From: Candidatus Altimarinota bacterium
GTDB taxonomy: Bacteria; Patescibacteriota; Gracilibacteria; UBA4473
Reading direction: 5' to 3'
Length of the DNA stretch: 64,000 nt
Assembly (NCBI GenBank): GCA_021736215.1
Contig: JAIPGI010000005.1
Coordinates: 1 to 64,000 of the forward strand
The notes under the pieces were generated by a model. It searched no databases. It was not told the origin of the DNA and saw nothing but the letters and a program-made list of their open reading frames with translations. Below, in pieces: positions 1 through 64,000 of the stretch. How positions within the stretch are numbered: position 1 is the first letter of the stretch; every line of letters begins with the position of its first letter. A program made the position numbers and the translations under genes.

Positions 1-605
1 CACTCAATCTCCCCTATCCCTCTATGTTGTGGACACTCCGTCACATAGGACAACCTTTGGTTTTTGCTTTGGCTCTCCCCTTTTGGTACACCTTGGATGT
101 GGGAAAAATATTTGTATGGGTATTGAACAAAACAAAAATCCTGCCCCGCGCCGTCACCACTGCCGAAAAAGAAGGTCATGAAGATTTCCCTCACGCACGC
201 ATGAGTGTTGCTACTCAACACATACTCTTTCGACAATGGAAGAAGCGAGCGTCAATTCGCACTCATCGCCAAGAAATTGCGGCTGCTTGGAAAAAGACTC
301 TTTCTGATCTTTTTCCGAACGCTATCATCATTGTTCCCCCCAATGCATTACGAGTGATTCTTATTTCTGAAAACGTCAGTCAAATCATGCAACGAGCCAA
401 ACATCTCGGATTCCATTTACGGGACTGGGATGGAGACCCTATTGCTCCCCAAGGAGTACTGAATCACAAATTTGGTTATATCCCACTGAGTTGTTCTGGA
501 GCGGAAATGTTTAATCGAGAATATCTCACCTTTCCAACCAATATCCGAACGAGGTTGTCGGACGTGCATCGTTTTGAGACAATGTGGAAAATTTTGTACA
601 AATGA
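1..605 (+). CDS. DegT/DnrJ/EryC1-type aminotransferase, C-terminal part (partial)
   Basis: The frame is open from the first base, so the gene begins outside the window; the first ATG inside is at 24. The visible 200 residues resemble the C-terminal part of a PLP-dependent DegT/DnrJ/EryC1/StrS sugar aminotransferase. Supporting segments are HLRDWDGDPIAPQG and GAEMFNREYLTFPTN, near the usual PTNP-like ending that closes the substrate pocket. The catalytic lysine lies upstream and cannot be checked. The stop overlaps the next start (ATGA), so the two genes are probably co-transcribed in cell-surface biosynthesis. The family call rests on remembered motifs and is moderate. Confidence 0.55.
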   Translation, partial: LNLPYPSMLWTLRHIGQPLVFALALPFWYTLDVGKIFVWVLNKTKILPRAVTTAEKEGHEDFPHARMSVATQHILFRQWKKRASIRTHRQEIAAAWKKTLSDLFPNAIIIVPPNALRVILISENVSQIMQRAKHLGFHLRDWDGDPIAPQGVLNHKFGYIPLSCSGAEMFNREYLTFPTNIRTRLSDVHRFETMWKILYK

Positions 606-1639
606 AATTAAACCTTCGTGAAATCAACGCCTCACAATTAAACGAATTTTATAATTCTTTTTCCGGAGAAAAAACATTTCTTCAAACTTCTAAGTATGGT
701 GATTTTCGAGAGAAGCTCGGCGAAAAGAACTTTCGATATGGGATATATTCTCAAAGTTCGAACTCAAAATCTCCAGAGCCTGAACTTATAGGGGTTTGCC
801 AATTCCAACGCATTCCCGCTCGTCGAGGAATACATCTCCACGTACCACATGGTCCACTCATCTCCACAGATAAGTGGAATGAGGGGGCTGTTCTAAGATT
901 CTTCCTCTCTGAATATAAACGCATCGGACGAGAAGAAAAATGCGACTTCGTAAGAATTTCTCCTCTCTTGGAAGGAGCACAAAAGAAAGAGTTTCAAAAA
1001 GAAAATTTCCGTCCTGCTCCAACTCACCTTGTGAATCCCGAACTCACATGGGTACTGGATATTACTCAAGACGAAGAGAGTATTCTTGCCAATATGCGAA
1101 AATCCACCCGCTATGAAGTACGACGAATTGAGAAATCCGGTATTACGGTACATATGGGAAATAGCAAAAAAGATCTCGATATTTTTTGGCAATTGCATAC
1201 CGAAACAGTCAAAAGGCAACACTTCGTTCCCTTTGCCCGAAAAATGACCGAAACAGAACTTGATATATTTGGAAATGACGTGCAGATATTCAACGCACAG
1301 ATTGAACAAAAAAATTGTTCAAGCTCTATCATTATCTTTGACTCTCATGCCGCCTACTATCATCAAGGTGCTTCTATCTACTCCAAGTTTCCTGTCACTC
1401 ATGCAACCCTCTGGGAAGCAATCAGAGAAGCCAAACACCGAGGATGTGAAGAATTTAATTTCTGGGGCGTATGCGACGAAAATCAAACCAATCATCCTTG
1501 GTATGGACTCTCGAAATTTAAACGAGGATTTGGTGGGGAAGAACGTCGATTTCTCCATGCCCAAGACTTTCCTCTGACATCAAAATACTGGCTCAACTTT
1601 CTTGTCGAAAAGTGGAGAAAGTGGAAACGACACTACTAA
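602..1639 (+). CDS. FemA/FemX-family peptidyltransferase
   Basis: A protein of about 345 residues with the double GNAT-fold pattern of FemABX enzymes, which add amino acids from aminoacyl-tRNA to the lipid II peptide stem to build peptidoglycan cross-bridges. Recognisable blocks are FLQTSKYGDFREKLG near the N-terminus, MRKSTRYEVRRIEKSG in the middle, and YYHQGAS and FWGVCDE in the second half, followed by GLSKFKRGFGGE. I chose ATG 602 because it overlaps the previous stop as ATGA; an in-frame GTG at 584 is possible. The gene contains one copy of the TTGAACA palindrome (1302-1322). Confidence 0.85.
   Translation: MKLNLREINASQLNEFYNSFSGEKTFLQTSKYGDFREKLGEKNFRYGIYSQSSNSKSPEPELIGVCQFQRIPARRGIHLHVPHGPLISTDKWNEGAVLRFFLSEYKRIGREEKCDFVRISPLLEGAQKKEFQKENFRPAPTHLVNPELTWVLDITQDEESILANMRKSTRYEVRRIEKSGITVHMGNSKKDLDIFWQLHTETVKRQHFVPFARKMTETELDIFGNDVQIFNAQIEQKNCSSSIIIFDSHAAYYHQGASIYSKFPVTHATLWEAIREAKHRGCEEFNFWGVCDENQTNHPWYGLSKFKRGFGGEERRFLHAQDFPLTSKYWLNFLVEKWRKWKRHY
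1302..1322. repeat. TTGAACA palindrome, copy 1 (inside femX-like gene)
   Basis: Perfect inverted repeat of TTGAACA and TGTTCAA around an A/T-only centre of 7 bases. It is identical over 21 bases to the copy at 19596, although the two are read in different frames. Confidence 0.8.
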
Positions 1640-1924
1640 TTAGAGCCCTTGCAATAGTTGCTCAATCCCTCCCGTCCCGATATTTCCCACCATCGACTGA
1701 ATCATAGCAGGAATGGACCAAATCGAGAGAAAGAAAAATCCAATAAGAACCACCCATTTCACTACGCCCCAAATTTTTTTATTTCTTTCATTGCGCAAAA
1801 TTGCCTCATTTTGTTCCATAATAATCTTTTGATCACTCGCAATAGATCCCAAAAGTTCAAATATTTGATTATTTTTCTCTTGATTTGTTATATCCTGCGG
1901 CGACGAATAGATAGGATGCTCCAT
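1640..1924 (-). CDS. small membrane protein with coiled-coil N-terminus
   Basis: An unrecognised protein of 94 residues when started at ATG 1924 (the open frame runs back to 1966). Residues 10-50 are polar and suited to a coiled coil (QEKNNQIFELLGSIASDQK). One strong membrane span follows (WGVVKWVVLIGFFFLSIWSI) with a short Gly-rich tail. It converges on the femX-like gene, the two stops being directly adjacent. Codon use resembles the neighbours. No function is assigned. Confidence 0.65.
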   Translation of the reverse strand: MEHPIYSSPQDITNQEKNNQIFELLGSIASDQKIIMEQNEAILRNERNKKIWGVVKWVVLIGFFFLSIWSIPAMIQSMVGNIGTGGIEQLLQGL

Positions 1925-1971
1925 AGCTTGGATTATGACATGAGAAAAAAATTTCTCCAAACACATAGTAC

Positions 1972-1999
1972 TTGATTTTCATTTGTTAAAAAATAAACT
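1972..1999 (+). promoter_or_regulatory. promoter of ferredoxin gene
   Basis: TTGATT (1972-1977) and TAAACT (1994-1999) with a 16-bp spacer, about 27 bp ahead of the ferredoxin ATG. Confidence 0.5.
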
Positions 2000-2025
2000 C
2001 TCTGCGATTCGTAATTGATTCGAAA

Positions 2026-2328
2026 ATGGCAAAAGTGACTATTCGTGACAATGATGGGAAGCAAGTGGCTCAATTCGAGGCGAACGAGGATGAATCTCTC
2101 GGAACTCAAGCTCAGGACGCAGGAGCCCCAATCCCCTTTTCTTGCGGAGTTGGTGCTTGTCGAACCTGTGTCGCACGAGTAAACAAAGGTAAAGAATACC
2201 TCGACGAAGAAGCGGTTGGTCCCAAGCATATCACTACCGAAGACAATGAAGTCTTAACCTGCATCTGTGGGCTGCGAAAAGACGTTCCCAAAGATGCCGA
2301 AATCGATATAGAAGTAGAGAACTTATAG
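2026..2328 (+). CDS. 2Fe-2S ferredoxin
   Basis: A 100-residue plant/adrenodoxin-type ferredoxin that carries electrons between redox enzymes in the cytoplasm. The cluster ligands are visible as C40-x4-C45-x2-C48 (SCGVGACRTC) and C79 (LTCIC). Length fits a stand-alone fdx domain. It has its own promoter and no partner reductase nearby, so its redox partner is unknown; the sufCBD genes at 18.7 kb could assemble its cluster. Confidence 0.9.
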   Translation: MAKVTIRDNDGKQVAQFEANEDESLGTQAQDAGAPIPFSCGVGACRTCVARVNKGKEYLDEEAVGPKHITTEDNEVLTCICGLRKDVPKDAEIDIEVENL

Positions 2329-2329
2329 T

Positions 2330-2358
2330 TTGACATTTGTGAAATAAGTATTTAAAAT
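2330..2358 (+). promoter_or_regulatory. strong promoter of the repeat-protein gene at 2513
   Basis: Consensus TTGACA (2330-2335), a 17-bp spacer and TAAAAT (2353-2358). The predicted start near 2365 gives a leader of about 148 nt. Confidence 0.75.
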
Positions 2359-2396
2359 ATTTTTGTACAAAGAAACACAACGAGTTGTTTTTTTGT

Positions 2397-2476
2397 CGCT
2401 CTTTGAAAATTGAAGACGGTTTTTGTTTGCAGCATTGTGGGTATTCCTCGGGTACGCAGAATGCTGCAAACAAAAA
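2397..2476 (+). promoter_or_regulatory. structured leader: boxA-like motif plus 17-bp hairpin
   Basis: CGCTCTTTGAAAA (2397-2409) resembles boxA, the NusB/S10 antitermination site. It is followed by a perfect 17-bp inverted repeat (2420-2436 with 2460-2476, 23-nt loop). The hairpin sits between the promoter and the ribosome binding site (AAAGGA, 2497-2502). The nhaD leader and the tmRNA 5' flank have the same order of parts. Confidence 0.5.
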
Positions 2477-2512
2477 ATTATTTCACAAACACATAGAAAG
2501 GACCGGTTCGTT

Positions 2513-3151
2513 ATGAAATCAAACAAAAACTTAATAATCACTATCGTGTCCGTTACGATGCTGATTATTGTCGTTATTTTGTTCAATATTTGGCCAAGTG
2601 ACCGATACGATGTTTTGGAAAACATCGGTTACAAGTCTGGTCAATCATATTCCCAAAGTGAAGTTTATATCTTCATTTTGGAGCTCAAAGAAAGCTTTCT
2701 CTCTGGAGATGCTGACCTCGATACCGTGGTGGCGGCGAGGAATTCTCTCATTACAGAAAATTCTAAGTATTTCTCATCAGAAAAATCCTCATGGATTTAC
2801 AATCCCCAGGATAACCCTGAACACCGATTTTTTGGGCCCTTCGATACAGAAGGGAACGATCTATCCCATCCAGAGGTAACAAAAACACATGAAACCCTTG
2901 CAAACTTAGGGTATCAAGTGGGAAATTTATACTCAAAAGAAACTATTTACAGCTTCATCGTTCAGCTACGATACAGCTTCCTTTCTGCAAACGATTTCGA
3001 GGAAATGTATGCGTTAGTAAACGCTCGAAGATCATTAGTCATAAAATATCCTCAGTATTTCAACCAAGAGTTAGAGACGAAATGGTCCAAAAGCTACTCA
3101 GGTATGATCGTACAGGGGCCCTATACTCCTGATGGAAAAGAAATTAAATAG
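2513..3151 (+). CDS. membrane-anchored protein with two ~85-residue repeats
   Basis: An unrecognised 212-residue protein. I chose ATG 2513 because AAAGGA lies 10 bp upstream and a membrane anchor follows at once (residues 7-27, LIITIVSVTMLIIVVILF). The exterior is an internal duplication: residues 34-118 and 128-212 share the order L-x-NxGY..G..YS...I..FI..L..SFLS, then a helix, then a GPF/GPY-x-x-x-G end. It has its own strong promoter, a structured leader and a clear terminator, so it is a single-gene unit and probably well expressed. Confidence 0.75.
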   Translation: MKSNKNLIITIVSVTMLIIVVILFNIWPSDRYDVLENIGYKSGQSYSQSEVYIFILELKESFLSGDADLDTVVAARNSLITENSKYFSSEKSSWIYNPQDNPEHRFFGPFDTEGNDLSHPEVTKTHETLANLGYQVGNLYSKETIYSFIVQLRYSFLSANDFEEMYALVNARRSLVIKYPQYFNQELETKWSKSYSGMIVQGPYTPDGKEIK

Positions 3152-3173
3152 GATCTTCAATTTTCATCGAGAA

Positions 3174-3203
3174 AGAACCCGAATCTCTATTCGGGTTCTT
3201 TTC
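3174..3203 (+). terminator. rho-independent terminator
   Basis: An 11-bp stem (AGAACCCGAAT pairing 3189-3199) with a CTCT loop, followed by T residues, just after the gene ending at 3151. Confidence 0.85.
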
Positions 3204-3219
3204 TCATGGTAGAAAACCT

Positions 3220-3247
3220 TTGACAAAATTCACTTTCTCCATACACT
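3220..3247 (+). promoter_or_regulatory. promoter of rpmG
   Basis: TTGACA (3220-3225), 16-bp spacer, TACACT (3242-3247), upstream of rpmG. Confidence 0.7.
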
Positions 3248-3312
3248 CCCCCCGAGTTTTTGATTAATATTTTTATTATTTTCATTACTCATTCCTCATT
3301 ACTCATTGAAAA

Positions 3313-3522
3313 ATGGCTCGAGCAACGAAAAAACGCGCATTTTTTGCCCTCTTCTGTACCGCTTGTCACGAAAAAGACGGCAAACGAATCGAGAACTACA
3401 AAATCTTGATTAATACACAAAATCAGAATCCAAAAGAATTCACGCTTCGAAAGTATTGTTCTCGTTGTGATGCACACCAAGTACACAAAACGAAACAAAT
3501 CTCTCGATCACAGAACAATTAA
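3313..3522 (+). CDS. rpmG: 50S ribosomal protein bL33
   Basis: A 69-residue bL33 of the large subunit. The zinc-ribbon pairs FCTAC and YCSRC are intact, so this is the C+ form that binds zinc, unlike the Cys-poor bL32 and bL31 in this window. KYCSRCDAHQVHKTK matches the conserved C-terminal strand region. It is monocistronic, with a promoter at 3220 and a terminator at 3547-3577. Confidence 0.9.
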   Translation: MARATKKRAFFALFCTACHEKDGKRIENYKILINTQNQNPKEFTLRKYCSRCDAHQVHKTKQISRSQNN

Positions 3523-3546
3523 TCTGTATTTATTCTTTGAACATGA

Positions 3547-3577
3547 AAAAAGTCCGCGTTTACATCGGACTTTTTTT
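3547..3577 (+). terminator. rpmG: rpmG terminator
   Basis: AAAAAGTCCG pairs with CGGACTTTTTTT across a 9-nt loop. The T-tract ends 18 bp before the next ATG. Confidence 0.85.
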
Positions 3578-3595
3578 ATGCCACAATTTCGGCTG

Positions 3596-4804
3596 ATGAA
3601 AAAGCTCCTTCAAGCGCTTTCGGAAAAATTCACAGAATTACAGACATTGCGGCAAAAGGATTCTTCAAAAACAGAGAAAATAAAAGTGAACAAAACTCCT
3701 GAAAAAGAGGAAAAAACTCAAAAAGTAGAAATTGAAATCTCTGCGAGAACTGTAGTAAAAGTACTTCTTATTCTCACTATTTTCTTTGTTTTGGGACAAC
3801 TGGTTGTGGAACTCAAAAGCATTGTCGTTGTAACAGTTATTTGCTTGTTCCTGGCAATGGGACTCTCTCCTATCGTGAGTGCTTTGGAAGCACGAAAGGT
3901 TCCAAGACCTCTTGCTATATTTATTCTTTACATTGGATTTATTGGGATACTTACGATTCTTTTTATTACTATCATTCCTATTTTGGCAGAACAATTATTC
4001 TCCATTGCTCGGGAACTGAAGATCTTTTTTTCAAATACGGAAACCCCTAGCCAATTACCAATAGTTCACGATTTTTTCAAAACGCTTAATTTCGATACCA
4101 AAGAAATTCAACAATTTATTACCGAAAACCTCACCACCATTTCTCGAAACCTGCAGAGTATCGCTGGATCAACCTTTTATATTCTGAGTGAAGTGTTTAA
4201 TGGGGTTTTTAACTTTATTTTTGCTCTAGTACTCCTCTTCTTTATTTTGATGGAAAGAGAGCTCATCGGTAATTTCATTGTGGTACTTCTCCCTCCAAAA
4301 GATCGCGAATATATTCGTAGAAAATCTATGCTAGTTCAATCCAAAATGTCTGATTGGTTTCGCGGACAAGTCATTTTGATGGTATCGGTAGGACTTTTTA
4401 TGTATCTGGGCATGAAAGTATTTGAATATATATTTGGTATGCAATATGCCGCAACGATTGGCCTCTTGGCTGGAGTCATGGAACTATTCCCCTATATCGG
4501 AGTGATTATCACCGGTATTTTGGCAGGACTGATAGCCGTGAATATTTCTTGGATACTCCTTTTGGTGGTAATTATTTGGATATTTATCACTCAATTTCTT
4601 GAAGGAAATTTTCTTGTTCCCGTCGTTATGGAAAAAGCTACTGGACTTTCTTCGGTCGTAGTGATGCTCGCCCTCTCCATCGGAGGTGTTTTGGGAAATG
4701 CGATTGGTGGGGTTGCCTTGGCAATTTTGGGAATGATTCTCTCTATACCAATCGCCGCCTCCATTGGTATCTTTGTGGAAGAAGTTGTTCAGAAACGATA
4801 TTAA
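3596..4804 (+). CDS. AI-2E/PerM family membrane transporter
   Basis: A 402-residue permease of the AI-2E exporter-like family (UPF0118, as YdiK/PerM). A charged N-terminus of about 55 residues precedes paired membrane spans. The family C-terminal signature is clear: LLAGVMELFPYIGVIITG, then EGNFLVPVVMEKATGLSSV, then Gly-rich spans ending ILSIPIAA. Substrates of the family range from AI-2 export to ion antiport, so the substrate is open. ATG 3596 comes just after the rpmG terminator; ATG 3578 is an alternative. The stop overlaps that of prmC (TTAA) on the other strand. Confidence 0.85.
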   Translation: MKKLLQALSEKFTELQTLRQKDSSKTEKIKVNKTPEKEEKTQKVEIEISARTVVKVLLILTIFFVLGQLVVELKSIVVVTVICLFLAMGLSPIVSALEARKVPRPLAIFILYIGFIGILTILFITIIPILAEQLFSIARELKIFFSNTETPSQLPIVHDFFKTLNFDTKEIQQFITENLTTISRNLQSIAGSTFYILSEVFNGVFNFIFALVLLFFILMERELIGNFIVVLLPPKDREYIRRKSMLVQSKMSDWFRGQVILMVSVGLFMYLGMKVFEYIFGMQYAATIGLLAGVMELFPYIGVIITGILAGLIAVNISWILLLVVIIWIFITQFLEGNFLVPVVMEKATGLSSVVVMLALSIGGVLGNAIGGVALAILGMILSIPIAASIGIFVEEVVQKRY

Positions 4805-5625
4805 GAACCTTTAACCGTTATTTGAGCGAAAAACACATTTCTTCCCGCGTCTTGAAAAAACTTTGTAGTATATTGTTGAAATATATGAGTAACTTCTTCT
4901 TTTTGTGAAGGAAGAAATTCTAGCCACAATTCGCGAAATTCGAATTTCTGATTTGCTATCTGCCCCGCAAACATACGAAGAACATCCAACCCATCACTTC
5001 CTGCAAAAAGAGCTCCAGGAGGTTCATTCAAGACCTCTGGAGCAAGTTTCATATTCGTAGGAATATAAGGAAGATTAGCAACGATTATATCAAATTTTTT
5101 CTCGGCCAGTCCCGCAACAAGATTTCCGTGCAAGAAACGAACATTCGAAATATTATTTTTGATGGCATTATGAGTCGCCATTTTGAGAGCCTTGTGAGAT
5201 ATATCCACACCTATAACAAAGCTATCAGGGATGTTCTTTGCCAAGAAAAGCGCTATATTACCAGATCCCGTTCCAATATCAAAAATCCTATGCGGAATAA
5301 ATGATCGTTCCTGATCTATAATAGTGTGACAAAGAATTTCTGTTTCATCACGAGGGATTAATACATGCTCATTCACAAAAATACGCATTTCTCCCCAATC
5401 TTTGTAACCAATAATATAGGCCAACGGAATATGATCTTTTCTTTTTTGAACAAATTTTTTATACAACAATTCTTTCCAAAAAGGAATGTCTTTCTCCGGA
5501 TGTGTTTTTAAGAAAACCCGATTACATTGAAGTACCTCTGCTAACAATACTTCCGCTTCCAATCGAGGCTTCTCTAAATTTTGAAATTGAGTTTCTGCCC
5601 ATGTAATTATTTTTCGAATATTCAT
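4801..5625 (-). CDS. prmC: release factor glutamine methyltransferase PrmC
   Basis: PrmC/HemK methylates the GGQ glutamine of peptide chain release factors using SAM. The 274-residue protein has the N-terminal helical domain, the SAM loop DIGTGSGNIAL (about 117-127) and the substrate motif NLPYIP (184-189), a common variant of NPPY. ATG 5625 gives the family N-terminus; the open frame continues to 5673. It converges with the permease gene and overlaps its stop by 4 bp. No release-factor gene is in the window. Confidence 0.9.
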   Translation of the reverse strand: MNIRKIITWAETQFQNLEKPRLEAEVLLAEVLQCNRVFLKTHPEKDIPFWKELLYKKFVQKRKDHIPLAYIIGYKDWGEMRIFVNEHVLIPRDETEILCHTIIDQERSFIPHRIFDIGTGSGNIALFLAKNIPDSFVIGVDISHKALKMATHNAIKNNISNVRFLHGNLVAGLAEKKFDIIVANLPYIPTNMKLAPEVLNEPPGALFAGSDGLDVLRMFAGQIANQKFEFRELWLEFLPSQKEEVTHIFQQYTTKFFQDAGRNVFFAQITVKGS

Positions 5626-5701
5626 CGAAGTTATTTTGCCACAGAAAAAAAGAATACTGAATCGACTCTTCACTATTTCAGATTTCCTCCCTTAAAAAAC
5701 G

Positions 5702-5908
5702 TTATCCAATAAATTGTTTCTTCTTTGCCTCAGATCGATGCCGCTCACGAGCTACTGCCGCTTCGCGGACAAGTTTTCTCTTTGGTTTTGGAGAGAAATA
5801 GCGAAGTGCTCGAAATTTCTGCATAAGTCGCATGGATTTCACATGAGAAGAAAAACGCTTTAACAATTTTTCTCCAGATTCTCCGTCGTGTCGTGTTACT
5901 TTAATCAT
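5702..5908 (-). CDS. rpsU: 30S ribosomal protein bS21
   Basis: A 68-residue, very basic bS21 of the 30S platform near the anti-Shine-Dalgarno end of 16S rRNA. The order LLKRFSSHVKSMRLMQKFRALRYF, FSPKPKRKLVREAAVARER and a Lys/Arg tail fits the family. The -10 box ends only 10 bp before the ATG, so the transcript should have almost no leader. A leaderless mRNA for bS21 is notable because bS21 affects initiation at SD-type sites. Confidence 0.88.
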   Translation of the reverse strand: MIKVTRHDGESGEKLLKRFSSHVKSMRLMQKFRALRYFSPKPKRKLVREAAVARERHRSEAKKKQFIG

Positions 5909-5917
5909 AGCGGGCGA

Positions 5918-5945
5918 ATTGTAGAGCCATAAAAAATTTTGTCAA
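5918..5945 (-). promoter_or_regulatory. rpsU: rpsU promoter, near-leaderless
   Basis: On the minus strand TTGACA (5940-5945), 16-bp spacer, TACAAT (5918-5923). The predicted start near 5911 is about 3 nt from the ATG (5908). Confidence 0.75.
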
Positions 5946-5995
5946 AAAAATAATAAAACTCGAAGAATCGCCAATTTTTAAATTTACCGACTCAA

Positions 5996-7213
5996 TTATG
6001 GTATAAATTGTATAGGTGCTAATTTTCGCTCCTCAAATCCGACAGGAGCGGTCCTGTACGTACCATTGCGACTCGCTGTTTCTTTCGCAAAAGTACTGAT
6101 CATAGACCCATCCGACAAAAATATTGAGAGTTCCCCATTCCCCCCATTGGGATAAAATGCCTTCGAAGCGTCTGGTTTTAGCTTTACCCGAAAAACTCGC
6201 TCTTCTCCAGCAGGAATAAGTAAATTCAATCCCCCTATAAAAATACTTCCTGTTCGAGAAGCAATTTGTTCTCGAGAAACACCACCCCCCGTGAGTGAGA
6301 GATAAAAATTTTCAGCAGGACCAATGTTGGTCTTTTCGAAACGAAGCTTGAATTCAAGACTATGAAGCTGAACCCTATCGTCCAAATTATTTGCTATACG
6401 AAGCGTTCCAAGATCAGCAAAATCAGAATTAGAATTCAAGACAACGGTTTCCTCTCTTGGGACAGCTGTAATTTTGAGTTGTTTTTTCTCAACGTCATAT
6501 CCTTGTTTATTGGGATTAAAATCTTTTGGTTTAATGGCCACTCGACGAGTGTCACGGTAACTCCCCTCAATAAGAATATTCGTTCCTGATTCTCCCATAA
6601 GACGTGGTTTTTGGAGAATTTCAGAAATAGTCCACGCAGCATCCGCACGACTCACTTCGGTATCAGGATGATAGAGGGTTCCTTTTTCTCGAATGAGATC
6701 ATTTGCCACTAAATGAGAAACTGACTCAGAAAACCATACCTGGGAAGGAACATCTGAAAAATCCAACTCTCCTACTCTCGAAAGCTCGAAAACTCTCGAC
6801 ACTAATGTTGCCCACTCTGCACGGTTTATGGCGCGAGCTGGCCCAAATGTCCCATCCATAAACCCATTAATCCATCCATTGTCCACCGCTACTTGAACCG
6901 CTCCAGAGAACCATTCTCCTCTTGGAACATCCGAAAATGCTACCTTTGAAGTCCGTGAAGAAGTTCCGAAATCAATTTTTTTTGTCCTGAGCAAAAGCAC
7001 TAACGCCTCCGCTCGGTTCAGAGACCTATTTGGACGAAATGATCCGTCGCCAAACCCTGTCATAATTCCTTCTGATTGTACTATCTCAATGGGAGCTTCT
7101 GCCCAAAGCGGAATATCTTGGTTATCGGTAAATCGCAAAACAGCTTCCGCCTGAGGCAAGAGAACAGCGAAAGAGAAAAGTACACTGAAGAACAAAACCC
7201 CTCTTTTTTTCAT
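5996..7213 (-). CDS. SLH-domain surface protein
   Basis: A 405-residue secreted protein. A Sec signal peptide (MKKRGVLFF...PQAEA, likely cut near residue 24) is followed by three SLH domains at about 28-75, 93-140 and 152-198, with the typical FxDVP...W, G(W/I)I.GF.DG.F.P and NRAE motifs. SLH triplets bind cell-wall polymers and anchor surface proteins. Residues 215-405 are beta-rich and resemble the domains of the 630-residue protein at 8540. The third repeat has DAAW where NRAE is expected. This may be an anchor of the S-layer-like coat. Confidence 0.88.
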   Translation of the reverse strand: MKKRGVLFFSVLFSFAVLLPQAEAVLRFTDNQDIPLWAEAPIEIVQSEGIMTGFGDGSFRPNRSLNRAEALVLLLRTKKIDFGTSSRTSKVAFSDVPRGEWFSGAVQVAVDNGWINGFMDGTFGPARAINRAEWATLVSRVFELSRVGELDFSDVPSQVWFSESVSHLVANDLIREKGTLYHPDTEVSRADAAWTISEILQKPRLMGESGTNILIEGSYRDTRRVAIKPKDFNPNKQGYDVEKKQLKITAVPREETVVLNSNSDFADLGTLRIANNLDDRVQLHSLEFKLRFEKTNIGPAENFYLSLTGGGVSREQIASRTGSIFIGGLNLLIPAGEERVFRVKLKPDASKAFYPNGGNGELSIFLSDGSMISTFAKETASRNGTYRTAPVGFEERKLAPIQFIP

Positions 7214-7289
7214 GTGTATTTGTATAAGAATCTGTTGGTTCTAGCCTAGAGGATTTGATTTTTTTTGCAAATTCTGATAGAAGGACTAG

Positions 7290-8408
7290 GTGAAAAAACA
7301 AAATATAGTACTTATTGGATTTCGAGGAGCAGGAAAGAGCACTTTTGGTCGTGCTATTGCTTCTGTAACCAACCTTCCTTTTGCTGATATCGATGAGGAG
7401 GTAGAATTCCTTATCGGAGAATCTGTGGGGAAGTTTGTCGAGAAACATGGGTGGCAAGTTTTCCGAGAAGTGGAACAACGCGTTACGCATGATTTTTGCC
7501 GTAATTTTTCAGGAATTTTGTCCACGGGAGGCGGAACTATAGAAAATTCAAAAAATCTCCAAAACCTAAAGAAAACAGGCGTATTTGTGTTCATCAATCC
7601 CGAGTTCAAGAAAGTTCGAAAATACCTTATCGAAAGTGATAAGGAGAAAAAAAGACCACGATTCAATCCTAGCATTTCTCTTTCGGAAGAAATCGATCAA
7701 ATGTGGAACCAACGGAAAACCATCTATCAAGCAACGGCTGAGATTGAGATTGTTCCTGATTTTGACGGAAAATGTATGGATGAGGCCAAAAAAATGGTCA
7801 AAATACTGGAAAAACTCATTCCTCCTTCTCCACCAAAAAGACGCGTAGCAATCCTTTCTTCCAGTAATGGGACAACTCTTCAAGGACTCCTTAATGCGCA
7901 AAAAAAAGGTCGTATTCCAAATGTTGAGTTTTGTCTTTTTGTGACGGATCAACCCGAGTGTGGAGCTTTGGAAAAAGCAAAAAAAGCAAAAATTCCTCGC
8001 ATTGAAGTATTGGAAGCCAAAAAGAATATAGACCGAGAAGAATACGACCGAGGTCTTATGAATATTCTCCGAGAGCAAAATCCCGATATCATCCTTTTAG
8101 CAGGATGGATGAGGATTTTATCAAAACTATACTGTGACCAATTCGGAAGTGTTACGATAAACGTACATCCATCACTTCTTCCTCAATTTGCCGGTCTCAA
8201 GGGAGATGAAGTACACCAAAAAGTACTCGAATACGAGGAACGCTACACAGGTTGCACATTCCATCGTGTCAGCAAAGATGTCGATACAGGCGAAATAGTC
8301 CTCCAACGAAAGGTGTTGGTTGAAGAAAACGACACCATAGAGTCACTCCGATACAAAGTCCAAAATCAGGAAATCTTGGGATTCTGCGAATTATTAGAGA
8401 AACGGTAA
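7290..8408 (+). CDS. shikimate kinase - GAR transformylase fusion (AroK-PurN)
   Basis: One 372-residue chain carries two enzymes. Residues 1-175 are shikimate kinase: Walker A GFRGAGKST, FADIDEEVE, FREVE, STGGG, the lid KKRPRF and the R..IY helix. Residues 184-372 are phosphoribosylglycinamide formyltransferase: SSSNGTTLQ, LAGWMRILS, the catalytic NVHPSLLP and DVDTGEIVLQ. Both sets of key residues look complete, so both activities are likely. The first phosphorylates shikimate on the route to chorismate and pABA; the second uses 10-formyl-THF in purine synthesis. The start is GTG 7290 with GAAGGA just upstream. I see no internal stop or start that would split it. Confidence 0.9.
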   Translation: MKKQNIVLIGFRGAGKSTFGRAIASVTNLPFADIDEEVEFLIGESVGKFVEKHGWQVFREVEQRVTHDFCRNFSGILSTGGGTIENSKNLQNLKKTGVFVFINPEFKKVRKYLIESDKEKKRPRFNPSISLSEEIDQMWNQRKTIYQATAEIEIVPDFDGKCMDEAKKMVKILEKLIPPSPPKRRVAILSSSNGTTLQGLLNAQKKGRIPNVEFCLFVTDQPECGALEKAKKAKIPRIEVLEAKKNIDREEYDRGLMNILREQNPDIILLAGWMRILSKLYCDQFGSVTINVHPSLLPQFAGLKGDEVHQKVLEYEERYTGCTFHRVSKDVDTGEIVLQRKVLVEENDTIESLRYKVQNQEILGFCELLEKR

Positions 8409-8539
8409 AGGTCGTTTTTTCCGAATTATCATTAAACAATATTCCTTATTCCCACATATCAAGGATGCTTTTTCCTGTCCCCCATGGGTTTTTTCGATAA
8501 TTCAAAATTTACGAAACTGATAAACTTTTTTCGTAGTTT

Positions 8540-10420
8540 TTACCGTCCACCACGATAGTTTCGATAAAGTCCTGTTGGAATACCAGAAACCAAGTATCCT
8601 GATAACCAATCCGCTGATCCCAAGGTGTGTGGTCGTCCAGAATTATCTGACCAAATAAAATTTGCACCACTCGAACGCACTTGACTCAATGTTCCTACAC
8701 TAAGCGAGGGATCTCCCAAAAGCTGGACTGCGACAGAATCCTGATCAGCATTTGCCCCTGCTATATCACGCATCTTTACTTTGAGCCAGAATTCCACTCG
8801 CTCATGGCGATGCAAAAAGAATTCTGTTGGAGCATCAAATGTGACAACGCTCCCATTGACAGCTGATGGGACGAAACTAGTTCCATTCACTTCTCTCCCG
8901 CTTTGTAATTGCTTTAATTCAAAATCATCTACTGATATACCATTCGGAAATTCCACTCCCCACAAACGCACTTCAAATGAAAGTCTTCCAATGGAAACGT
9001 CTCGGCTTCCTGGATTATTCATAATAAACCGATATACAGGTTCTAATGATTCCACCGCTGAAAATCCGTCTGGCTGAGAGGAAGATGCTGAGATATTCAT
9101 ACTCCCCCCTGAATCAACTACCAAAAATGTTTCTGATTGAAAAGAAAAGTTTTTATTACTGTCTGGAACTTCGTTCCCCGAACCCACACCCGAAACGACA
9201 ACGTCAGCAGGGGCGATTTCCAGTTTGAATTGAGTACTCTGGCTTGCGAGATTCACACTATCAGCCAAAGTGACTTCAAAATACACCCGTGCATCTCCAT
9301 TTCGTTGAACCTGAATTGGACGAGAAAAATGAAAACGAGCCTTTCCTCCCGTAAAACGGGCCTCTCCAATAACCCTTTCTGTATCATTATCTATCGCCTG
9401 AATTTTTTGGACAAAAGAATCTATGGAGTTATTGCTCAGCGTATCATGGAGAGTAATATCCTGAATAAGCATGTCGTCATATGCTGCTTGAAAATCAAGC
9501 GCCAAAACTGGTGCTTTTTCTCCTGCTGAAAGTGTTTTTCCAACAATTTGTTTTGGCGTACCGGACACTATAGGCGTCCCCGTGACGCCTCCAGCGGGGG
9601 TAAAAGTAATTAAATTCGAGAATGGAGTACCAGTGATTACTGGAGTTACCTTTTGGAGTGAAGTCTCTGTTTGAGCTACCGCATCCAAAACCCGGACCCT
9701 CAAGGCTCCATTAACATGCGGAGTGTCTTGAGGATTATCGACTTTAATTTCTACATTGAGCACCAAATCATCCCCCTTCGCCAAACGAGCATTATTGAAT
9801 CTGAGTGTAACTTTTCCATTTGAACCAAATTCAAAGGACTGATCTTCTGTTTCTGAAACGATTAACGAAAAATTCTTTGGATCTGCGGCAATTCCCGTAT
9901 TGGAATACATCTGAAATGTTAGTTGAGTCAATTGAATAGGCTCATTAAACTGTGTAGAATTCGCATTACTGGTATTACTCAGTCCAATTTGAAAAATACG
10001 AACTGGCTGAATGGTCAATTCCGTAACATCTTTACTTTGCTTGATAGGGAGAATATTAATCTTGAGTGATGTTTGTGGCTGTTGTATAACAGTGCCTAAT
10101 GATGAAGTACGAGCCCGATAGATACGATTCGTATTACTTACTGGGGGAACATAGGTAGAAGGTTGTGGCGTCGTTTCCTTTTCCCATGAGCGTGGCGTAA
10201 TGACCTTGCGCGTACGTGTTTTGTAATAATCAGCTCCATATTGAATTTGTGTGGTGCTATTACTTGCCCGATAGATTGTTTTCTGGGTGACAAAACGCTG
10301 TATCCAGTTTTTCCAATAGTCCGAAGTAGAAGTGGCACCTGAATAATCCAAGGCAAACACTCTTCCCGTAAGGACTACCATAAGAAGCAATACGAAAACG
10401 ATTGTAATATTTTTTTTCAT
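8540..10420 (-). CDS. large secreted three-domain surface protein
   Basis: A 626-residue exported protein with a signal peptide (MKKNITIVFVLLLMVVLTG, cut near FALD) from ATG 10420. A basic, Tyr/Arg/Thr-rich linker (about 20-120) precedes three beta-rich modules of 110-140 residues, around 120-265, 285-415 and 425-610. Each has an L..L.F....... opening and a strand-rich F.V.L..... close. No cysteine is visible. It resembles adhesin or S-layer-associated Ig-like modules and the C-terminal part of the SLH protein at 5996. It lies downstream of three smaller secreted genes. No enzymatic motif was recognised. Confidence 0.75.
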   Translation of the reverse strand: MKKNITIVFVLLLMVVLTGRVFALDYSGATSTSDYWKNWIQRFVTQKTIYRASNSTTQIQYGADYYKTRTRKVITPRSWEKETTPQPSTYVPPVSNTNRIYRARTSSLGTVIQQPQTSLKINILPIKQSKDVTELTIQPVRIFQIGLSNTSNANSTQFNEPIQLTQLTFQMYSNTGIAADPKNFSLIVSETEDQSFEFGSNGKVTLRFNNARLAKGDDLVLNVEIKVDNPQDTPHVNGALRVRVLDAVAQTETSLQKVTPVITGTPFSNLITFTPAGGVTGTPIVSGTPKQIVGKTLSAGEKAPVLALDFQAAYDDMLIQDITLHDTLSNNSIDSFVQKIQAIDNDTERVIGEARFTGGKARFHFSRPIQVQRNGDARVYFEVTLADSVNLASQSTQFKLEIAPADVVVSGVGSGNEVPDSNKNFSFQSETFLVVDSGGSMNISASSSQPDGFSAVESLEPVYRFIMNNPGSRDVSIGRLSFEVRLWGVEFPNGISVDDFELKQLQSGREVNGTSFVPSAVNGSVVTFDAPTEFFLHRHERVEFWLKVKMRDIAGANADQDSVAVQLLGDPSLSVGTLSQVRSSGANFIWSDNSGRPHTLGSADWLSGYLVSGIPTGLYRNYRGGR

Positions 10421-10555
10421 AACAAATCCATAAAAATACACCCCGAGTCTAATTTGTTCATACGAAAATGAAAAGACTTTTCTTTCACAAAAATATCAAT
10501 TTCCCCACTTTCCTTACATATTTTTGTTTTGAATTTCTCTCAAAAAAATTTCATA

Positions 10556-10585
10556 CAAAAAACCCTGGCTTTCAATCAGGGTTTT
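10556..10585 (-). terminator. terminator after the secreted-protein gene ending at 10627
   Basis: Read on the minus strand, AAAACCCTG pairs with CAGGGTTTT across a 9-nt loop, followed by T residues. It separates the 10627 unit from the large gene that starts at 10420. Confidence 0.8.
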
Positions 10586-10626
10586 CTTGTGTGCTTTGGC
10601 ATATTTCTAACCGGAGATATCCCCCT

Positions 10627-11523
10627 TTATTCTGCTTTTGCTGGCAAAATGCGGAACGAATCAAAAATCTTTTTACTGACACCTATGAATCGAGGAGCAT
10701 TTCTTAAGGAAGTTTGTGTTTCGATAAGGTACACGCCCCCATCCGTTCCTGACACAAAATGACGTGAAATATATCGAGTTTCGCTTCCCTTCTGTCCAGC
10801 GAAAGATTCTGTAAATGTACGGGTCTGAATTTCTGGTGTATTGAGAATCGTATCAGAAAATTGAGCCTGTCGAGCAATAGATGTAACATTTATAATTTTT
10901 TCTGCTGGATTCTGATGGTTTCGATCAGTTGAGAGTGCAATAGCGCAGGTAGTAAAACTCACGTTCTGACAAGGATCTTCTAATTTTACTATAGAGATCG
11001 TGAAATCTTCTAATCGAGAATGAAAGAAGTGAGGTTCCGATGCCATAGGCACCCATCCCTCTGGAATTTGCAATGAAAATGTATTATTTTCATAAGTTTC
11101 AAAAGTTTCAACAGCGTCATTGACATTCTTTAGCGTAATTTTCCCTGTCTGAATCAACCGTTCTTGCCATGGCAAAGCAATCCGATCTGTCGTTGGGCGG
11201 AGTGGTAATTTCAGTTTTGCTTCTTCTTGAGAAGATCCTGGTTGAGAAAAGGTATTACGAGTATCCGCCTGAGAATATCTCAGATTACGGACAAGTCGCC
11301 CGCCTCGTCGATTAGAAGTAAAATCCCTCTGCAAAAGTTGTCGGGTAGTTCCCTTTTGTTCTGCAAAAGTACGCAAGGGATAAGGCGACACCATTCGTGT
11401 TTGAGTTGTCCGTGCTTTTTGATACAGGTAATTCTGATACGCATCTCGAGAAGCATCTGACTGAGTTACGACAGATCCTGCCAAAAGCGCTAAGCCGAAG
11501 ACGGAAACGAATATTTTTTTCAT
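10627..11523 (-). CDS. secreted protein with Cys-pair domain (paralogue A)
   Basis: A 298-residue exported protein from ATG 11523, signal peptide MKKIFVSVFGLALLAGS. A basic disordered stretch (about 20-110) leads to a domain opening TFSLQIPEGWVPM, reminiscent of PsbP/Mog1-like folds. A cysteine pair follows (C-QNVSFTT-C), then TRTFTESF and a closing FDSFRI. The neighbours at 11545 and 12693 carry the same domain. It starts 22 bp after the 11545 gene ends, so the two are probably one transcript. Function unknown. Confidence 0.7.
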   Translation of the reverse strand: MKKIFVSVFGLALLAGSVVTQSDASRDAYQNYLYQKARTTQTRMVSPYPLRTFAEQKGTTRQLLQRDFTSNRRGGRLVRNLRYSQADTRNTFSQPGSSQEEAKLKLPLRPTTDRIALPWQERLIQTGKITLKNVNDAVETFETYENNTFSLQIPEGWVPMASEPHFFHSRLEDFTISIVKLEDPCQNVSFTTCAIALSTDRNHQNPAEKIINVTSIARQAQFSDTILNTPEIQTRTFTESFAGQKGSETRYISRHFVSGTDGGVYLIETQTSLRNAPRFIGVSKKIFDSFRILPAKAE

Positions 11524-11544
11524 AGGAAAAAAGAACAAATAAAA

Positions 11545-12555
11545 TTAAAGTTGGAAACGGAAACTTTGGAATACTTTTTGCATAATTCGAGAAGCCTCAT
11601 CTGTGTCTTTTTGGTTTGCCACAGCTTCAAGTCGGATAACCGAACCATCATGTGGATCAAGAGCGTTAAAGACAAGATATACATTATCAGAACCAAAACC
11701 GTTTGCATGGAAACTTTCGGTAAGTGTTGGATAACGAACCATTTCTGCTCCCAAAGTCTGATCCCAACGCACATCTCGTTTAAGTTGAGACATTTGTACT
11801 AACTGCTGATCATCTTTAAATCCTTTCCCTAAATCGATGGCACATTCCTCAAAACTCTGCTGTACACAAGAATATGTGTCTGGTGTCTTTACCAGTCGGA
11901 AACTTACAGAATTGTATATATTCTCATAATGACCATTTGCTCGAAGAACAAACCCCGCTGGTACCTCAAGTGTATAATCCTTCCCTAAATACTGCGTTTC
12001 TGGTCGTCGCGAAATATGAACAATTTCATCTTCCTGAATCCCTGCTTCCAAAGGAGAACGGTAAACCGAAACTGTATCTGGTTCGTAAACTACCGTAGAT
12101 ACTTCCGTATAATCACCATTACGAACAACTACTCTTTTGGTTCCTAAAAGATTTTCGTTTCTTGGATAAAGTTCTGGATGTTGGGCTCTATTGATCGCAA
12201 GATTGATACGAGCAGGAATGGTTGATTTCCTATATTGAGCATAGTACCAAACATCAGGTCTTCGTGATGGATGCGAAAAATCAAGATTTTGATGTAGTAA
12301 TTCCGTACGTGTTGGAATTCTATTCTTAAATGGACCAATTCGATCAGAAAAAGGTCTTTCTCGTCCCTGATCACAACACCCTACACGATCAAAACGTTCT
12401 TTGCTGTCCACAAAATTCTGAAGACAAACATTGCAATCATTTTTATGCTGGTACGTATATCTCCAATAGCGAGAAGGAACCCCCGCTTGAGAAGACACAA
12501 CTAACGCAGAAAGTGCTGTAAAAATTCCGAGGCCGAGAAAAAGAAGTTTTTTCAT
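11545..12555 (-). CDS. secreted protein with Cys-pair domain (paralogue B)
   Basis: A 336-residue exported protein from ATG 12555 with signal peptide MKKLLFLGLGIFTALSALVV. An N-terminal Cys cluster (CNVCLQNF and GCC within about 45 residues) is unique to this copy. The C-terminal domain matches paralogue A: YTLEVPAGFVL, the pair C-VQQSFEE-C, TLTESFHANG, and a final FQSFRFQL. The Cys cluster may hold disulfides or metal. It heads a two-gene unit with the promoter at 12643-12671. Confidence 0.7.
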   Translation of the reverse strand: MKKLLFLGLGIFTALSALVVSSQAGVPSRYWRYTYQHKNDCNVCLQNFVDSKERFDRVGCCDQGRERPFSDRIGPFKNRIPTRTELLHQNLDFSHPSRRPDVWYYAQYRKSTIPARINLAINRAQHPELYPRNENLLGTKRVVVRNGDYTEVSTVVYEPDTVSVYRSPLEAGIQEDEIVHISRRPETQYLGKDYTLEVPAGFVLRANGHYENIYNSVSFRLVKTPDTYSCVQQSFEECAIDLGKGFKDDQQLVQMSQLKRDVRWDQTLGAEMVRYPTLTESFHANGFGSDNVYLVFNALDPHDGSVIRLEAVANQKDTDEASRIMQKVFQSFRFQL

Positions 12556-12642
12556 AAGAGTATTAAAAGAAGAAAAAAACCTACCAGCAAACACAAACGG
12601 AATGCTTTTGGTTTTTTTTTTATTTTTTCTTTTCTAAGTACG

Positions 12643-12671
12643 CTTTTAAATGAAAATTATATGCTTGTCAA
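12643..12671 (-). promoter_or_regulatory. promoter of the 12555-10627 secreted-protein unit
   Basis: On the minus strand TTGACA (12666-12671), 17-bp spacer, TAAAAG (12643-12648). A TATAAT lies inside the spacer. Confidence 0.5.
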
Positions 12672-12692
12672 ATTTTTTTTATTTTTTTCTAT

Positions 12693-14138
12693 TTATTGGC
12701 CTCTAAAAAACAAAGAAGAAAATGTTTTACTCTTCTGTCGTACGTCATTCCAAAAATAATTCACACCTTCTGGTGCCTCAATAAATATCTTCCACACAAA
12801 GCCATGAATAGGCTCAGAAAAAGTAAGAATTCCCTCTCTTCTTCCGTCCGAACGCATCATAAAAAGTCGGCCAATCTGATTCTTTGAACTCTGAGTTCGG
12901 AATAAATCTTTGGATGAATTTGCAATATCCTCTAATTGGAGAAGCATATTTTCATCCTGCAAGATTTGTCCTTTCTCAAATTGTTGTTGTAAATCTTTTG
13001 CGAACTGTGCGGCATATTCTTCAATACAACGACGCTTCAGGCGAGGTGTTTGATCATCACAAACATTTTCCGTAGGAGCAATGACCATACGGGAAGAATT
13101 TCCCTCAAATACCATTTCCCCAGTATTCCAATCTAATGAATCTGAAATCTGCTCAAAATAATTCGGTACCTCTATTCCAAACGAAATATTTTTCGCCTCA
13201 AATTTCTGAGTCTGACTCGCATCAAACCGCTCTGGGGATTTTCCCAAAACAGAAGTCCCTTGTTCGCTTCTTCGATCTGTTGTCACTAGTGCTCGAGCCG
13301 TCGGTTTAGAGGCTGCCGCATCCTTCTCTCCCATACTCAAAAGAGAAGAAAAAATATGCTGAATGACACGAGAATCCTTGAGAATACCTCGACTACTTTC
13401 TGGATCAATAATTTTTAACTGCCAAACATACTCCTTCACTGGATCAAAGAAGGTCAGGTGTCCAACATTGTAATTTGAAGAAAGCATTTCTACATACAAT
13501 CCTCTATTTGTTTTATCGAGCTGTATCTTACTCAGGTCAAGCGAAACATCTTCGTTCTTTTTTAATTCCATTCCAGGAATCTGAGATCGAAGTTGCTCAA
13601 TAAACTGATTCGATTCTCGAGATAAACAAGTACGCACAAACGTCGTTCCCCCATCACACCGATCGCTTGAGGCAGTAACTTCTATACGAGTGTTTTTTGC
13701 ATCTTTAAAATTAATACTCCCCTGATCCCAATCCAATGTGTCGAAAACTTGCTGAAAATCAGAAGGCAATGTAATAGTGAACGGAATAAGTCGTGCAGAA
13801 AAGGTTTGGACTGCGCTCGAGTTTTCTTTGAGTCCTTGAACAGCCGATGTTGTTGTACGAGAAAAAGGAATATCTCGGCTGGAAAATTTTCTGACCGTTC
13901 CCGTTAGTGTTTTTTGTGCTTCGTTACTACTTCCTGATAAAGAAGAACGTAACCGCGGAGTAGAATACCTTGGTTTTTTCACTTCATTCACTTGTTGGGT
14001 AAATAATTGTATTTTTTCTAAATACCGTGTTCCCGACCCTCGGAATCGTGCTGCAGTATTGACTGCTTCAACCTCTATTACCCAAAAAGAGCAAAAAAAT
14101 AAAATCCCGAATACCGACAATGTTTTTTTTATATTCAT
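12693..14138 (-). CDS. secreted protein with two Cys-pair domains (paralogue C)
   Basis: A 481-residue exported protein (signal peptide MNIKKTLSVFGILFFCSFWV). It has a basic Ser/Arg-rich linker and then two copies of the domain seen singly in paralogues A and B. Copy 1 (about 112-270) has IPFTITLPSDFQQ and C-DGGTTFVRT-C. Copy 2 (about 318-481) has ISFGIEVPNYFEQ and C-DDQTPRLKRR-C. Both continue with a SLDW motif and end near IFSSL/TFSSLF. The repetition points to duplication within a lineage-specific surface family. Function unknown. Confidence 0.72.
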   Translation of the reverse strand: MNIKKTLSVFGILFFCSFWVIEVEAVNTAARFRGSGTRYLEKIQLFTQQVNEVKKPRYSTPRLRSSLSGSSNEAQKTLTGTVRKFSSRDIPFSRTTTSAVQGLKENSSAVQTFSARLIPFTITLPSDFQQVFDTLDWDQGSINFKDAKNTRIEVTASSDRCDGGTTFVRTCLSRESNQFIEQLRSQIPGMELKKNEDVSLDLSKIQLDKTNRGLYVEMLSSNYNVGHLTFFDPVKEYVWQLKIIDPESSRGILKDSRVIQHIFSSLLSMGEKDAAASKPTARALVTTDRRSEQGTSVLGKSPERFDASQTQKFEAKNISFGIEVPNYFEQISDSLDWNTGEMVFEGNSSRMVIAPTENVCDDQTPRLKRRCIEEYAAQFAKDLQQQFEKGQILQDENMLLQLEDIANSSKDLFRTQSSKNQIGRLFMMRSDGRREGILTFSEPIHGFVWKIFIEAPEGVNYFWNDVRQKSKTFSSLFFRGQ

Positions 14139-14189
14139 TTTTTCGTATGCGAAAAAGCCTTCCTAGACTACTTAGTCAATTCTAGAAAG

Positions 14190-14225
14190 TCAAAAGATTC
14201 TCGCTCCAGAAAACATCAACGAGAA
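14190..14225 (-). terminator. possible terminator after the 14253 gene
   Basis: ATTCTCG and CGAGAAT form a 7-bp stem with a 16-nt loop, followed on the minus strand by CTTTTG. It is weak. Confidence 0.35.
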
Positions 14226-14252
14226 TATCTTTATATAAAATCTATCTCCAAA

Positions 14253-14717
14253 TTAAGATTGTCGAAGCACGTATTGCCGATACAGTTTTTCAATAACATC
14301 CGAAGCAAGTGTCAGAATCTCAGAAAGCAATTTTCGCAGATAGCGAATTTGTTGGATTACTCTTTCCAAAGCTGCTGCTGAAAAATGTTTCGTATTTTGA
14401 ATTCTCTTTGCTTGGCGGAGCAATAATCCCTCTTCGTGTTCCAAAGAATGTTTGACCTCCTTTCGCTGAATTCCAACAGGAGGCAAATGAATTTCTTTTT
14501 TCTCTCGATGAAAGAGTAATTGTGAAACTTTTTGAGAAATACCAGAAAAATCAAAAAAACCTCCATTCGTTGATACTGCCGACGCATTTTCTCCATTTAA
14601 TCGAGAAACCACTTCTGATACTTTCTCTCCACTCAAAAGCGCTTCGTTCAAAGCATCCTTTCCACCATGTTCGGCGGAAAGTTGCTGATGGAGACGCTTT
14701 TCAAATTGGCTATCCAT
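14253..14717 (-). CDS. hypothetical soluble helical protein
   Basis: An unrecognised protein of about 154 residues with no signal peptide or membrane span. It is rich in charged residues, with a helical C-terminal half (AAALERVIQQIRYLRKLLSEILTLASDVIEKL cut into heptad-like Leu spacing) suggesting a coiled coil. ATG 14717 is favoured because the -10 box (14728-14733) places the transcript start near 14721; ATG 14723 would lie at or upstream of it. It sits between folP and the secreted-protein cluster. Confidence 0.6.
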   Translation of the reverse strand: MDSQFEKRLHQQLSAEHGGKDALNEALLSGEKVSEVVSRLNGENASAVSTNGGFFDFSGISQKVSQLLFHREKKEIHLPPVGIQRKEVKHSLEHEEGLLLRQAKRIQNTKHFSAAALERVIQQIRYLRKLLSEILTLASDVIEKLYRQYVLRQS

Positions 14718-14727
14718 GCGCATACAA

Positions 14728-14755
14728 AGGGTAATTCTTTTAAAATACTTGTCAA
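14728..14755 (-). promoter_or_regulatory. promoter of the 14253 gene, near-leaderless
   Basis: On the minus strand TTGACA (14750-14755), 16-bp spacer, TACCCT (14728-14733). Confidence 0.55.
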
Positions 14756-14780
14756 ATCTTTCTAATTATAACACTTTTTT

Positions 14781-15557
14781 TTATTTATGACAAGCGTTCT
14801 CGCCATGTTCGAAGATGAGTTTTCTGTGTTCAAAAACATCATGAACCCGTAAAAAGGCTGCTCCCATATCCAGTGCTCTGCGAGCAGCACAAAGATTCGT
14901 ATCTATTTCAAATCGCTTTTCTCCCAAAAATCGCTTACGAGAATGTCCAATTAAGACTCGTTCATTGGGAACTAGCAAAGGAAATTTCAGAAGCTCCCAA
15001 TTGAGTTCCATGGTTTTCCCAAATCCAATACCTGGATCCAAAACTATCGCCGAAGCACTGACTCCCGATTGAAGCAATTGTTCTTTTCGAAAAAGTAATT
15101 CATCTCGAACCTGATTTATTGAACAAATTTTTTGTTCATGAACTTCGTCAACCGTTTTACCAGGGAAATGATTCACAATAATCATTGCGAATTGGGGAGC
15201 GATATCTCTCATGCAGGAATTACCGAAGCCCGAAACATCATTGAGAATCGTTCCTCCAAGTTCAAAAAACCTCCGAGCTGTTTCTGGGTGGAATGTATCC
15301 AAGGAAATTTTATTGGGATATGTTTTGAGAAGTGTTTTCAAGATAATTTCTTCTCTCTCCCACTCCTTCTGCCATGGAATATCTGGAGATCCTGGACGCG
15401 TACTTTGCCCTCCTACGTCGACAAAATCCGCTCCATCATCAAAGAGCTTCTGAGCTTGATCCAAAGCCAATTTCTCATCCAGAAACTTTCCTCCATCAGA
15501 AAAACTATCTGGTGTCACATTGAGAATTCCAAAAATCTGACAGTTATTTTTTTTCAT
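14781..15557 (-). CDS. folP: dihydropteroate synthase
   Basis: FolP joins pABA to 6-hydroxymethyl-dihydropterin diphosphate, the step that makes dihydropteroate. Family motifs are all present: GILNVTPDSFSDGG, DVGGQSTRPGS, LDTFHPE, the DVSGFG loop, LDPGIGFGKT, IGHSRKRF and the final LRVHD. Length is about 258 from ATG 15557. The pABA supplier pabB is at 27.4 kb and the one-carbon enzyme folD at 16.9 kb. A TTGAACA palindrome lies inside at 15119-15139, encoding HEQKICSI. Confidence 0.95.
   Translation of the reverse strand: MKKNNCQIFGILNVTPDSFSDGGKFLDEKLALDQAQKLFDDGADFVDVGGQSTRPGSPDIPWQKEWEREEIILKTLLKTYPNKISLDTFHPETARRFFELGGTILNDVSGFGNSCMRDIAPQFAMIIVNHFPGKTVDEVHEQKICSINQVRDELLFRKEQLLQSGVSASAIVLDPGIGFGKTMELNWELLKFPLLVPNERVLIGHSRKRFLGEKRFEIDTNLCAARRALDMGAAFLRVHDVFEHRKLIFEHGENACHK
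15119..15139. repeat. TTGAACA palindrome, copy 2 (inside folP)
   Basis: TTGAACA, A/T-only centre, TGTTCAT: one end base differs from a perfect inverted repeat. Confidence 0.7.
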
Positions 15558-15687
15558 CAGTATAAAAATACATTTCACATTTAAAGATGTCGAGAACTAT
15601 TTGAATTTAAAATTTTTCATTGATAATTGTTCATTTATCGCGTCGAAGTTTTTGACGAAGACGGATTGTTCATTGATAATTGCTCAT

Positions 15688-16356
15688 ATGAAAGCGCCAA
15701 TTATCGTCCTCGAAGGATTAGATGCGTGTGGAAAATCCACCCAAACACACCTCCTAGAAGAAAATTTACAAAAGAAAGGTTTACAGGTGGGATTTGTGCG
15801 ATTTCCTGGGTATGAAGTCTCTCCTGCTGGACGGAGAATCGCTGCATATTTGCGGGGAGAATTCGGAAAAATGAATACTCTTGATCCACGTCTCATAGCA
15901 AATCTATACGCCGCGGACAGATTGTTTCAGATTGAAGCCATTGAGAAGTTACGAGATGAAAAGGATGTAGTTATTTTCGATAGAGGCGTAACCTCTAATT
16001 TAATTTACACCCCAGCCCGCGGAAAAAATGAAACAGAAACGGCGGAATTGGAAGCATTTATTGAAAAACTCGAATATGAGGTTTTTGGCTTTCCTAAAGA
16101 AAGCTTGGTTATATTCCTAGATGCTTCTCGTGAAGCTCGAAAAAAAATCCATGCCGCCAAGAACAGACTCGCCGACCTTCACGAAGCGGATGAATCGTAT
16201 CTCGAAAAGGTGCAAACAGTAGCACTTGCTCGGTGTAAAAAAGATTTTCGATGGGTTCGGATTCCAGTTGATAGAAGTGGTGATTTGCGAAGGCGCGAAG
16301 AAATAGCAAAAGAAATTTTTGATTTAGTTCTGGAGAAATTACAAAAATCGAAATAA
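15688..16356 (+). CDS. tmk: thymidylate kinase
   Basis: Tmk phosphorylates dTMP to dTDP. The 222-residue protein shows the P-loop GLDACGKST, the substrate motif DRGVTSN, the LID region AAKNRLADLHEADESY and a helical end. ATG 15688 fits the family N-terminus; the frame is open to 15601 but that stretch consists of spacer repeats. It is divergent from folP. No SD-like sequence precedes the ATG. Confidence 0.92.
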   Translation: MKAPIIVLEGLDACGKSTQTHLLEENLQKKGLQVGFVRFPGYEVSPAGRRIAAYLRGEFGKMNTLDPRLIANLYAADRLFQIEAIEKLRDEKDVVIFDRGVTSNLIYTPARGKNETETAELEAFIEKLEYEVFGFPKESLVIFLDASREARKKIHAAKNRLADLHEADESYLEKVQTVALARCKKDFRWVRIPVDRSGDLRRREEIAKEIFDLVLEKLQKSK

Positions 16357-16371
16357 CTACTCATCCCTTCC

Positions 16372-16483
16372 ATTGTCATTCCGAACCTTCCTACCTGACA
16401 GGCAGACTTGATCCAGAATCTCATTATCCTTATCCTTCTCACCGTTGTGCAATGAGATCCTGAAACAAGTTCAGGATGACAAT
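16372..16483. repeat. GTCATTC-type intergenic repeat
   Basis: About 112 bp bounded by ATTGTCATTCCGAA and TTCAGGATGACAAT, near-inverted ends, with inner parts GATCCAGAATCTC and GAGATCCTG. It belongs to the widespread family of bacterial intergenic palindromic units beginning GTCATTC or GTCATTGCGAG. Confidence 0.6.
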
Positions 16484-16500
16484 AAAGAAAAAATTACAAA

Positions 16501-16755
16501 ATGAAAAATCTTGAAACCGAAATCCAAAAAATAATCGAACGCAACAAACGCGTTGAGATAGACAAAAAATGGGAAGTTTCTTTTGTTCGAAGGGTTTTGA
16601 TTGTTGTGATAACTTTTGGTGGGGCATTTCTTTTCTTGCATATTATTGAAGCAGAAAATCCCATCTTGGGCGCCTGCGTCCCTGCTGGAGCATACCTTCT
16701 CTCGACATTCTCTTTTTACCCTCTTCGAAAAGTGTGGGAAAAATTTCAGAAATAA
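16501..16755 (+). CDS. small two-span membrane protein
   Basis: An 84-residue protein with a charged N-terminal helix (MKNLETEIQKIIERNKRVEIDKKW) and two membrane spans, about 29-48 (VRRVLIVVITFGGAFLFLHII) and 54-71 (PILGACVPAGAYLLSTF). Such two-span proteins recur in CPR genomes, but I know no function for them. It lies between two repeat elements, with the ATG directly after the first. Confidence 0.65.
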   Translation: MKNLETEIQKIIERNKRVEIDKKWEVSFVRRVLIVVITFGGAFLFLHIIEAENPILGACVPAGAYLLSTFSFYPLRKVWEKFQK

Positions 16756-16763
16756 TTTCTTTT

Positions 16764-16836
16764 TCTCTCCCCTTGAAAAGGGGAGGTGGAGGGGTTTTAA
16801 ATCCCCCTTCAATTCCCCCTTTTTCTAAGGGGGAAA
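16764..16836. repeat. CCCCTT/AAGGGG palindromic intergenic repeat, copy 1
   Basis: Two nested palindromes (CTCCCCTTGAAAAGGGGAG and CCCCCTTTTTCTAAGGGGG) joined by GGTGGAGGGGTTTTAAATC. The same composite unit is at 20921-21053 and 37170-37288, and a half unit is inside pabB. Confidence 0.7.
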
Positions 16837-16902
16837 GTTTGTTTGATCATTAAATTTGTTTGTGCAAAACCCTTTCCTCATTACAATCGCAGTGTTTCCA
16901 CC

Positions 16903-17760
16903 ATGACAGCAAAAATTATTTCTGGTCGCGACATTGCTCAACGCATTATTGAGAAAGAGTTGAACCCTCGTGTTCAAAAATTAAAACAAAAAGGCATCAC
17001 CCCAAAGCTCGTAGTTATTTTTGTGGGAGATCATTCAGCTTCTGCGAGCTATATCAAACAAAAAGAGAAATTTTCCGCTCTCGCAGGAGTTGTTTCTGAA
17101 GTACGACGATTCCCCGAAAGTCTGAGCGAAGAAGCACTCTTAGGAGAAATTGCGAAAATAAATGCTGATAAAAGTATCCACGGAGTAATCGTTCAACTTC
17201 CTCTTCCCGCGCACATCAATATGAAAAAGGTGATTGAAAGCATTGCCCCTACGAAAGATGTTGATGGATTTGGAGAAGCCAACAATAAAGATTTAGATGT
17301 TCGTGAATCATCGCTCCCTCCCTGTACTCCAAAGGGCATCATGACCATGCTCGAAAAATCAAAAATTCCCATCAGTGGAACTCGTGTGGTGGTTATGGGC
17401 AGATCTCATATTGTCGGTCGACCAGTAGCAGAAATGTTATTGTACAAAGGAGCTCTCCTCAAAGTCCTCCATTCTCAAACTCCCCCCGATGAGGCGGCTC
17501 GAGCACTCAAAGAAGCCCAAGTCCTTATCGTTGCCGTAGGGAAACCAGAATTGATTCATGGAGAACAACTCTCCAAAGGCGTCATCGTTATTGACGTCGG
17601 CATTCATAAACGCGAAGACGGATCAATGTGCGGAGATGTTCATTTTGATTCTGTTAGCAAAGTCGCCTCTCTCATGAGCCCTGTGCCAGGAGGAGTTGGC
17701 CCAATGACGGTTGTCAGTTTGATTGAAAACACCGTCAAAGCGGCCGAACAAAAACTCTAA
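16903..17760 (+). CDS. folD: methylene-THF dehydrogenase/cyclohydrolase FolD
   Basis: FolD interconverts 5,10-methylene-THF and 10-formyl-THF, the donor used by the PurN half of the fusion at 7290. The 285-residue protein has SYIKQKEK with the catalytic lysine, GVIVQLPLP, DVDGFGEAN, PCTPKGIM, the NAD(P) loop VVMGRSHIVGRPVAEML, and PVPGGVGPMT. ATG 16903 gives the family N-terminus (the frame is open to 16843). It stands alone between a repeat element and the convergent channel gene. Confidence 0.95.
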   Translation: MTAKIISGRDIAQRIIEKELNPRVQKLKQKGITPKLVVIFVGDHSASASYIKQKEKFSALAGVVSEVRRFPESLSEEALLGEIAKINADKSIHGVIVQLPLPAHINMKKVIESIAPTKDVDGFGEANNKDLDVRESSLPPCTPKGIMTMLEKSKIPISGTRVVVMGRSHIVGRPVAEMLLYKGALLKVLHSQTPPDEAARALKEAQVLIVAVGKPELIHGEQLSKGVIVIDVGIHKREDGSMCGDVHFDSVSKVASLMSPVPGGVGPMTVVSLIENTVKAAEQKL

Positions 17761-17781
17761 AGATTCGTTTCTTCTCCCCGC

Positions 17782-18648
17782 TTAATTTTCCGAATGATGA
17801 TGTCGATGCTCTATAGCCTCGGCTTGTTCCAGTTTTTCTTTATCCAGTTGTGCTCCACAGTTTTTACAGAATTTTGCATCATGATCGTGGTACGGATAAT
17901 GACAGAATTCACAGTGGTGGAGTCGTTTTCCAAAAAAATGATCAATAAAAATCTTAGTAATTGTTGCTGTCATAATGGCGACTGTTGCCAATCCTGACAG
18001 AACGATCACCGATCCAACAATTTTTCCCATAACAGTAATGGGAACTACATCTCCATATCCCAAAGTTGACATCGTCACAAGTGCCCACCAAAGAGCATTC
18101 GGAATGTTATGAAATCCAGGGTTTACGCCATTTTCAAGGTAGTACAAACTGCAAGCACCAAATACCAGTACAATCAAAAAGGTCATAACAAATATCCGAA
18201 TTTCATCACGGTAATATCGAAATGATCGAAAAAAAGACAGCATCACGTTTGAATAACGGACGGTCTTCATCATTTGTAAAATCCTCAAAATACGGAATCC
18301 TCTCAAAAACGCTAAATTGAAAAAACCTCCAAAAAATGGAAGAATTACGAATAAATCGATTAACCCTAAGGGGGAGAGCATAAATCCCAATCGATCCCGA
18401 GCAATAAGCACTCGAAGGACATACTCTAATGTAAAAGTAGCAACGACAAAAGCTTCGATATCACGAAAAAGCCAACCCCATTCCTGGACGAGAGAGGTCG
18501 TTTCAAGAATAAAAGCAAGAGTTGACCCGATGATAAGAGTAATCAAAAAATACGCCACCATTCGACCGCCACGACTCTCATGATGGTCAAGCCAATCACG
18601 CAGGATGTCTTCCGTCGTTTCGAGCCACTCATGAATACGGTTCATCAT
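17782..18648 (-). CDS. voltage-gated potassium channel with C-terminal zinc ribbon
   Basis: A 288-residue six-span channel. S1-S4 form a voltage sensor with basic residues R116, R119, R122, K128 and R131 in FLRGFRILRILQMMKTVR. The pore has the selectivity filter TLGYGD (195-200). After S6 comes a cytoplasmic tail with two Cys pairs (C246/C249 and C261/C264, spaced like a zinc ribbon) and a His/Glu-rich end. This tail is not usual for short bacterial Kv channels and could be a regulatory or tetramerising metal site. The promoter at 18655-18683 puts the transcript start on the ATG. Confidence 0.9.
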   Translation of the reverse strand: MMNRIHEWLETTEDILRDWLDHHESRGGRMVAYFLITLIIGSTLAFILETTSLVQEWGWLFRDIEAFVVATFTLEYVLRVLIARDRLGFMLSPLGLIDLFVILPFFGGFFNLAFLRGFRILRILQMMKTVRYSNVMLSFFRSFRYYRDEIRIFVMTFLIVLVFGACSLYYLENGVNPGFHNIPNALWWALVTMSTLGYGDVVPITVMGKIVGSVIVLSGLATVAIMTATITKIFIDHFFGKRLHHCEFCHYPYHDHDAKFCKNCGAQLDKEKLEQAEAIEHRHHHSEN

Positions 18649-18654
18649 CTTTGT

Positions 18655-18683
18655 ATTATACCAAATTCATGTAGGAAATACAA
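18655..18683 (-). promoter_or_regulatory. promoter of the K+ channel gene, leaderless
   Basis: On the minus strand TTGTAT (18678-18683), 17-bp spacer, TATAAT (18655-18660). The ATG at 18648 is 7 bp from the -10 box. Confidence 0.7.
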
Positions 18684-18694
18684 CAAAACCCCTC

Positions 18695-18722
18695 TTGCAC
18701 AAAGGATTAAAAAAAGTACAGT
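18695..18722 (+). promoter_or_regulatory. promoter of sufCBD
   Basis: TTGCAC (18695-18700), 16-bp spacer, TACAGT (18717-18722), giving a leader of about 17 nt. Confidence 0.55.
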
Positions 18723-18745
18723 GACCTTCGACTTCCCTTTTTGCA

Positions 18746-19504
18746 ATGCTGATTATAGAGAATCTCACCGCACAATATCAACAGAAACCTATTCTTAAAG
18801 GGATAAATCTTCGTGTTGGCGAAGGTGAAATACATGCAATCTTGGGACCGAATGGATCTGGAAAATCAACTTTGGGACGAGTGCTTCTCGGAGATGGTAA
18901 TTACCAAAAAACCGCAGGGAAAATTTTATTGAACGATATGAATTTTGATGAGGCGAACCCTACTGAAAGATCAAAAGCTGGATTTTTTCTCAGTTTTCAA
19001 TCTCCTCCCGAACTAGATGGTGTTTCGGCCAAAAACCTACTCCTAGCGGCGAAAAAATCAATGGATTCTACTTTTTCTTCTTCGTTTCGCCTTCGCAAAG
19101 AACTCACTGAAAATCTTAAGAAACTGCATCTCGGCGAAGAATTCCTTACACGAGAAGTTCACAAAGGAGCTTCTGGCGGAGAAAGACGGAAACTTGAGAT
19201 GGTATCACTTTTGACTCTTAACCCAAAAGTAGCCTTCTTGGATGAAATCGATTCTGGTATTGATGTAGACGCAATGAAAGCTATTGCGGAGGTCATTCAT
19301 GAATTCATGAGCCGTGGCAAAAAATCTATTATTGTCGTTTCTCATACCGAAAAATTACTTCAACTTATCCGTCCAACACATTTCCATGTGCTCTGCGGAG
19401 GTATTATCGTGCAATCTGGTGGCAAAGAAATTCTTGAAGCCGTACATCAATGTGGATTTTGCCATTTTGCAGATACAAAAAACTGTCCTCTTCACCATGA
19501 GTGA
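18746..19504 (+). CDS. sufC: Fe-S assembly ATPase SufC
   Basis: SufC is the ABC-type ATPase of the SufBCD scaffold for iron-sulfur clusters. The 252-residue protein shows Walker A GPNGSGKST, Q-loop SFQSPPE, signature KGASGGERRK, Walker B VAFLDEIDSG and the H-loop VVSHTEK. The last 20 residues hold three Cys (CGFCHFADTKNC) and a His pair, an extension I do not associate with SufC. Its end overlaps the sufB start by 8 bp. It leads the operon. Confidence 0.95.
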   Translation: MLIIENLTAQYQQKPILKGINLRVGEGEIHAILGPNGSGKSTLGRVLLGDGNYQKTAGKILLNDMNFDEANPTERSKAGFFLSFQSPPELDGVSAKNLLLAAKKSMDSTFSSSFRLRKELTENLKKLHLGEEFLTREVHKGASGGERRKLEMVSLLTLNPKVAFLDEIDSGIDVDAMKAIAEVIHEFMSRGKKSIIVVSHTEKLLQLIRPTHFHVLCGGIIVQSGGKEILEAVHQCGFCHFADTKNCPLHHE

Positions 19505-20912
19505 CCCCCAAAGCAAAGTTCAATTTCAAGATATTTCTAGAAATGATCTCGATCGGGCAAATGCATCTGACTATGTCCATCAATTTCCAAAAGGATTGAA
19601 CAAAAAAATTGTTCAAAGAATATCGGAAAACAAAAAAGAGCCGTCATGGATGCTCGATATTCGATTTCGAGCATTGGAAACTTTTGAAAAACTCCCTCTC
19701 CCCACATGGGGACCTGATTTATCAAAATTAGATTTCAAAAACATCAGGTATTTTTCGACCGCTAGTGAAAATCCGCACGCTAAGTCGTGGGATGAAGTGA
19801 GTCCTGAAATCAAGCGAACGTTTGAACGCCTTCGGATTCCCGAAGCCGAAAAGGCCGTCTTGGCAGGAGTCGGAGCGCAATATGAATCAGAAAATGTGTA
19901 TCATAATTTGAAAAAAGAATGGGACGATCAGGGTGTGATTTTCGAAGATTTTGATGTGGCGGTTCAGAAATATTCTGATTTAGTACGAAAATATTTTTCA
20001 AAATGTGTTCCAATTCTTGATCATAAATTTGCGGCACTTCACTACGCAGTAACCTCAGGAGGAACGTTTCTCTACGTTCCCAAAGGAATTAAAATAACAC
20101 AACCCCTCCAAGCCTATTTTCGAATGAACTCCATGAATCAGGGGCAATTTGAACATACCCTTATCATTGTCGAAGACGAAGCAGATGCTCATTACATTGA
20201 AGGTTGTTCTGCTCCCAAATACGGATCTCAAAGTCTCCATGCAGGATGCGTTGAAGTCTTTGTTGGGAAGGGGGCAAAAATGCGGTATTCCTCCGTCGAA
20301 AACTGGAGCAAAGATACCTACAATCTGAATACCAAACGCGCCATCGTAGGTGATCATGGACGGATGGAATGGATTGGAGGAAATTTAGGATCAGGAGTTA
20401 CAATGCTTTATCCCTGCTCTATTCTTGTTGGCAATTACGCGCAAGCAGACCACTTGGGCGTTGCCTTTGCCAATGCAGGACAAAATCAGGACACTGGAGC
20501 CAAAGTCATCATCCACGGGAAAAACTGTCGAAGTAAGATTGTTGCCAAAAGCCTTTCAAAGGGGGGTGGGACTTCCACCTATCGCGGAATGGTCAGTGTT
20601 TCTAAAAATGCTCAAAATGCCATTGTAAATGTGGAATGCGACGCTCTCATGCTTGATGATCATTCTTTATCCGACACAATCCCTCATATAAAATGTGAAA
20701 ATTCAACAGCATCCATTACTCATGAAGCGAGTGCTGGAAAAATATCCGAAGAAGTTCTCCTTTATTTTCAGTCTCGTGGAATTGATGAAGAGGTGGCAAA
20801 GGGAATGATTGTGAATGGGTTTTTGGACGAGATTGTCAAAACCCTGCCACTCGAATACGCCGCCGAACTGAACAGACTCATTGAGCTGGAGATGGAAGGT
20901 TCTATTGGATAA
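19497..20912 (+). CDS. sufB: Fe-S cluster scaffold protein SufB
   Basis: SufB (471 residues) is the scaffold subunit that builds the nascent cluster with SufC and SufD. Conserved blocks are LDHKFAALHYAVTSGGTFLYVPKG, EDEADAHYIEGCSAP, HAGCVEVFV, MRYSSVENWS and the final LSRGIDEE-like FQSRGIDEEVAKGMIVNGF. ATG 19497 overlaps sufC; the longer open frame upstream is the sufC sequence in another frame. A TTGAACA palindrome is inside at 19596. No SufS or SufU gene is in the window. Confidence 0.95.
   Translation: MSDPQSKVQFQDISRNDLDRANASDYVHQFPKGLNKKIVQRISENKKEPSWMLDIRFRALETFEKLPLPTWGPDLSKLDFKNIRYFSTASENPHAKSWDEVSPEIKRTFERLRIPEAEKAVLAGVGAQYESENVYHNLKKEWDDQGVIFEDFDVAVQKYSDLVRKYFSKCVPILDHKFAALHYAVTSGGTFLYVPKGIKITQPLQAYFRMNSMNQGQFEHTLIIVEDEADAHYIEGCSAPKYGSQSLHAGCVEVFVGKGAKMRYSSVENWSKDTYNLNTKRAIVGDHGRMEWIGGNLGSGVTMLYPCSILVGNYAQADHLGVAFANAGQNQDTGAKVIIHGKNCRSKIVAKSLSKGGGTSTYRGMVSVSKNAQNAIVNVECDALMLDDHSLSDTIPHIKCENSTASITHEASAGKISEEVLLYFQSRGIDEEVAKGMIVNGFLDEIVKTLPLEYAAELNRLIELEMEGSIG
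19596..19616. repeat. TTGAACA palindrome, copy 3 (inside sufB)
   Basis: Perfect inverted repeat, identical over 21 bases to the copy at 1302 but translated in another frame (LNKKIVQ). Confidence 0.8.
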
Positions 20913-20920
20913 CCCAATAC

Positions 20921-21053
20921 CCTCCCTCTTTAGCAAAGAGGGAGTTGGAGGGAGATTTGAAACCCTCTATCATATAACAACAAAAACATGGTACTCCAAA
21001 ATAACAATTAAAAAATCCCCCTCAATCCCCCTTTTTCAAAGGAGGAGGGAAAA
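20921..21053. repeat. CCCTC/GAGGG palindromic intergenic repeat, copy 2
   Basis: Composite unit like copy 1: CCCTCCCTCTTTAGCAAAGAG with GGAGTTGGAGGGAGATTT at the left and AATCCCCCTTTTTCAAAGG at the right. Its right edge, GGAGGAGGG (21043-21051), lies 7 bp before the sufD ATG and looks like its ribosome binding site. Confidence 0.7.
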
Positions 21054-21057
21054 TACG

Positions 21058-21603
21058 ATGAAATTAAAAAATCCTACAGGCACCAAACGCATAGTCATCG
21101 ACAACAACGATGTAACAACGCGCCATGGCGCGCCCCTACAAATAACACTAGAAGATTTTGATAGAGGAAGTCGAGAATTTAATCTAGAAGTTATTCTCAA
21201 AGGAGAAAATGCTCACTGCGAAATTCAGGGACGAGCAACCGCGCAGGGTGAAGACAAGAAAATTTGGAATGTGAAGCAAGTATTTGAAGGCAAAAATCAA
21301 ATCGGAAAAATCGAACTACGAGGAACCGCAAGTGAGAAAAGTTTTTTGCAATTTGATGGAACCGCCGAATTGACCCATAAATCAGTCGATGCCGATGCTC
21401 AAGTACGAGAAAAAATCATTCTTTTTGACGAAGCACGAGGGAAACTTCTTCCCATTCTCACCGTCAAGACAGACAAGGTTCTCGGGGCATCACATAGTGC
21501 TTCTATTGCCCCTGTAAGCGAAGATCAACTCCTCTACCTTCAATCACGAGGGATTTCGCAAAAAGAAGCAGAGAACGTCCTCAGGGAAGGATTTTTGAAA
21601 TGA
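21058..21603 (+). CDS. sufD: SufD-like Fe-S assembly protein, short form
   Basis: A 181-residue protein with the SufB/SufD beta-helix character and the family ending LLYLQSRGISQKEAENVLREGFL. The sequence HSASIAPVSEDQLLYLQ aligns with the conserved C-terminal block. Standard SufD has about 400 residues, so the N-terminal part is missing and only the core and tail remain. Its position after sufCB supports the role of SufB partner in the SufBCD complex. The ATG at 21058 follows an intergenic repeat that supplies its Shine-Dalgarno sequence. Confidence 0.8.
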   Translation: MKLKNPTGTKRIVIDNNDVTTRHGAPLQITLEDFDRGSREFNLEVILKGENAHCEIQGRATAQGEDKKIWNVKQVFEGKNQIGKIELRGTASEKSFLQFDGTAELTHKSVDADAQVREKIILFDEARGKLLPILTVKTDKVLGASHSASIAPVSEDQLLYLQSRGISQKEAENVLREGFLK

Positions 21604-21604
21604 A

Positions 21605-22354
21605 TTATTCTAGGCGGACCAGATTTCCCACATAATCTTTTATCCTCGTAATAAATTTCTGAAGAGGTTGATATTGTTTTTCCACTTCTGGATCATATTC
21701 AAGAATCGTAACTTTTTGTTTTAAACTTTCCGGAGTTTCTCCTTTCATATCTGACAATTCTCCTTTGTACTTGAATTTTTGAGAACTTCTCGGAGGGAAT
21801 ACCAATCGTTTCGATCCAATAACAACGACAATTGGTGTATCAGAATCGTTACAGATATAAATTTCCCGTCCGAAATTCACAGAAACTGGACCCTGTACGA
21901 CAACAACAGGACCGAGGCCATCAGCATCTCTGTTATCTATTAGTTCTTTTGAAATTTCATGGATCGGCAATGGTTTTTTCAATTCCATTGCAATATTCAT
22001 CGTGATTATTCTTTCAACGGAAGAAACTTTTTCTGGGAACATGAGCGCACTAATCAATTTTTCATCTTTTGAAAAATCAAGGTTATTTATTTCCTCTCCC
22101 GGTAAAAGTTTAACTACCGTATTCCCAATCAGAACCGAGATAGTTAGTTGTTTATAATCATTTTTGATAGAAATATCTTTCACTCCTTGGTATACGAATT
22201 CAACCTCTCCTTTTTTCATAGAAAAAGAAAAAGGAGTTTTTTCATTTAAAACAGTAAAAATTTTGGATGCCTGTTGGAATTCCTCCGTTTCTTTTTGAAG
22301 AAGTTCTCCTTTCTCATCAGAAACATCAATTACGGTTGTTTGTTCTTGGTCCAT
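21605..22354 (-). CDS. hypothetical cytoplasmic protein
   Basis: An unrecognised 249-residue acidic protein without signal peptide or membrane span. It alternates charged and beta-branched residues, which suggests beta structure (FVYQGVKDISIKNDYKQLTISVLIGN, split here by turns). A central VVVVQGPVSVNFG is followed by VVVIGSKRLVFPPRSSQKF. It converges with sufD, the stop codons being one base apart. The frame has normal codon use and covers the whole gap to the pnp terminator, so it is likely real. Confidence 0.6.
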   Translation of the reverse strand: MDQEQTTVIDVSDEKGELLQKETEEFQQASKIFTVLNEKTPFSFSMKKGEVEFVYQGVKDISIKNDYKQLTISVLIGNTVVKLLPGEEINNLDFSKDEKLISALMFPEKVSSVERIITMNIAMELKKPLPIHEISKELIDNRDADGLGPVVVVQGPVSVNFGREIYICNDSDTPIVVVIGSKRLVFPPRSSQKFKYKGELSDMKGETPESLKQKVTILEYDPEVEKQYQPLQKFITRIKDYVGNLVRLE

Positions 22355-22411
22355 AGTATTTAAAAAAATAATTCTTTTGCAAAATAATATTTATTTGAAA
22401 ATTGTCAATAA

Positions 22412-22435
22412 AAAAGCGCCCTCTCGGACGCTTTT
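22412..22435 (-). terminator. pnp: pnp terminator
   Basis: On the minus strand AAAAGCGTCC pairs with GGGCGCTTTT (one G-T pair) around GAGA, followed by TT. Confidence 0.8.
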
Positions 22436-22470
22436 CATTATTCATTCTTCATTATTCACTACTCATTGTT

Positions 22471-24579
22471 TCACGCGTCTTTCATCGACAATTGCGTTCG
22501 TCCCATTTTATCATTTCCCATAATCTTGACTTTGACTTTATCACCTTCTTTGACGAGATCGGATGGATGCTCTACTCGATGATTCGCCATAGCCGATACA
22601 TGCACTAAGGCTTCCTTTCCTGGTAAATATTCTACAAACACTCCAAAGTCTTGAATCGATTTTACTGTTGCCTCAAAAACATCTCCAACTTTCGGTTCAT
22701 AGACCAATGCATCAACAGCCGCACGAGCAGCTTTCGCATTTTCTTGGTTAGTAGAGGTAATCATGATTAAACCATCATCTTCAATATCAATTTTCACACC
22801 ATACTCAGCACAGAGCCCTTGAATAGTTTCCCCTCCTTTGCCGATAACGATACGGATAAACTCTGGATTGATGTGGAATGAGTCGATGCGAGGTGCATAC
22901 TGATTCATTTCTGCGCGTGGCGCAGCAATGCATTCTTTCATAACTTTGAGAATCCCTGCTCGTGCTTTACGAGCTTTTTCAAGAGCTTCTTTGAGGAGCG
23001 ACAACTTAAGTCCCTTGACTTTAATATCGAGCTGCAACGCGGTAATTCCTTCTTCATCTCCCGTTACCTTGAAATCCATATCTCCATCAAAATCTTCAAA
23101 GGACATAATATCGGTGAGAATTTGATAATCCCCTTTTCCTGGATTCATCATAAGCCCCATTGCTACTCCTGAAATAGCTTTTTTGATAGGCACTCCCGCA
23201 TCCATGAGGGTGAGGGTTGATCCACAAACTGATGCCATAGAAGAAGATCCATTACAGGTCATAATTTCTGAAACTACTCGAACGCAGTATGGGAAATTAT
23301 CTTTCAATCGATCTGGCATCACGTATCTCAACGCTCTCTCTGCCAAAGCTCCGTGCCCAATCTCACGTCGTCCAACCCCTCGAGATCCTCGAACTTCTCC
23401 TACTGAATAAGGAGGGAAGTTATAGTGGTGCATATAATATTTCTTGGCTTCATCACGATCCGGATCGTCAAGAATCAAATTATCACCAGGCCCCCCCATA
23501 GTCGTCATAGAAAGCGCTTGTGTTTCTCCTCGTTGAAAGAGTGCTGATCCGTGAACTCGTGGGAAGAGTCCCACTTCACACTTCACCGGTCGGACTTCAT
23601 CAATCGCTCGTCCATCGATTCGTTTTCCCGTTTTAAAAACTCGTTTACGCATTGTTGCAGCAAATCTTTTTTCAAAAAAGTAGAGGAGATCTCCCTTAGT
23701 CACTTCTTTATTTTCAATTTTGTCAGCACAAGCGGTAATAAGTTTCTCTTCTACGATATGCATTGCTGATTTTATTTCGTGTTTTTCAACTCCCTGAATA
23801 GATTCAAAATCGCTATCCGATAAAAGTTCATCAACGAGTTTGTGCGCAATTTCACTTGGTTCTTGGAGGATTGGTGTTTTTTTCTCAATACCTCCAACTT
23901 TCTTCACTAATTCCATTTGTGTTTTACAGATTTTCTTGATTTCATTGTGTCCAAATTCCAAAGCTTCAAGCATTTTTTCATCAGAAATGAGCTTGGCTCC
24001 CGCTTCCACCATAAGAATAGCGTCTTCTGTTCCTACGAGGATAAGATCCAGCATCCCATTTTCGGATTCATCAAATGTTGGATCAAGGAAAAATGAACCA
24101 TCCTCTTTCATTCCAATCCTTACCGCTCCTACAGGAGCTTCCATAGGCAAACCAGCCAATTGCACCGCCATGGAGCAAGCATTGATTGCTGTGGCTGAAG
24201 TGGTATTTTTTCCGTTTGCTTGAAAAAGTGTTGCTGAAATCTGAACATCATTGCGCATCATTTTGGGAAACAGTGGACGCAAAGGACGATCAATCATGCG
24301 ACTCGTCAAAATGGCACTCTCTGGGGGTCTCGCTTCTCGTTTACTAAAACGAGAACCTTTGAATTTTCCCGTTGCATAGAATTTAGGATCATAATCAACC
24401 GTCATTGGAAAGAAGTCCGTTCCTTCTTTTACTTCTTCGCTCATTCCTGCCGCCGCAAAAACAATTGTGTCGCCATAGGTAACCATAGCGGCTCCTTGGG
24501 CTTGATACGCAAAACGTCCAGTCTCAAAAATGAGATCGACTCCCCCGACCTTTACCGATACCGATTGTACATTTTTCAT
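22471..24579 (-). CDS. pnp: polynucleotide phosphorylase
   Basis: PNPase is a 3'-5' phosphorolytic exoribonuclease. The 702-residue chain has two RNase PH-like domains (1-210 and 310-540) around an all-helical domain. Then come a KH domain (about 555-615, with VIGKGGETIQG) and an S1 domain (FEATVKSIQDFGVFVEYLPG). Catalytic-core motifs such as RPPESAILTSRMIDRPLRPLFP and GSSSMASVCG are intact. ATG 24579 gives the usual MxxVxxV start. It lies downstream of rpsO, the widespread rpsO-pnp order. Confidence 0.95.
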   Translation of the reverse strand: MKNVQSVSVKVGGVDLIFETGRFAYQAQGAAMVTYGDTIVFAAAGMSEEVKEGTDFFPMTVDYDPKFYATGKFKGSRFSKREARPPESAILTSRMIDRPLRPLFPKMMRNDVQISATLFQANGKNTTSATAINACSMAVQLAGLPMEAPVGAVRIGMKEDGSFFLDPTFDESENGMLDLILVGTEDAILMVEAGAKLISDEKMLEALEFGHNEIKKICKTQMELVKKVGGIEKKTPILQEPSEIAHKLVDELLSDSDFESIQGVEKHEIKSAMHIVEEKLITACADKIENKEVTKGDLLYFFEKRFAATMRKRVFKTGKRIDGRAIDEVRPVKCEVGLFPRVHGSALFQRGETQALSMTTMGGPGDNLILDDPDRDEAKKYYMHHYNFPPYSVGEVRGSRGVGRREIGHGALAERALRYVMPDRLKDNFPYCVRVVSEIMTCNGSSSMASVCGSTLTLMDAGVPIKKAISGVAMGLMMNPGKGDYQILTDIMSFEDFDGDMDFKVTGDEEGITALQLDIKVKGLKLSLLKEALEKARKARAGILKVMKECIAAPRAEMNQYAPRIDSFHINPEFIRIVIGKGGETIQGLCAEYGVKIDIEDDGLIMITSTNQENAKAARAAVDALVYEPKVGDVFEATVKSIQDFGVFVEYLPGKEALVHVSAMANHRVEHPSDLVKEGDKVKVKIMGNDKMGRTQLSMKDA

Positions 24580-24626
24580 GTAGCAGAAGATTAAGATTAC
24601 ATCCTCCGCACTGAAGTGGTATTTTC

Positions 24627-24689
24627 GGAACAAAATTTAGGAATTTTTCTCAAAAAAAGAAAGAAAAACGCCCCGTCTTGCTCCGAAAA
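24627..24689 (-). promoter_or_regulatory. hairpin between rpsO and pnp
   Basis: TTCGGAACAA and TTGCTCCGAA form a 9-of-10-bp stem around a long loop in the rpsO-pnp spacer. In other bacteria a hairpin here is the RNase III site for pnp control; an rnc gene is in the window. Confidence 0.35.
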
Positions 24690-24694
24690 ACTCT

Positions 24695-25018
24695 CTATTT
24701 ACGGAGACCAAGTGTCTGCGTTACTTGGGTGTATTTTTTGGCATCATGCATCTGAAGATATTTTAACATCTTTCGACGCTTACTCACCATACCCAAAAGT
24801 CCTTGACGAGAATGATTGTCTTTCTTGTGTTCCTTCAAATGAGCGGACAAAAGTTCGATTTTCTGCGTCAAAATAGCAACCTGCACTTGTGGGGATCCTG
24901 TATCCTTGGCATGCGCTTGATGCGACTTAATGACTGCTTTTTTGTCACTAACGGTGACTGCTTCGACGGCTTTTGGAGCTGCCTTCTTGGTGGTGGTTTT
25001 CGTAGCTTTTGTTGGCAT
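24695..25018 (-). CDS. rpsO: 30S ribosomal protein uS15 with N-terminal extension
   Basis: uS15 binds the central domain of 16S rRNA. The core is recognisable in KSHQAHAKDTGSPQVQVAILT, LSAHLKEHKKDNHSRQGLLGMVSKRRKMLKYL and a C-terminal LGLRK. About 25 extra residues rich in Lys, Thr and Ala precede the core, an extension absent from common uS15. The start at ATG 25018 fits the promoter at 25042-25069. Confidence 0.92.
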   Translation of the reverse strand: MPTKATKTTTKKAAPKAVEAVTVSDKKAVIKSHQAHAKDTGSPQVQVAILTQKIELLSAHLKEHKKDNHSRQGLLGMVSKRRKMLKYLQMHDAKKYTQVTQTLGLRK

Positions 25019-25041
25019 GAATGAGTAATTTATGCGCGCAG

Positions 25042-25069
25042 ATTGTATTTTTTGCACAGCAATCGTCAA
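25042..25069 (-). promoter_or_regulatory. rpsO: rpsO promoter
   Basis: On the minus strand TTGACG (25064-25069), 16-bp spacer, TACAAT (25042-25047). Confidence 0.7.
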
Positions 25070-25138
25070 GTTTTTATATAGGAAATTGTCTATTTTCTAT
25101 TTCCCATTGGCAATTGACAATTGAAAATCACGAATTCC

Positions 25139-25726
25139 CTATTCCATACTTTCTTTCAAAATTCGACGAACAACATCTGCCCTAACCGCAAAAGAAACTT
25201 TTCGTGACATATCCCCTCCAACCAAAACTCCAAATATTTTTCCAGTTGCATCAAATACTGGTGATCCAGAATTCGGCACATCCGAAGTTCCAGAAAGAAC
25301 TAAGACATCTCTTTTTATTTGGTCCTCTCCTAACTCCGCAATGGAATGAACCTGCTCCTCTGCAATCTCTGCTCCATCAACCCAAAAGATTGCACTCCCC
25401 ACAACTGGCGGACTATCACTCCAGATGGCTTCATTTCCTACCCATCGATCTAATGTAAAAAAAAGCAGGTCATTATCAAAGTCTCTTGCTAAGACCTGTA
25501 TCTCCTCTCCTTTCCAAAAAATATTTTCATATGTTTGCAATAAATGGTCCGCTGTAACGAATATTTTATCCTGAATAGGAATCGCCATCCCTACCACATG
25601 ATTTGTTGTATCAGAAAGAAGTATATGGAATGGTGTTCTGGGTGGTATCACAATGCGCGCTTCTTCCTGTTGTTGCATCCCACACCCGTATAAAAATACA
25701 GCACATAAAATTAATAACTTTTTCAT
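25139..25726 (-). CDS. trypsin-like serine protease, probable lipoprotein
   Basis: A 195-residue protein from ATG 25726. A short signal with lipobox LYGC (Cys15) marks it as a lipoprotein for Lgt and LspA, both encoded in this window. The chymotrypsin-fold triad is readable in order: His in FVTADHLLQ, Asp in DFDNDLLFF, Ser in VPNSGSPVFD, followed by GVLVGG. This is the minimal S1C/DegP-like catalytic domain without PDZ. A role in envelope protein quality control or processing is likely. The frame upstream of 25726 runs into the tRNA-like locus and is not coding. Confidence 0.85.
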   Translation of the reverse strand: MKKLLILCAVFLYGCGMQQQEEARIVIPPRTPFHILLSDTTNHVVGMAIPIQDKIFVTADHLLQTYENIFWKGEEIQVLARDFDNDLLFFTLDRWVGNEAIWSDSPPVVGSAIFWVDGAEIAEEQVHSIAELGEDQIKRDVLVLSGTSDVPNSGSPVFDATGKIFGVLVGGDMSRKVSFAVRADVVRRILKESME

Positions 25727-25857
25727 TTTTCGTAGTATACACAATAAAAAATGGTCTACCAGTCTTGTTCCGTTACCCAATCCTACATCCAAAAGTCCAC
25801 CATTCCCGAAGTCATGGTACACCAAAACATTCTTTTGGGATTCAAAAGAAAGAAAAA

Positions 25858-25941
25858 TGGTGAGCGATAGAGGATTCGAACCTCCGACCTTCCCGCCATG
25901 GCGGGACGCTCTAGCCATCCGCCTGAGGCGGATAAACGTTC
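25858..25941 (-). pseudogene. chimeric tRNA-like pseudogene with arms replaced by palindromes
   Basis: The 3' part (variable loop, T arm, acceptor strand, CCA; 25858-25890) is identical over 33 bases to the tRNA at 26045, and the block CGCTCTAGCCA is also shared. The anticodon arm is replaced by the palindrome TCCCGCCATGGCGGGA, which cannot form a 7-nt loop. The D-arm is replaced by TCCGCCTGAGGCGGA. The acceptor stem has two mismatches. This is a decayed duplicate whose arms were exchanged for short palindromic repeats. Confidence 0.7.
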
Positions 25942-26044
25942 AAGATTTTTTTAAAATCCTCTCTCCTTTCGAATTTTTTAACACACATACAAAAAACATA
26001 CCATAAACCTTCCCTTATAAATATTCTCTTTTACAAGGAAGCAA

Positions 26045-26121
26045 TGGTGAGCGATAGAGGATTCGAACCTCCGACCTCCTGCGAGTCAAGCAGGCGCTCT
26101 AGCCAGCTGAGCTAACCGCTC
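26045..26121 (-). tRNA. tRNA-Val (GAC)
   Basis: 77 nt including an encoded CCA. Acceptor GAGCGGT pairs with ATCGCTC (one G-U). The D arm is GCTC/GAGC, the anticodon stem CCTGC/GCAGG with loop TTGACTC, and the T stem GGAGG/CCTCT with loop TTCGAAT. With U33 in place the anticodon reads GAC, hence valine. Position 37 is U, where a purine is nearly always found, so the identity should be checked. Confidence 0.8.
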
Positions 26122-26136
26122 TAAAAAAGCGGAGGA

Positions 26137-26165
26137 GTTTTACCGATTCCAGCTCCAATTGTCAA
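26137..26165 (-). promoter_or_regulatory. tRNA promoter
   Basis: On the minus strand TTGACA (26160-26165), 17-bp spacer, TAAAAC (26137-26142), about 9 bp from the mature 5' end after the predicted start. Confidence 0.65.
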
Positions 26166-26179
26166 AAGAAATTCTAAAC

Positions 26180-26207
26180 TTGACTTTTCTCTCTAACTCT
26201 CTACATT
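26180..26207 (+). promoter_or_regulatory. rpsT: rpsT promoter
   Basis: TTGACT (26180-26185), 16-bp spacer, TACATT (26202-26207). Confidence 0.65.
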
Positions 26208-26248
26208 TCGCCCGTCAATTATTCATTGATAATTGTTAATTGATTTTC

Positions 26249-26641
26249 ATGCCTATCATTAAATCAGCCATCAAAAGAGTTCGTCAAACGCACACTCGTA
26301 CACGACGAAACACCATCGTAAAGAAGTCTTATAAATTGTTGGTAAAGGATTTTCTTCTGCTTATTGACCAAAAAAAAGTGGAAGAAGCAGCAAAACTCTA
26401 TCCACAAATCCAAAAAGCTATTGATTTGGCAGGGAAACAAAACATTCTTCACCCAAATGCCGCCGCTCGGAAGAAATCCCGTTTAGCAAAACTTATTGCC
26501 CAATCTGGCGTTTCTGGAGTAAAGGCTGCTGGAGAAAAAAAGGCTTCTCTGAAGAAAGAAATTACCCCAAAAGTAACAACTCCTAAAAAGGAAACTTCTG
26601 TTAAAAAACCTGCTGCTAAAAAGAAAACAGCAAAAAAATAA
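26249..26641 (+). CDS. rpsT: 30S ribosomal protein bS20 with Lys/Ala-rich tail
   Basis: bS20 binds the 5' domain of 16S rRNA. Core motifs are IKSAIKRVRQTHTRTRRN near the start and AIDLAGKQNILHPNAAARKKSRLAKL, the conserved KGxIHxNxAARxKSRL region. A tail of about 45 residues made of Lys, Thr, Pro and Ala (TPKKE, KKPAAKKK) follows and is not part of normal bS20. Start ATG 26249. It has its own promoter. Confidence 0.93.
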   Translation: MPIIKSAIKRVRQTHTRTRRNTIVKKSYKLLVKDFLLLIDQKKVEEAAKLYPQIQKAIDLAGKQNILHPNAAARKKSRLAKLIAQSGVSGVKAAGEKKASLKKEITPKVTTPKKETSVKKPAAKKKTAKK

Positions 26642-26648
26642 TTTCTTA

Positions 26649-26738
26649 ATTGTCATTGCGAGCGACCAAATGAAGCGCGGCAATCTTCTTCGTGTTTTTT
26701 GAGATTGCTTCTTTCCCTCCCCAACGAGAAAAGGAAGC
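26649..26738. repeat. GTCATTGCGAG-type repeat (degenerate right half)
   Basis: AATTGTCATTGCGAGCGACC, GGCAATCTTC and GAGATTGCTTC in order, the usual half units of this intergenic family; the right end lacks a clear inverted copy. Confidence 0.55.
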
Positions 26739-26749
26739 ATCGTCTTTTT

Positions 26750-27175
26750 TTATGACTTGGCCTTATTTAATTCATACCAAATAAAGAGTACTACCCCCGC
26801 AGTAATCCAAATATCAGCAAAATTAAAGATAGGTAAATCCCAAAATTTCAAAAAATCAGTCACCGAACCATAGAGGACCCTATCTATAAAATTTCCCGCA
26901 GCTCCCGAAAAAAGGAATAAAAATGCGACGGTTTCGATTTTAACAAGTTCTTTGGTAACCAAAACCCATCCCAATATCCCCAATAGTACTGCTGTCAAAA
27001 TCAGAAGCAACAGTGGCGGGAACGGAAAAGAAAACGCAATACCTGAATTTTCTGTCATGTGGAGCGTCAGAAACGGCAAGACTTCCTTTGGTGGAGTAAA
27101 AAGAAATCGTGCGACAATTTTGGTCAGTTGATCAATCCCCAAGAGGACAAGGAAAGCAAAGATTATTTTTTTCAT
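26750..27175 (-). CDS. lspA: lipoprotein signal peptidase
   Basis: LspA cleaves prolipoprotein signal peptides after Lgt has lipidated the Cys. The 141-residue protein has four membrane spans and the two catalytic aspartates, D98 in GAAGNFIDRV and D121 in FNFADIWI. TENSGIAFSF matches the conserved NxGxAF loop. ATG 27175 follows the GTCATTG repeat; the open frame upstream reads through that repeat and is not coding. Lgt is encoded at 50.2 kb. Confidence 0.94.
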   Translation of the reverse strand: MKKIIFAFLVLLGIDQLTKIVARFLFTPPKEVLPFLTLHMTENSGIAFSFPFPPLLLLILTAVLLGILGWVLVTKELVKIETVAFLFLFSGAAGNFIDRVLYGSVTDFLKFWDLPIFNFADIWITAGVVLFIWYELNKAKS

Positions 27176-27206
27176 ATTTGTGCCAGCACCCTTTAATATA
27201 CCAACT

Positions 27207-27349
27207 TTGTCATGGCAAGCAAAGCAAAGGGAATTACCACATTTCGTATCATCATTGCGATTGTGTCTGTTGGGAACCATCAACGTGTGGCAATCCTTTT
27301 GAGATTGTTTCGCCATCCCATCGGCGGAACTCTTTGGTAATGACAACCC
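27207..27349. repeat. GTCATTG-type intergenic repeat
   Basis: Ends TTGTCATGGCAAGC and GGTAATGACAAC are imperfect inverted copies. GGCAATCCTTTTGAGATTG lies inside. It fills the pabB-lspA gap. Confidence 0.55.
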
Positions 27350-27368
27350 AGATACAGAATACTGGATA

Positions 27369-28529
27369 CTAGATACGAGATACTTTTTTCAAAATTTCTG
27401 CCTTCTGAAAGGTTTCTTTCCACTCTGCTCTCGGATCTGATTCATAAGTGATGCCTGCCCCCACAGGAAATTCCCATAGGGAACCCCCTTCCTTTTTTCT
27501 TCCTCCCCCCTTGGGGGAGGGCTGGGGAGAGGGCTGTGAGGAATTCAAAAAAAGAGTCCTAATGAGGATGTTAAAAATGGATTCGGTCGGTGAAAACTTC
27601 ACACCAAATGTCCCCGTATAAAATCCTCTCTCAAAACTCTCGAGTTCTGAAATGTACTCCATAACTCGTTTTTTGGGAGCCCCAGAAATCGATCCCGCTG
27701 GAAGAAGTTTTCGATACATTTCCCATGTGAGATCTGCTTGTGGACCAAGTGAAGCAAAAACTTCAGAATGCGCGTCCCAGAAATCTCCCCGATTGACCAA
27801 AACTCGTTCCTTCTCAACCCAAACACGTTGCGCAATTTGTCCCAAATCGTTCCGAAGGAGATCCGTAACCATAGCAAGTTCTGATATTTCCTTTTTGTTT
27901 TCCTTCAAATAAGAAAGCGTCCCCGTTCCCTTGATGGGAAACGTCGAAAGAGTCTGTCCTTTTTGGTGGAGAAAGATTTCCGGTGACATTGAACACATTT
28001 TTTGTTCATTAGTAAAAACCACTCCCCCGCAATGATCTTTTTGGAGTTTTAGGAATCTATAAAAAAGTGATAAAAGGACCGTTTCATTTTCCATTTTTCC
28101 CGACAATTGATGCGCTAAATTCAAAACCCACACATCTCCATTTTCCGCCGCATGGCGCACTCTTTTTGCTTTTGCGACAAATGATTCCTCTGTTTCATTT
28201 GAACACTGAGCCAAGTCAAAAGTTAATTCCCCAATAATATTGTTTAAAACTTGTGGAAATTCTTTATTCTCAAGTTCTGCACATTCGATACTAGAAAGAG
28301 TGTTTTCGAAATACCAAAAGTATTTCATGTCGCCTTTGAACGATGTCAAAGAAAAGAATGGAAACGGTCCCTGAGCAAAATCCACGTTGCGTTTCTTCCC
28401 CCATCCAAAAATCCATCGTTCCTGATTCCCTTGTTTTTCAGAAAAAAAGACTCCCTCATTCCCTTCTAAAAGTTTCGATGCAAATACAGAGAAGGCTTGA
28501 AGGGAAGTACTTACGATTGTTTCATCCAT
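27369..28529 (-). CDS. pabB: aminodeoxychorismate synthase component I (PabB)
   Basis: A chorismate-binding enzyme making 4-amino-4-deoxychorismate, the pABA precursor. FPIKGTGTL has the lysine of the PabB PIKGT motif rather than the alanine of anthranilate synthase. Other motifs are TDLLRNDLGQIA, PAGSISGAPKKRVMEYI, RGFYTGTFGV and VGAGITYESDP. Residues about 329-350 (QPSPQPSPKGGGRKK) are a translated intergenic repeat inserted in frame between two conserved strands. Its start overlaps the end of rnc by 19 bp. No PabA or PabC gene is visible nearby. Confidence 0.9.
   Translation of the reverse strand: MDETIVSTSLQAFSVFASKLLEGNEGVFFSEKQGNQERWIFGWGKKRNVDFAQGPFPFFSLTSFKGDMKYFWYFENTLSSIECAELENKEFPQVLNNIIGELTFDLAQCSNETEESFVAKAKRVRHAAENGDVWVLNLAHQLSGKMENETVLLSLFYRFLKLQKDHCGGVVFTNEQKMCSMSPEIFLHQKGQTLSTFPIKGTGTLSYLKENKKEISELAMVTDLLRNDLGQIAQRVWVEKERVLVNRGDFWDAHSEVFASLGPQADLTWEMYRKLLPAGSISGAPKKRVMEYISELESFERGFYTGTFGVKFSPTESIFNILIRTLFLNSSQPSPQPSPKGGGRKKEGGSLWEFPVGAGITYESDPRAEWKETFQKAEILKKVSRI
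27480..27545. repeat. CCCCTT/GGGG repeat inserted inside pabB
   Basis: CTTCCTCCCCCCTTGGGGGA followed by GGGCTGGGGAGAGGGCTGTG, a half unit of the intergenic family at 16764, 20921 and 37170. It keeps the pabB frame open. Confidence 0.7.
27989..28009. repeat. TTGAACA palindrome, copy 4 (inside pabB)
   Basis: TTGAACA, centre CATTTTT, TGTTCAT. On the coding strand it encodes NEQKMCSM. Confidence 0.7.
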
Positions 28530-29215
28530 TTTTCTTTGTGAGCCAACGCATCAGCGGCCGCCGTGATTTGAGCTTCTTTTTTTGATCCTCCTTGTCCCTC
28601 TCCTGCTTTTAAATCTCCAATGTATGCGGCTATAACAAATGTTTTTTCATGATCCAATCCACTTTCCAAAACGACTTCATAGTGGGGCGTGACACCAAGC
28701 TCTCCTTGCGTAATTTCTTGGAATTCTGATTTCGCGTCAATATGCTCTCTCTTGGCAATAATAGTATTTAAGTCACATAAAACAAATTCAGCAATAAAAC
28801 TTCGAACTTTTTCAATCCCCTGATCCAAATAAATAGCTCCGATAAAGGCCTCCACAAGATTTGCTAATAAATAGTCCTTATCAGCACCCCCTGAACGCTC
28901 TTCCCCCTTCGAAAGCATAAGATACTCCCCCATGCATAGTTTCCGAGCAACCTGCGCCAAATGATCTCCTTTGACCAATGCCGAACGCAAATTCGTTAAT
29001 TCTCCTTCAGGAGATTCAAACATGCGAAAAAGATATTCCGTCGTTACTAATTCCAAAACAGCATCTCCCAAGAATTCCAAACGCTCATTGTGAGAGGGCA
29101 AACTCGAATTCTCATTGACGGCTGACCGATGAGTAAACGCTTCCGTCAGAAGTTTGGCATCCGAAATGGAAAACCCAACTCGCTTAAATAATGGTGCAAA
29201 ATCCACACTATTCAT
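28511..29215 (-). CDS. rnc: ribonuclease III
   Basis: RNase III cuts double-stranded RNA in rRNA and mRNA processing. The 234-residue protein has the signature NERLEFLGDAVLEL with acidic E47 and D51, a second helix LLANLVEAFIGAIYLD, and a C-terminal dsRNA-binding domain (FQEITQGELGVTPHYEV ... GGSKKEAQITAAADAL). Length is typical. It sits 26 bp downstream of nusB in the run rpmE, membrane protein, rpmF, nusB, rnc, pabB. Confidence 0.95.
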   Translation of the reverse strand: MNSVDFAPLFKRVGFSISDAKLLTEAFTHRSAVNENSSLPSHNERLEFLGDAVLELVTTEYLFRMFESPEGELTNLRSALVKGDHLAQVARKLCMGEYLMLSKGEERSGGADKDYLLANLVEAFIGAIYLDQGIEKVRSFIAEFVLCDLNTIIAKREHIDAKSEFQEITQGELGVTPHYEVVLESGLDHEKTFVIAAYIGDLKAGEGQGGSKKEAQITAAADALAHKEKWMKQS

Positions 29216-29241
29216 TTTTCATTCCTTATTAACTATTTCTA

Positions 29242-29676
29242 TTATTCCCCATCTTCGCGTTGTTTGCCAATACTTTTCCGAAAAGCATCAAGGACCCCAT
29301 TAATAAAACTTGCTGATCGCTCTTCTCCAAATTCCTTGGCAATTTCAATGTATTCGTTAATAACAACAATGGGGGGGGTATCAAAGTATTTTAATTCACA
29401 AACGCCTAAGATAAGGACAACTCGGTTAATGGGAGCTATTTTCTCAAATGGGAACTCTGGGGCAAATGCTTTTACAATCAAACGCACCTTCGCAATATTT
29501 TCCAAAGCGGTGTGAACCAATATTTCAGCAAAATCATCTTTTTCCTTTTCATCCACTTCTACAACATGAGAAAAAACATCTTCGAGTTTCACTCGCTCCT
29601 CTCGAGATAAATACACAAAAAGCGTCTTGACCGCGATAATTCGGCTTTCATGACGCTCCTTTTTATTTTGAGACAT
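29242..29676 (-). CDS. nusB: transcription antitermination factor NusB
   Basis: NusB pairs with ribosomal protein S10 to bind boxA RNA and prevent early termination in stable-RNA operons. The 144-residue all-helical protein shows the family ending VINEYIEIAKEFGEERSASFINGVLD and the central INRVVLILGVCEL. It lies between rpmF and rnc. Three boxA-like leaders in this window (2397, 45122, 61456) could be its targets, which is inference. Confidence 0.92.
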   Translation of the reverse strand: MSQNKKERHESRIIAVKTLFVYLSREERVKLEDVFSHVVEVDEKEKDDFAEILVHTALENIAKVRLIVKAFAPEFPFEKIAPINRVVLILGVCELKYFDTPPIVVINEYIEIAKEFGEERSASFINGVLDAFRKSIGKQREDGE

Positions 29677-29717
29677 ACATTCTGGTTTTTAAAAAATCAA
29701 AACTACTGCGTATGTAT

Positions 29718-29957
29718 TTACGCTTCGATTTCTCGAATAGGGTCTGTTCCTTTTTGCTTTACATCAAAGACCTGTCGTCCTCGATATTTGCCGCTTGGGG
29801 AAGCAAAATGTCGTAATTTCGTCTCTCCTGTTTCAGAACATTTATCAAGAACCACAAGGTTTTTTAAATTCTCACGCTGATTTCGAACCCAAGCTGCGTG
29901 ACGAGAGCGGGTAGAACTCACCGCTTGTTTTTTTGAAGGTACTGGTTTTTTTGCCAT
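29718..29957 (-). CDS. rpmF: 50S ribosomal protein bL32, zinc-free form
   Basis: A 79-residue basic protein matching bL32: an N-terminal MAKKPVPSKKQAVSSTRSR, then NLVVLDKCSETGETKLRH, and GKYRGRQVFDV at the end. Zinc-binding bL32 has four Cys; here only one remains (DKC), so this is the non-zinc form. It begins the cotranscribed block rpmF-nusB-rnc-pabB and follows a membrane-protein gene by 12 bp. Confidence 0.85.
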   Translation of the reverse strand: MAKKPVPSKKQAVSSTRSRHAAWVRNQRENLKNLVVLDKCSETGETKLRHFASPSGKYRGRQVFDVKQKGTDPIREIEA

Positions 29958-29969
29958 ATGAAGTAAAAA

Positions 29970-30884
29970 TTAAGGTTTTATTTTTTTTGCTTTTGAGAGG
30001 TGAAGCATCAATGAATATAGAAACGTAACGATAAGGGGCGTAAGGATAAAGAAAGAAAAAAGCCCGTCAAGCACCAGTATCCATGTCGGTTGGTATGTTT
30101 GTGGGTATCGACTAGTATAATCAGCCCAAATCTCAAAATTCATATTCCATCCATAATTCATCACAAAATCAGGAACAAGGAATAATCCCCTTGTTATGTT
30201 CAAAAGAGCAAAAAAGCCAACAAAAAACAAAAATACTTTCCACCAATTTTTTTTGACCATATTGAGCCCTGCATCGAAGGCCTTGGCGGACGACGATACA
30301 TCAAAATGAACGAGCGTTGGAGCAACGAGTAAAACATTTACAATCCTCCAAAGGAAGAGTCCCCCCGCCACAATGAATCCTGCAAGTATTGGAAATCCAG
30401 GAACAAAACGAGCAGCAATTCCTCCTATAGATAACACCAAAATAATCGGCCACATAATATACCAAATGATTTTCAATCCCGTTAGAATATATCTTCCAAA
30501 ATATTTCCAGCTGTGAACAAAATAAATGGAGAAAGGATTCTTTGATTTCTTCCCACTATGATTCTTTAAGGTCAACCAAATCGAAATCTTTCCAACAATC
30601 GAAAGAACGATAACTCCCAACAACCATACCAAAGCAAATCCTCCCAAAACCCAAATTTGAGGCATGATTTTTCCACCAAATTGTAAATTTGCAATGATTC
30701 CCTCGAGCGTGTCACGAAAAATCAAAAAAGCAATTCCCACCAACAATCCTGAAATTACGACAATAGACAATAGCGTAATAATATTAACCAATCCAATACG
30801 CCACCAAAGTTTCGGAAAACCGATGAAGGCTTCTTTTACGAATGTTTTATAAGTACCGAATGGCAGGACCGATTTTTTTGTCAT
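29970..30884 (-). CDS. polytopic membrane protein
   Basis: An unrecognised 304-residue protein with about six hydrophobic spans (around 32-55, 76-98, 130-155, 160-185, 215-240 and 270-295). Between spans 4 and 5 is a conserved-looking amphipathic segment (FDVSSSAKAFDAGLNMVKKNWWKVF). The pattern recalls bacterial DUF975/GlpQ-membrane-domain-type proteins, in which a similar segment precedes paired spans, but I cannot assign a family. Spacing of 9 bp to rpmE and 12 bp to rpmF places it in that operon. Confidence 0.7.
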   Translation of the reverse strand: MTKKSVLPFGTYKTFVKEAFIGFPKLWWRIGLVNIITLLSIVVISGLLVGIAFLIFRDTLEGIIANLQFGGKIMPQIWVLGGFALVWLLGVIVLSIVGKISIWLTLKNHSGKKSKNPFSIYFVHSWKYFGRYILTGLKIIWYIMWPIILVLSIGGIAARFVPGFPILAGFIVAGGLFLWRIVNVLLVAPTLVHFDVSSSAKAFDAGLNMVKKNWWKVFLFFVGFFALLNITRGLFLVPDFVMNYGWNMNFEIWADYTSRYPQTYQPTWILVLDGLFSFFILTPLIVTFLYSLMLHLSKAKKIKP

Positions 30885-30893
30885 GGAAAAAAA

Positions 30894-31148
30894 TTAATCA
30901 GTTTTTTTAACGCGCTCCATTTGTCGTTTGAATTTTTCAACACGACCAGAAGTGTCTACCAATTTTTGCTTTCCAGTAAAAAATGGATGGGAAGCCGAAG
31001 ATATATCTAAACGTACCACAAAATGCTCAACACCCTTTACTTTTTCGACTTCGTCAGAAGTAAGAGTAGAATACATAAGAAAATCCTTTCCAGCTCCCGC
31101 ATCGCGGAAAATCACAGGATGAATCGTTGGATGAATGTCTTTTTTCAT
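30894..31148 (-). CDS. rpmE: 50S ribosomal protein bL31 (type B, no Cys)
   Basis: An 84-residue bL31. [18 protein letters not shown] and [23 protein letters not shown] are the family landmarks. The zinc cysteines of type A bL31 are absent, so it is the type B form. ATG 31148 gives the family start; the frame continues to 31172. The promoter at 31173-31200 leaves a leader of about 18 nt. Confidence 0.92.
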
Positions 31149-31172
31149 AATAATTTCCGAAAAATCGGGCAA

Positions 31173-31200
31173 ATTGTATGAGTTAAACGGTGAAAGTCAA
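31173..31200 (-). promoter_or_regulatory. rpmE: rpmE promoter
   Basis: On the minus strand TTGACT (31195-31200), 16-bp spacer, TACAAT (31173-31178). Confidence 0.7.
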
Positions 31201-31608
31201 ACTTTTTTGACTTGTCATTCTGGCTTGTCCAGAATCCTAATCCCAAAGCAATATTGTATAGAGCGAAGCGATAACAAATAAAAAGGATAATTCACTCCTC
31301 TCTCCGAGAGGTCGTTCAAGAAGAAATTTTTATACTCACAGGATCCTCGACACCCTACTACGCCATAGCTACGCAGCGGCGAAAGCGAGGATGACTTTTC
31401 TTCTTTTACATTTTTCCCCTTCTTCTCTCCTCTCTCTCATCTCTTTCTCTGTGGTACGGTAAAACCTTCCGGATGCCACCGGCTCAGCCGGTGGTCTCTT
31501 GCGTTTTGATGACTTTGATTTGCTTACAAATTCTCTCTCCACAAGGAAAAGCCGCGACCCCTCACGGCTCTCCCATCTTAACCCACAAATTCCCACTATG
31601 CATCAATG
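31201..31608. other. non-coding stretch with repeat fragments
   Basis: A GTCATTC-type repeat fragment at about 31215-31250 (GTCATTCTGGCTTGTCCAGA) and a GC-rich palindrome near 31473-31495 (CCACCGGCTCAGCCGGTGG) are present. A 75-residue frame on the minus strand reads through these and is compositionally odd. I see no credible gene or structured RNA here. Confidence 0.5.
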
Positions 31609-32895
31609 TTATTGTCGGCCTTTGGCTCCAAAAACCATAAGACCTAAGCCCATCGCGGCGAGTCCTACAAAAAGTCCAGGACCCGTACTGGGCAAAAGCG
31701 GAGCAGATGAATGATTTTCTTCTCCTTCCATACTCGTTTTAGGATTATCATTTCCTTCACTCGGCGCCCCTGATTCAGAACTTGCTGAATATGTATTGAT
31801 TGCAGAATTTGCTCCAAAAAAACTTCGAATCTGGAGCAAATAGTTCAAAAATCCATCTTTCGTGTTATCGACATCTTCTTCGATAGACACTTCTTCTCCA
31901 TTGTTTACCATTTTGAGTAAGGCAGCATTTTGGCGTGCAATTTGGTCTTTTTTCTGACCTTCTAATCCCGTTGTATCCAAATATCTTCGAGCTTGATCTC
32001 CGGCTCCTGTATAGCGAATATATCCGGGACGAACTGGCTTAGGTTCTTCTCCCTGCAGATCTGTTCCTCCCACCCCTTCATTACCAAAATCCCCCCCTCC
32101 ATCTACATTAGAACTCGAGGCAACACATCGGTTTCCCGTATCATTGAGGATATATCCTTTATTGCATTCAATCTCACAACTGGGAGGACCACTAATAAAA
32201 CCATTTTGAATTTTTGTGTCTGATGAACGAGAGCGAGGACACTTTGAAAAGAATTCCTGAACTAAAGTCACTTCATTCATTTCTTCTCGATCAGTAATAC
32301 ACATTCCATTCTTGACAACGCAGAAATCTCCTTCATCAATGATCCATTCGGTTTTACTCCCACTCGTCTTTTTAAAAGCATACCAAACTCGTTTTCCATC
32401 AGGAAGTGATACCACAAAAGAGAATTTTGCTGGGGTGGAAAAAGAAAATTCCTCATTACTCAATCCCATTTTAAAGGTTTTGACCGGATACACAGTACTA
32501 AACTCATGATTTCCTTCGACATCAAAGACGATATCTGATGTCATAGGATTTTGACTCACTAATGGCGCGGGAAGATAGCCCTCCCATGCTGTTTTTTCGT
32601 CATCTTCTCCCCATGTTCTTTCTGATTTGATAGTTGTTCCTCCGAAAACACTAATCCTCGGATATCCACCTCCTGTTTGGTAAGCAATAGTTAATGACCC
32701 CGCTCCCGAAAATTCCACAGAACTTACAAACTTATCGCTCCCCAAGTCTTCCGGCAAATCCACTCCATCAATAAGTACTTCATTGTAAAAAAACAAATCC
32801 TCATCTGTTTCTCCAAAAATCACATTTGCTGCAAAAGTGGTAGTAGAAAGAAGTACCAAGAGGAAAAGAAACGTACGCCAATCAAATCGTTTCAT
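31609..32895 (-). CDS. LPSTG-anchored surface protein
   Basis: A 428-residue exported protein. The N-terminus has a signal peptide (TFLFLLVLLSTTTFAA). The C-terminus has a complete sortase sorting signal: LPSTG at 401-405, a hydrophobic span and an AKGRQ tail. The body is beta-rich up to about 215, then a Cys cluster (CEIECNKGYILNDTGNRC) like the Cys-rich motifs common in CPR surface proteins, then an acidic Gly/Ser/Glu linker. It is probably attached covalently to peptidoglycan. No sortase gene is in the window. Confidence 0.82.
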   Translation of the reverse strand: MKRFDWRTFLFLLVLLSTTTFAANVIFGETDEDLFFYNEVLIDGVDLPEDLGSDKFVSSVEFSGAGSLTIAYQTGGGYPRISVFGGTTIKSERTWGEDDEKTAWEGYLPAPLVSQNPMTSDIVFDVEGNHEFSTVYPVKTFKMGLSNEEFSFSTPAKFSFVVSLPDGKRVWYAFKKTSGSKTEWIIDEGDFCVVKNGMCITDREEMNEVTLVQEFFSKCPRSRSSDTKIQNGFISGPPSCEIECNKGYILNDTGNRCVASSSNVDGGGDFGNEGVGGTDLQGEEPKPVRPGYIRYTGAGDQARRYLDTTGLEGQKKDQIARQNAALLKMVNNGEEVSIEEDVDNTKDGFLNYLLQIRSFFGANSAINTYSASSESGAPSEGNDNPKTSMEGEENHSSAPLLPSTGPGLFVGLAAMGLGLMVFGAKGRQ

Positions 32896-33059
32896 TTTTT
32901 TATACGAGAGTAAAAAATTTATTCACCCCATATTAAAGTAAATTACTTGAACATGTGCAATTTTTTTACTCAATTTCTTGTGGCGCAATTAAGTGTTTTG
33001 TTTTCTTTTGATATTTCAAATATTTGCTCATTCTTAACTCCTTCGTTTACAATGATGGC

Positions 33060-33683
33060 ATGAAAGTTCTCTTGTGGTTTTGTGGACTCATATGCTTTCC
33101 TTGTATCACTCTCGCCGCGACAGAAAATCCCGTTCTTTCTTGTCCGACGGAGCGAATTCCCGATTTCAAGATGAATGCTGATTGCCAAGCAAACCAAACT
33201 GAAAACGAAAAGACTCAAGTCTCTCGCATCCAAGAGATTGTCGTTCCACAAGAATTACAAAAAGAATTAGACATTTATCAGCAGACACTCGATACGATTT
33301 ACCAAGACAACACATCAAATCCGAATTCAATCGCAGAAATTGGCATTTTGGAATTGCGAAAACACAACGAATGCCTCCGTGAAATTTGCTATGAAGCTTT
33401 TCTCAAGTGCACAAAAGATCTTTCTTCCGAAAAAGTGTTTTCTCAAGGATATGGTTGGTGTGATGCAAAATTAGCAGAAATGGATCTAATAGACCAAACG
33501 AAACTTTATTACGTCATCACACAAAATCAATCCAGAAAAGAAGTATCCCTGCAAAAACAAAAATGGGGAGCCCTTGAAACTCGCTCAAGGCAATATTTTC
33601 ACCACTGGATTTCAAAATTCGTAAATGATTTCAGAACTTTTGTAGAAAAAGTATTTAATTTTATTACTACTCCAGTAAGTTAG
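33060..33683 (+). CDS. secreted Cys-containing helical protein
   Basis: An unrecognised 207-residue exported protein from ATG 33060 with a signal peptide (MKVLLWFCGLICFPCITLAA). The mature part is mostly helical and charged, with conserved-looking Cys spacing: two early (SCPTERIP, DCQA), three in NECLREICYEAFLKC and one in GWCDAK. The Cys pattern suggests disulfides outside the membrane. An amphipathic Phe-rich C-terminus (FVEKVFNFITTPVS) closes it. No partner gene is apparent; it is divergent from the LPSTG protein. Confidence 0.65.
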   Translation: MKVLLWFCGLICFPCITLAATENPVLSCPTERIPDFKMNADCQANQTENEKTQVSRIQEIVVPQELQKELDIYQQTLDTIYQDNTSNPNSIAEIGILELRKHNECLREICYEAFLKCTKDLSSEKVFSQGYGWCDAKLAEMDLIDQTKLYYVITQNQSRKEVSLQKQKWGALETRSRQYFHHWISKFVNDFRTFVEKVFNFITTPVS

Positions 33684-33686
33684 GGA

Positions 33687-33715
33687 GAATTAAGAATTAA
33701 GAATTAAGAATTAGT
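33687..33715. repeat. AGAATTA short tandem repeat
   Basis: About four tandem 7-8-bp units of the form AGAATTA in the spacer before purA. Confidence 0.6.
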
Positions 33716-33790
33716 GAAGACTTGTTTTTATGATTTTGGAAATACAAAAGATTACTCAATACTTAATCCAAAAAATCGAATCTTTTTTTG

Positions 33791-33819
33791 TTGACACTTG
33801 ATAGAAAAAAACTTAGATT
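33791..33819 (+). promoter_or_regulatory. purA: purA promoter
   Basis: TTGACA (33791-33796), 17-bp spacer, TAGATT (33814-33819), with a leader of about 30 nt. Confidence 0.7.
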
Positions 33820-33855
33820 CCCCCCCGCTGTCAATCACAAACCCCACACGAAAAA

Positions 33856-35139
33856 ATGAAAAAATTACTCAATGATTTAGGACAAAATGTTGCTATTTTG
33901 GGAACTCAGTGGGGAGACGAAGGGAAAGGGAAATTGGTAGATGCACTCGCGCCAAATTTTGATATTGTTTGCCGAAGCGCTGGAGGAGCAAATGCTGGAC
34001 ACACTATTGTTACGGAAGGAAAGAAATTCGTTTTTCACGTTGTTCCCTCAAGCATGCTCCATGCCTCCCCAATTGGTGTTATCGGGAATGGGACCGTGGT
34101 AAGCATTCCTGATTTATCAAAAGAAATAGAAGAGTTGGAACAAAACGGACTAGAAATAGCCTCTCGTATAAAGCTTTCACTACGAGCACATATTATTTTT
34201 GATTTTCATAAAAAAATTGATGCCGAACTCGAAGGACGAAAGGGTGATCAAAAGATAGGAACGACCTGTCGAGGGATTGGTCCTGCTTATACTGACAAGA
34301 TTTCTCGTATGGGGATTCGTTGCGAGGACCTGTTAGACACAGAACTTCTTCTTGAAAAAATTACGCAAAACTGTGAATTTCACAACAAAAATCTTGGGAT
34401 GAGTCTCGATTCCAAACACGAGTTCGATATCGTTATGGAACACCGAGAAAAAATAAAACCTTTATTGTCTGATACAAGAAAATTCTTAAATGATGCCATT
34501 CATGCAGGAAAAAAATTAATGTTTGAAGGGGCGCAAGGATTCTTCTTGGACATAGATCACGGAACCTATCCATTTGTTACTTCTAGCTCCACGGGAGTAG
34601 GCGGCATATGTACGGGTCTTGGAGTTCCTCCTAAATCAATTTCTGGAATTATTGGTATTGCAAAAGCCTACACAACACGAGTTGGTTCTGGACCATTCCC
34701 ATCAGAATTAGATGACCAGTTGGGAGAGCAAATCCGCCAAGCAGGAGGTGAATTTGGTGCAACGACTGGACGACCACGTCGATGCGGATGGTTTGATGCG
34801 GTTGTTGTGAATAATTCCATAGAAACAAACGGGATTGATGCTATCAATCTTACAAAATTAGATGTCCTTTCTGGACTTCCTGAAATCAAAGTAGCAACAA
34901 AATATTTTTTGGACGATACAGAACTCTTCACTGTCCCTACTACAAGAAAGGCAAATCGAAAACTAAAAATCCAGTACGAAACGTTCCCTGGATGGGAAGA
35001 CTCTTTGGGGCAATGTAAAACATTTGAGGATTTACCAAAAAATGCCCAAGCATATGTTTTGGGACTTGAAAAAATAATTCAAACACCTATCCGAGCCATT
35101 GGTGTAGGGCAGGATAGGAATGATTTAATTTTTCGATAA
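33856..35139 (+). CDS. purA: adenylosuccinate synthetase
   Basis: PurA joins IMP and aspartate with GTP on the way to AMP. The 427-residue protein shows the P-loop-like GTQWGDEGKGKLVD, NAGHTIV, GTTCRGIGPAY, FEGAQGFFLDIDHGTYPFVT, TTGRPRRCGWFD and GVGQDRNDLI. Length is typical. A strong promoter precedes it and a hairpin terminator follows at 35141. With PurN at 7.3 kb this indicates at least part of a purine pathway. Confidence 0.96.
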   Translation: MKKLLNDLGQNVAILGTQWGDEGKGKLVDALAPNFDIVCRSAGGANAGHTIVTEGKKFVFHVVPSSMLHASPIGVIGNGTVVSIPDLSKEIEELEQNGLEIASRIKLSLRAHIIFDFHKKIDAELEGRKGDQKIGTTCRGIGPAYTDKISRMGIRCEDLLDTELLLEKITQNCEFHNKNLGMSLDSKHEFDIVMEHREKIKPLLSDTRKFLNDAIHAGKKLMFEGAQGFFLDIDHGTYPFVTSSSTGVGGICTGLGVPPKSISGIIGIAKAYTTRVGSGPFPSELDDQLGEQIRQAGGEFGATTGRPRRCGWFDAVVVNNSIETNGIDAINLTKLDVLSGLPEIKVATKYFLDDTELFTVPTTRKANRKLKIQYETFPGWEDSLGQCKTFEDLPKNAQAYVLGLEKIIQTPIRAIGVGQDRNDLIFR

Positions 35140-35140
35140 A

Positions 35141-35166
35141 AAAACTCACCCCTGAGTTATTGTTTC
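35141..35166 (+). terminator. purA: probable purA terminator
   Basis: AACTCA and TGAGTT pair around CCCC with flanking A/T pairs, followed by ATTGTTT. Short and moderate. Confidence 0.5.
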
Positions 35167-35203
35167 CCGCCATACACACGGCAATTCTCGACCCACAAAT
35201 CCC

Positions 35204-35698
35204 ATGTCTTACCAAGATTTCTCCCAAGAGATTCTCAATATACTCGAAAAAGAAAATGCTGATTTCCAGTTTTTTCGTCACGAACCCGTATTTACAAAAG
35301 AAGAAATTTTTGCCCTTGCGAATCGATTTCATTTCAAAGGAGAAGAAATGAAAAACTTACTTCTCTGTGATAAAAAATCTAGAAATTTTTATCTCGTGTT
35401 GACTCTTGCAAGGAAAAATCGCACAAACCTTGAAAAAGTTGAAGAACTTCTCAATGAAAAAAAACTTAAAATGGCATCTCCTGAAAACGTAGAAAAAATA
35501 GCAAAAGCTGTCCCAGGATGTGTGTCTCCTTTTGGTTTTGATGACACAATAAAAATCATTGCTGATAACGAAATTTTTGAACCCGAATTTTTACTTTTTT
35601 CTGCAGGAGCTCCTGATAATACCATAGAGTTGGCTTCTCATGATTTACGGAAAATCTTAGAAAAATTACCGAATGAAATAATCTTTTCTTCTCTTTAA
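35204..35698 (+). CDS. YbaK/ProX-type aminoacyl-tRNA deacylase
   Basis: A 164-residue YbaK/prolyl-tRNA editing domain. These proteins hydrolyse mischarged tRNA such as Ala-tRNA-Pro or Cys-tRNA-Pro. Family features are FFRHEPVFTKEE, LLLCDKKSRNFYLVL with the conserved lysine, KLKMASPENVEKIAKAVPGCVSPFGF and the final GAPDNTIELASHDL. The GCVSPFG loop is the clearest signature. It ends one base before the dnaA start, so the two genes may share a transcript. Confidence 0.88.
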   Translation: MSYQDFSQEILNILEKENADFQFFRHEPVFTKEEIFALANRFHFKGEEMKNLLLCDKKSRNFYLVLTLARKNRTNLEKVEELLNEKKLKMASPENVEKIAKAVPGCVSPFGFDDTIKIIADNEIFEPEFLLFSAGAPDNTIELASHDLRKILEKLPNEIIFSSL

Positions 35699-35699
35699 T

Positions 35700-37109
35700 A
35701 TGGATAAAACACAAGTGTGGGATGCTGTTTTGACAAGAATGAGTGAGAAAATCTCACGGATGGAATTTTGTACTTGGTTCCGAAAGGTACGTATTGCTGA
35801 GATTTCTGGAGCCGCGGTACTCATCAGTTGTCCCACGGAGATGAACAAAAACTGGCTAGAAAGCAAATACCACGGAATGATTCTTTCAAGCCTTAAGGCC
35901 GTATTGCCAGAAATTGATAAATTATTTTTTAATGTGGATCTCTCTTTGGCTGATGCTCCTTCGAGTAGTCCTGACGTTTTTGAAAAACCAAAAAATCCAA
36001 GAAAACTACCCAACAAACCCGAAGTTCGATTCTCCCAGGGACTCGAATCTCGGATTGTACAATCGAAATTTACGCTCTCTAATTTCATTGTCGGAGAAGA
36101 AACTCGATTTGCCCATGCGGCTTGCATGGCAGTAGCCGAAAGCAAAATCAATGAAGCTAAAAAATATAATCCCCTCTTCATCTACGGAGGGGTAGGCTTA
36201 GGCAAAACACATCTCCTCCAAGGAGTTGCTAATGAAATCACACGCCGAAACCCCGACAGCGTTATTATTTATACAACAGCGGAGCGATTTACGAACGAAA
36301 TTGTAAAAGCCATACGAGAACGAAATACTGAAAAATTTCGAAGGAAGTTCCGTCAAGCCGATGCCTTAATTATTGATGATGTACAATTTTTCGAAGGAAA
36401 AGAGCAAACACAAGTAGAGCTCTTCAATACGTTCAATGACCTGCATGACCTCAGTAAACAAATTATATTTTCAGCCGACCGCCCACCAGCTCAATTAACT
36501 CAAATTATGGATCGATTGCGATCAAGGATGGAATGGGGGCTCAGCGTGGATGTACAGATGCCTGGATACGAAACGCGACTCGCTATTGTTCAAAATAAAT
36601 CACTCGAACTCGGCATTGTTCTCCCCCCTGATGTACAAGAATTTATTGCGGCAAATACACGCCGACACCTGAGAGAATTAGAAAATGTACTCAATAAGAT
36701 TTCTGGAGAAATAGAATTTACAGGGATATCTCCTACGATACAGTCTGTCGGAAAGATTTTTCGACAATTCAACCCTGAAGAGGACATAACCACTATTGGA
36801 GACGCAAAAAAAGGATTCGTCAAAACTCCTGATGAAATCGTAACAGCTATTAGTGATTATTTTCAAATCCCTGCCACAGAAATACTGGGAGATTCACGAA
36901 AGAAAGAGATTGTTTTCCCTCGTCAAATTTGTTGGATGCTCTGCAAAGAAATTCTTAAAATGAGCTACGATGCCATTGGACGAGATTTCGGGGGAAAAAA
37001 CCACACAACCATCATGCATGGAATTAAGAAAGTCCTAGAGCTTAGCCGTACAGATTCTGCTACGGCCCGACATATCCACGCATTGAAGAAGGATTTAGGA
37101 GTGAAGTGA
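35700..37109 (+). CDS. dnaA: replication initiator DnaA
   Basis: DnaA melts the chromosomal origin. The 469-residue protein has domain I (about 1-80), a Pro-rich linker (85-105), the AAA+ domain with Walker A GGVGLGKTHLL, Walker B LIIDDVQFF and sensor segments, and domain IV with the DNA-binding signature GGKNHTTIMHG. The surrounding spacers show no cluster of DnaA boxes, so the origin is probably elsewhere. dnaN is 3.5 kb away on the opposite strand with mfd between them. Confidence 0.97.
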   Translation: MDKTQVWDAVLTRMSEKISRMEFCTWFRKVRIAEISGAAVLISCPTEMNKNWLESKYHGMILSSLKAVLPEIDKLFFNVDLSLADAPSSSPDVFEKPKNPRKLPNKPEVRFSQGLESRIVQSKFTLSNFIVGEETRFAHAACMAVAESKINEAKKYNPLFIYGGVGLGKTHLLQGVANEITRRNPDSVIIYTTAERFTNEIVKAIRERNTEKFRRKFRQADALIIDDVQFFEGKEQTQVELFNTFNDLHDLSKQIIFSADRPPAQLTQIMDRLRSRMEWGLSVDVQMPGYETRLAIVQNKSLELGIVLPPDVQEFIAANTRRHLRELENVLNKISGEIEFTGISPTIQSVGKIFRQFNPEEDITTIGDAKKGFVKTPDEIVTAISDYFQIPATEILGDSRKKEIVFPRQICWMLCKEILKMSYDAIGRDFGGKNHTTIMHGIKKVLELSRTDSATARHIHALKKDLGVK

Positions 37110-37169
37110 ATGACACTCCACGAGAAACGAGTGGCTAGTGGAATTCATCCCCGCGAAGGCAGTGATCTA

Positions 37170-37288
37170 AGCGCCTCCTTTGGAAAAGGGGGACTACGGG
37201 GGGATTTTTATTTGAGAAATAACTGTTATTAGTATTTTTCAAATCTCCCTCCAACTCCCTCTTTTCTAAAGAGGGAGGGGGTTTTTAT
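37170..37288. repeat. CCCTC/GAGGG palindromic intergenic repeat, copy 3
   Basis: CTCCTTTGGAAAAGGGGGAC and GGGGGGATTTTTAT at the left, and CTCCCTCCAACTCCCTCTTT with AAAGAGGGAGGGGG at the right, the same composite plan as 16764 and 20921. It fills most of the dnaA-mfd gap. Confidence 0.7.
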
Positions 37289-37309
37289 CGAACACATTTA
37301 TTGTTCAAT
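37289..37309. repeat. TTGAACA palindrome, copy 5 (intergenic)
   Basis: CGAACA, centre CATTTAT, TGTTCAA. From GAACACA onward it matches the copy at 46614. Confidence 0.7.
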
Positions 37310-37311
37310 AA

Positions 37312-40300
37312 TTATTTTTTCCCTTCCGCCTTCTTTTTGACCTCCATCCATTTCACCTCTCGTATCAAATCCTCATACCAAGTTACCGGAAGTGCTGGCA
37401 AAGCGAGTTTTATAGCATTCGCAGTAATCACCCATTTGAGTTTGGTATTTTGTACCAATCCAAAAACCTGATCAGGAGTAAATTCTCGCCCCATACGCAA
37501 CACTACCTCATATGATTTGTGTGAAGACTGAGATATTTTTACCCCGGACATATTGGCTTTCCGCAAAATCATCTTGAGAGCAATAACACGACAGAGATTT
37601 TCTACTTCTCGAGGAAGCGTTCCATAATCCTCTCGAAGTTCGTGTCGAAGTTCGTCCAACTGCTCTGGCGTTTCGGCGGAAGCGAGTTCCTTGTAGACTT
37701 GAATTTTCTCATCTGCCCGCGGAATAAAACTTGACGGAATATATGCTGACAAAGGAATTTCGACCGTAATATTTTCTTCTTCGATTAATTCACTCGCCAC
37801 TTCTCCACTCCGCATTTCTTCAATTGTTTTGTGAAGTAATCTCATAAAATGCGACACCCCAACTGTTCGGATAGTTCCCGATTGGGACACCCCCAAAACC
37901 TCTCCTGCTCCTCGAATTTCTAAATCTCTCATCGCAATCTGAAACCCTGATCCCAGTTCTGAAGCTTCGACGATAGCTCTGAGGCGTTTTTTGGCCTCAA
38001 GCTCAAGCTTCTGCCCTTGGTAGAGGAAGTACGCATAAGCCTGTATCCGTCGCCGTCCTACACGTCCTCGCAATTGATAGAGTTGAGACAACCCGAATTT
38101 TTCAGCGCGATTCACGATAAGGGTATTCGCATTCGGAAGATCAATACCATTTTCGATAATGGTTGAAGCTACTAAGACATCTGCCTTCCCTTCTTTAAAT
38201 TCTCGGATTCGCCCTTCTAGTTCTGTTGAGGAGAGCTGTCCATGAGCCACGATAAATCTAGCCTCTGGTATAAGAACTTGAAGTTGAGCCGCTTGAGCTT
38301 CAATCGTCTGTACGCGATTGTGTAAAAAATATATCTGTCCACCCCTCTCCACCTCGAAGAGAATTCGTTCACGAATAAGATTCAGATTGTATTTACGAAC
38401 CTCTGTTACCACTGGTAATCGACCTGGGGGTGGCGTCGTAATTGTCGATATGTCCTTGAGTTTATTAAGACTCATATTAAGCGTTCGAGGAATAGGCGTC
38501 GCCGTCATCGTCAAAATATCCACTGAAGCTCGAAGTGTTTTGAGTTTTTCTTTTTGTTTCACCCCAAATCTCTGCTCCTCATCAATCACTAAAAGTCCCA
38601 ATTTATGGAAAACAATATCATCAGATAATAATCGATGTGTCCCAATAACTACATCAACAAGCCCTAATTTAATATCTTGAAGAATTTTTTTCTGTTCAGC
38701 CGCCGACTGAAATCGAGACATGAGTTCAATACGAATACCATAATTCTTATCTTCAATACGTTTTAGAAAGTTTTGATAATGCTGTTCTGCAAGAATAGTA
38801 ATTGGAGCGAGTATTGCGGCCTGCATGCCTGATCGAAAACACTTGAATGCAGCTCGCATAGCGATTTCTGTTTTTCCAAATCCCACATCCCCGCATACCA
38901 AACGATCCATAGGTCTTGCGGTTTCCATGTCTCGTCGCACATCATCCCATGCCTGAGATTGCCCAGGAGTAAGCTCATAGGGGAATCCATCACAAAAATC
39001 TTTAACCATATCATCATCTTCAGAAAACTTCTTCCCCTTCGAAAGTTCCCGAGAGGCATATAATTTTAATAAATCTTTTGCGATACGCTCTGCCTCAACT
39101 TTTAATTTTCGCTGGGAAGTTGCCCATTCCGAAGATCCTAATCGCGTTAAACGCGGATCATCATCTCCAATAAATTTCGTGATTTTCTCAGCAGACTCGA
39201 CTGGAACAAATAATTTATCATTCTCCGCATAACAAAGCTTTAAATATTCTCTTGTTCCAAAATCTGCTCCCAAATCCCGTCTCACAATACCATCAAACCG
39301 TGCCAATCCGTGATCCACATGAACAACAAAATCACCCGGTTTCAAGCTCGTCATCAAATCTAAATTCACTCCAGCGATAGCCTTTTTTTGACGAGAAGAA
39401 CGATGAAACTGAAAAATCTCACGATCCGTAAGAAAAAATATTTTTCTATCATTGTTTTGAAATGAATGCGGTAAAAATTCTTCTGATTCCGTACGGATGA
39501 TTTTGACAGTAGAGGGGGTTCTGTCATTCAATTCTTCGGTAAACATCACTTCATTTTCTCTAAAAATTCTCTCAATTTCGCTATATCGTTTTGTCATAAG
39601 CACGATATGGAACTCCCTTCTTAATCGTTCTTTTATATCCACTACAAAATCCTGAATGGTATAGAAGGGAAGCACGGAAAAGAAATTCAAATGAAAAAAT
39701 ATCTCATCTTCTCTTGGAAAAGTTGTGAATTTGATTTTGAAAAAATCCCCTTGTGGGCAAATATCATTGTCCAAATCATCCGAGATAAAAAGGGAATGGT
39801 TTGACCCTTCGATAAAATCCATAAACCGACCATTTAATGCCGATTCAAATCGAGCGGGGAATATTTCCAGTGTCGTACATTTTTCATTGTTTGGGAGACG
39901 AGATGAATCCGTCACGTTTTCTGCTGAATTTGTGGAAATTTGTTCAAATATATCGATATTTTCAATCACATCACCAAAAAGTTCTACTCTGTAACAGTGA
40001 GAAGCGTTGACGGGGTAAATAAATAGATTCTCCCCTCTTCTTACAAATTCCCCCTGTTTTAATATTTGATCCTCTGCCGATTCATATCCATGAAAAGACA
40101 ATTGCTCAAAAATATCAAAAATACGAATTTTCTCTCCCGCGGTGAGGACTATTTTTTCACTCTTTATATTTTTTTCACTGGGAAGCGGCTGTGCCAATAC
40201 TGCTTCTAAATTTTCAAAAAGGAAAAGTGAGTTACATTTATTACTAAGAAGTCCTCGCAGATTATAGAATTGAGCAAAAGTGAGGACTTCTGGAACCAAA

Positions 40301-40542
40301 TGAACATTCCCATCAAAAAAAAGCTCTGCGGAAGAAAATATCTGATCCGCTTTTTCGTCTGTCGATGCCCAAAAAACATTTTGAAAGTTTGTACTTTTCA
40401 AAACATTCGAAATCACAAACGACTTCGCTGCAATGTTTCCCAAGTTGACCAAAGTTAGTGACTTTTGTTTCTCTAACAGTGCAATTTGCTCTGCCAAATT
40501 TAGGTCAAAAGGAAGTTGAGTATGCTTATGAAATGCTGTCAT
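37312..40542 (-). CDS. mfd: transcription-repair coupling factor Mfd
   Basis: Mfd removes stalled RNA polymerase and recruits UvrA. The 1076-residue protein has a UvrB-homology N-terminal part (1-340), an RNAP-interaction domain starting near SLKPGDFVVHVDHGLARFDG, translocase motifs GDVGFGKTEIAMRAAF, VVIGTHRLLS, VIDEEQRFGVKQKEKLK and MTATPIPRTL, then RGRVGR and a C-terminal TRCF domain. It is slightly shorter than the usual 1150. The C-terminal domain covers about 950-1070. Confidence 0.96.
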   Translation of the reverse strand: MTAFHKHTQLPFDLNLAEQIALLEKQKSLTLVNLGNIAAKSFVISNVLKSTNFQNVFWASTDEKADQIFSSAELFFDGNVHLVPEVLTFAQFYNLRGLLSNKCNSLFLFENLEAVLAQPLPSEKNIKSEKIVLTAGEKIRIFDIFEQLSFHGYESAEDQILKQGEFVRRGENLFIYPVNASHCYRVELFGDVIENIDIFEQISTNSAENVTDSSRLPNNEKCTTLEIFPARFESALNGRFMDFIEGSNHSLFISDDLDNDICPQGDFFKIKFTTFPREDEIFFHLNFFSVLPFYTIQDFVVDIKERLRREFHIVLMTKRYSEIERIFRENEVMFTEELNDRTPSTVKIIRTESEEFLPHSFQNNDRKIFFLTDREIFQFHRSSRQKKAIAGVNLDLMTSLKPGDFVVHVDHGLARFDGIVRRDLGADFGTREYLKLCYAENDKLFVPVESAEKITKFIGDDDPRLTRLGSSEWATSQRKLKVEAERIAKDLLKLYASRELSKGKKFSEDDDMVKDFCDGFPYELTPGQSQAWDDVRRDMETARPMDRLVCGDVGFGKTEIAMRAAFKCFRSGMQAAILAPITILAEQHYQNFLKRIEDKNYGIRIELMSRFQSAAEQKKILQDIKLGLVDVVIGTHRLLSDDIVFHKLGLLVIDEEQRFGVKQKEKLKTLRASVDILTMTATPIPRTLNMSLNKLKDISTITTPPPGRLPVVTEVRKYNLNLIRERILFEVERGGQIYFLHNRVQTIEAQAAQLQVLIPEARFIVAHGQLSSTELEGRIREFKEGKADVLVASTIIENGIDLPNANTLIVNRAEKFGLSQLYQLRGRVGRRRIQAYAYFLYQGQKLELEAKKRLRAIVEASELGSGFQIAMRDLEIRGAGEVLGVSQSGTIRTVGVSHFMRLLHKTIEEMRSGEVASELIEEENITVEIPLSAYIPSSFIPRADEKIQVYKELASAETPEQLDELRHELREDYGTLPREVENLCRVIALKMILRKANMSGVKISQSSHKSYEVVLRMGREFTPDQVFGLVQNTKLKWVITANAIKLALPALPVTWYEDLIREVKWMEVKKKAEGKK

Positions 40543-40643
40543 ACAGACAAAAACATCACCTTACAAAAACTCTGCTTTGCTCTTACAGCTTAAAACAGAA
40601 AAACTCTCACTCAAGTAATAAAAAAGAACTTGAGTAGGAATTT

Positions 40644-41747
40644 TTACATTTTAAGAGGCATAATCAAGTGAATGAAGTCTTTTCCTTTTGTAGGACCGAT
40701 AACAGCAGGGTTCATCTTCCCTTCAAGCTTCATTCTGATTTTATCTTCTCCTTGCAAAGCCCCCAAAACATCCAATACATAATCTGAATTCAATGCAATA
40801 ATATTCGTTCCTCCATCTAATTTGACCGCGATAGTGGTTTTTTCTTCACCGATTTCTGTAGCATCAGTGGAAACCGTAAGTGTCCCATCATTCAAAAACT
40901 CCAATTTCATATGCTGATTATTCTCTTTGGCAAAGATAGATACTCGACGTACCGCCAACTCAAAAGCTTCTTTCTCGATTTCTGCTGTAGTAACACTTTT
41001 CTTCGGAATAATCTGTTGATAATCTGGAAACTGCCCCTCGATCAACCTCGACGTCAATTCCGTTCCATTCACAGAGAACATAACCTGATTCTCTACAATG
41101 GTGATGACAATCTTTTCTGCGCCAGCCGCTAATCTATCAGCTTCAAACACAGCCCTTACGGGAATAACACAGGAGGTATCCACCACTTCCTTCTCTAAGT
41201 GGAGTATTTTCTCACTCAACCGATAAGAATCGGTAGCTGCCATGCGAAGTTCTTTTTGCAAAGCATGGAAATACACTCCAGAGAGAATCGGTCGTGAAGA
41301 GTTTTCTTGAGCCGCAAAAGCAACCTGATGAACGGATTCTCGAAAATGTTTTCCGTCGAGTTCAAGTTTCACCCCTCCTTCAACCCGAGTAATTGCGGGA
41401 AATTCATCAGCAGCAATTCCCTTGATTTTCGTTTTAGATGTTTTGGATTTGATTTCCAGTGTCGTTCCCGCAGAAACTGCGAGTTCAATATCTTCATTCT
41501 TATCCAGGAGTGAAGCATAGGAGGTCAATATTTTGGATGGAACGGTAATCGCTCCTTCGTTTTTCACCGTTGCTTCACAAGAAGTAGATATCGAAATTTC
41601 AAGATTCGTAGCAGCAAAATACACTTTCTTTCCCTCACTTCGAATAAGAATGTTTCCGAGTACGGGGAGGGTGTTTTGCCCTGATACCGCCCGAGATACA
41701 ATCTTGAGGCTTTCCAAAAGTGCTTCTTGAGAAATGATGACTTTCAT
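40644..41747 (-). CDS. dnaN: DNA polymerase III beta clamp
   Basis: DnaN forms the sliding clamp. The 367-residue protein has the triplicated clamp fold: ISQEALLESLKIVSRAVSGQNTLPVLGNILI at the start, SSRPILSGVYFH in domain 2, and the C-terminal hydrophobic pocket end PAVIGPTKGKDFIHLIMPLKM (split by the last strand). ATG 41747 is supported by a TACAAT box 10 bp upstream, leaving a leader of about 3 nt. Confidence 0.95.
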   Translation of the reverse strand: MKVIISQEALLESLKIVSRAVSGQNTLPVLGNILIRSEGKKVYFAATNLEISISTSCEATVKNEGAITVPSKILTSYASLLDKNEDIELAVSAGTTLEIKSKTSKTKIKGIAADEFPAITRVEGGVKLELDGKHFRESVHQVAFAAQENSSRPILSGVYFHALQKELRMAATDSYRLSEKILHLEKEVVDTSCVIPVRAVFEADRLAAGAEKIVITIVENQVMFSVNGTELTSRLIEGQFPDYQQIIPKKSVTTAEIEKEAFELAVRRVSIFAKENNQHMKLEFLNDGTLTVSTDATEIGEEKTTIAVKLDGGTNIIALNSDYVLDVLGALQGEDKIRMKLEGKMNPAVIGPTKGKDFIHLIMPLKM

Positions 41748-41756
41748 GTCGGGGTA

Positions 41757-41783
41757 ATTGTACACGAAAACGAAAGCTGTCAA
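41757..41783 (-). promoter_or_regulatory. dnaN: dnaN promoter, near-leaderless
   Basis: On the minus strand TTGACA (41778-41783), a short 15-bp spacer and TACAAT (41757-41762), directly back to back with the 41791 promoter. Confidence 0.6.
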
Positions 41784-41790
41784 AAGATTT

Positions 41791-41818
41791 TTGACCCTTT
41801 TTTATCCCATGATACAAT
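41791..41818 (+). promoter_or_regulatory. promoter of CNNM/CorC gene, near-leaderless
   Basis: TTGACC (41791-41796), 16-bp spacer, TACAAT (41813-41818); predicted start near 41825, ATG at 41832. Confidence 0.7.
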
Positions 41819-41831
41819 GATGTCCCCAAAT

Positions 41832-43139
41832 ATGAACGATATAATCATTCTTGTGATACTACTAGCTCTCTCGGGATTCTTTTCAGGGGCAGAAATAGCT
41901 CTTTTTTCTTTAGGATCTGAGCGTATTCATGCCGCAAAACGCAATGCCAAGAACAAACGTCAAAAAAATCGTATTACGAAATTAGAATTTCTCAAAACTC
42001 GCCCCAATAGGCTTTTGGTAACGATTTTAATTGGAAACAATGTTGTAAATATTGCCGCTTCAGCAATGGCAACCGTCTTGGCAATGGAATTTGCTACACA
42101 GCTTGGATTTGAGGATGACTCAAGTCTTGTTGTGGGAACGGTAACAGGCGTGATGACTTTTTTGATTTTAATTTTTGGAGAAGTAACTCCTAAGGCTTTT
42201 GCTCATCGATATGCACTTAAGGTCGCTCTTTTTTCAACACCGATTATTTCCGTGCTCCAACTCATCCTCTACCCCATTGTTGTGCCACTTGCTTTCTTGA
42301 TAAAAAAAGTTTCAGGGAATCATCAAATCGCGCAGGGAATGTCCGAAGACGAATTAAAAGCCGCCATAGAGCTCTCTGAACGAGAAGGAAAAATTGAAAG
42401 CGAAGAAAAGGAACTATTCGAAAAAGTGTTGGAATTCGATAAACACCCCGTTGATTCCATTATGACGCCTCGATCAAAAATATTTGCCCTTGCGAATAAC
42501 ACATCGCTTCTCGAAGCACATCGTTTTGTTGTTGAAAACAGATTTTCGCGCATCCCTATCTACAATGAGGACTTAGACCAAGTTATGGGAATTCTCACAG
42601 TACATACTCTCTTGGAAGAAATACAAAAACGGAATTCGAAAGAAAAGAAAGTTGCCAATCTTCCCTTACTCAACCCAATAAAAATTCCTCCAACTATGAA
42701 AATAGATACGCTGTTGCGAGAATTTCAAACACAAAAAATGCACATGGCACTTGTCTATGATGAACACGGAGGACTCGTGGGACTCATCACTATGGAAGAT
42801 GTTTTAGAAGAAATTTTTGGAGAAATTCAAGATGAACAGGATGAAACTGAATTTTTCATTCGACGTATTGGAAAAAATAAATTTCTCTGCAACTCCAATA
42901 CCGAACTAGAACATATTGAAGATTTTATTGAAAAGAAATTAAATCTCGATATTGAGCAATTCCCTTGGGAAGTCGTTGATGAAAACAATACTCTCAGTTA
43001 TTTTCTCTTGGAAAAACTCGAACGATTCCCTCAAAAAAACGAATCTTTTGAAATCGCACTAGAACACCACCATTTTAAATTCACTGTCACCAAGACGAAT
43101 GAGGAACAAATCGAAGAAGTTGAAGTGGAAGTGAAATAA
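41832..43139 (+). CDS. CNNM/CorC-type membrane protein (hemolysin C family)
   Basis: A 435-residue protein of the CNNM/CorB family linked to Mg2+ or Co2+ efflux. An N-terminal CNNM membrane domain (about 1-165; GFFSGAEIALFSLGSER, IGNNVVNIAASA, FGEVTPKAFAH) leads to two CBS domains (VDSIMTPRSKIFAL and the MALVYDEHGGLVGLITMEDVLEEIFGEI region, quoted in part). A C-terminal CorC_HlyC transporter-associated domain follows. ATG 41832 is chosen because the upstream ATGs lie inside the -10 box. Confidence 0.92.
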   Translation: MNDIIILVILLALSGFFSGAEIALFSLGSERIHAAKRNAKNKRQKNRITKLEFLKTRPNRLLVTILIGNNVVNIAASAMATVLAMEFATQLGFEDDSSLVVGTVTGVMTFLILIFGEVTPKAFAHRYALKVALFSTPIISVLQLILYPIVVPLAFLIKKVSGNHQIAQGMSEDELKAAIELSEREGKIESEEKELFEKVLEFDKHPVDSIMTPRSKIFALANNTSLLEAHRFVVENRFSRIPIYNEDLDQVMGILTVHTLLEEIQKRNSKEKKVANLPLLNPIKIPPTMKIDTLLREFQTQKMHMALVYDEHGGLVGLITMEDVLEEIFGEIQDEQDETEFFIRRIGKNKFLCNSNTELEHIEDFIEKKLNLDIEQFPWEVVDENNTLSYFLLEKLERFPQKNESFEIALEHHHFKFTVTKTNEEQIEEVEVEVK

Positions 43140-43166
43140 GAAAGAAGCGAGAGGGAAGGGAAAAAA

Positions 43167-43193
43167 CAGAGAAGAGAGAAGAGAGAAGAATTA
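43167..43193. repeat. left inverted repeat flanking the S23-like gene
   Basis: 27 bp (AGAGAAGAGAGAAGAG core) that match the reverse complement of 43632-43658 with one mismatch. Confidence 0.75.
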
Positions 43194-43195
43194 TT

Positions 43196-43573
43196 TTATT
43201 TTTTGAGATTGTTTTCAGTTGTGAGTTTGGTTTTACCAAGAAGCCTAAGAAGCTCTTCTCAGTCTTCTAAAAGAGATTCTGCGAACCCTTCCTCTATTAT
43301 TTTTGAATCCTTGAGTAAACGAATCCAAAACTTCGTCTCGCGCGCTTCCTTGTAAGAGATGCATATTTTTGCAAAAAAATCTTTTCTTGATTGACCGCCC
43401 ATCGATTCCTCGATATTAGCACCAATCGAAGTTCCTGCGCGAAGCACCTGTTTAGCAATTCCAAATTCCTTCTTTTCAGAAACTAAGAATTTATATAATT
43501 TCACCATACGAATAGCGAATACGTAACTTTTTTGTTGCAGAATATTTTCTGATTTTTGAATACTATAAACCAT
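43196..43573 (-). pseudogene. four-helix-bundle (S23/23S rRNA IVS) protein with in-frame TGA
   Basis: The reading frame from ATG 43573 has the hallmarks of the S23/IVS four-helix-bundle family: KSYVFAIRMVKLYKFL, LRAGTSIGANIEES, GQSRKDFFAKICISYKEARET and FWIRLL. A TGA at 43259-43261 ends it after SLLED. The frame then continues for 20 residues (EELLRLLGKTK...) to TAA at 43196, matching the family's usual EELxxLL ending, where a Cys often precedes EE. The likely cause is one TGC/TGT-to-TGA change. The unit is bounded by inverted repeats. Confidence 0.75.
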
Positions 43574-43631
43574 TCTTCTCTCATTCTCACCAAAATATAG
43601 CAGTGGCACAAATATCCAATTCATTTAAATT

Positions 43632-43658
43632 TAATTTTTCTCTCTTCTCTCTTCTCTG
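43632..43658. repeat. right inverted repeat flanking the S23-like gene
   Basis: Reverse-complement partner of 43167-43193 (26 of 27 bases), immediately upstream of the gene on its coding strand. Confidence 0.75.
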
Positions 43659-43659
43659 A

Positions 43660-44310
43660 CTACTCTTCTCTGCGCCCCCCCTTCTCCGTCTCAAACATCA
43701 TTTTTTGATATTTTTGAAGTACTTGATTGAGCCCATTAGCATCGAAATGTTCGACGTTTTGATCAGTCAAAAATCGTTTCAACATTTCCGAAAACTCTAA
43801 AGATAAAAATTCCACAAACACTTCTCTGTGTTGAAAATCTTGGAGCCTCGTGGAACGAGACACATGATCGGCCGCAAAAATATACGTCCACCAAAGAGAA
43901 ATCCTTTCTGCCGACTTTTCATCAAGCTTTGCAAGAGAAACATCCGCTTTTTCCTCAATATATTTATGAAATTCCATATGACAGATTTTCCCCGCATCAT
44001 TGGATTCCAGTGAAATCATCGCCAAAATGGTCAAACTCGGAATATCGTTATCTATTAAAAAAACAACAAGCTTGAGGGTATGCCGGTGAAGTCGTGGAAT
44101 AAGTTTTGCCAGTTTTAGGTCAAAATCCTTCGACTTTGATTCATCTTTATGAACTTGCGCCAGTTTCGCTTGAGCCGCGGCCAAACGTTCACGGAACTTC
44201 TCATCTGATTCACGAACCCCTTCGGAGTCATTCCCCATCATGAGATCATCGATACCTCCAACACTTTCTTCGCCCATATTCAAAAAATAATCGGATAGAG
44301 TATGACTCAA
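43660..44310 (-). CDS. hypothetical soluble helical protein
   Basis: An unrecognised 216-residue protein with no signal peptide or span. The N-terminal 35 residues are acidic (NMGEESVGGIDDLMMGNDSEG), then a charged helix (FRERLAAAQAKLAQVHKDESK), then a mostly helical domain (LIPRLHRHTLKLVVFLIDND, WWTYIFAADHVSRSTRL). It starts 25 bp downstream of the small gene at 44336, so these two are probably one unit. The start could also be ATG 44277. Confidence 0.6.
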   Translation of the reverse strand: MSHTLSDYFLNMGEESVGGIDDLMMGNDSEGVRESDEKFRERLAAAQAKLAQVHKDESKSKDFDLKLAKLIPRLHRHTLKLVVFLIDNDIPSLTILAMISLESNDAGKICHMEFHKYIEEKADVSLAKLDEKSAERISLWWTYIFAADHVSRSTRLQDFQHREVFVEFLSLEFSEMLKRFLTDQNVEHFDANGLNQVLQKYQKMMFETEKGGRREE

Positions 44311-44335
44311 AAATTATATTTTTCAAAATATCAAT

Positions 44336-44587
44336 CTACAACTTGATACTTTGTTCCTCCAAAATATTCTGTACTTTTAAAAGCATCGATTTTTTAAATA
44401 AAACTGGGTATCCACATGCCTCTTGTCTTTTTATAAAGTCGGGAGATGGCAAATCTTCTTCTGGGAACGAGCCAATAATTAAACTCACCATTTTATTGCT
44501 ATAACAAGGGATCTCTAAATACCCATCAGAATCAACACTCCCCCCTAAAAAATACCCCAAATCCGATAGCTCAAGTTTTTCTACCAT
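44336..44587 (-). CDS. hypothetical small protein
   Basis: An unrecognised 83-residue soluble protein (LGGSVDSDGYLEIPCYSNKMVSL cut at Cys, then FIKRQEACGYPVLFKK). Two Cys residues are 30 apart. It lies between rpmA (40 bp away) and the 43660 gene on the same strand, so it is probably co-transcribed from the rpmA promoter. Confidence 0.5.
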   Translation of the reverse strand: MVEKLELSDLGYFLGGSVDSDGYLEIPCYSNKMVSLIIGSFPEEDLPSPDFIKRQEACGYPVLFKKSMLLKVQNILEEQSIKL

Positions 44588-44628
44588 AAGATTTTTGTTT
44601 TTAAAAATGTGATTTTTGCGTAGAGAAA

Positions 44629-44907
44629 CTACGCTGTTTCGATATTCACGAACCTCTTTTCGTAGCGACGTCCATCAAATCGACGAACGGCCTTTTCTGT
44701 ATATTTCACCTTCCCAGTCGCAAGTGCAAAAAGAGTAAAATCGCTTCCCATACCGACATTTTCTCCAGCAACAAATTTTGTTCCTTTCTGACGAACAAGA
44801 ATTTCACCAGCTTGGACAAATTCATCTCCAAACCGTTTCACGCCTCGGCGCTTGGCTTTCGAGTCTCGTCCATTTCTGGAGGAACCACCGGCTTTTTTGT
44901 GTGCCAT
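44629..44907 (-). CDS. rpmA: 50S ribosomal protein bL27
   Basis: A 92-residue bL27 whose N-terminus ([20 protein letters not shown]) reaches the peptidyl transferase centre. [21 protein letters not shown] is the family core. There is no cleavable N-terminal extension of the Firmicutes type. ATG 44907 is 14 nt after the predicted transcript start. No rplU gene adjoins it, unlike the common rplU-rpmA pair. Confidence 0.95.
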
Positions 44908-44927
44908 GTTGGGAAAAGTTCGTGCGG

Positions 44928-44955
44928 ATTGTACGAAGCAGAAAAAAAGTGTCAA
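44928..44955 (-). promoter_or_regulatory. rpmA: rpmA promoter
   Basis: On the minus strand TTGACA (44950-44955), 16-bp spacer, TACAAT (44928-44933). Confidence 0.75.
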
Positions 44956-44974
44956 ATTAATTTTCTACAATCAC

Positions 44975-45010
44975 AATCCCGGGTTCTGGAAATTCTTTGA
45001 ACCCGGGATT
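44975..45010. repeat. 12-bp inverted repeat between rpmA and nhaD
   Basis: AATCCCGGGTTC pairs perfectly with GAACCCGGGATT across a 12-nt loop. It lacks a T-tract on either strand and lies upstream of both divergent genes. Confidence 0.6.
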
Positions 45011-45036
45011 TACGAAAATATTACTCCCCCACACAC

Positions 45037-45066
45037 TTGACTTTTTACTATTTTTGAGTAAATAAT
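45037..45066 (+). promoter_or_regulatory. probable nhaD promoter
   Basis: TTGACT followed 16-19 bp later by TAAATAATAAT; the exact -10 is unclear. Confidence 0.4.
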
Positions 45067-45121
45067 AATCGCTTATCTCATCTTCAATACAAAAATACTT
45101 TTTCGTAAAGTGGATGGAAAG

Positions 45122-45190
45122 CGCTCTTTGACAGGTCGGGAGTTGTGCGAAGAACTTTGCTTACTCGTGCAGGTAAGGCTCTTCGCACAA
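45122..45190 (+). promoter_or_regulatory. nhaD leader: boxA-like motif plus long hairpin
   Basis: CGCTCTTTGACA (45122-45133), then an 11-bp perfect stem TTGTGCGAAGA / TCTTCGCACAA (45143-45153 with 45180-45190) enclosing an inner stem CTTAC / GTAAG (45160-45164 with 45173-45177). It lies about 45 nt before the start codon of a Na+/H+ antiporter gene, where an ion-sensing leader would be expected. Confidence 0.5.
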
Positions 45191-45235
45191 AAATAACTAA
45201 TTAACTTAATGTAACAAAAAACATCGGAGGAAACA

Positions 45236-46537
45236 TTGTTAACGAACACAATTCATACGGAAATTGGGAATCTTCCCATATGGACAGTTATTCCATTTAT
45301 CGGAATTTTACTCTCTATTGCCATTGTCCCATTGATAAACGACAAATTGTGGCATCACAACTTTCCAAAAGTTTCTGCTTTCTGGGGAATCTTGGGGCTT
45401 AGCTTATTATTCTGGCAGGCCGAGACACCTCATCTTGTAACAGAAATTAAGCATGTGGGACTCGAATTTTTCAGTTTCATAAGCCTTATTGGTTCACTTT
45501 ATGTCATTGCTTTAGGTATTTACATTGAAGGAGATCTTCGTGCACACCCAGTCGTAAATGCAACAATAATGTTAGTAGGATCTGTTCTTGCTAATCTTAT
45601 GGCCACGACTGGAGCTGCAATGATTCTGATTCCCTTTTTGGTAAATACAAACATTGAAAGAAAAAATATTAAACACACAATAATGTTTTTTATTTTTACA
45701 GTAGCAAATACCGGCGGAAGTTTAACCCCAGTAGGAGATCCTCCATTATTTTTAGGATTTCTCAAAGGAGTCCCCTTCCTATGGACACTCACCCTCATCC
45801 CAAATTGGGCATTTACTGTGGGCGCTATAATTGTAGTGTATCTTATTGTAGATACTTTGATGTACAATTCCGAGCCCAAAAGCGCAATTATAAAGGATGA
45901 AACACAAACTGCCGCTATAAAAATTCACGGTGGCGCAAACTTCTTTTTGGTCCTAGCTGTGATAGCTTCTGTTATATTTCTTCATGAAGGACTAAGAGAA
46001 CTAGTCATGATTGGTTCTGCCATTATCTCTTTGATTATAACCCCTATAAAGGGCGTTGAAGGAAGAGTAAACACAAGAAAGAAAAATGAGTTCACATGGT
46101 TTCCTGTAAAAGAAGTAGCCATTTTGTTTGCGGGAATATTTGTAACCATGATTCCGGCTCTAGCAATTTTGAAATCATCTGGAGCTAGTCTAGGCGTAGA
46201 TAGTCCCATAAAATTCTTTTTTGCTACGGGTGCACTTTCTGCATTTTTAGACAATGCACCAACTTATTTAGTGTTCCTCTCCACAGGACAAGGAATCCCT
46301 TGGCCAGCTGGATCAGAACTCATAGTCGATGTTCCCGTAAAGGTTTTAGCAGGAATATCAACTGGTGCTGTTTTTTTTGGAGCCATGACTTACATCGGGA
46401 ATGCTCCGAATTTTATGGTAAAGTCCTACGCTGAAAGTCGTGGGATTGAAATGCCATCATTTTTTGGATACATGCTTTGGAGTGTTCCAATATTAGGAAT
46501 CATATATCTCGCTCATTCTTATATTTTCTTAGGATAG
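45236..46537 (+). CDS. nhaD: Na+/H+ antiporter, NhaD type
   Basis: A 433-residue polytopic protein of the NhaD/ArsB/citrate-transporter superfamily, which exchanges Na+ (or Li+) for H+. The first half has VNATIMLVGSVLANLMATTGA and VANTGGSLTPVGDPPLFLGFLKG, the NhaD signature. The second half mirrors it with SAFLDNAPTYLVFLSTGQG and TYIGNAPNFMVKSYAESRG. The start is TTG 45236, with a good GGAGG 6 bp upstream. It is monocistronic with a structured leader. Confidence 0.92.
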   Translation: MLTNTIHTEIGNLPIWTVIPFIGILLSIAIVPLINDKLWHHNFPKVSAFWGILGLSLLFWQAETPHLVTEIKHVGLEFFSFISLIGSLYVIALGIYIEGDLRAHPVVNATIMLVGSVLANLMATTGAAMILIPFLVNTNIERKNIKHTIMFFIFTVANTGGSLTPVGDPPLFLGFLKGVPFLWTLTLIPNWAFTVGAIIVVYLIVDTLMYNSEPKSAIIKDETQTAAIKIHGGANFFLVLAVIASVIFLHEGLRELVMIGSAIISLIITPIKGVEGRVNTRKKNEFTWFPVKEVAILFAGIFVTMIPALAILKSSGASLGVDSPIKFFFATGALSAFLDNAPTYLVFLSTGQGIPWPAGSELIVDVPVKVLAGISTGAVFFGAMTYIGNAPNFMVKSYAESRGIEMPSFFGYMLWSVPILGIIYLAHSYIFLG

Positions 46538-46567
46538 TTAGTTTTCCCCTCCCACCTGTCCCCGTAA

Positions 46568-46592
46568 TCCCGGCACCCTAAAAAGTGTCGGG
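46568..46592 (+). terminator. hairpin after nhaD
   Basis: ATCCCGGCAC pairs with GTGTCGGGAT (one G-T) across CCTAAAAA. No T-run follows, so it may protect the 3' end rather than terminate. Confidence 0.4.
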
Positions 46593-46613
46593 ATTCATTC
46601 CATACCTCATTCA

Positions 46614-46634
46614 TTGAACACATTTATTGTTCAA
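46614..46634. repeat. TTGAACA palindrome, copy 6 (intergenic)
   Basis: TTGAACA, centre CATTTAT, TGTTCAA, next to a GTCATTGCGAG element. Confidence 0.75.
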
Positions 46635-46649
46635 TAAAAGACAACGCCT

Positions 46650-46748
46650 ATTGTCATTGCGAGGGAATCCCGCGTACGCGGGACAACCGAAGCAATCTTA
46701 TGTTTTATTTGAGATTGCACCCACTTTAGCGGGGTTCGCAATGACAAT
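46650..46748. repeat. 99-bp GTCATTGCGAG element with 13-bp terminal inverted repeats
   Basis: Ends ATTGTCATTGCGA and TCGCAATGACAAT are perfect inverted copies. Inside are CCCGCGTACGCGGG and paired AATCT/AGATT blocks. MITE-like. Confidence 0.7.
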
Positions 46749-46758
46749 AAAACAATAA

Positions 46759-48030
46759 TTATCCCACTCGCTTTATCTTCGCCCCCAGTTTCTTCAAATT
46801 CTCGTCAAAGTGCTCATATCCACGATCAATATAATTAATATTGGTCACCTTTGTCATACCTTGGGCAATGAGCCCTGCAAGCACCATCGCTGCTCCCGCT
46901 CGCAAATCCCAACTCTGTACCTCTGTCCCCTTCAAACGAACAGGACCTGATACTTTGGCCTGATGGGCATTGATAAATTCGACACGTGCGCCCATTTTTT
47001 CCAGTTCGTGGAGATAAGTCAGACGGTTTTCGAAGAGTGTTTCAAAGATCACAGACTCTCCTTCACACTGCGTCAGAAGAACCCCGAAGGGCGATTGCAA
47101 GTCCGTCGAAAACCCTGGGTAAATGGCCGTTTGAAGCTTGGGAAGTGCTTTAAGTTTAAGAGAAGGAAGTATATGAAGCGCGTTCTCTTCCATTTCAAAT
47201 TTCGCGCCAATCCGTTTCAACGTTCCATAAAAAGAAAAAAGCTCTGGATGATCCACGTTGTGAATCAGCAACTCCCCCCCTGTCAAAAGCCCTGCAATGG
47301 CATAGGTTCCAACCAAAAGTCCATCAGGAGGAATGACGAAATCCCCTCCCCGAAGAGTCTCTGTCCCTATGATTTTGAGATGATGAGTGCCAATACCTTC
47401 AATGTCTGCACCCATTTGAACCAGCATTTTGAGCGTCGCCTGCACGTGTGGCTCCGCCGCACAGAAGAAAATTTCCGAAACTTCTGCTTTCCCAGACAAA
47501 AACATCGTCAAGTTCTCCGTTCCTGTCACAGAAGCTTCCGAAAGGAGAATTCTATTTTTGGCAAGTTTTTTTCGTGAGAATTGAAGAGACAGAGCCTCTT
47601 CTTCCTTCAACACTTCTGCACCTAAAGTTCGTAGTCCATCTGTATGAATAAAATTGGGCCGAGCTCCCAAAATACATCCTCCTGGTTGCACAATTTCTGC
47701 TTCTCCAAATCGGGACAAAACGGGACCCAAAATCAAAATAGACGCTCTCAATTTGCACACCTTTCGACACTCTCGAAGTTTTTTGAGATTGACGGAGAGA
47801 GCTTGAATCGTGACTGTTTTTTTCTTGATATCACGAGAAACATAAACTCCTATTTCTTCAAAAATACTCAAGAGCGTTTCAATATCTCCAATATCAGGAA
47901 CATTGTGAAAGATACATTTTTCACTGGTCAGAAGTGCCGCACACATCATTGGCAAAGCTGCATTCTTCGCTCCAGAAATAGAAATCTCTCCGTGCAAAAT
48001 GGAACCGCCTTGGATTTCAAAATGGGACAT
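46759..48030 (-). CDS. murA: UDP-GlcNAc 1-carboxyvinyltransferase MurA
   Basis: MurA commits UDP-GlcNAc to peptidoglycan by adding enolpyruvate. The 423-residue protein has K22 in SGAKNAALP and the catalytic C119 in QPGGCILGARP, so it should be sensitive to fosfomycin-type alkylation. Other family blocks are TGTENLTMFLSG, YPGFSTDLQSPF and VQSWDLRAGAAMVLAGL. ATG 48030 is used; a TTG at 48039 is possible. Confidence 0.95.
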   Translation of the reverse strand: MSHFEIQGGSILHGEISISGAKNAALPMMCAALLTSEKCIFHNVPDIGDIETLLSIFEEIGVYVSRDIKKKTVTIQALSVNLKKLRECRKVCKLRASILILGPVLSRFGEAEIVQPGGCILGARPNFIHTDGLRTLGAEVLKEEEALSLQFSRKKLAKNRILLSEASVTGTENLTMFLSGKAEVSEIFFCAAEPHVQATLKMLVQMGADIEGIGTHHLKIIGTETLRGGDFVIPPDGLLVGTYAIAGLLTGGELLIHNVDHPELFSFYGTLKRIGAKFEMEENALHILPSLKLKALPKLQTAIYPGFSTDLQSPFGVLLTQCEGESVIFETLFENRLTYLHELEKMGARVEFINAHQAKVSGPVRLKGTEVQSWDLRAGAAMVLAGLIAQGMTKVTNINYIDRGYEHFDENLKKLGAKIKRVG

Positions 48031-48166
48031 TTTTTTCAATTATCAATAAACAATGAACAGTGAGCAATAAAAAACCGATTATTCCCCTTCTTTATTGGGA
48101 AATATTTTTGTTTCTCAGCAAAGCCCAAATGCGAGAAATATGAATAATAAAATAGATATTCCTTCA

Positions 48167-49294
48167 TTACTTATTGTTTATCGTTAATTGACCCCAAAAC
48201 CGCTCCGCAAACTCATCCGTCATCCCAGCGATATAATCACAAATTCTGCGTTCAATCGATTCCCCTTTCATAAAATCCGAAGGAATTTCGTCTTGGTGTG
48301 TAAACAGGAAATCAAATATTTCACTAATAATTTTCTTACCGCGATCTGCATTCTCGCGAATTTCAGAAGAAAGATAATATTTATCCCAGAGGAACTGTTT
48401 AAATGATTTAAATTTTTCGAAAAATGCAGGAGCAAATGCAACGATTTTTTCTGGACATTGTTGAACCTCTGATAGCGTGTGAATATTGTGTTTTTTTAGG
48501 TTTTCTTTTGTATCGCTAATAATCTGAGACAAAAGATGTCGGATAATACGCCGAATAATCGCTGATCGATCTTTTTTTTCCGAAGTATCAAGCGTCGCAA
48601 TCGCCTCACTCGGAATTTCAACCGTTGATAAATCGGGAATCTTAAAAAATCCTCCTCGCAAACCATCTTCTAAGTCTGCCGACAAATACGCAATTTCATC
48701 AGCAATATCTACTAATTGTCCCTCTAAATGTGGCCAAAGGATTTTTTTTCCATCCCCTCGATCAAAGAATGTCTCATGCTTCTGGATACCTTCTAATACT
48801 TCAAATGTAAGATTAAGTCCTGGGAATTCCTGATATCGTGATTCAAAAACCTCAACCACCCGTAAACTCTGCTCATTGTGCTCAAAATGAGATTTGTGTT
48901 CTTTCATTTTTTTGTTCAAAGCTCCCTCTCCCGAATGACCAAATGGGGGATGTCCCAAATCATGTGCTAAAGCAATTGCCTCTGCCAAATCCTCATTAAG
49001 TTGGAGAGATCGAGCCAAGTCGCGAGCAATTTGAGAAACTTCCAATGTATGACTCAATCGATTTCTAAAATGATCTCCCTTGAGGGGAGAAACGACTTGC
49101 ATTTTCCCTTTAAGTCGGCGAAACGCTTTGGTGTGAATAATACGGTCTCGATCTCTTTGAAAAGGAATCCTGCTAGGATCTGGAATTTCAGAATAACGAC
49201 GCCCTCTTGAATTGGTATTATGTTGAGCATAAGGAGCCAACTGTGAATCAAATTGGGTGGCGAGAAAAGCCCCATCAAGAGTTTCTTTGCTCAT
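48167..49294 (-). CDS. dgt: deoxyguanosinetriphosphate triphosphohydrolase-like protein
   Basis: A 375-residue HD-domain dNTPase. The metal site is clear: H in NRLSHTLEVSQIARDLAR, HD in AIALAHDLGHPPFGHSGE, and a later D in LVDIADEIAYLSADLEDGL. The N-terminal SRIPFQRDRDRIIHTKAFRRL is the family signature. These enzymes cleave dNTPs to nucleosides plus triphosphate. ATG 49294 fits a TACAAT box 12 bp upstream. The frame upstream reads through the divergent promoter region. Confidence 0.93.
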   Translation of the reverse strand: MSKETLDGAFLATQFDSQLAPYAQHNTNSRGRRYSEIPDPSRIPFQRDRDRIIHTKAFRRLKGKMQVVSPLKGDHFRNRLSHTLEVSQIARDLARSLQLNEDLAEAIALAHDLGHPPFGHSGEGALNKKMKEHKSHFEHNEQSLRVVEVFESRYQEFPGLNLTFEVLEGIQKHETFFDRGDGKKILWPHLEGQLVDIADEIAYLSADLEDGLRGGFFKIPDLSTVEIPSEAIATLDTSEKKDRSAIIRRIIRHLLSQIISDTKENLKKHNIHTLSEVQQCPEKIVAFAPAFFEKFKSFKQFLWDKYYLSSEIRENADRGKKIISEIFDFLFTHQDEIPSDFMKGESIERRICDYIAGMTDEFAERFWGQLTINNK

Positions 49295-49315
49295 ATGAAA
49301 TAAGAATTGTACAAT
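49287..49315 (+). promoter_or_regulatory. divergent promoter region (dgt / small ORF)
   Basis: On the plus strand TTGCTC (49287-49292), 17-bp spacer, TACAAT (49310-49315). The palindrome ATTGTACAAT also gives a TACAAT (49306-49311) facing dgt. Confidence 0.5.
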
Positions 49316-49354
49316 CTGCATGGTAATTTGTACCGCTTCAGATAAAAATCGCAA

Positions 49355-49528
49355 ATGAAAACTGAGAAAATGTTGAGCGAAAATATAGAATCGTCGTTTG
49401 GATTTACCATTGAAAAAGAAAATATACGTTCTACTCCATGGGATCAGGAAATCGTGAGACGTTCTCAGTCTCTTTGGGGACGCCGAAGCGTAGAAACTTC
49501 TCTCAAATTCGTTCAAGCACATGAATAA
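49355..49528 (+). CDS. 57-residue small protein
   Basis: An open frame of 57 residues (MKTEKMLSENIESSFGF..., with TPWDQEIVRRSQSLWGRRS and ending VQAHE) between dgt and the LemA-like gene. Its stop overlaps the next ATG by 8 bp (ATGAATAA), the same tight coupling seen in other operons here. A promoter lies at 49287. Charged and soluble; no family recognised. It could be a leader peptide or a chance frame. Confidence 0.5.
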   Translation: MKTEKMLSENIESSFGFTIEKENIRSTPWDQEIVRRSQSLWGRRSVETSLKFVQAHE

Positions 49529-50195
49529 TTATTTTCGTGAACAACCCTATCCAAGTGGCTGGACTGGTCCGAGCACATGGGAAAAATTCTGGGGAAAATT
49601 TCTCGAGCTCATTCCAGAAGGGGTACGAGAATTCCTCTGGAGGAGCATTCAGTGGTCTCTCCATATATGGGAAGAATATGCCGCATGGATTCTTCTTACG
49701 ATTGTGATATTGGCACTTATTAAGTTAATACTCAATACAATCCGTAGACGAGAAAAAAATATTCAAAAGTTATGGTCATTTGTACTTTTCTTTTTATCAA
49801 AAAGACAAATGATGCTCCCTCTGGTTTATACCCTCGCCAAAAGAGATCAAATTCTTGGACAAGAAAAACTTGAAGAGCTCCTCCAAATACGAGAGGAATG
49901 CCGCAATACATCATTACGCTCTCATCCCGCACTTCGACTCCAAAAAGAAGCGACTATTTCCCGTCTTCTTTTCGAATATTTTTCATTCTTGGAAAAACAG
50001 GGAAAAATAAAACCAAAATCTCAAATGGAAAGATTGATGCATGATTTTGAGTTTATTGATCAAAAACTCATTGAATTACAAAAAATATACAACGCAGAAG
50101 CAATTTCGTGGGATAAAACGTATGATATATTTTTTATCACGCTCTTAGGGAAAATATTCTGCTTCCAAAGGTTTGATCCCTTTAAACAAAAATGA
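49521..50195 (+). CDS. membrane-anchored LemA-like protein
   Basis: A 224-residue protein with one span at about 53-72 (YAAWILLTIVILALIKLIL) and a cytoplasmic or external helical domain. The C-terminal pattern FIDQKLIELQKIYNAEAISWDK followed by a hydrophobic segment and FQRFDPFKQK recalls LemA proteins, where R..YN..V..YN is followed by P.F. The match is partial and the family call tentative. It is followed 46 bp later by lgt. Confidence 0.6.
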   Translation: MNNYFREQPYPSGWTGPSTWEKFWGKFLELIPEGVREFLWRSIQWSLHIWEEYAAWILLTIVILALIKLILNTIRRREKNIQKLWSFVLFFLSKRQMMLPLVYTLAKRDQILGQEKLEELLQIREECRNTSLRSHPALRLQKEATISRLLFEYFSFLEKQGKIKPKSQMERLMHDFEFIDQKLIELQKIYNAEAISWDKTYDIFFITLLGKIFCFQRFDPFKQK

Positions 50196-50241
50196 ATAAC
50201 TCTCTACAAAACACTATATACTATATACTTGACGTTCAATT

Positions 50242-51012
50242 ATGATCTGGGATTTCAACCCGATTGCGTTTTCTATTTTGGGGCTTGACGTGCGTTGGTA
50301 CGGGCTCGTATATATCGGTGGATTTTTACTGACGTTATGGCTTGGATATCGTCTTCAAAAAATAACTCTCAATTCCCCTTTTTCCAAAGAACAATTTGAA
50401 AATGCTATTTTCGGGGTATTCCTTTCTGGAATTCTCGGTGGAAGATTAGGAGAATTTTTGTTTTATAGTCCACACACACTGCTGGATAACTTTTGGGAAG
50501 TTTTTAAAATATGGCATGGAGGGATGTCTATCCATGGAGGGCTTCTGGGAAGTTTAATATTCCTCATTATTTGGACGAGAAAAAACAAAATTCCACTACT
50601 GTCTCTGACAGACATTCTCGTTCTTCCCCTTGCTATCACACTTGTTTTCGGAAGAATTGCTAACTTCTTGAATGGCGAACTCGTTGGTCGCCCTACTGGA
50701 GGCGAATGGGGAATGATATTTCCCCATGTAGACAATATTTTTCGACACCCAAGCCAATTATACGAATCAGGGAAAAATGCTTTTTTAAGTATATTAATTG
50801 CTTATTTTTTTATGCGAGGTTACTGGAAAAAAAGAGGGGGGGGGACTGTTCTTTTTGTGGGAGGGTACGGTATTCTAAGATTTTTTATTGAATTTTTTCG
50901 AGAACCAGATGGAATGATTGGATGGCTTTCCACAGGACAATGGTTATGTTTAGGAATGATTTTCTCTGCTTTTCTCCTCGCAAAAAAAGAAAATTTTTGG
51001 CACAATGAATAG
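50242..51012 (+). CDS. lgt: prolipoprotein diacylglyceryl transferase
   Basis: Lgt transfers diacylglycerol from phosphatidylglycerol to the lipobox Cys. The 256-residue polytopic protein has HGGMSIHGGLLG, the signature GRIANFLNGELVGRPT with the essential Arg/Asn, and HPSQLYES. It is followed 22 bp later by a gene for a candidate lipoprotein (51034), and LspA is at 26.8 kb. Confidence 0.95.
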   Translation: MIWDFNPIAFSILGLDVRWYGLVYIGGFLLTLWLGYRLQKITLNSPFSKEQFENAIFGVFLSGILGGRLGEFLFYSPHTLLDNFWEVFKIWHGGMSIHGGLLGSLIFLIIWTRKNKIPLLSLTDILVLPLAITLVFGRIANFLNGELVGRPTGGEWGMIFPHVDNIFRHPSQLYESGKNAFLSILIAYFFMRGYWKKRGGGTVLFVGGYGILRFFIEFFREPDGMIGWLSTGQWLCLGMIFSAFLLAKKENFWHNE

Positions 51013-51033
51013 TGTATCTACTTATACGTATTC

Positions 51034-51672
51034 ATGAATAAAAAAATATATTTTTTGATACTTTTCTCGGTTCTTTTCCTTTTGGGATGTGGAGACATCG
51101 GTCGATTTGAAGAAATTTCAAAAAGGATTGATGGTGAGCGGGATAAACTAAGTGACTTATTTCCTCAAGAAAGATTTGTCACCGTTGCGATGTATTGTGA
51201 CTTTGGGTCACTTCTCTGCAAACAAAGTTTTGAAGACTTTAAGTCCATAAAATCAGATTTTGGAATACGGGTAGATACGATATACAAGCATTTCCCCGTA
51301 GATAAAAATTTCGAGATAGTTTCTGAAGCCTCTGAATGTGCTAAAAACCAAAATAAATTCCAAGAATTTATCGATGGGTATTTTTCAAAATACGCTGGTT
51401 TCCATGATGAAGAACTGCTCCAAGAACTCGCACTGGAATTAGGATTAGATATAGATGAATTCGATCTTTGTCTTAATTCACATTCTACTCATGATCGCAT
51501 TGCTCAAAACATCAAAGAAGCCAAAAAGTATCGAGTAAATGAGGTGCCTTTTTTCGTCATCAATGAAGACATTCAGGTCCCTGGAGCTATTCCAGGCGAT
51601 ACTCTTCATAATTTGGTCGATAAACTTCTCCATCCCGAGAAAAAAACGACTTCCAAAAATGAATCTAACTGA
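51034..51672 (+). CDS. DsbA/thioredoxin-4-like lipoprotein with SLLC active site
   Basis: A 212-residue lipoprotein (signal with lipobox LLGC, Cys19). The domain matches DsbA-like thioredoxins: YCDFGSLLCKQ, IYKHFPVD, EASECAKNQNKF, ALELGLDIDEFDLCL and EVPFFVIN with the cis-Pro loop. In the family the active site is CPxC; here it reads S59-L-L-C62, so the nucleophilic Cys is lost. C55 lies close by. The protein may be a monothiol or chaperone form. It overlaps the YggU gene by 14 bp. Confidence 0.8.
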   Translation: MNKKIYFLILFSVLFLLGCGDIGRFEEISKRIDGERDKLSDLFPQERFVTVAMYCDFGSLLCKQSFEDFKSIKSDFGIRVDTIYKHFPVDKNFEIVSEASECAKNQNKFQEFIDGYFSKYAGFHDEELLQELALELGLDIDEFDLCLNSHSTHDRIAQNIKEAKKYRVNEVPFFVINEDIQVPGAIPGDTLHNLVDKLLHPEKKTTSKNESN

Positions 51673-51937
51673 TTGGGAAACTACTTTTCGGGAGAAAATT
51701 AAAAAAGATTCTATTGCCTATTTGCGTGTAAAGATAATTCCGAGTAGTGCCAAAAGCGAATTAGTAGAAATTTTGGATGATGGAGAAAAAACGCTCAAAA
51801 TACGAATCGCTGCTCCCCCAGAAAAAGGAAAAGCGAATAAAGAGATTTGTAAATTTTTGGGAAAATATTTCCAGTGCCAATGTGATATTATCTCTGGTGG
51901 AACAACGAGTGTGAAATTGATAAGGTTATTTCGTTAA
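51659..51937 (+). CDS. YggU/DUF167 family protein
   Basis: A 92-residue member of the YggU (DUF167) family of unknown function. Signature elements are LRVKIIPSSAKSELVEI, LKIRIAAPPEKGKANKEICKFLGKYF and IISGGTTSVKLIRL. ATG 51659 lies inside the end of the previous gene. Length is typical. Confidence 0.9.
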   Translation: MNLTDWETTFREKIKKDSIAYLRVKIIPSSAKSELVEILDDGEKTLKIRIAAPPEKGKANKEICKFLGKYFQCQCDIISGGTTSVKLIRLFR

Positions 51938-52284
51938 AATCCATCAATTAATTTGGAGGAACGAAGAGCAGTATATTTCCAAGTTTCAGATAACTCGTGT
52001 TTCCGAAAGTTATATTTGGTGCAGTTCCAATAGTTGTATAAATCTTGTTCATCATGAATGATGTGATTGTGAAAGGATGATTGCCATTGAAAACGGGAGA
52101 ATTTATTTTGGGAACATCCATATTTTTTCATAAAATAGTTTCTCCATGTTTGAAGGCGAGAATCCACATTCTCGCCAATGAACCGATATTGAGGTTGTAT
52201 ATGGCGACATTGTGGAATGTCGCCTTCAAGGGGATTTAAACCAAACAAAATGCATACAATTCGATTTTTTTTAACTCTTTGCAT
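51934..52284 (-). pseudogene. relic of REP-associated tyrosine (RAYT/IS200-like) transposase
   Basis: The C-terminal half (residues about 60-112) carries the RAYT end: FQWQSSFHNHIIHDEQDL, then YNYWNCTKYNFRKHEL and WKYTALRS, equivalent to the WQ..F.DHIIR-E...YN..KH block. The N-terminal part with the HUH motif and catalytic Tyr is gone. Residues 14-45 are instead the translation of a pair of inverted hairpins (52150-52232). It overlaps the YggU stop by 4 bp. It is not expected to be active. Confidence 0.7.
52150..52232. repeat. BIME-like pair of inverted REP hairpins
   Basis: GGCGAGAAT-CCAC-ATTCTCGCC and GGCGACATT-GTGG-AATGTCGCC, each with a 9-bp stem and a 4-nt loop. The loops are reverse complements of each other and both units are flanked by GAAGG/CCTTC. 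Two REPs in inverted order are typical of elements mobilised by RAYTs. Confidence 0.7.
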
Positions 52285-52581
52285 AATTTCAATTCTTCAA
52301 TCCATGGAGTAATATTTTTTGAGATTTATTTGTGTAACAAATAAGTCCAAAAAACGACATCCCACTCAGTGGAGCAAATCACACAGTATTTCATTCCAGA
52401 AATAGGGGGCGTTTACCTTTGCCTTGGCAGTAAAATATTCTTCTAGTATGCGTCTTTGAGAGTTTCCATATGAGTTCATATCAAAAACCCCGAGAAGCAT
52501 TTCTCTGTTTTATACAAATTTCATTTTAAAAACTTTGGGAGTGAGAGAAATTTTTCATTTCATCACACTCAAAAGATACTC
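52285..52581. other. non-coding stretch
   Basis: No convincing frame. Near 52533-52575 a weak hairpin (AGTGAGAGAAAT with ATTTCATCACACT) is followed on the minus strand by CTCCCAAAGTT, a string repeated after the 52858-52925 hairpins. Confidence 0.4.
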
Positions 52582-52758
52582 TCAAGCGATGGTTGCGAAA
52601 TAGCGAGAACCCTCACAATGAATATCTACTTTTTCTTCCGGGTCAATATAGTTCCGTGTCCCACAAGGGGATAAAACATTACTTTCCCCGAGGCAGGAGA
52701 AATAACACCCACGAGGAATACACCCCCATATTTCTTTTGTTTCTACGACGATTTTCAT
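52582..52758 (-). CDS. small Cys-containing protein
   Basis: A 58-residue frame from ATG 52758, preceded by AGGGAAG 5-11 bp upstream. Five Cys (WGCIPRGCYFSCLGES, LSPCGTRN, DIHCEGSR) in a polar sequence suggest a metal-binding or disulfide-rich small protein. No family recognised. Confidence 0.4.
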   Translation of the reverse strand: MKIVVETKEIWGCIPRGCYFSCLGESNVLSPCGTRNYIDPEEKVDIHCEGSRYFATIA

Positions 52759-52857
52759 ACGGACTTCCCTTACTATTTTGTTGAATAAAAAATGTTTCTC
52801 TCCCAAAACCCTTAAATTCCGATTGTATAAAGAACAATTATGATTTGAGAACTTTGG

Positions 52858-52925
52858 GAGATGAGAAGTTTGACTTCAAGGGAGTTTGACTTTTTATTTA
52901 ATTAAAAAGTCAAACTACTCATCTC
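52858..52925 (-). terminator. alternative hairpins after the 52936 gene
   Basis: A 19-bp outer inverted repeat (52858-52876 with 52907-52925, one mismatch) competes with a 14-bp perfect inner one (52883-52896 with 52903-52916), because AGTTTGACTT occurs twice on the left. It lies just downstream of the 52936 gene on its strand. Confidence 0.5.
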
Positions 52926-52935
52926 TATACAACAA

Positions 52936-53319
52936 TTAATTTACTCGGGATTTCTCACAGTAGAGTCTATCTTCAACAAATTCTAAAAATTGTTGAAGGT
53001 TTTTCTCTGGAGAGATGCTTCGTTTTTCAAAATCTTTTACAATAAAGTTTAAAATCATCTTCCCCTTGGAATGGATTCTCATGTTTCCTCTTAATTCATA
53101 AAAAAAATTTTTCTGACTAAACAGGTTTACGATGCCCCGCAATATTTCGGGTACTTCCCGAGGCGATCCATTGAGTATTTCAACCCTAAATAGATAAAAT
53201 TGATCTTGGAAAACTCGAGCTCCCAAGCTTTGGATTAAAATAAGGTGATTTTTTTCGGGCAGATTTAAAATCTTTAACCCAGTGTTCATTATTTTATTAA
53301 GTTTTTGTAACATATTCAT
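52936..53319 (-). CDS. hypothetical protein
   Basis: An unrecognised 127-residue soluble protein. ATG 53319 is chosen for the GTGGAGA 7 bp upstream; other ATGs follow closely. The sequence mixes hydrophobic strands and charged turns (HLILIQSLGARVFQDQFYLF, GKMILNFIVKDFEKRS). No motif stands out. Confidence 0.5.
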   Translation of the reverse strand: MNMLQKLNKIMNTGLKILNLPEKNHLILIQSLGARVFQDQFYLFRVEILNGSPREVPEILRGIVNLFSQKNFFYELRGNMRIHSKGKMILNFIVKDFEKRSISPEKNLQQFLEFVEDRLYCEKSRVN

Positions 53320-53438
53320 AATGATTCTCCACCATTGTTTTTTTAGAAAAAAAGTCGTCAAACTCCTCCCAAAATTCTCAAACCGTCCTGCAAAAGAACT
53401 ATTTGTATTTTAAATAAAAATATGAAAAAAGTCAATTT

Positions 53439-55346
53439 TTATAGATTCTTTAACACCTTCTCTATCGCATCACTATCTACTCCAGAATTGTGATAGAGTT
53501 GTGCGGATTTGCCTGACAATTGATATTCAGTAACGGCTAAAGATTTGAAAAAGTCGAGCTCAATCCCCTTCTCGCGAGCCCACAAATTCACTGCTGTGGT
53601 ATATCCAGAGAAAGGATTATGATCTTCGACAACGATAACTTTTTTCGTTTTTTTCAACGATTTTTCAAGTGTTGCATCAAATTGTTTTGGAGAACTCACG
53701 ATAATAATTTCAGCATCAACACCACTTTTTTCACGGGCTTTGAGAGCTTCTGAAACGAGTGATCCACTCACCACAATGGTAACTTTGTTCCCTAACCGAA
53801 GCACATCACACTTCCCACATTGGTATTGATAGTTAGCATCATACAGAATTGAACCATCTTCTTTGGTTAAAATTGGCAAATTATGTCGTCCCATTCTCAC
53901 GTAGAAGTTTCCATAGTGGCTCGCTACATATCGAATCATGTGATCGCAATGATTAGCATCAGCGGGTTCCAAAACATGTGTGAAGAAAAGTCCCATCATA
54001 GATCCCATATCATCAATCGCCTGATGAGTGGGTCCATCCTCCCCGACTGATAAACCACAATGGGTAGAGACCATTTTTACATTACAGTGATTGATATCAT
54101 TGACTCGTGCTTGATCTTTGGCACGAGATGTCATGAACGCTCCATACACAGAACAAAAAGGAATCAACCCTTCCAAACTCATCGCTCCATTTATCGTCAT
54201 CATATTTTGCTCAGCGATACCAAACTCAATAAATTGTTCTGGAAGTTCTTTCTCTACCAAGTTGGTACACACTGATTTAGAAACATCTGCCGTCGAAACA
54301 TAGAGTTTTTTGTTATGTTGGGCTAAATCTAATACTGCTTTCCCATAGGCCGTACGAGGAGCTACTGATTCTCCTGCCGCATAGGAAAAGTGTTTTCCCG
54401 TATTAACATCATTCATTTTTTTCAAATCCTCACCAAAAACTTCTTTCGATGGATGAAAATTCCTCTCCTTTCGAAATGCTTCAAGTATTTGATTCTCTTC
54501 TAAACTCACATTTAACCGTGCCAACATAACCTCCGCTTGTTCAAGAGTTGGTGGGATACCATGCCAATCGGATTTCAGGGCGACTCCATCTCGTTCCATT
54601 TCCTCAATCCCCTTTCCCATGATGGTTTGAGCCAAGACTAATGTGGGTTTATCTGATTTATCCGCCTCTTGCACAGCGTGCCAAATAGCTTCTGCGTCAT
54701 GTCCATCAATACGCAAAACATTCCATTTCAAAGATTGAAAAATTGCTGCAATATCAATAGGCATCACCTCATCCAAACTTCCCGAAAGTTGCACTCGATT
54801 GTAATCTACAAAAATAACTAAATTATTAAGCTTATATTTATTCGCAAAATATCCCATTTCGTATACTTGTCCTTCCTGAACCTCTCCATCTCCCATAAGA
54901 GCAAAAACTTTACCGTCCTTCCCTTCAAGTTTCTGTGAGAGAGCAAATCCTGCTGCCGCAGAAACGCCAACTCCCAAAGGACCTGTCCCATAGCATACCC
55001 CTGGTACATGACGATTGATATGTCCTTCAAATGGAGATCCAAATTGGCGATAGGTGTGAATAAGATTTTCACGATCATCTATTGCCCCCATTTCATAGAG
55101 CAATGAGTAAATCCCTGGCGTAATATGACCGTTGGAAATAACAATTTTTTCGTGTGTTTTGGCAATGCGAAATGCATACAAAACCGAAAGAATATCTAAA
55201 CTTGAAAGCGATCCTCCAGAATGTCCTGATTGAGCGGCCTTGAGCATTTCAATCATGGTTCTTTTACAAGACTTTTTAAAAGTTTCCAAAAACGCTAAAC
55301 GCTGGGCACCAAGCTTTTCACCGTGAGATGGGTACGAAAAATCCAT
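53439..55346 (-). CDS. tkt: transketolase
   Basis: Transketolase moves two-carbon units in the non-oxidative pentose phosphate pathway. The 635-residue protein has AAQSGHSGGSLSSLDILSVL, the TPP motif GDGEVQEGQVYEMGYFANKY, the pyrimidine-binding EFGIAEQNM with the catalytic Glu, GPTHQAIDDMGSM and a C-terminal third domain. Both TPP halves are in one chain. It stands alone. CPR genomes often keep this pathway as their main sugar-phosphate route. Confidence 0.95.
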   Translation of the reverse strand: MDFSYPSHGEKLGAQRLAFLETFKKSCKRTMIEMLKAAQSGHSGGSLSSLDILSVLYAFRIAKTHEKIVISNGHITPGIYSLLYEMGAIDDRENLIHTYRQFGSPFEGHINRHVPGVCYGTGPLGVGVSAAAGFALSQKLEGKDGKVFALMGDGEVQEGQVYEMGYFANKYKLNNLVIFVDYNRVQLSGSLDEVMPIDIAAIFQSLKWNVLRIDGHDAEAIWHAVQEADKSDKPTLVLAQTIMGKGIEEMERDGVALKSDWHGIPPTLEQAEVMLARLNVSLEENQILEAFRKERNFHPSKEVFGEDLKKMNDVNTGKHFSYAAGESVAPRTAYGKAVLDLAQHNKKLYVSTADVSKSVCTNLVEKELPEQFIEFGIAEQNMMTINGAMSLEGLIPFCSVYGAFMTSRAKDQARVNDINHCNVKMVSTHCGLSVGEDGPTHQAIDDMGSMMGLFFTHVLEPADANHCDHMIRYVASHYGNFYVRMGRHNLPILTKEDGSILYDANYQYQCGKCDVLRLGNKVTIVVSGSLVSEALKAREKSGVDAEIIIVSSPKQFDATLEKSLKKTKKVIVVEDHNPFSGYTTAVNLWAREKGIELDFFKSLAVTEYQLSGKSAQLYHNSGVDSDAIEKVLKNL

Positions 55347-55419
55347 GTGGGACGAACAATACTAAAAAATAGGGTCGGTCGAATTGTAAGGATTTGGAAA
55401 GAAACTACAAGAAAGATAT

Positions 55420-56076
55420 TTACTCTTTCCTGAGTAATATGTGCACATAAGACCACAAATTATCGGTAATAATACGATATCCTGCAGGATTTGGATGAAT
55501 ATTATCCGAAAGATTATATTCCGATCTCAACATCACCCCAGATAAAAGCGAAGGCATAAGTACCGCATCAAATTCTCGTGCTAATTCCTTATACATTTCT
55601 TCGAAAGCCCCGATATAAGAAAATCCTCTTGTCGGAGGCGGAACAATCCCTGCAAGAATAATTTTAGCTTTATGATTCTGAATTTTCTCAAGGATTTTTT
55701 TAAGATTTTTTCGAGTCTCCTCAAGGGGAACTCTTTGAAAAGCATCATTCGCTCCCAACGCAACAATAACAATTTCTGGCTGGTGTTCAAACAGTGTTTC
55801 AGTTCTCTCTAAACCATCTTTAGTAGTATCTCCATCAATTCCAAAATTTAAAACATTGTAGTGCGGATACCCTTCTTGATTGAGCCGAAACTGCAGCAAT
55901 GCCGGATAATTTTGTTGTTCCTCAACTCCATGTCCAGCGGTCAGACTATCGCCAAAAACAACAATCACTCCCGAATGAACAAATTCATTGGGATTACCAT
56001 CTGGAATGCTGTTGGAAAAAAACCAAAAATACCCGGCGAGAAGGATAATAACGATAGACACCCAATACTTTTTCAT
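55420..56076 (-). CDS. SGNH/GDSL hydrolase
   Basis: A 218-residue esterase or lysophospholipase-like enzyme with an N-terminal signal anchor (VSIVIILLAGYFWFF). The blocks are in order: GDSLTAGHG (nucleophile S44), the Gly block FGIDGDTTKDG, GANDAF, and DNIHPNPAGY with the catalytic Asp and His. It faces outward and may deacylate lipids or cell-wall glycans (TesA-like). A TATACT box ends 10 bp before the ATG, so the mRNA is near-leaderless. Confidence 0.9.
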   Translation of the reverse strand: MKKYWVSIVIILLAGYFWFFSNSIPDGNPNEFVHSGVIVVFGDSLTAGHGVEEQQNYPALLQFRLNQEGYPHYNVLNFGIDGDTTKDGLERTETLFEHQPEIVIVALGANDAFQRVPLEETRKNLKKILEKIQNHKAKIILAGIVPPPTRGFSYIGAFEEMYKELAREFDAVLMPSLLSGVMLRSEYNLSDNIHPNPAGYRIITDNLWSYVHILLRKE

Positions 56077-56123
56077 GACGAACGAAGTATACTCTTGAAT
56101 AAGAATAGAAAAAATAAGAAAAC

Positions 56124-56144
56124 TTGAACAAATTATTTGTTCAA
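56124..56144. repeat. TTGAACA palindrome, copy 7 (intergenic)
   Basis: Perfect stem TTGAACAAA / TTTGTTCAA of 9 bp around TTA, between the SGNH and PBP genes. Confidence 0.8.
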
Positions 56145-56208
56145 TGGAATATTATTCATCCTCCCTACGTAAAAAAACTGAACCAACATGGTTGTTCTCT
56201 GATCTCTG

Positions 56209-58395
56209 TTATTTGTCCGGCGGTATCCCTAAATGCTGAAAAAGAAACTCGGCAACTCTCCGAAATGTTCCTGCAGCAGTTTCCGATCCCCACTGCGAAG
56301 CTTTTGGATAGTCATATTTTACAAGGATGAGAAATGCTGGATCTTTCAATGGACCAAATCCAGCAAAAGTTGTAATCGTCGTTCCAACCCCCTCCAGTGC
56401 TTTTCCATTTTTATACGTTTGCGACGTTCCGGTTTTCCCCATGACTGTATAACCCCAAACACGTCCCCCACGAGCAATTCCATTGTTAACAGTATTGAGG
56501 AGCATGGCTTTGATAGTATGATAGGTTTCATCAGATATCACTCGACGCACACGTTCTGGATAAAACTTCTTTTCGGTCCCATCGGGGGCTTTAATATCTT
56601 CTATCAAGAGTGGTTTCATTAAATATCCCCCATTGGCAAGTGCAGAAAAGGCCATTGCCATTTGAAGAGGTGTTCCCGTAATACCCTGTCCAAATCCTCG
56701 AGTGATCAATTCCGATTCGGACCAGTCCTTCCAAAATTCAATCTTTCCATCGGCTTCTCCATCCAATTCGATATCGGTGTATTGACCAAATCCAAAATTT
56801 TTAAAATATTCATACAAAAGTTGTGCGCCCATTTTTCGGGTTATGAAAGCAATACCGGTATTCAATGATCTGTTCAAAACATCAATCATACTTGTCATTC
56901 CCGCATATACTTCATCTGAATTTCGGATTTTGTATTCATCTACTTCAATCGGCCCATTGTCATCATAAGTCGTCTGAGGAGTCACCTCATCAGCATTGAG
57001 TGCAGAAGCCATTGTTACGGCTTTCATAACCGATCCTGGTTCATAAGTATCGGAAATTGTTTTATTTCTAAATACCGCTGGTCCCCATTTATTAAAGTAA
57101 CGATAATACCTCCCTCCATCTACAACCGTTGGGATGCGTTGGTTAAATTCCACATCTTCTCGATCAGTTGCTTCTTGTTCAGAAGTAATTTCATAACGGG
57201 TAAATGCTTTTCCAAATTCATTAGGGTCAAAACTGGGAGAATTTGCCATGGCTAATATTTTCCCTGTTTTGGGTTCAATCACTAGTACTTGTCCGAAATC
57301 AGCATCGAATCGTTTTCTATCTTCTTCAAGAAATTTTTCCACTTGTCCCTGAATAACCCGATCAATCGAAATAACAATATCAGATCCATCACGAGCACGA
57401 AGTATCTCCGACTCCTTCGCCAAAATACGCTGTCCACGAGTATTAATGGCCCCGAAGATCATTCCGGCCTGTCCAGCAAGCTCCTGATCGAATCTCCCTT
57501 CTATACCGTATTGCCCCTTCCCTGTGGAATCAACAAATCCCAAAACCTGTGCTGCCAATTCTCTTTCGGGATAATACCTCCAATGTTCATCTCGAAGCTG
57601 AATCCCACGTAAGATGTCCATATACCCAGGATTTGACTTGAGTTCCAGAATTTTTTCGGAAACTTCTGGGACAATTTTGTTAGTAATTTCAACATATCGT
57701 TTTGGACGACGTTCTAACATTTGTTTCAATTTATCGGTCTCTAAATTCAGTAAGGGTGCTAACTGCTCCGTTACCTTATCCAAATCACTGATAACCGTCG
57801 GATCCGCAATAAGTTTGTCATTCTCAAGCCATACTCCCGATAGTTTTAAATCTCGAATCATCTCAGATCGAGTGTCAGACATGTCTGTTTCCAAAACCAC
57901 CCTTTTCCTTTCTATCTCCAGAAAAATTTTTTCCAGTTCTTCTCTATAAGCTTCGATAGCTATCTTTTCAGAAGGAGTCCACTTCGTAGAATCAGTCTCA
58001 ATATTGCACCCTTCCACTTTTTCGCAGTGAGCATGGATAAGGAGCGGAGCAAGAAGTTCTGCCACTAAAGCAGGATTCCCCTTTTCTTGCTGAAGAAAAT
58101 CTAGGCGAGGATTGTAGTTGGGATATGCCAAAACAATTGGATCTACGAAAAGCATTTTGAGGGTATTGTTTGTCGCCAAAGGCGTTAACTCATCTGTCAA
58201 ACGATTTTTGTGGACAAGTATTTTCCCACGCTGAGCAGGAAGAATCGATCTTTTTTCGTGTTGTGCACGAGCCTCTGCATAATATTCATCCGCTTTCAAA
58301 ACCTGTAAATCAAAAAGTCGTACTAGAAAAACAACAAATACAAATACGAAGAAAAATTGTAAGGCACGAATCCGAGTTGAAAAATTCGCCTCCAT
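56209..58395 (-). CDS. class B penicillin-binding protein (PBP2/FtsI type)
   Basis: A 728-residue peptidoglycan transpeptidase. One N-terminal span (LQFFFVFVFVVFLVRLFDLQ) precedes a PBP dimerisation domain beginning near RGKILVHKN. The transpeptidase motifs are SVMK in YEPGSVMKAVT, SLNTG and KTGTSQT. A linker of about 200 residues (LAPLLIHAHCEK to LERRPKRYVEI) enlarges the N-terminal domain. It acts in cell division or elongation outside the membrane. ATG 58395 is used; the frame runs to 58416. Confidence 0.92.
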   Translation of the reverse strand: MEANFSTRIRALQFFFVFVFVVFLVRLFDLQVLKADEYYAEARAQHEKRSILPAQRGKILVHKNRLTDELTPLATNNTLKMLFVDPIVLAYPNYNPRLDFLQQEKGNPALVAELLAPLLIHAHCEKVEGCNIETDSTKWTPSEKIAIEAYREELEKIFLEIERKRVVLETDMSDTRSEMIRDLKLSGVWLENDKLIADPTVISDLDKVTEQLAPLLNLETDKLKQMLERRPKRYVEITNKIVPEVSEKILELKSNPGYMDILRGIQLRDEHWRYYPERELAAQVLGFVDSTGKGQYGIEGRFDQELAGQAGMIFGAINTRGQRILAKESEILRARDGSDIVISIDRVIQGQVEKFLEEDRKRFDADFGQVLVIEPKTGKILAMANSPSFDPNEFGKAFTRYEITSEQEATDREDVEFNQRIPTVVDGGRYYRYFNKWGPAVFRNKTISDTYEPGSVMKAVTMASALNADEVTPQTTYDDNGPIEVDEYKIRNSDEVYAGMTSMIDVLNRSLNTGIAFITRKMGAQLLYEYFKNFGFGQYTDIELDGEADGKIEFWKDWSESELITRGFGQGITGTPLQMAMAFSALANGGYLMKPLLIEDIKAPDGTEKKFYPERVRRVISDETYHTIKAMLLNTVNNGIARGGRVWGYTVMGKTGTSQTYKNGKALEGVGTTITTFAGFGPLKDPAFLILVKYDYPKASQWGSETAAGTFRRVAEFLFQHLGIPPDK

Positions 58396-58454
58396 GAATC
58401 GGAGGGAATGGTACAAGAATTATCACGAAAGTCGAGGTCGTTTTTTATAAAATT

Positions 58455-59297
58455 CTACTGATTATTATTGGCAACTTCTGCTTTTATTTGTGTTGGCTCT
58501 TCATTCTGCTCAATCCATGCTTTTCGAGAATCTGGGTTTTTGATAGTAATACGAGAGCGTTTAATCGTACTCTCTGCATCGACGGTTCTATTCTGTGCCC
58601 AAACTTCACTCTCCAAGGCATCTCTCTTCGCGATTTGTTCTTTGGCATTTTTAAATGTAGCAGCAGTCCCCCCATGTTGGAGTTCTGATTGACGAAGCGA
58701 ATATCGTGTTGTTCGAGTTTTTAATTCTACTGGTTCCAAACGCCTTACCCCCGCAACACGACGACTCTCAAGAGTATCCTTTGGTTTAGCCATAGTTTTC
58801 GTTCGGACAGGAACCGCAACTGAATTTTTTTGTAAGTTTTCATTGAGCGTTGATGTGCGCGTCCAAGGAGCAGCGCTCTTATACTGACTCCGCGCAGAAA
58901 GAAGTTGATAGTTAGGAGTGGTGAGCGATTGAGAACGAATCCCCGAACGCTTTTTATTACTAGCAGTACGACGTTCGTACGCATATTTTAGTAAATCTTC
59001 TGTTTCTAGATCTCCAGCCTTATATCCATAAAAAGTTTCTATTCCATTTCTATTTTCCCCTAAAAGTACTTTTGTTGTATCATAGAGTTCTCCTTCTTTT
59101 TTTTCTTTTGCATCATCCACTGAAGTTTCTTGTTCGCCATCAGTAGAAGGCGTAATTACCTCCTTTTCTGAACCCTCTTCCCCAAGAACTGAAGCTGTAA
59201 GATATTTCCCTGGATTATCGAAATAAAAAATCCCATTCAGCATCAGAACAAATCCTGAACAAAGAGTGAGTACAAATTTCGTGTTTGGATGAATCAT
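58455..59297 (-). CDS. secreted basic low-complexity protein
   Basis: An unrecognised 280-residue protein with an N-terminal signal anchor (FVLTLCSGFVLMLNGIFYF), an acidic stretch (EEGSEKEVITPSTDGEQE) and a long basic Ser/Arg/Thr-rich tail, predicted disordered. In composition it resembles the linkers of the secreted proteins at 8540-14138. TATAAT with TTGCTT at -35 leaves a leader of about 6 nt. It is upstream of the PBP on the same strand and might assist the wall machinery, which is inference. Confidence 0.6.
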   Translation of the reverse strand: MIHPNTKFVLTLCSGFVLMLNGIFYFDNPGKYLTASVLGEEGSEKEVITPSTDGEQETSVDDAKEKKEGELYDTTKVLLGENRNGIETFYGYKAGDLETEDLLKYAYERRTASNKKRSGIRSQSLTTPNYQLLSARSQYKSAAPWTRTSTLNENLQKNSVAVPVRTKTMAKPKDTLESRRVAGVRRLEPVELKTRTTRYSLRQSELQHGGTAATFKNAKEQIAKRDALESEVWAQNRTVDAESTIKRSRITIKNPDSRKAWIEQNEEPTQIKAEVANNNQ

Positions 59298-59309
59298 ATT
59301 AATCTCTCT

Positions 59310-59338
59310 ATTATAACACATAGAGCGACTAAAAGCAA
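59310..59338 (-). promoter_or_regulatory. promoter of the 58455 gene, near-leaderless
   Basis: On the minus strand TTGCTT (59333-59338), 17-bp spacer, TATAAT (59310-59315); ATG at 59297. Confidence 0.65.
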
Positions 59339-59398
59339 ACCATTCTCCTCCTTAAAAAAATTGGATAAACTAAAAAAATCCTATGACAAAATACCATT

Positions 59399-61411
59399 AT
59401 GGAAGCAAAAAAATATAATTCCCAAGACGCACTCAAAAGAATACTTAAAAATATTGAGGAGTATTATCCAGGATTCAATGATGCTCAAAAAAAATTGGTT
59501 ATCAAAGCATTTGATTACGCAAAATTAGCGCACGAGGGACAATTCCGATCTTCTGGTTTCCCCTATTTTAGTCATATAACAGAAGCCACCGAGATACTCC
59601 TCTCCATAAAGCCCGATATAGAAACTATTTTAGCCTGCATCCTCCACGACGTCTTGGAAGATACGTCTGTTACGGGAGATCAACTCGAAGCAGAATTTGG
59701 ATTAAAAATACGATTTTTATGTGAAGGTGTCGAAAAAATTTCGAAGGTACAACTCAAAGAAAACGAAAATTTTTCTCATGCGGAAAGTATTCAAAAACTT
59801 TTCATAGCCGTTGCCCAAGACATTCGAGTAGTATTTGTGAAGCTTGCTGATCGCATTCATAATCTTCGCACACTTGAATTCGTTCCCAAAGAGAAACAAG
59901 AACGCATAGCCCAGGAATCTCTGCAAATATATGCTCCAGTTGCAGATAAATTAGGTTTGTTTGAATTCAAGATACAGATAGAAGATTTGTGTCTCAAACA
60001 TCTTCAACCCGAAATCTACCGAAACTTGGAGCGAGAAATTGCGAGTGTAAAAAGAAAAAAACATGGATTTTTGGAACGAGCAAAAAAGGAAATTCTAATG
60101 GCATTTCAAAAAGAAGCACTTCCTCTTTTGGAACTACAAGGACGTCAAAAAAATCTCGCTTCTGTATTCAATAAGATGAAACGAAGGAATTATAACTCTG
60201 TGTTGGAAATTTATGATTTATTCGGATTTCGCGTGATTGTAAAAACAAAAGACGATTGTTATCGTGCCTTAGGGATTTTGCATACATATTGGAAACCTAT
60301 GCCAAATCGATTTAAAGATTATATTGCTGTTCCCAAGCCCAACGGATATCAAAGCCTTCATACAACACTGTTGGGAATATCTGGAAGCAAATTCCCCACT
60401 GAAATTCAGATACGCACTCAGAAAATGCACGAAGGAGCCGAGTTTGGACCATCCGCACATTGGGCATACAAAAAGACACGCCATTCACATTTCGATGAGG
60501 ATTATCTCAAGCGAACTAGTTGGTTTCCCCAAAATATCCCGCAAGAAACAAAAAATAACCCTGATAAATTTTTTGAAGAAATATCTCAGACCATTTTAGC
60601 CGACCGTATTTATGTCTTTACTCCCAAGGGAGATATACAAACTCTCCCATCTGGATCAACCCCAGTTGATTTCGCCTTTATGATACATTCCGACGTTGGA
60701 AGCACTTCCGTCGGAGCCAAGGTCAATGGAACTATTAAACCTCTTGATTATGAACTCCGAAATGGTGATATAGTCGAAATTTTAACCCGTGAGGGACGCA
60801 CCCTGAATCCCGCTTGGCTTGAATTTGTAAAATCATCACACGCACGCACACATATTCGCGCCTTCATAAACAAAAAACAAAGCGAATCTACAGAGAAAGC
60901 ACCTTCAGAGATTAAACCTAAGAAAATTCCATCTCCCAAATTAAAATCTGCTTCTTCTTTTTCCGTTCCATTAAAATCTAATTATACGACGATAATTATT
61001 GGTGGAGAACGAGACATCCCCTATAAAATCGCCTCTTGCTGTAATCCTCAAGCGGGAAAAAATATTATTGGGTACAAATCAAGAGGACCCCATTTCACCA
61101 TTCACAAAGCAGACTGTAAACAGCTAAACCGATTGGATCCATCTCGATTTTTAGAAGCCTATTTTATTAGTGAAAACAAATTCGAAATTAAGGCTTTTGA
61201 TAGGGTTGGGCTTACTCGAGATCTCTCGACAATTATAGCCAACAATGGCCTTAATATTGGAGAACTCTCCTCTCATTATGAATACAAAGAAGATAAACGT
61301 ATTACTGTTTGGAACTTCTCACTGGAATCGGTCTCTCAAAATGAAATTGAAAAACTTATACGAGAACTCAAAGACGTAAGAAATGTCTTTGTTGTAAAGC
61401 AATTGACATAG
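59399..61411 (+). CDS. rel: (p)ppGpp synthetase/hydrolase, Rel/SpoT type
   Basis: A bifunctional alarmone enzyme of 670 residues. The HD hydrolase domain has H59 and H83-D84 (PYFSHITEA, LHDVLEDT). The synthetase domain has YNSVLEIYDLFGFRVIV and RFKDYIAVPKPNGYQSLHTTL. TGS (RIYVFTPKGDI ... VDFAFMIHSDVG), a Cys/His segment (IASCCNPQAG, HKADC) and a C-terminal ACT domain follow. An intact HD site suggests it both makes and degrades (p)ppGpp. It directly precedes tmRNA. Confidence 0.95.
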   Translation: MEAKKYNSQDALKRILKNIEEYYPGFNDAQKKLVIKAFDYAKLAHEGQFRSSGFPYFSHITEATEILLSIKPDIETILACILHDVLEDTSVTGDQLEAEFGLKIRFLCEGVEKISKVQLKENENFSHAESIQKLFIAVAQDIRVVFVKLADRIHNLRTLEFVPKEKQERIAQESLQIYAPVADKLGLFEFKIQIEDLCLKHLQPEIYRNLEREIASVKRKKHGFLERAKKEILMAFQKEALPLLELQGRQKNLASVFNKMKRRNYNSVLEIYDLFGFRVIVKTKDDCYRALGILHTYWKPMPNRFKDYIAVPKPNGYQSLHTTLLGISGSKFPTEIQIRTQKMHEGAEFGPSAHWAYKKTRHSHFDEDYLKRTSWFPQNIPQETKNNPDKFFEEISQTILADRIYVFTPKGDIQTLPSGSTPVDFAFMIHSDVGSTSVGAKVNGTIKPLDYELRNGDIVEILTREGRTLNPAWLEFVKSSHARTHIRAFINKKQSESTEKAPSEIKPKKIPSPKLKSASSFSVPLKSNYTTIIIGGERDIPYKIASCCNPQAGKNIIGYKSRGPHFTIHKADCKQLNRLDPSRFLEAYFISENKFEIKAFDRVGLTRDLSTIIANNGLNIGELSSHYEYKEDKRITVWNFSLESVSQNEIEKLIRELKDVRNVFVVKQLT

Positions 61412-61419
61412 CCAATCGA

Positions 61420-61448
61420 TTGACATACAAGTCTTTTTGGAAGATAAT
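61420..61448 (+). promoter_or_regulatory. ssrA: tmRNA promoter
   Basis: TTGACA (61420-61425), 17-bp spacer, GATAAT (61443-61448), giving a start near 61455 and a precursor about 190 nt longer than the mature 5' end. Confidence 0.75.
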
Positions 61449-61455
61449 TGTCTTC

Positions 61456-61479
61456 CGTTCTTTGACAAGGAAACTTGTC
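61456..61479 (+). promoter_or_regulatory. boxA-like motif and hairpin at the 5' end of pre-tmRNA
   Basis: CGTTCTTTGACA (61456-61467) overlaps a 6-bp stem GACAAG/CTTGTC with a GAAA tetraloop (61464-61479), right at the predicted transcript start. Confidence 0.45.
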
Positions 61480-61735
61480 CCTACACGAGTAGAGGGTAGT
61501 TGAGTACGAGTAAGACGAGCGCGTGTAACAAGCGAGTCTGTAAAGCGAGTACGAAAATCTCTCTACGAGTGAGAGGAGGAGCGGGCGAAACAAACGAAGT
61601 TCTGACTTGTCAGAACAAAGTAAGTGCAGACCGCAACGACGAGGGGGTGTCTGGTTTCGACAGAGAGAACTGAAATGTATTTTCTGCGAGTTCAGCGCGT
61701 ACGGCCGCCGGTATATCCGCTGTACAACGATAAGT

Positions 61736-61804
61736 GCAAACTTCATCAAAAATACAGTTGCTCAAGCAAAAGCCCTTTTGGCTCCCGCTTACGCAATTGC
61801 TTAA
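61736..61804 (+). other. tmRNA proteolysis-tag reading frame
   Basis: The resume codon GCA starts a 22-codon frame, ANFIKNTV... to ...PAYAIA, then TAA. The hydrophobic C-terminus is the part recognised by ClpXP-type proteases in other bacteria. Confidence 0.85.
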
Positions 61805-62025
61805 TATAATAAATCTTACTTGAGCCTATCGCTCGTGAGTGAAAAACACTTAATGATCCTAGAATGTTTTTCAAATTTTGGATCTCATCCCACACCTTTT
61901 GCCAAGGTGAGGGAGACATCTTCGGCAACCTCTTTTCACTTTTTGTTCATTTTCAAATGAAGAGAGTAAACAAATGAACTAGACTTCGTAGACGGAACTA
62001 TGTTTCCTCCCTGGACGAGGGTTCA

Positions 62026-62044
62026 ACTCCCTCCACCTCCACCA
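62026..62044. repeat. attachment-site-like direct repeat, copy 1 (tmRNA 3' end)
   Basis: 19 bp ACTCCCTCCACCTCCACCA, identical to 62221-62239; the shared similarity extends back through CGAGGG. Confidence 0.8.
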
Positions 62045-62054
62045 CTAAAAATAT

Positions 62055-62083
62055 CGATATCCCTTGTGGATAGCGAGGTTTTT
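62055..62083 (+). terminator. ssrA: tmRNA terminator
   Basis: CGATATCC pairs with GGATAGCG (one mismatch) around CTTGT, followed by AGG and a T run. Confidence 0.65.
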
Positions 62084-62220
62084 AGATGTTAGAATGAGGA
62101 GAATCCGTATATGTACAGGGTTCGATAGGACGAAGTGAGGAAATGAAAGCCTGCCTGCCATAGGCGGGCTTGCTTATAATTTCCGAACGAGGAACTCACG
62201 ACCTCGCAAAGCGAGGGAGT

Positions 62221-62239
62221 ACTCCCTCCACCTCCACCA
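62221..62239. repeat. attachment-site-like direct repeat, copy 2
   Basis: The second copy of the tmRNA 3' terminus, 195 bp downstream, within a decayed T-arm-like context (GCGAGGGAGTACTCCCTCC). Confidence 0.75.
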
Positions 62240-62352
62240 GTCTTCGCGACGAGCAACGCGAGGAAGAGAAGACTGCCGCGCCGAAGTACAACGAAGGCGG
62301 GCTGTTTTTGCATATCACTACGACTCGGCTAGCTAAATAAAATTCCAATTGT

Positions 62353-62416
62353 AGGGGCGCAGCATTGCTACGCCCTCGTTTGATTATCTGTAGAGACGCG
62401 ATTAATCGCGTCTCTA
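62353..62416. repeat. two REP-like hairpins
   Basis: GTAGGGGCGCAGCATTGCTACGCCC with a GGGCG/CGCCC stem (quoted in part: GGGGCGCAGCATTGC), and GAGACGCGATTAATCGCGTCTC-type palindrome with an 11-bp stem. Both resemble GTAGGGGCG and GTAGAGACGCG repeats known from many bacterial intergenic regions. Confidence 0.6.
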
Positions 62417-62465
62417 TCAACGGATATAAAAACAATAATTCAAGTGAAAACTTTTTTTGTATTTT

Positions 62466-63278
62466 TTATAATGGACTTTTAATATTTTTGAGTTTCGGAT
62501 TTGTAACATGAGTGTATTGTTGTGTTGTCCGAATATTCTGATGTCCGAGCAGTTCCTGAACATAACGAATATCAACTCCATTTTCGAGTAAGTGTGTAGC
62601 AAAAGAGTGTCTGAGCGAGTGAAAAGTCGCTTTTTTTTGGATACCAGAAAGATGCAGAGCTTTTTCAAAAATTTTTTGTGCTGTTCTGGTTGTTAGTTTT
62701 CCACCTCGTTCACTCTCAAAAAGAAGATCATTCCCTGATTTTCCCACAATTAAATTTTTCAGATTATCGACCAATTTTTCTGGCAATACACTGATACGAT
62801 CTTTTTGACCTTTTGCTTGCTTGATATGAAGAGTCATTTCTTCTAAATCCATATCCTGAACCTTGAGAGCAATAACTTCACTCACTCTCAAACCTGCTCC
62901 ATAAGCAAGCGATAAAAGAAGTTTGTGTTTTGTGTTTGGAGGGATTTGTAAAATTTTTTCAATTTCACTTCGAGAAAGAACCACTGGTAAACTTTTGGGC
63001 TTTTTTGCCGATTGTATTTCTATTTTTTGTGAATTTTTTATCACATTTTGGTAGTAAAATTTAATCGCATTCAAAAATAAATTTCTGCTCTGAGGTGAAA
63101 TTTTCCTTCTTTCACAATTGAGCAAAAAATCTCTCATGTTTTCTTGATCAAGTTTTGTATAATCACAACTCTTAAAAGAGAAATATTCTCGTAATCCATA
63201 AAGATAACTTTTTATTGTTTTGGAACTATAATTCCTGATCTTTAGTTCTCGTTCGGTTTTCTGGAGTTCAGTTTGCAT
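62466..63278 (-). CDS. tyrosine recombinase (XerC/D- or IntI-like)
   Basis: A 270-residue site-specific recombinase. Residues 1-90 form the SAM-like core-binding domain. The catalytic residues are visible: R in GAGLRVSEV, K in KGQKDRISVLP, HSLRHSFATH, LLGHQNI and the nucleophile in YTHVTNP. The end IKSPL recalls integron and IntI-like integrases, but the integron-specific insertion before the HxxR motif is missing. Pointing toward tmRNA, it probably belongs to a mobile element that uses the tmRNA 3' end. The segment is clearly more AT-rich than the genes left of tmRNA. Confidence 0.9.
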   Translation of the reverse strand: MQTELQKTERELKIRNYSSKTIKSYLYGLREYFSFKSCDYTKLDQENMRDFLLNCERRKISPQSRNLFLNAIKFYYQNVIKNSQKIEIQSAKKPKSLPVVLSRSEIEKILQIPPNTKHKLLLSLAYGAGLRVSEVIALKVQDMDLEEMTLHIKQAKGQKDRISVLPEKLVDNLKNLIVGKSGNDLLFESERGGKLTTRTAQKIFEKALHLSGIQKKATFHSLRHSFATHLLENGVDIRYVQELLGHQNIRTTQQYTHVTNPKLKNIKSPL

Positions 63279-63335
63279 AATTTATTGAAAAATAGATACA
63301 ATGAGGGTAGTTTTTATACGACTAAATTCCTCATT

Positions 63336-63400
63336 ATTTCGCATAATACACAAATTATCGCTTAAATCATGAAAACATTTCGCATAAAAACGAGTTAGGC
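63336..63400. other. candidate recombinase site region
   Basis: Two direct copies of ATTTCGCATAA (63336-63346 and 63377-63387), a dif-like right arm TTATCGCTTAAAT (63355-63367) and the heptamer GTTAGGC (63394-63400) lie between the recombinase and the divergent gene. No search was run, so the assignment is a hypothesis. Confidence 0.4.
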
Positions 63401-63472
63401 GAAAGAATAAAAATTCATTTAAAATCCTACGGATTTTGTTTGGCAAAAAATTTTAAAATTTATAACTTCAAT

Positions 63473-64000
63473 ATGAACAAATTTGAACAACAATCTCAGC
63501 CAGATCAAGAAACAGGAATATCAAGAAGGGAATTTCTTAAAAAAGCAGGAATGGGTATTTTGGCATTAAAAGCATTTGAACTTGGATTACTAAGTGGCAA
63601 CAGTGAAGCGAAAGAAAAAAATACTGAAGCACTCAATGATTTAGATAAATTAATCAATGGCTACATAGAACAAGACACTTATTTATCAGAACAGGAAATT
63701 AGGGAATCTTTAGAAAAATGCGGTTTTATTGAAAATTTTAATATTCAAGAATTGCAGATAAAAAATCCATGGAAACCATTTACCAAAAGAGATGTTTTAA
63801 AAGAAGCTTTAAATGAAGCAATATCTACTGACAATTTATCATTAAACGAAGACAATTTAAATATAGTACAAACTGATTTTAACAAAATCGGAGCTCTTTT
63901 TTGTGGAGCATTTTATTATGATGAATATAAAAGTATTTTTATAAATCAGGAAAATCCAAAATGGAAAAAAGATAGAATTGAAAGCTTGATTTATAGTGAA
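63473..64000 (+). CDS. Tat-signal exported protein (partial)
   Basis: The frame opens at ATG 63473 and runs off the window (176 residues). The N-terminus has a twin-arginine signal SRREFLKKAG followed by a hydrophobic helix (GILALKAFELGLL), so export of a folded protein is expected. The rest is acidic and helical (NDLDKLINGYIEQDTYLSEQE). Near the edge, YKSIFINQENPKWKKDRIES resembles the run-up to the HExxH helix of M78-type metallopeptidases, but the motif would fall outside the window. It is AT-rich and divergent from the recombinase. Confidence 0.75.
   Translation, partial: MNKFEQQSQPDQETGISRREFLKKAGMGILALKAFELGLLSGNSEAKEKNTEALNDLDKLINGYIEQDTYLSEQEIRESLEKCGFIENFNIQELQIKNPWKPFTKRDVLKEALNEAISTDNLSLNEDNLNIVQTDFNKIGALFCGAFYYDEYKSIFINQENPKWKKDRIESLIYSE

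Follow-up and report, generated by a model that had tools for sequence, protein, structure and literature searches.

One open reading frame on the 64,000-nucleotide stretch of DNA analysed here (the window) reads as a shikimate kinase joined to a GAR transformylase, and the locus raises the questions of whether such a protein is genuine, how it arose and why it has been kept. The frame consists of 372 codons, contains no internal stops and ends in TAA (Table 1). Pfam recognised both families in its product: SKI was matched over the whole domain (E-value of 3.7e-33, 115.3 bits against a cut-off of 22.1), and Formyl_trans_N was matched at residues 185-365 (E-value of 1.5e-39, 136 bits, likewise well over its cut-off). 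All site residues of the kinase were present (P-loop K16-S17, D33/D35, R59, GGG at 80-82, R122-P123 in the lid and R142), as was the complete catalytic Asn-His-Asp of PurN (N291, H293 and D332). This bears out the preliminary description of this DNA, which had read a complete shikimate kinase with Walker A, GGG and lid residues and a complete PurN from one uninterrupted frame. Judged by these residues, both halves look catalytically complete in the window genome. The PurN half narrowly passed the NCBIfam PurN equivalog (151.6 bits against a cut-off of 150.1). The NCBIfam shikimate kinase equivalogs were the best matches of the kinase half, though under their cut-off (at best 96.6 of 161 bits); these models describe a narrow subfamily, and the shortfall concerns the subfamily name, not SKI membership.

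The AlphaFold2 model of the window protein was confident (pLDDT 93.4, pTM 0.89), and this pTM in a two-domain chain implies a defined packing of the domains across a predicted interface. Foldseek searches with the model returned solved GAR transformylases, of which human and bacterial enzymes were the best matches, and solved shikimate kinases, with the C. burnetii AroK (3trf) as the best; a PDB sequence search agreed. The fused chain of a relative, G015 (374 residues, intact frame), was also modelled confidently (pTM 0.86). Identity in the linker was 23-75% in the pairs compared, the lowest of the whole chain. We rejected an internal start that would make PurN alone, as an ATG at codon 169 with an upstream GAGG occurs in the window genome, G013 and G007 and is absent from most others.

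Taken singly, the two halves are ordinary representatives of their families; it is their combination that is new, within the scope of the searches made. The kinase half shares with AroK/AroL (PF01202) the fold, P-loop, DxD, R59, GGG, lid RP and R142, but carries PurN at its C-terminus and lies below the NCBIfam equivalogs. The PurN half lies above the TIGR00639 equivalog and shares the N-H-D triad of that family, but forms the second half of a fusion and has a shortened C-terminal tail. In human trifunctional GART (PurD-PurM-PurN), too, PurN forms the C-terminal part of a multifunctional chain, but there the partners are purine enzymes. Shikimate kinase is likewise one domain of a multifunctional chain in AroK-AroB (PRK14021, PRK13951) and pentafunctional AROM, and an AroE-AroK fusion is known in Methanomicrobiales (PMC11237513). 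Whereas these three join the enzymes of one pathway, the partner of AroK in the window comes from purine synthesis. The open-access papers searched contained no report of an AroK-PurN fusion, in line with the earlier remark that the pairing was unfamiliar. Multifunctional fusions usually link steps within one pathway; AroK-PurN bridges two and is fixed across an order.

Table 1. Coordinates of the fusion gene, its parts and selected neighbours in the window
Feature	Position	Strand	Remarks
Fusion CDS AroK-PurN	7290..8408	+	372 aa; N-terminal shikimate kinase and C-terminal GAR transformylase; GTG start, TAA stop
Shine-Dalgarno-like stretch GAAGGA	7280..7285	+	Putative, from motif and spacing; 4 bases 5' of GTG
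Shikimate kinase domain	7323..7751	+	Pfam SKI, residues 12-154; K16-S17, D33, D35, R59, G80-G82, R142
Lid motif R122-P123	7653..7658	+	Equivalent to H. pylori R116-P117 and M. tuberculosis R117-P118
Linker	7752..7841	+	Residues 155-184; least conserved stretch; no conserved internal start codon
GAR transformylase (PurN) domain	7842..8384	+	Residues 185-365; N291 (8160-8162), H293 (8166-8168), D332 (8283-8285)
S-layer-homology-domain protein	5996..7213	-	Divergent neighbour of the fusion
FolP, dihydropteroate synthase	14781..15578	-	TIGR01496, 193.8 bits, cut-off 162.6; context
FolD	16843..17760	+	Clear identification; context
PabB-like chorismate-binding enzyme	27369..28529	-	Pfam; best NCBIfam model pabB, below cut-off; context

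Distribution and origin of the fusion

The analysis covered 20 genomes of the order, spread over 15 genera of a single family and referred to by G numbers, with G000 as the window genome. The fusion was found in 20/20 of them. Sixteen, from 12 genera, carry it as a full-length intact frame with 56-80% identity to the window protein, and four (G001, G004, G005 and G016) carry it in pieces that end at contig ends. Completeness is 70-76% in G001, G007, G010 and G014. The survey further covered 353 other genomes of the class, a 380-genome sample of the phylum and a scan of other phyla for close relatives. Outside the order, every match listed for the class and for the phylum sample covers one half only, and none is an AroK-PurN fusion; the matches listed reach down to weak ones, and a fusion would rank high among them.

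The window protein is confirmed as a genuine AroK-PurN fusion. That an assembly error or a frameshift joined two genes can be ruled out, as the same uninterrupted frame was recovered from 16 separately assembled genomes in 12 genera, including the interval between residues 170 and 185 where a stop had been named as the finding that would count against a fusion.

In phylogenetic trees, the fused PurN halves formed one clade (support 100/100) on a long stem, apart from the stand-alone PurN of the class, and the fused kinase halves also formed one clade (support 95/85). Because the fused versions of each half form a clade of their own, the fusion most likely arose once. Neither fission nor shortening of the chain was seen in the 20 genomes of the order.

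In family f11 of the class (L056, L141, L151), purN, recG (on the opposite strand), aroA and aroK are clustered. We rejected an origin of the fusion by simple deletion from this neighbourhood, considering that purN precedes aroK there and that recG lies on the other strand.

Catalytic residues in the two halves

The window genome is that of a tiny, uncultured Gracilibacteria-type bacterium and is 93% complete. Family searches and the inspection of selected stretches of genome served to check for pathway genes. The window genome has aroA, aroB and aroC; for purine synthesis it has purD and purM, with a PurF-like gene upstream of the latter. The family search of this genome found no second shikimate kinase, the fusion being its sole SKI match, and no second PurN; its other Formyl_trans_N matches are weaker and, by size and score, probably Fmt-like. 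A PurT-grade match was absent from it, and within the order only G001, G002 and G009 have one. The fusion appears to be the only enzyme for both steps in the window genome, and in most members of the order each half seems to be the only enzyme of its kind found.

Four fusion-bearing genomes from three genera (G006, G007, G017 and G018) gave no match to aroA, aroB or aroC. The leftover EPSP-type matches in G006, G007 and G018 were MurA-like (about 65-78 bits), and G017 had none. All four of these pathway-less genomes have Tyr or Ile in place of the lid arginine; the fused kinase of G017 additionally reads GKA instead of GKS/T, and that of G018 GHA instead of GGG. A second, stand-alone shikimate kinase was found in G013, G014 and G015, of which those of G013 and G015 sit on short contigs and are possibly foreign. 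Two of these three genomes have lost the lid arginine (G013 and G014, the latter also with GSS instead of GGG), while G015 retains it with P123 changed. Together, the lid arginine is lost in six relatives, and it is kept in 12/12 of the genomes that have the aro genes, lack a second kinase and have a lid that could be read. Mutagenesis of the lid motif in the H. pylori shikimate kinase left the R116A and R116K variants with undetectable activity (PMC3306394) and abolished their binding of shikimate (PMC3306394; PMC3290551).

The decay of the kinase half is uneven along the chain. K16, D35, R59 and R142, in the ATP/shikimate pocket, are retained in every fused kinase, the pathway-less ones included. 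At residues 61-96, every degraded sequence still agrees with 67-100% of the consensus, while in the lid region (residues 109-132) agreement drops to 25-50% for the pathway-less kinases. Per-domain dN/dS serves as a bound only, with dS saturated in nearly all pairs. Since the kinase halves of G006 and G007, both pathway-less and of genus g5, are 80% identical despite saturated synonymous change, this half remains under purifying selection in these two genomes.

Two side observations concern the same genes. In G001, the 3' end of the fusion is directly followed, on the same strand, by a second, stand-alone shikimate kinase (L055:4082-4648) whose site is intact. Genus g5 retains FolP and FolD despite its loss of aroA, aroB and aroC, a combination that suggests uptake of pABA or folate.

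A comparable decay was found in the PurN half. In G011 and G015, a separate purN lies just downstream of the only purM, and there, as nowhere else in the order, the Asn and Asp equivalent to N291 and D332 are gone from the fused PurN. Their PurN halves score just 70-90 bits against the PurN model and are the fastest evolving in a fixed-topology tree, with terminal branches of 1.14 (G011) and 0.60 (G015) against at most 0.36 for all others. Both chains retain their full length, their C-terminal helix is conserved, and the last 12 residues (361-372) of the degraded half keep 92% of the consensus in G011 and 67% in G015. We rejected contamination as the source of the separate purN in G015, where the only purM shares its contig and has 60% identity to the purM of G018; for G011 this exclusion is less certain.

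Because the sites degrade in genomes that lack the pathway or have an extra purN, each half appears to behave as a real enzyme that decays once redundant, in a chain that is never split. The independent trait changes (about three in kinase need, four in the lid arginine and two in extra purN) are too few to give the association formal significance, and the loss of sites where an activity is redundant is a strong pattern, short of statistical proof. For annotation, a full-length match to the fusion does not prove both activities.

Retention of the whole chain

We consider it probable that one fusion event at the base of the order made a bifunctional enzyme whose halves later became structurally co-dependent. 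After the AroK and PurN genes had fused there, the kinase half at the N-terminus would carry out step 5 of the shikimate pathway, the phosphorylation of shikimate, and the PurN half at the C-terminus step 3 of purine synthesis, the formylation of GAR, with the two reactions proceeding independently of each other. Loss of the shikimate pathway or gain of a second kinase would then free the kinase half to lose the lid arginine or further residues of its site, and a separate purN would allow the PurN half to shed its catalytic residues. The chain would stay whole because its halves pack together and need each other for folding or solubility. We favour this mutual need as the most likely reason for retention because the confident domain arrangement in both models fits packed halves. 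Two observations stand against it: G015 keeps the lid arginine despite its second kinase, and the pathway-less kinases keep D35, R59 and R142, residues that would be dispensable in a purely structural role.

The main rival is neutral inertia, which we judge unlikely but the best placed of the alternatives. The halves would be independent, the fusion would bring neither benefit nor co-dependence, and splitting would be rare as it needs a new promoter, start and stop. The poorly conserved linker is consistent with this, and the fusion of AroA to NUDIX or DUF559-NUDIX in the same order suggests a fusion-prone lineage. However, dead halves are untruncated in 20/20 genomes and the pathway-less kinase half is conserved. 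A single stop codon would remove a dead C-terminal half, yet the chains of G011 and G015 run to full length.

We find it rather improbable that selection preserves a third role, non-catalytic or newly catalytic, to which both known sites are secondary. The protein would then have a conserved role in scaffolding, regulation or the binding of a partner, and possibly this applies most to G015, where it would be a pseudoenzyme kept alongside a separate AroK and a separate PurN. There, the PurN site has degenerated and the lid has changed, yet the frame is intact and the fold confident. Fusion-specific motifs such as HDFxRNFSG and TIENSKN are highly conserved, also in pathway-less genomes, and the universal retention of K16, D35, R59 and R142 points the same way. 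Against this, the sites are intact wherever the activity is needed, so that catalysis would be selected in most members, and structural co-dependence would explain the remaining cases.

Coupling of folate and chorismate supply to the demand of purine formylation, raised as an inference in the preliminary description, is very improbable. Of the folate genes that it had placed in the window, FolP and FolD are clear, and the third is PabB-like by Pfam but falls below the NCBIfam pabB cut-off. Their presence near the fusion, with FolP and FolD within about 10 kb of it in several genera, would fit such coupling, but the distance to these genes is 6-20 kb and they are on mixed strands, and shikimate-3-phosphate and GAR/formyl-THF are not successive intermediates. 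Coupling is disfavoured above all because either activity can go while the fusion stays: it is kept in the four genomes without aroA, aroB and aroC, which would not be expected to make shikimate, and in the two where the PurN half is dead and a separate purN sits beside purM.

With structural co-dependence as our preferred reading, the relatives in which either site is lost and the chain is whole offer a test of why fusions persist, be it channelling, structural addiction or inertia.

Gene neighbourhood and other fusions

In 13/13 genomes with a long enough contig, a gene of the S-layer-homology family is found upstream of the fusion, with three genes in between in G008, and this neighbour persists where other gene order has changed. 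A control region shared by the two genes is possible.

AroA with a C-terminal NUDIX fusion was observed in the order at L125:1081-2856 (G002), L180:2272-4410 (contig C11 of the window genome) and L181 (G019). The AroA-DUF559-NUDIX protein of the window genome has 713 residues, with the nuclease-like DUF559 between AroA and NUDIX. Elsewhere in the class, an AroA-AroK fusion of about 549 residues, again a union of enzymes from one pathway, was found in family f27 (L153:3593-5242, G295), and other long AroK frames in the class and phylum survey may be AroA-AroK too.
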